The notes beneath the pieces were generated by a model. It ran no database searches and was not told the DNA's origin. It saw nothing but the letters and a program-made list of their open reading frames with translations. DNA of 15,272 nucleotides, from contig QZLH01000165.1 in assembly GCA_003833135.1 (NCBI GenBank), forward strand, positions 110,636 to 125,907, read 5' to 3'. Position numbers and translations under genes: made by a program. The DNA comes from Oehlia diaphana. Lineage: Eukaryota; Glomeromycota; Glomeromycetes; Glomerales; Glomeraceae. This document shows, one piece after another, positions 1 to 15,272 of the stretch; the first letter of the stretch is position 1; the number at the start of each line of letters is the position of its first letter.

Positions 1-73
1 GGATGATTTGGGTCAATCAAATTGTGATCCAACCTAAGAATGTTAGATCATGAATTTGATGACTGATCATTTA

Positions 74-345
74 TTTTTGGACGAAATTGCCTTTTTTGGA
101 AATTTCAAATTTGAAATTTTGAAGTTTCCTTTTACGAATTTCTTTTTATGTGAAATTCCTTTTATGGTGGTGATCGGCGTTACACAAATTTCCAAAACAG
201 GAAATTCCGTAACACATAATTCTCATTTTTGGAAATTTGTGTAACGTAGATCGTTACCATAAAAGGGAATTTCACATAAAAGGAAATTTCAAAAATCAAA
301 AATTTCAAAATCCGATTTTCATAATTTTGTCACTTTTGGTCCAAA
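74..345. repeat. Palindromic MITE-like element
   Basis: The two halves are imperfect inverted copies. The left has TTTTTGGAC at its outer end (74-82) and GTTACACAAATTTCC near the centre (179-193). The right has GGAAATTTGTGTAAC (231-245) and GTCCAAA at its outer end (339-345). Matching blocks such as TTTTATGTGAAATTCC and its complement lie between. The unpaired centre is about 194-230. The structure is that of a fold-back MITE without coding capacity. No clear target duplication is visible. The 64-codon open frame at 50-244 lies mostly on the left arm and is not treated as a gene. Confidence 0.7.
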
Positions 346-723
346 CGGTACACCGTAAATTAATGTAGCTGATGAACCAATCAAATTCCCTCTGTTTTAT
401 CCCTATGGCAGATAATTTGACATTTTGGCATAACCTGTCACACATTTCGTTAAGAAAAGGAAATTTGTATTGGTTTAAATTATAAAAGAGTTAAATTATA
501 TTTATGTCGTGTACCACATTTTGGTGGTGCACCACTTCTAGAAGTTGTAACACGAGAATTGTTTGGTGATAAAATCAAATCATCGTTTCATTTGAAAAAT
601 TTGAACAAATGATCAGCTTTTGGAAACTTTACAATCACAAAGGATAAAACTTTTTGTTAGAAGTACTGAATGTTCTGAAAAAATAAATAAAGTATTTTTT
701 ACTAAGGTTGCTCCAATTTGATT
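346..723. other. Gene-free A+T-rich spacer
   Basis: I see no convincing frame here. The only structure is a short imperfect palindrome around 510-535, in which GTACCAC faces TGGTGCACCAC. Confidence 0.5.
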
Positions 724-936
724 GTTTGTTTAACGTCCAAAAAATCAAGGGGTGGGGGATTAATTAAGTAAACAATCAAAAAATAAGTATATAAAATTTG
801 TATTATTGTAAACAGAGAAACTAATAATGAATAATCAATAATAACAATTATCGCCTATAAAGTCATATGTCCATATCATAAATATCATATGCTTAAAAAT
901 TTTTCAGAATTGAGGGGTGGGGTACGTTAAACAAAC
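724..936. repeat. Possible short inverted-repeat element
   Basis: A 13-bp motif, GTTTGTTTAACGT, at 724-736 is repeated as its exact reverse complement at 924-936. Just inside each end lies a same-strand G tract, GGGGTGGGGG at 749-758 and GGGGTGGGG at 914-922. The interior is A+T-rich without open frames. The size (213 bp) suits a MITE relic, but the arms are short and no target duplication is obvious. Confidence 0.35.
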
Positions 937-1161
937 TATGGTATGTAAAAATTTGGGTAATTTTTGAATTTTTTATATGAAAAAATGGTACAAAATCTAT
1001 AAATTTTGGTTCAAATTTTATGATTATTTTCCTCCACAATTGTCCGGGGTCCTATCATAGTGAAATAAATAATCAGTATTAGTCAATAGACCAGATCAAT
1101 AAATTATAAATTAGATAGTTATCCTAATCAATTGTTTCACTTTCACATTTTAATTGCAAAA
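937..1161. other. Gene-free spacer before the 1162 gene
   Basis: A+T-rich DNA with no supported frame. A GGGGTCCTATCATAG stretch near 1046-1060 is similar, in inverted orientation, to CATCATAGGACCCGAG near 5282-5297. This hints at a shared dispersed repeat end but is too short to define an element. The 5' flank of the proposed gene at 1162 lies here. I could not pick a clear TATA element. Confidence 0.4.
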
Positions 1162-1973
1162 ATGTCGGCTATTAAGAACCTCTCAAAATGTAGTTTTTTT
1201 TAATATTGTTATTTTACTTCTGACGAGTTGCCAAGATTAATTTTTTTTTCATTTCAGTATTCAAAAAAAATCCTAAGAGATCCTTCGCCAACAAACTTTA
1301 TAATCTATGCAACAAAGATTGTACAGGTAATTAGAACGGGTGATATTTTTTGAAAATTGCTAAATCTCATCAGTGGGTCAGAATTTCAGACCATTTTTAA
1401 CTCTTCTCGAAACTCTAATTTTGGTCCACTGGTGATATTTAGCAATACTCATTTTTTCTTATAAAAATGTTACAAATATTAAAAGAATGATGTTTAAAAC
1501 AAACAGATCTAATACTGTACCTCCCCACGTCTTAAACAATGCGGAGACTTGTATATTATTATTAGCCGGCATCAAAAAACAAAAAGTAGACGATCCCATT
1601 TTGTACATACATTGGGATGAAACCTCGTTTAACCAACCAAACGGGAGTCGGGACAATGATCCGACTCACAATCTACAAACATTGATCGACAGTATTAAAG
1701 ATGCCGGAGGGGATGATATCGAAAACAAACATGTTATGTTTGCTTTCAACACTGGCACAGATCTTGCCAGATGTGTACGCCAATTACCACAATGGTATGT
1801 TAACGAGAATGTGTTTTAGATATTTTAATATATTTTGTTTTCTTACCCTTTTTTGCTAAAGGGCTCGGCATCAAGCCGGCACACCAGATGTAGCCCACTC
1901 AGTGATCCGGTTGAATAAACTATCAAGTAATGGTAACTATGAAATAGAGCCTTGCGATCACGCTTTCAATTAG
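1162..1973 (+). CDS. Spliced hypothetical protein, four proposed exons
   Basis: I do not recognise the product. The best-supported part is exons 3 and 4. A 103-codon frame from ATG 1487 runs to donor GTATGT at 1795, and acceptor CTAAAG at 1856-1861 joins it to an open frame ending at TAG 1971-1973. The junction codon is TGG. Upstream, ATG 1162 opens a frame MSAIKNLSK that meets donor GTAGTT at 1190. Acceptor TTTCAG (to 1257) leads to exon 1258-1326 (FKKNPKRSFANKLYNLCNKD, then CT). Donor GTAATT at 1327 pairs with acceptor ATTTAG at 1437-1442, which keeps the phase. The proposed model is join(1162-1189, 1258-1326, 1443-1794, 1862-1973), about 186 residues. The protein is hydrophilic, with a motif PPHVLNNAETCILLLAG and cysteines near the end, and I see no signal peptide. 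Without the upstream exons it would start at 1487 and be 139 residues. The last two exons are fairly secure and the first two are a model. Confidence 0.5.
1351..1451. repeat. Hairpin element inside intron 2 of the 1162 gene
   Basis: The arm at 1351-1384 (TGAAAATTGCTAAATCTCAT, then CAGTGGGTCAGAAT) pairs with 1418-1451. Reverse-complemented, the right arm matches 27 of 34 positions, and several mismatches would be G-T wobbles. The loop is about 33 bases. It resembles a small MITE. Its right arm carries the ATTTAG that I use as the 3' splice site, plus nine bases of the next exon. Confidence 0.65.
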
Positions 1974-2045
1974 TCTTAATAATTTCACGTACGGTGATAC
2001 AATTTGTTTATTTTTTATTTTTTTTAAACTTCTACATTGGTCATG

Positions 2046-2253
2046 TAGGAAGATTACTTTTTTCATAAAAATATCGATTATACATTCATAATGTAAAAAT
2101 TTTTTGAAAAATTAATAAATATTCATGCTTAGAACTCTTGCTTAACTGATATTATATAGGAAGATTGCTTTTTATTCAGAAAAAGTGTCATTTCTACATT
2201 CATAGTAATGTAAAAATTTTTTGAAAAATGAATAAATACTTCATGCTTAAAGA
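2046..2253. repeat. Two-copy direct repeat
   Basis: The segment 2046-2133 is repeated at 2157-2253 with small indels. Both copies start TAGGAAGATT, share a run ATGTAAAAATTTTTTGAAAA in the middle, and end CATGCTTA. No coding potential is visible. This is a local tandem duplication separated by a 23-bp spacer. Confidence 0.75.
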
Positions 2254-2982
2254 AAAATTCTCATAGCAGTGATTTTTTAACTTTGACTTTCCCCTGAAAG
2301 AGTGTCTAGATGCAACACGAGGTGTATCATATATTAATAATGGCGACAAAACCATATGTTATGAAGGGTCAAGAACTTTGCAATTTTGAGACGAAATAAG
2401 ACAAAAAATACATCGAACAGCATGGTAGTGATCAAACACATATTTCCTCATCAGAATTTTTTATATCACATTTTCATGTAGACTTATGAAATTTTAAATT
2501 TTCCTTGCATGGCTCTGTCAGAGTATGGTTTCGTCAATTAGTACAACATAATATGTGGTGTTAAAGCTTTATTATTTTTTTGTGTTGTTTCTCGTGCAAT
2601 AAAGACACGTTTTATTAGACAAATTTCTAACACTGCGTAACTAATAATTGCAAACTTTATATTGTATTCTTTGGAAATCTAACACTTACTTTGTATTACA
2701 TGAAAGCTCATTATGCAATAATGACTATGATGAAATCTTTTGTTCGATTGCAGAACTAAGGAAACATTAATTGTTAAAACCTTGTAGAAGAACGAAGGGC
2801 TCTATATTTATACTCTATTTATGTCTACAACTGTGAAGAAAAAAATATAATCGAATCCTTATCTCTTGTTTATTATGATTCTTACAGTAATAAATTAATT
2901 TTAATCGGCATATTAGCCTACAACTACTTCTGTCAATTTATTTTGTGAATCTGCGAATTGTGATATTGAATTTTAATATCAG
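2254..2982. other. Gene-poor stretch
   Basis: I find no long frame. A short frame MATKPYVMKG starts at 2340 and stops after 19 codons. A CAG at the end of TTCGATTGCAG near 2753 resembles a 3' splice site, but the sequence behind it stops within about ten codons in its best frame. Exon remnants cannot be excluded. Confidence 0.35.
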
Positions 2983-3089
2983 ACTACGACTGCCCACCAT
3001 TATGTGAACCAAAGCATATGATTGTAAAAGCCACATCTGTAAAAGGAAATGGGACACAAATTATTGTCGCATGGAATTCTTTATTATGA
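2983..3089 (+). pseudogene. Orphan exon-like coding fragment
   Basis: After an acceptor-like TTAATATCAG ending at 2982, one frame is open for about 34 codons to TGA 3087-3089. It reads DCPPLCEPKHMIVKATSVKG and then NGTQIIVAWNSLL. The composition (Cys, Pro, Val, Lys, a balanced mix) is far more protein-like than the surrounding A+T-rich DNA. In the next frame the reading continues with YDPDRRK before another stop, so a single-base shift near 3085 may have broken it. I do not recognise the family and cannot find the upstream exon. It could be a terminal exon or a relic. A long A tract follows about 90 bp downstream. Confidence 0.35.
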
Positions 3090-3178
3090 TCCTGATCGGC
3101 GAAAGTGATGCCATCAATGTAAGTATGAATAAAGCAAAATTGTAACACGTAAATAAATAATTGTTTTTAAATATTGAC

Positions 3179-3241
3179 AAAAAAAAAAAAAAAAAAAAAA
3201 AATTTTTTTTAAAAATAAAAAAAAAAAAAAAAAAAAAAAAA
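3179..3241. repeat. A(n)-T8-A(n) homopolymer tract
   Basis: 24 A residues, then eight T, then a nearly pure A run of about 30. The arrangement is similar to that at 4694-4787. Length may be unreliable if it derives from short reads. Confidence 0.8.
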
Positions 3242-3830
3242 GGAGGTAAACATTTCAATTATTACATCGATGCGTTAGAAAATCACCCCATATTATATTT
3301 TTGAATTCTGAATATTTGGTTCATTTTGGAAAGTAAGGTCGCTCGTGCCTAATTGGAAAAATACCGATATAATTTTATTCTAATAATTTAAAATCTGATT
3401 CTTAGAGAAATTGTCAGTAATATATTAAATTTTTTAATTTTAATTCAAAGTTTATATTTATAATTTAATCTTCTACTTTTGTTTACTTAATAATTGCATG
3501 TTCATTTTTATGCGAATATATATAATAAAATACTATGGAATCACAACGATAAGAAATAATATAATATGTAATTTATTAAAATAATTATATTTTTTTAAAA
3601 AAAAAAATAATGTCAAATTTTTATTTCAGAAAAAAAATACTAGTTACGTTTTTGTTTTAGAATATACTAATGGAGGACACATTAACTTATTTAAACGATC
3701 ATTTTTAATGAACTTGAATGAGAAGTTTAGCGTAATAGCTGACGATTCTATATTATGTTTATATGAACGTAGTATATTCATCGTGATTTGGTAATATATT
3801 AAAACTTTTAATGAATTAACTTTGTTTATC
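3242..3830. other. A+T-rich spacer
   Basis: No supported gene or RNA. There are several short A or T runs, including a T/A run near 3590-3608. The 65-codon minus-strand frame at 3644-3841 has no protein-like features and runs into the MITE end. Confidence 0.5.
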
Positions 3831-3999
3831 GCCGTTTTCAAAATGGTTGATGCTGTTTATGTTGGATGAAAAAAAATAAAAACCGAAAACCAGATGATAA
3901 CCGGATGAACACCGGACAAATAATGGACGAAAACCGGGCGAATATTGGTATTCGAATATTTAATCATAAATAAATAGCATCAACCATTTTGAAAACGGC
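3831..3999. mobile_element. MITE with near-perfect terminal inverted repeats
   Basis: The left end GCCGTTTTCAAAATGGTTGA followed by TGCTGTTTAT is mirrored at the right end by ATAGCATCAACCATTTTGAA then AACGGC, giving about 28 bp of inverted repeat with one or two differences. The interior is 110 bp with repeated CCGGA/CCGAAAAC motifs and no frame. The total is 169 bp. A second copy of the left end lies at 8462. A target duplication is not clear. Confidence 0.8.
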
Positions 4000-4020
4000 T
4001 GTAAATAAATTAAATTAAAT

Positions 4021-4615
4021 GGTATTCGGACTTTTATCCAAAGTCCATTTCATCGAAACCCCATTTCTCTGAATTCCATTTCGCAGAAGCCATTTTATCG
4101 AATCAAAAATTTCATTGAATGGACATTTCGCTTTATTCCATTTAGTTATTTTATTTGTTTTTATAATAGAAATCATTTCTAGATAAATTTTGAATTAGCT
4201 GATTTTTATTAAATTATTACTTCGTTGTTTATATTAATATACATTGATCTTTTTTTTTATTTATTTTTTCGTGAATAAATGTTTTCAGGAAAATAAAGAA
4301 AGTTATTTATTTATTGCTTAACAATTAATATCAGTTACTTGAATGTTGAAGTAATAATATCCTGGAAAAAAAAATCTCTAAAATTATTTTAATTTTTATT
4401 TTCATTGCATGATAAATATTTTTTATAAAAATGTTAACGCTATGAAATGTCCATTTGGCAATATGAATATTCGGTGAAATGGATGATTCGGTGAAATGGA
4501 TTCGATAAAATATACTTTCGGCGAAAACGTCCTTTTGGTGAAACATCCCTTTCGGCGAAATGGCAAAGTCGAAATGGGTCTCGGTGAAATGAATCTCGGT
4601 GAAATGTACGTAACC
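4021..4615. mobile_element. Element with opposed subterminal motif arrays
   Basis: The right end (about 4470-4607) holds about eight direct copies of a motif like TTCGGTGAAATGG or TTCGGCGAAATGG. The left end (4045-4132) holds four or five copies in the opposite orientation, such as CCATTTCATCGAA, CCATTTCTCTGAA and CCATTTTATCGAA. The 280-bp interior is A+T-rich without genes. The proposed ends are GG at 4021 and CC at 4615, flanked by AAAT on both sides (4017-4020, 4616-4619). That duplication is weak because the flank is low-complexity. Opposed subterminal arrays are typical transposase-binding regions of non-autonomous DNA transposons. Minus-strand frames here (4331-4617) only translate the repeats. 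Confidence 0.65.
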
Positions 4616-4692
4616 AAATTAGATTAATACTTACTTATAGTATTCAAATAATGAAATTAGAAAAATATTAAATTGACAGACTTGTTGCTTAT

Positions 4693-4693
<1 letters not shown>

Positions 4694-4725
<32 letters not shown>

Positions 4726-4754
4726 AAAAAAAAATAAAATGAAAAAATTTTTTT

Positions 4755-4787
<33 letters not shown>
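4694..4787. repeat. Long A-rich homopolymer tract with T9 core
   Basis: Thirty A, then interrupted A runs, then nine T, then another A run of about 27. The layout resembles 3179-3241. Confidence 0.8.
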
Positions 4788-4790
<3 letters not shown>

Positions 4791-4804
4791 CAGTAGCATC
4801 AGAT

Positions 4805-5060
4805 TTCTACATGTTGCCGAAACAGTAATTCGGCATAATTTCAGGTTTCGGTTTCGGCCAGTCATTCAACTGAAACTCTGCCGAAAGTCGAAATTCAAGC
4901 CGAAATTGTTATCCGATGTCACGAGATTTATAATTCTGGCCGGTACCACAAATTTGGTCGGAATTACCAAATAATTTCGATTTTCGATTTGGCAATATTT
5001 TCGGAAAATTCCGGCTACATGTATAATCAGGTCGTAGATCAAATGTATTTGCCTTATATA
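4805..5060. repeat. CCGAAA-rich dispersed repeat
   Basis: The stretch is denser in C+G than its flanks. It carries many copies of GCCGAAA, TTTCGG and GGCCG in both orientations (for example GCCGAAACAG, TTTCGGTTTCGGCC, GCCGAAAGTCG, TTTCGGAAAATTCCGGC). The 70-codon minus frame across it is not convincing as a protein. It is probably a repeat family member or a transposon fragment. Confidence 0.4.
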
Positions 5061-5188
5061 GATCCGAAAAAGCTTCAATATTTAATAATTAAAAATTAAA
5101 GAAAAAATCTGATACCTATAAAAAAAATTTCTATTTGATATTACACCGATTTTTTTTCCAATTCTGCAGGCTTATTAGTAAAAAATTA

Positions 5189-5300
5189 CTCATGAGTATT
5201 TATATAAAATGAGTCAATCACTGTTGCGCAGTTGCGCAGTTGTGAAAGAAAAGTAAAAATGATCATTTGTTTTGATGATCTCATCATAGGACCCGAGCAA
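5189..5300. repeat. Short motifs: octamer repeat and AP-1-like site
   Basis: TACTCATGAGTA is a 12-bp palindrome. TATATAAA (5201) is followed by TGAGTCA (5210-5216), the core of a bZIP (Gcn4/AP-1) site. Then comes an 8-bp tandem repeat GTTGCGCA (5224-5241). No gene follows downstream within several hundred bases, so a promoter role is not supported. Confidence 0.3.
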
Positions 5301-5342
5301 TGGTATTGAATAATTGAATAATTGGATTAATTAGCGAAAATT

Positions 5343-5790
5343 ATCGCAAGTTATTAAAAGTTATAAGGTTTTTTTTTAATTCACCTAGTCGGTTCCGCCT
5401 CTTTTTACGAAGTCGGCTCTGCGATAGAGTAAGTCATATTTATCGCAAGTCATCAAAGTTACAAGGTTTTACTGGTGCCTCTTTTTACGAATTCCTTTTA
5501 TTTTATTTTTTTTCTGGCCGACGCTACGAATTCCTTATAACTGGATACTTGATCGACTCTGTTATAGAATAAGTTATAGTAGTTAATGCAAGATATCAAA
5601 AGTTATAAGGTTTTTAGTCGACGTTGCGAATTCCTTACTAAGTTATCGAAGTTGTAAGGTTTAATTCACCTGGTCGAGTTCTGACGTTACGAATTCTTTA
5701 CAATATCGTAAGTTATCAAAAGTTATGCTTTAATGAGTTCCGCAAATTCTTTATCGTAAGAGGTCGACGTTATGAATTTTCTTTATAATT
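5343..5790. repeat. Degenerate tandem array of about five units
   Basis: Each unit combines TATCGCAAGTTATCAAAAGT then TATAAGGTTTT, ATTCACCTGGTCG, and TCGACGTTACGAATTCCTTA, with parts deleted or expanded. Unit starts are near 5343, 5441, 5587, 5643 and 5704. Lengths vary from about 57 to 145 bp. No frame runs through it. It is likely an old minisatellite-like array. Confidence 0.6.
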
Positions 5791-8006
5791 GAGTAACTAA
5801 TCATAAGTTACATATTTGCATAGGGTACCATCATCTTTCAACTACGCCTCTTTCAATTATTTTCAACATCCTTCATAAAAAAAAAATTTTTTTTTTTTTT
5901 ATTATAATTTAAAGTAACTGGCTTGGGTAACATAAAAAAAAAAATCATAACTTAATGATAATCTTTAAATGGATTTTTTTTCAGCCATTGTGGCTAAAAA
6001 GTTTTAATTAAATTCTTTATTACCATACAACCAACACTTGACATAATAGAAAATATTTTAATATTTCAAATTGAACAAAGAATTGATAATCTTTCGATCA
6101 ATAAAAAAAAAAATAAAAATAAAAAATATATATGTATATATACACAACAGGATTTACATAATATAGAGTAAAAGTCAAGGAAAAAGTTGTTCGTGATCAT
6201 ATTCATGTGTTGAATATAAATCATATATAAATAAAATAATATATACAGTATAATATGATCTTAACATTTTTTCGTCATTGAATAAGGATAAGGTTAAAAA
6301 GGTAAAAATGTATAATGAGTAATCAAATAATCAAATAATCAAATACATTAAATATATTTCGAACTAATGTTTTGATTCATATTCCCATTGAACACACATA
6401 CTGTACATTTGACACAATATTAAAAATAGAAAATTTGGAATATTCTCAATATCTGTAAATCCGATCATACCTTAAGTAACCAAAATAAATTGTAATCAAA
6501 GCAAAATTTTGATTTTATCTTACCAAATAAGGATTAAGATACGAAAATCGAAATTTTTTTTACAACAAACAAATCAGATGACGTTATTTATTTAATCAAA
6601 AGTAAATAAATGAATAATAATAATGGAAATAATAAATAACAAATAACAAAACTACAGTATACCCTTATTAATTAAAAAAAATACTATTTGCACTACAAAC
6701 TTACTAATCATGGTATAGAAAAATTAAAATTGAATTAACTACAGTACTCTTTTTCTAGAATTAATAGTTATCGGATGGAGAAATAGAGAAGGTCGATATC
6801 CCGACTACGTAAAGAAGTTGGAAATAAAGAGGTTAAAGAAATTACTATATTATATATTTACGATTAAAATATTAAAATTACTTTTTTTTAAAAAAAAAAA
6901 TGTTTAATTTTTTTTTATTTATCGTCCATGTTACATAGAAATGATGTACGGATTAACATTTTAGCCATGGCCCGATATTTAGGTAACCGGCGTAAGCCGT
7001 AAGTCGATGAATAATAAGATAATTATATATTATTGTTTGAAATTGATCATAACATTTAAATGAGATCATTAAAAAATTCTCCAAATGGAAATTTTTTTCA
7101 GAATTGTAATATTACATTTAATATGAATAAATGATTTTTATTATACACACTTATAAATATAGTATGTTATGATCATATATAGTACTTGAACGATAATTAT
7201 TATAATAATGAATAATATTAGCGATTAAAGTTAATTTTATATAATTGATTTTGTAAGGAACAATAAATAAATAAATACCGTAATAAGCCACAATAGGTTA
7301 TAATCAGAGTATTTAGTAGATCAGAGGGTACTAGTATTACATTATTTAATAATGCCTCTGAGTTTTCTTTCGAAAATCGGGTTTTACAAAAAAAAGAAAA
7401 ATTAATCAACGTCATACAGAAAAAAACAATTTTTCCCTTGAGTGACATCACAAGACATAAATATTTTGTGCTAAACATGTCATGTCAAATATTATGCATG
7501 ATTTTTATTTGGCTAGGATTCTTACATCATAAAAAAAAAACCAGGTTTGTTACACCAAAGCAGAGAACTAATCAATATTTTGGAAGAGAAAATATGTAAA
7601 CTTGTTATCTATATAGCAAATGGAAAATAATTCTATAAACAAAAACAATATACAAAAACTTATTTAAATAGTGTATATTAATTATAATGGCACATGCGTT
7701 CAAATGATTGTTGCTGAATCGGTAAAATCCGGAATGTAAAATATCGCCTTATTGCGCATTTCGGGAATTTTAGCTTGATATTTAAATTTAAATCACGTCT
7801 TAACTCCGATGTTAAAGGAACCACTTATATTTTAAATTAGTAAATTATTATCATAACAGATAAAAAATCTTTATAAAATGGCAAAAAATCTTCATAATTA
7901 CTGTATATAGTCATAAATTTTTCTTATGCCTCTTATAACCTTTTGGTTCGTTCATAAAAATAAAATTACAAAAAAAAAATCCAAGAATTGAAAAATAAAG
8001 AATAAT
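5791..8006. other. Long gene-free A+T-rich stretch
   Basis: I see no gene or structured RNA. Local features are A/T runs at 5877-5900 and near 6885-6917, an AT/TATG microsatellite near 6124-6142, and three perfect TAATCAAA octamers at 6320-6343. The 86-codon minus frame at 7218-7478 is Phe/Leu/Ser-rich and looks like a chance frame. Confidence 0.5.
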
Positions 8007-8309
8007 ATGACTATCAGTCGGGAAGTTGTAATGCTACGTCAAGAACTTACTAGAATTCAAATTTTTCCGCCTCCTATTAACGACTTTGAAAATATTGTCA
8101 AGTTATTTAAACGAAAACCGTCTCGCAGAAAAGTTCACATAAAGTATCCCGTGCTATTGAATTTTTTTATCAAAAAACAAGCGCAACAGATATATAAACA
8201 GTGCGTTATTGATAAGGTTATAAGAGAGTTATGGAATTCTACGACCAGAAATAATAGAATAATATATATCGATCTATGTAATCAAATAAGTTTAAGGATT
8301 AATAATTAA
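8007..8309 (+). CDS. Divergent HMG-box (MATA_HMG-like) small protein
   Basis: This is a 100-residue intronless frame. HMG-box proteins bind DNA in the minor groove, and many small copies occur in arbuscular mycorrhizal fungi. The pattern I read is an N-terminal FPPPINDFENIV lead (residues 20-31), a basic segment KRKPSRRKVHIKYP, a first helix LLNFFIKKQAQQIYKQ in the place of the usual PNAFIIYRK core, then VIDKVIRELWNSTTRNNRII. In that last part the LW is at the position of the conserved tryptophan of helix 2, followed by YIDLCNQI as the start of helix 3. The arginine/asparagine core of helix 1 is degenerate and the third helix is cut short, so DNA binding may be lost. The start is the first ATG of the frame, with A-rich sequence before it. 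An RNA-polymerase-independent check is not possible here. The call is a pattern-based inference. Confidence 0.5.
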   Translation: MTISREVVMLRQELTRIQIFPPPINDFENIVKLFKRKPSRRKVHIKYPVLLNFFIKKQAQQIYKQCVIDKVIRELWNSTTRNNRIIYIDLCNQISLRINN

Positions 8310-8461
8310 ATTGTAAGTATATCTTGATGCATTTATTATGTTATATTTTAAATCATTTTTTTAATTTTTTTTATTTGCATTTTTTTTTTTTTTTTAATTA
8401 TGTAACATTTCATACTTCATAAACATTCTTTTTAGCAGTAACTATCGAATTGGTTATTATC
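8310..8461. other. 3' flank of the 8007 gene
   Basis: T-rich sequence with several AATTAA/ATTTTA stretches that could serve 3' end formation. No gene is seen. Confidence 0.35.
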
Positions 8462-8537
8462 GCCGTTTTCAAAATGGTTGATGTCGTTATGTTTGGATGA
8501 AAAAAAAAATAAAAAAACGAAAAAAATTTTTTTTTTT
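8462..8537. repeat. Second copy of the 3831 MITE left end
   Basis: GCCGTTTTCAAAATGGTTGA and the following TGGATGAAAAAAAA repeat the left end and first inner bases of the 3831-3999 element. The preceding TTATC is shared too. The copy then runs into an A/T tract. No matching right end is found downstream, so it is truncated or one end of a larger element. Confidence 0.7.
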
Positions 8538-9001
8538 CCTACGAAATCTAAACTTCTAATTTTAAATACGTAAATCTACTATTTCTTATTTCGGCAAAAA
8601 TCTGAATTAATAAAATATTATTTTAAAATGATTCGATGTGGATAGGATCACGAGGATCGGAAATATCCGGATCTAAGTATCAAACCATTTATTTAGTTCG
8701 ATCAAGTGACTAAAAATGGTAACGTTACACACTAAAGTAAGGAAGTAATAACATACTAGTGTATCACTGGGTGTTCACACAAATTAATTATGCGATTTTT
8801 TCATATGTCGATCAAATTTTTTTAACGTATTAAATTTAAAAAATTATTTAATAATTTTCAAACCATTTATTTTAGCAAATTTTAATGTATTAAATTTGAA
8901 ATTAAAATTATGTACAGTATGAGACTAATTTTACAGGGTGATTTAACCTGTGATTTAACCTACTAATATCGCTGTTTTTAATTGTTTATTATTGACTGCC
9001 G
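8538..9001. other. A+T-rich spacer left of the 2.4-kb element
   Basis: No coding frame. A direct duplication of GTGATTTAACCT lies at about 8938-8962. AGTATGAGA occurs at 8926-8934 and again right next to the element's far end at 11391-11399. Confidence 0.4.
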
Positions 9002-9024
9002 ATCAGTAAATTTTTTGGGGCGCG

Positions 9025-9141
9025 GATTCCAAAAATCCTGTAATTAGTAAGGATCCCTAAGGAACCTTCCCCACCAGCGAGGATTCCCTATCATATAGAA
9101 TCTAAGGATCCTAAATTTACCATTAAGGAATCCTTAAGGAT
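9025..9141. repeat. Left subterminal CCTTAAGGAT array
   Basis: Repeated AAGGATCC, GGATTCC, AAGGAACC and TTAAGGAATCCTTAAGGAT motifs, mirrored at the other end of the element. These are likely sites recognised by a transposase. Confidence 0.6.
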
Positions 9142-9366
9142 ATTTATTGTTAGATTTATTATTAATTCATTTATTTATAGATTTATTAATGTATTAATGT
9201 AATTTATTAATTTTATTTATTTGTCAATATATTATTACATATTTTTTCTAATTAATAAAATATAAAGAAAATTCAAAATAAAAATTAAAGATAAATAAAA
9301 CATATTTCTTAATATACACTTTCCACCGAAAAATATTAAATGATAGATTTCGCAGCGAAACTTATC

Positions 9367-9516
9367 ATTTTTAAATTCTTTACTCTCCTGATACCCTAGA
9401 TAACCTAAAATAAAGAACACTACTTAACTTTATAAAAAAAAAGAAAATAAACGAGAAGTTTCTAATGAAACTTACCGTTTATAAATTATTAACTCTCCTA
9501 TCAATACCCAGACAAC
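9367..9516 (-). other. Two further exon-like units (L and M)
   Basis: On the minus strand, 9516-9476 lies between acceptor TTTTTTTTTGTAG and donor GTAAGT. Segment 9404-9367 lies between acceptor TTTTAG and the donor-like ATAAGT. The two segments are homologous: GTTGTCTGGGTATTGATAGG versus GTTATCTAGGGTATCAGGAG. They lie downstream of the proposed stop codon in unit J. They may be untranslated exons or decayed copies. Confidence 0.4.
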
Positions 9517-9903
9517 CTACAAAAAAAAAACAAGTAGATTAATGTTCTTTTAAAAAAAAGGAGTTTCTAAAACTCCAAACCTTAGCCAAAGTTTTGAGCA
9601 GTTAAACTAACATGAAAAGCAGCAACCATATAATAAGTACTCTCATCATCTAAATTTTGCGGCTACAAAGTTCATATTTAGTAATGTAAAGTACCTTCGG
9701 TCTGAAAAAACGCGAAAAAAGAAAAATAAATGAATATTTTCACTTTTTTTGATTTAATAAATATTATTAATTAATCTTTTTTTTCTTACCCAATTTCATT
9801 ATATTATCAATAAAAATGGTGCGAGAATATTTAACTCAGATTATACCCATATACTTCAATATCTGGACGCTGCTTTATCGTAATATCCAGACCTCAGAGA
9901 GTA

Positions 9904-10954
9904 TCAAAAAACCACCTAAAAAAAAATATATAACGAACATTAAGTAATATTTGTTAGAATAAAAAAAATTTCAAAATAAAGAAAAATAATTACTTTTTTA
10001 CTTGTTATTTTTTCTTACTTTGTTGATTCCATGTCTAGGGAGACTCAGAAAAACTGCCTAAAAAAAGGAAAAAAAGATGAATTAGTAATGTTCGTTAAAT
10101 TAAATAAAAAAAAAATCTTTTTTTTTTTTTTTACTTACCGATATCCTAAGTCTAGAGAGACTTGAAAAACGGCCTAAAAAAGAGGATTTCACGTCCAGAA
10201 AATATTCAAAATTCGCCTAAAAAAAGAAATAAACGAACAGTTAGTAATGTTCGTTTATATAAAAAAAAACTCGAAAAAAATAAAAAAAGTATTATTTTAT
10301 TACCTACCAGTCCCACATCTGGAGGCTCGAAAAAAATGCTTAAAAAAAAGAAAAAAATGAACAGTTAATAATGTTCGTTAAAATAAAAAAATAATTTTTT
10401 TTTTTCTATTTTACTTGCCAAATGTCCTATTCGAATACCCAAAAACTCAGCCGTCTAAAAAAAAGAGAACAGTTTAGTAAAGTTCTTTATTAAAAAGGAA
10501 ATATCACTTTTTTATTTGCTGAAATCCACACCTAAAAAAAAGGAAATAAAACAGAACGTTAGTTAACGTTTCATTAAAATAAAAAAAAATTAAAAAGTTC
10601 AAACTTACCATAATGCAGCATACCATGGAAATCCAAAAGAACCTAAAAAATGAAACACTAGTTAATGTTTTGTTAAAATAAAAAAAAAATTTTTTAAAAT
10701 AACTATACCAGTTACTGCAAGAAAATCTGAAAGAACTGCCTAAAAAAAAAAACGATCTGTTAGAGACCGTTCGTTAAAAGACGGAAGAAAATAGATAAAA
10801 AAATACTTAAACTTACCAGAGTACTGCCTCCAAAGAAATCCGAAAGAGCCGTCTAAAAAAAAACAAAGAAAATGATTTAGAAACTGCTTGTTGGAAGAAA
10901 AAGTTAAATATAAAAAAAATAAAATCTTACCGGAATCTGACTGCCAAGTACTGA
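9904..10954 (-). CDS. Micro-exon gene, ten short exons
   Basis: The product is unrecognised. Minus-strand segments, from 5' to 3', are A 10954-10931, B 10852-10817, C 10739-10709, D 10642-10609, E 10531-10520, F 10454-10419, G 10338-10308, H 10173-10139, I 10057-10019 and J from 9915. Acceptors are T-runs ending TAG (AAG for G). Donors are GTAAGT/GTAAGA/GTAGGT/GTATAG, with GC donors for E (GCAAAT) and F (GCAAGT). Most introns carry TACTAAC or a close variant upstream of the acceptor. Entering A in phase 1, all exons read open in one phase and end at TGA 9906-9904, giving about 95 residues plus an unknown N-terminus. Exons are themselves related; B, C, D, H and I share a GCAGTTTTTCNGATTTC-like core. 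The peptide is rich in Phe, Ser, Trp and Arg. E could instead be 24 nt (donor GTGATA), which keeps phase. The alternative is a non-coding tandem repeat that mimics splice sites. Confidence 0.45.
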
Positions 10955-10977
10955 CTAAAAATACAGTAAAACGTTAC

Positions 10978-11139
10978 TCAACGTTTCGTTATGGATTTTG
11001 TAGAAAGAGGAAAAGAATGGGCGAAGATAAAGGACGGGGAAAGGAAAGGCAAGAAGGGAAGGGGATAAGGACAAGGGAAAGACGACAAAGTGATAATAAA
11101 AAAAAAGATCAGCTGATTATCAGCTGGTAATATTATCAT
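10978..11139 (-). CDS. 53-codon hydrophobic frame, possible first exon
   Basis: The minus-strand ATG at 11139 opens MIILPADNQLIFFFIITLSS, followed by a Pro/Phe/Ser/Leu-rich stretch, and stops at TGA 10980-10978, just upstream of micro-exon A. The LIFFFIITL run would suit a signal peptide or membrane anchor. It lies 52 bp downstream of a TATA-like TATAATATAG (11200-11191). The pyrimidine-rich coding strand may instead be a CT-rich fungal leader. No consensus donor joins it to exon A in phase, so a link to the micro-exon gene is only suggested by position. Confidence 0.25.
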   Translation of the reverse strand: MIILPADNQLIFFFIITLSSFPCPYPLPFLPFLSPSFIFAHSFPLSTKSITKR

Positions 11140-11190
11140 GTGATATACGTGATACAATATTAATTTTATTTGTATTTCCCGGTTCTTTGT

Positions 11191-11200
11191 CTATATTATA
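11191..11200 (-). promoter_or_regulatory. TATA-like element inside the TIR element
   Basis: The minus strand reads TATAATATAG, just inside the right subterminal array and upstream of the ATG at 11139 and the micro-exon train. Position and orientation suit a promoter, but such strings are common in A+T-rich DNA. Confidence 0.3.
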
Positions 11201-11216
11201 AAAATAAAAATAAAAT

Positions 11217-11367
11217 TTCTTGGATTCCTTAAAGATTTTTGTATAGGAACTTTCACCAATTCATAGAATCCTTAAGGATCTTCATGATTTATCTAAGGAT
11301 TTTAAGGATTCTATAAATTGCCAGATCCTTAAAGATTCTGGAACAATTTAAGGAATCCTTAAGGATC
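11217..11367. repeat. Right subterminal CCTTAAGGAT array
   Basis: At least seven variants of AATCCTTAAGGAT, GGATTCC and AGATCCTTAA, mirroring 9025-9141. The array is longer than the left one. Confidence 0.65.
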
Positions 11368-11390
11368 CATGGTCCAAAAAATTTACTGAT

Positions 11391-12313
11391 AGTATGAGAA
11401 CATCTTGAGAGGGGACATTAAAATATCATTGCCACATTCGGAGCATGAATATAGTTCTGGGAAATCAATATCTCCAACAGTTTCATCATCGAGACTTTTG
11501 AGGATATTATATCCAAGGTTTTTAAGATTAACAAGAAAAGGTCTCTCAGATTCCGAAATATTGCTCTTTTCTCTATTTTGTGTGTTGCTGATTGGGCCAA
11601 TATTGATATCATCAGCAGTGATCACTTCCGTATTAACTGAGCTCTCTTGGTTCTCCATGATGATGTTTTCCGAAAAAAATAACTGTAATTTCTTGCTTGT
11701 TTTTATATTACTTGTAAATTTTGCAGAAGAAAACATTCCCCAGATTTTCACCAGCAATTACGCACCACATGTTAATCCTCTTGCAAATTGATAAAAATGA
11801 CGAAGGATTAACATAACCATCTCCAGCTCTGAAGGAGCAAATTCCATGTGCGAAATATTGATTGATGGAAAGATATCCATGCCCGAATATTGTTTTGTTA
11901 ATATGATAGTAGCCGTGAACTGGAGACATACACGCAAAACAATCCAAATCGAGTTGAAAAAAGTGATTCGCATGTTGCACAGCCCTATTCTTTGGCAAGA
12001 AATTTACCGAATATCTTTCTGTGCCGGACGATCTACCAAGCTTCTCACATGACGAAATTTGGAATAGATCAAATTCTCAGAATAATGCTTTTAATATCTC
12101 ATCAAGTGGGATTCTGTGCTCTTTGACATTATCACAAAGCAAATAATACTTTTTCTTACCTTGCATATTGATATACCAGATACTTATCGAACAAAATATC
12201 TGTGAAATATGTGGTACGACAAAAAACGGGAAATCGTTATTCATAATAGGATACAGAAAATTAAGGAATTCGCATCGATCTTCTACAAACTCTTTGACCG
12301 ATATCCGTGCAAC
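11391..12313 (-). pseudogene. Decayed gene truncated by the 2.4-kb element
   Basis: The family is not recognised. After an acceptor-like CTGACCTAG, the minus strand is open from 12313 for 78 codons (VKEFVEDRCEFLNFLYPIMN, later WYINMQGKKKYYLLCDNVKE) to TGA 12079-12077. The same frame then continues open for 122 codons (EFDLFQISSCEKLGRSS, LPKNRAVQHANHFF, INMWCVIAGENLGN) to 11711. Near 11740 the reading shifts to another frame, MFSSAKFTSNIKTSKKLQLF, then a Ser/Asn/Glu-rich linker, then LYSCSECGNDILMSPLKMF. That last piece has the first Cys-x2-Cys of a RING or zinc-ribbon-like finger. Reading ends at TAA inside the inserted element, with SYYQ as its last residues and the rest of the finger missing. 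Lesions are therefore one internal TGA, one frameshift and the 3' truncation. The first in-frame ATG is at 12244. ATG 11757 could give a 124-residue product. Confidence 0.6.
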
Positions 12314-12334
12314 CTAGGTCAGTCGTATGAGTCA

Positions 12335-12450
12335 GATTATAATGATTATAATGACCACCACGGGATCCGTCGTCTAAAGCAGGCCAAATTCAGGTCACGT
12401 TACCAAAATTTTTTTTTAAATCGCGTGATTAAAACGGCAATCTATTTATA
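12335..12450 (-). promoter_or_regulatory. TATA box and leader of the minus-strand pseudogene
   Basis: The minus strand has TATAAATAG at 12450-12442. About 40 bp on is GGTAACGTGACC (donor-like GTAACG near 12400) that could pair with CTGACCTAG near 12315 as a leader intron. A 9-bp direct repeat, GATTATAAT, occurs twice at 12335-12352. This region also separates the pseudogene from the divergent plus-strand gene at 12546. Confidence 0.35.
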
Positions 12451-12545
12451 GTAACTCTGTGTATGTCACTACTCATAATTACGTGATATATTAAACTTAC
12501 AAAATGTAATGACATGATAAACTAGATAAACTTAAACTCGTAAGT

Positions 12546-12946
12546 ATGTCTGAAGCTAAGTTTCCCAAGTATCTATTTCCTCAATTTACGGAAGAAGAAA
12601 TAGAAAAGGCAACTAGAATTATCAACTCCTCTGTGAACTGGACTGAGTACGATAAATGGGTTAAGGCAGGAAAACCTTATCAAGAACACGACGAATTAAA
12701 TATTGATCAGAAACTCGAAAATGAATCAGCTCACAAGAGACCAGCTAGTAAGTCTATTAATTTGTATTCACTCTGCTATTTCATTTTCATGTATAAAAAA
12801 GTCAAACTTTTAAATATTTTTTTAAGGAACCAGATCAAATAATGTTGTCAGAAGATGAAAACAAGAGAATGGATTTAGTTCTAAAAGGAAGGCGACTCGA
12901 AACACTGGGAAAAGAAGCGATGAAATTTCTTAATTTTTTCCAATGA
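12546..12946 (+). CDS. Hypothetical protein, N-terminal part, one intron
   Basis: I do not recognise the family. ATG 12546 opens MSEAKFPKYLFPQFTEEEIE, an acidic/basic soluble sequence with NWTEYDKWVKAGKPYQEHDE. Donor GTAAGT at 12748 pairs with acceptor CCAG ending at 12833 (86-nt intron). The junction makes codon AAT and continues in phase as QIMLSEDENKRMDLVLKGRR then LETLGKEAMKFLNFF, stopping at TGA 12944-12946. The product is 104 residues. An alternative acceptor TTAAG at 12826 leads to an early stop. The next frame starts at ATG 12943, overlapping as ATGA, and looks like the continuation of the same protein. A one-base change in the T6 run at 12934-12939 would account for the break. The start is the first ATG after the divergent promoter region. 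Confidence 0.6.
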
Positions 12947-13347
12947 AAGAACCCCAAGCACCTCTAGTGAGAAAAGTGAATATTGTTATAAAAAATCTAG
13001 ATCCAAACCTATTCCCAACATTAGCAATGTACACAAATCAGATGCTTGAAAATTTGCAAAGAGATGGTATTTTAAATGATGTGATTGGTCTTGATATTAT
13101 AGCGCGTATTAGGGAATTTAAATCTAATAAAAAAGGTGAAATGAAACTAATTGGATCAAATATTGATCATTACAATGTTGTTCCTAAAGAGTCGTATATA
13201 TATTCCTTGACATTACCAAATAATCATTTTTTAGAGCTAAGACATTTGGAGGGCAGATGGTTTAGAGGGTTAGCTTATTTCTCTGATCACAACTCTTACA
13301 CAGAATTTCTTAATATCTTCTTTACAAATAGCACACACAAAGTATGA
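12943..13347 (+). CDS. Hypothetical protein, C-terminal part (134 codons)
   Basis: The frame reads MKEPQAPLVRKVNIVIKNLD, then PNLFPTLAMYTNQMLENLQR, an acidic/basic middle, and ends NSYTEFLNIFFTNSTHKV. It is one of the longest and most protein-like frames in the window, with balanced composition and aromatic residues spread through it. I cannot name a domain. Its N-terminus overlaps the end of the upstream frame by four bases (ATGA). In a fungus this points to a frameshift within one gene rather than two genes. AATAAA-like AAAATAAATC lies about 170 bp downstream. As written, the C-terminal part could be expressed only from its own ATG or by frameshifting. Confidence 0.6.
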   Translation: MKEPQAPLVRKVNIVIKNLDPNLFPTLAMYTNQMLENLQRDGILNDVIGLDIIARIREFKSNKKGEMKLIGSNIDHYNVVPKESYIYSLTLPNNHFLELRHLEGRWFRGLAYFSDHNSYTEFLNIFFTNSTHKV

Positions 13348-13647
13348 AATGATGTAATGTATACAATATGATTCCTGGCTGTTGCAATATGTTATTTTTT
13401 TTTACGATGCTAGATTTGTCACGAAATGTCAAGAATAATCAATATTTAAAATTGATCTGCAATTTGCTTTCTAAAAACAAATTTTTGATCCTTTTTTGAA
13501 CTAGTGAAGGTCAAAAATAAATCAAAGCATTTTTATATGTAGCGAGTATCAGATTGTGGGAAACATATGCTATTTCAAGAAGGGAAATTCTATTATCTTG
13601 ATATATGTAGTGCTTCGATCCGGATGAAATCTGTCATGATTTGAGTC
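13348..13647. other. Spacer between the split gene and the hAT relic
   Basis: A+T-rich and without a supported frame. It contains the presumed 3' end region of the upstream gene. Confidence 0.4.
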
Positions 13648-13790
13648 CAGTGTATGAAATTCAGGCTGAATGCACTCATTTTGCGCAGTGTGCAAAAAAT
13701 AGTCACGTTTGTCTCTTTGCAATTTGCGCAAATAAATTTGATTTGTGCATTTTCGCAAATATTTTCAACATATTTTTGCGCAAAAATTAT
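13648..13790. repeat. GCGCAAA subterminal repeats of the hAT relic
   Basis: Repeated TTTGCGCAAA-type motifs (13681, 13723, 13751, 13774, and variants) lie beyond the transposase C-terminus, as subterminal binding sites do in hAT elements. Candidate termini starting CAGTG are at 13648 and 13686. The other end is outside the window, so the terminus and target duplication cannot be fixed. The small frames 13570-13758 and 13641-13826 only translate this repeat. Confidence 0.5.
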
Positions 13791-13922
13791 TTATTAAGAA
13801 ATAAAAATTTGGTTATAAATAAATAAATAAATATTTAATTAATTAATCGAAATTAAGCAATATTTATTAAATTTTTATAATTATTACAAGTTATTAACTA
13901 CTCAAGCATCTAAATGACCTAA

Positions 13923-15090
13923 TTAACCTAAATTTAACGAGTCAGATAATTGCGCCCAATAATTGTAAGCTGCCTCAAAATCAAAAGATTGTAATTGTGG
14001 GCCATTAATTAAAATATTTAAATGATAATGAAGTGTTTCCAACTTCATTTTATTTCATAATTTATTTTTAATTAAATTTTGACGTGAAAACACACTTTCT
14101 ACAGATGCATTAGAAAGCGGAATTATTAAAATAATATGAATTAGTCTTGTAGTATTAGGATATAGAGTAGAAAATTCTGTTGTTGAAAAAATTTGATACC
14201 ACTGCTCGACAAATTTAAATTCTCTAAATTAGTCATAAATTGTTATACAATCACCCATTCCTTTTCTAGCTCTATTTTATTAATTACTGGTTCATAAATA
14301 TTACCACCTTGATCAGTCTTTTGGCTGCCGTAGAATTCTTCAATAATTATAATCTCTTTTTCGCCATATTTATTAATTAAACTTTGAGTTAAAGGTAACT
14401 GTTGTGCATCAAAAATTCGCATTGAATGATGAAATTCAGCATCCGGAAATCTTTTTTAATATTTTGAATTATAGATATGAAAATTTCTGTAAAAGAATTT
14501 GAAATTGAATCCAATGACAATTGATTATCTTCAATATATTCAAGTAAATTTTTACCATACGTTGGTGAGGTATTATCATCTCAATAAACATTGTTTGAAT
14601 TGCGGAAATTGTGGAATTTAAATGATAATATACATCAGATAATGTAACAAAATCCCCCTGAAATGCTTTAATTAATTTTTTTAAAATATCAAAAAGATCG
14701 GCCAAAAATTTTGTTGCAAGAATAAAATTTGTATCCATCTCTTCTAATAATTTTTTTGCTAATTCTGATCCATCTGCATTGGTAATAATATCTGTTTCTA
14801 AAGCAGTAATAATTGAATTTATTGTTTGATGTAAATTGGATACCGGATAATGATAGCCATTGTGTAGAAACTGATTTCAATATTGCAAGTCAGCTTGAAT
14901 CATCCGCAAATTTTTTAACCGATTATAAAATAACTATATAATCTCTTCAATGTAGATTCATAATACCTGAAGAATGGCACATCTTTTGCTGAATCTTTAC
15001 CAACAAAAGCAAAACGGTGAGCTATACAGTGAGTTGCAGCTATAAATGGATTTTTATTCTCAAGTTGAGTAACTACACCATTATTTTTTC
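13923..15090 (-). pseudogene. hAT-family transposase relic, C-terminal two thirds
   Basis: Read across several frames on the minus strand, this matches a hAT transposase of the zinc-finger-862-like type. In order: NNGVVTQLENKNPFIAATHC then IAHRFAFVGKD (15080-15000), the AHR catalytic-region motif; YESTLKRLYSYF; SVSTQWLSLS (canonical TRWLSL); ELAKKLLEEMDTNFILATKF then LADLFDILKKL; FPDAEFHHSMRIFDAQQLPL; IIEEFYG; and the C-terminal dimerisation hallmark PLSNASVESVFSRQNLIKNK. The reading ends at TAA 13925-13923. hAT proteins cut and paste DNA with an RNase-H-like fold. Lesions include a stop and frameshift near 14930-14870, frameshifts near 14580 and 14450, TAA at 14245-14243 and TGA at 14057-14055. 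An intron acceptor TTTTTTCTAG precedes 15090, so upstream exons (zinc finger, first catalytic residue) lie beyond the window or are lost. No active protein is possible. Confidence 0.85.
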
Positions 15091-15272
15091 CTAGAAAAAA
15101 GAAAAATATAACTGTAATTCAGTAAATTAGTTAGTAATTAGTAATTTCTAAATCATATGGGCTGATTTTTGGAATTAGCCTAAATTAAGAATCTTAATTA
15201 TTTAAATGCTTTATAACCTAAAATGCAATTGTACTACATAACTATCTTATCAATCACATGCAAAATAATTAG
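15091..15272 (-). other. Probable intron of the hAT relic at the window edge
   Basis: On the minus strand the sequence up to TTTTTCTTTTTTCTAG is A+T-rich with stops in all frames and a TACTAAC string about 50 bases before the acceptor, as expected for an intron. The donor side is outside the window or not recognisable. Confidence 0.4.

Follow-up and report, generated by a model that had tools for sequence, protein, structure and literature searches.

Intron-array elements with inverted-repeat ends in Oehlia diaphana: a candidate class of non-coding, spliced transposon cargo

The locus and its row of exon-like units

The window analysed in this study, a stretch of 15,272 nucleotides from the genome of Oehlia diaphana, carries an element of 2389 bp (9002..11390, minus strand) that ends on both sides in 17-bp inverted repeats ATCAGTAAATTTTTTGG (left copy 9002..9018, plus strand; right copy 11374..11390, minus strand). 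Inside the element, the minus strand presents an array of eleven exon-like cores, each placed behind an acceptor composed of a T-run and AG, and upstream of the array there lies a CT-rich, promoter-like leader (11006..11065, minus strand) with a pyrimidine fraction of 0.92 over 60 nt. Outside the element, the plus strand holds a probable gene at 12513-13347, for which an intron at about 12748-12826 was placed by eye. Its frame 12934-13344 shows 99% identity over 96% of the length to the Rhizophagus diaphanus hypothetical protein C1646_754256, and the second part of the gene shows 61-78% identity to named R. irregularis proteins, for some of them over partial length. The near-identity fits a genome of R. 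diaphanus, an arbuscular mycorrhizal fungus, or of a very close relative. The window further contains three copies of a repeat around CGCCGTTTTCAAAATGGTTGATG (3814-3871, 3959-4016 and 8457-8502, the first two inverted and 87 bp apart), an inverted repeat at 130-294 with 77-nt arms that are 71% complementary and 11 nt apart, and short tandem repeats with a ATTCGGTGAAATGGA-like unit at 4469-4606.

On the minus strand between 8980 and 11500, 19 sites pass a filter for a T-run plus AG, and ten of these are the starts of unit cores (10852, 10739, 10642, 10531, 10454, 10338, 10216, 10173, 10057 and 9915); the eleventh core, at 10954, falls outside the filter and was placed by reading the strand together with the splice chain. 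Among the donors following the eleven cores, three are GTAAGT, four are one-step variants thereof (GTAAGA twice, GTAGGT, GCAAGT) and two are weak (GTATAG, GCAAAT); two cores have none close by. A generic fungal splice model, whose matrices represent general knowledge of fungal introns and were not trained on the array, finds in the window element one minus-strand chain of 8 introns with a score of 78.1 bits, as compared to 4.6 bits on average, and 22.4 bits at most, for the best chain in 200 block-wise dinucleotide shuffles. The same model returns no intron chain on the plus strand of the element. The layout of spliceosomal introns is thus present in the array, with 5' splice site, branch site, polypyrimidine tract and AG arranged at intron spacing. 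The train of micro-exons and introns described in the initial annotation is real as regards this chain, and it is damaged in that the donor is weak or lost in 4 of the 11 units. The spacing of 89-120 bp given there has to be corrected: from core start to core start we measure 77-142 bp, and once 43 bp.

Followed down the minus strand, the row opens with a core of 24 nt (10931..10954; donor GTAAGA, intron 10930-10853), known from strand reading and splice chain. Acceptor filter and splice chain together delimit the next two, one of 36 nt (10817..10852; GTAAGT, intron 10816-10740) and one of 31 nt (10709..10739) that has the weak donor GTATAG, or alternatively 24 nt with GTAACT, and an intron reaching to 10643. 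The following core of 34 nt (10609..10642; GTAAGT; strand reading and splice chain) has its intron to 10532 by unit spacing, and the splice chain extends that intron past 10532 to 10455. The unit so skipped has a degraded core (10520..10531; strand reading) with donor GCAAAT, and its branch site and its acceptor, to 10455, are kept. Two cores are taken from the splice chain, one of 36 nt (10419..10454; GCAAGT, intron 10418-10339) and one of 31 nt (10308..10338; GTAGGT, intron 10307-10217), the latter intron having an 11-bp branch-site hairpin around TTACTAAC. Past a broken core lacking a donor (10174..10216; strand reading and acceptor filter), acceptor filter and splice chain again give cores of 35 nt (10139..10173; GTAAGT, intron 10138-10058) and 39 nt (10019..10057; GTAAGA, intron 10018-9916). 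No close donor is found past 9915, and the tail (9385..9915, minus strand) consists of related, degraded units that, judged by eye in reading the strand, run on to about 9385; a related tail is present in locus L019.

Dispersal, ends and relatives of the array elements

The genome searched for copies comprises 108.8 Mb in 1672 contigs. The array interval of the window has at least 77 matches in it, own copy included (40 of 48 candidates scored), and two array types found via the window array, L034 and L024, have at least 87 and at least 83, likewise with their own copies (40 of 101 and 40 of 110 candidates scored); these are counts of matches rather than elements, and the lists overlap in some contigs. 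The search for other copies proposed in the initial annotation consequently reveals a dispersed repeat class in place of one gene. Across 28 sequences (the window and L009-L035), the array units of which were partly found via their own splice signals, we obtained 20 chains with 102 introns, as compared to 1 chain from five shuffles of all the sequences. Two of the chains, one on the plus strand of L016 (5 introns) and the second of L030 (3 introns), do not have the look of the units; they are part of the chain count and of the branch-arm permutation described below, and were left out of the intron-end alignment and of the tests for coding, decay in pairs, leader and folding. The families differ in exon sequence and in unit length (about 100-134 bp) and share one plan: an acceptor, an exon usually of 20-50 nt, a GTAAGT-like donor, a T-rich stretch, a CTAAC-like branch site with inverted arms on either side, a T-run and AG. 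The introns are mostly 70-100 nt long. Among the loci, long arrays are located at C398:76300-82377, C13:284700-287373 and C275:90900-93600.

The ends of the elements are likewise repeated. With a 186-bp query from the right end of the window element, 9 further matches were found in the genome, and the end motif CATCRGKAAATTTTTTNRGR occurs at 305 genome sites with at most 1 mismatch, compared to 1 site for the reversed motif. The array elements have ends of the type CATCRGKAAATTTTTT. Paired ends like those in the window also surround the arrays in L013 (2164 bp), L028 (2500 bp) and L053 (3988 bp). Terminal inverted repeats, one feature by which Tc1/mariner-like elements are recognised, are present in the window element, in these three and in a nested element on contig C398. 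The last, a 3021-bp array element terminating in inverted repeats, sits inside another array element, in a target that matches the last exon-like segment of sister copies. It is flanked by GTGTGGAT and ATGGGTTCG, with AT on both sides, and insert-free sister copies read GGATGGG, GGATGGA, GGATGAG and AGATAGG at the site; since these carry AT only once, AT was duplicated by the insertion. The nested element with its AT duplication therefore shows that array elements have moved. In line with the initial annotation, tandem exon-plus-intron units do lie between inverted repeats, the 17-bp ends flanking the window array, and the elements to which they belong form a class with past movement.

Two-base duplications were found as TA in L054, AT in the nested C398 element, AA in L028, AA in L055 and TT in L053; L013 and the window element have none. 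The TA target duplication expected from strict Tc1/mariner-like insertion is hence restricted to L054. This locus has ends of the array-element type without an array, and its first 17 bases are identical to one end of the array element L053. A stop divides its frame into two pieces, with a DDE_3 match of 36.2 bits (cut-off 28.6) and an HTH_Tnp_Tc3_2 match of 28.9 bits, below the cut-off of 31.5; on these domain matches, the locus carries a Tc1/mariner-like transposase (DDE_3) that is broken. For the catalytic piece the genome gives 129 matches; apart from itself, one is at 89% identity and the rest are at 75% or less. Because of the L054 transposase the group would be classed as Tc1/mariner-like, though the duplications TA, AT, AA, AA and TT misfit a strict TA rule. 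An array-free element of 522 bp in L055 (57-578) has ends CATCAGGAAATTTTTTTAGG of the array-element type, and several end-motif pairs among those listed are about 521 bp apart; L055 therefore has the look of a miniature element that is common in this group.

A second copy of the right end of the window element, together with its CT-rich leader, is found in L046, which also shares the flank beyond the inverted repeat (window 11374-11420). No array is seen in the letters read from L046, and on the inner side the locus runs into different sequence that, by eye, resembles a broken fragment of an ABC transporter. With flank shared outside the inverted repeat, the edge of the element may be part of a longer duplication, and the right boundary of the window element appears less certain.

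Of 16 arrays, 8 are preceded by a leader with at least 85% pyrimidine over 60 nt and at least 22% C, compared to 1 of 196 background blocks; among these 8, L016 and L031 are close relatives of each other. In one family the array is followed by a last exon-like segment and a tail, with AATAAA, a motif common in AT-rich DNA, in the tail of 3 of the 4 copies examined. From the leader, the shared plan of the units and the end segment with tail of this one family, the cargo looks like a complete transcription unit.

Coding signal, conservation and folding of the units

The exons appear to be non-coding. The lengths of 76 called exons are distributed as 24/23/29 over the remainders 0/1/2 on division by three. 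Sorted by open frames, the 70 exons between 20 and 60 nt long fall into classes of 6 (no open frame), 19 (one), 33 (two) and 12 (all three), compared to 6.5, 24, 29 and 10.5 in shuffles. In none of the 18 chains does a frame clearly exceed the length seen in shuffles (lowest p 0.14), in a test limited by the decay of the copies. A translation of 92 amino acids from the joined exons of one copy has no protein relative at E <= 0.001, and a Pfam search with 10 frames of the window gave nothing at E <= 0.01. The claim of a gene built from tandem micro-exons, taken as a protein gene, was abandoned on these grounds: exon lengths without bias to multiples of three, frames as open as shuffled ones and a spliced translation lacking relatives.

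Conservation depends on the level at which it is viewed. Among eight family consensuses, each base of the branch-site motif CTAA agrees in 28 of 28 comparisons and the next base in 11 of 28. Donor positions 1-6 agree in 28/28, 16/28, 28/28, 21/28, 21/28 and 21/21, the low value at position 2 arising because two consensuses read GA for GT in the alignment. Exon columns agree in 137 of 227 cases (60%), and the other intron columns in 525 of 695. Near-equal copies were compared in five chosen pairs, with up to two collinear hits each and hits below 73% identity dropped; substitutions there amount to 12.1% in donors, 13.0% in acceptor trinucleotides and 14.7% in exons, to 8.3% in branch sites and 14.1% in the arms around them, and to 8.0% in the rest of the intron. 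Splice signals that mutate freely among copies, which the initial annotation had named as the mark against its idea, are therefore largely what the near-equal pairs exhibit, donors (12.1%) and AG trinucleotides (13.0%) being almost as variable as exons (14.7%); at the level of the family consensuses, however, CTAA is constant and the donor mostly kept, against 60% agreement in exon columns.

Five sister copies (alignment of L047-L051; four loci, chosen from a search with 40 of 101 candidates scored, 12 units labelled) give a finer view of the decay. Columns with CpG differ in 43% of comparisons and others in 7%, a roughly sixfold density at CpG such as methylated repeats would be expected to show. 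Outside CpG, AG differs in 37 of 224 comparisons (16.5%), exons in 9.9%, 5' splice-site stems in 7-8%, donors in 5.3%, branch sites in 4.7% and branch stems in 4.6%. Single array copies seem to be mostly relics that decay nearly freely, and any constraint would therefore have acted in source copies, prior to insertion.

The inverted arms around the branch site suggest RNA hairpins. For the 83-row alignment of intron ends (83 of 91 listed ends), RNAalifold predicted no common structure, and arm matching was therefore tested unit by unit through permutation, which ignores kinship, several of the loci being sister copies. At 100 sites, the 3' arm fits its own 5' arm better than those of other units, with 3.97 against 3.48 matches for 6-mers (z 6.2) and z values of 5.5 for 5-mers and 7.8 for 7-mers. 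Perfect matches are rare (5-mers 7% against 5% permuted; 7-mers 4% against 1%), and of three shifted controls one is positive (z 3.7), the others giving -1.7 and -2.2. Stems at the 5' splice site comprise 30 perfect 8-mers, compared to a mean of 11.9 and a maximum of 18 upon permutation within loci (z 7.8), for 87 donor-like sites in seven loci, four of which are sister copies. In the window family the donor hairpin is absent or weak. Covariation within one subfamily is weak, the best varying pair having p = 0.08 (22 sites).

Folding of 94 branch regions gives a mean z of -1.93, with 44% below -2, as compared to -0.23 and 9% for 35 control stretches; 94 donor regions give -1.10 and 28%, as compared to 0.02 and 9% in the control stretches. 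Host introns were represented by ten chaperonin loci, in which a scan with the array scoring returned only 5 candidates. A CTAAC branch site is present in none of 14 gaps between chaperonin matches. In the folding control, restricted to 8 of these gaps because strand conversion was doubtful for 6 from two loci, z lies below -2 for 1 of 8 on the 5' side and for 0 of 8 on the 3' side, the 3' windows being set by position and not by a branch site. The first intron of L048, like that of the second array in L047, starts GTAAGTTTC...GAAACTTAC, so that the donor faces its perfect complement ACTTAC, a sequence resembling the 5' end of U1 snRNA.

Interpretation and comparison with known systems

Based on the evidence collected here, we are somewhat inclined to understand the loci as decayed, non-autonomous Tc1/mariner-like elements that carry a non-coding, promoter-led, spliced intron array. 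From the letters of the DNA we infer transcription, splicing, selection and the identity of the mobilising transposase. The cargo would consist of tandem units, each of one short non-coding exon and one intron with strong signals. Transcription probably begins at the CT-rich leader and is probably followed by splicing of the RNA one unit at a time; the branch site may be held in a hairpin, as may, in some families, the 5' splice site. Tandem duplication of whole units could lengthen or shorten the row, and a Tc1/mariner-like transposase would move the elements in trans. In source copies, selection on the splicing of the element's own or the host's RNA may have kept signals and hairpins, and inserted copies would then decay, fastest at CpG. 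The benefit we would place first is that dense and efficient splicing would help the element's RNA, or the host transcripts carrying it, through escape from silencing or through removal. More tentative, though a real possibility, is the wider proposal of a transposon class with splicing as its payload, namely a non-coding row of strong and structured introns, led by a promoter and with selection on introns rather than exons, by which the RNA of the element or of the host at the landing site would become intensely spliced, for example so that the element evades silencing by resembling host mRNA or is removed from host transcripts. The substitution rates of the arms, the counts of perfect arms and the flank shared with L046 speak against selection or against a clean boundary.

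A neutral tandem repeat in a transposon, arisen by amplification of one intron-bearing stretch and retaining an inherited splice look with no present splicing, would account for inserted copies that decay almost freely, AG dinucleotides and hairpin arms included, and for the four of eleven window units with weak or no donor. It is less easily reconciled with families in which donor, branch site and acceptor are mostly retained and exon columns vary more, with stems that differ yet are complementary within the units of one array, or with the recurrence of leaders, and we consider it rather unlikely, if deserving to be taken seriously. The idea that T-rich and AG motifs, frequent in AT-rich DNA, have lined up by chance gains something from the strong T-richness of the strand; with none of the 200 shuffles near the observed score, and 20 chains set against 1 in the five all-sequence shuffles, its probability appears negligible.

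That the cargo might be a decayed protein-coding micro-exon gene, for instance of a repetitive secreted protein, is suggested by the short, repeated exons and by the repeat-rich secreted effectors of this fungal group, such as the SP7 family (PMC11333574). The missing multiple-of-three bias, the lack of an open-frame excess and the spliced translation without relative all argue to the contrary, as do sister-copy exons that mostly keep lengths such as 37, 38, 46, 47 and 48, and that explanation is improbable. Still less probable is an introner-type source whose units seed single introns into host genes. Intron-creating transposons are known in many eukaryotes (PMC9860276), but the elements here bring many introns plus exons of their own, and 8 loci with one or few units show, by eye, no evident surrounding coding exon.

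If the arrays are spliced, the preferred reading of a spliced, non-coding cargo would represent a transposon design with introns as conserved cargo and exons as spacers. With its many copies, it would allow a natural test of whether foreign RNA is shielded from silencing by a high density of introns; it would also supply structured introns and add a new way in which introns spread. Even if silent now, the arrays constitute a sizeable repeat class able to mislead gene prediction in Rhizophagus genomes.

No intron-array transposon is described among the entries listed from one open-licence library of papers, and given that scope this speaks for novelty only weakly. In snoRNA host genes of the non-coding kind (UHG, GAS5, the SNORD115/116 clusters) the introns outweigh the short non-coding exons, and some clusters are tandem. 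The arrays resemble them in their short, apparently non-coding exons and in that the introns would matter more; they differ in having short introns, and known RNA families, snoRNAs included, were discarded as candidates with 0 Rfam matches at gathering score in 10 sources.

Introners and the sister stwintrons of Hypoxylon are single introns in host coding genes (PMC9860276, PMC8469720). The arrays share with introners and introner-like elements the repetition of spliceosomal introns, partly tied to mobile DNA and in some cases with inverted repeats or predicted hairpins; unlike them, many introns with their own micro-exons form the cargo of one larger inverted-repeat element. Micro-exon genes of Schistosoma encode secreted proteins and have introns of up to 5 kbp (PMC10526429). 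Rows of very short exons are common to both, but the array exons look non-coding and the introns are mostly 70-100 nt. The SP7-like effector genes of Rhizophagus come from the same fungal group and have imperfect tandem repeats; they are protein-coding and have one conserved intron ahead of the first repeat (PMC11333574), an architecture so different that an SP7-like effector was rejected as a candidate. With Tc1/mariner-like MITEs, finally, the array elements have in common inverted-repeat ends that resemble the ends of a DDE_3 transposase-bearing element, and dispersed, decayed and nested copies; they are set apart by a body that is an intron array with a leader, and by duplicated bases that are pairs of A and T, not always TA.
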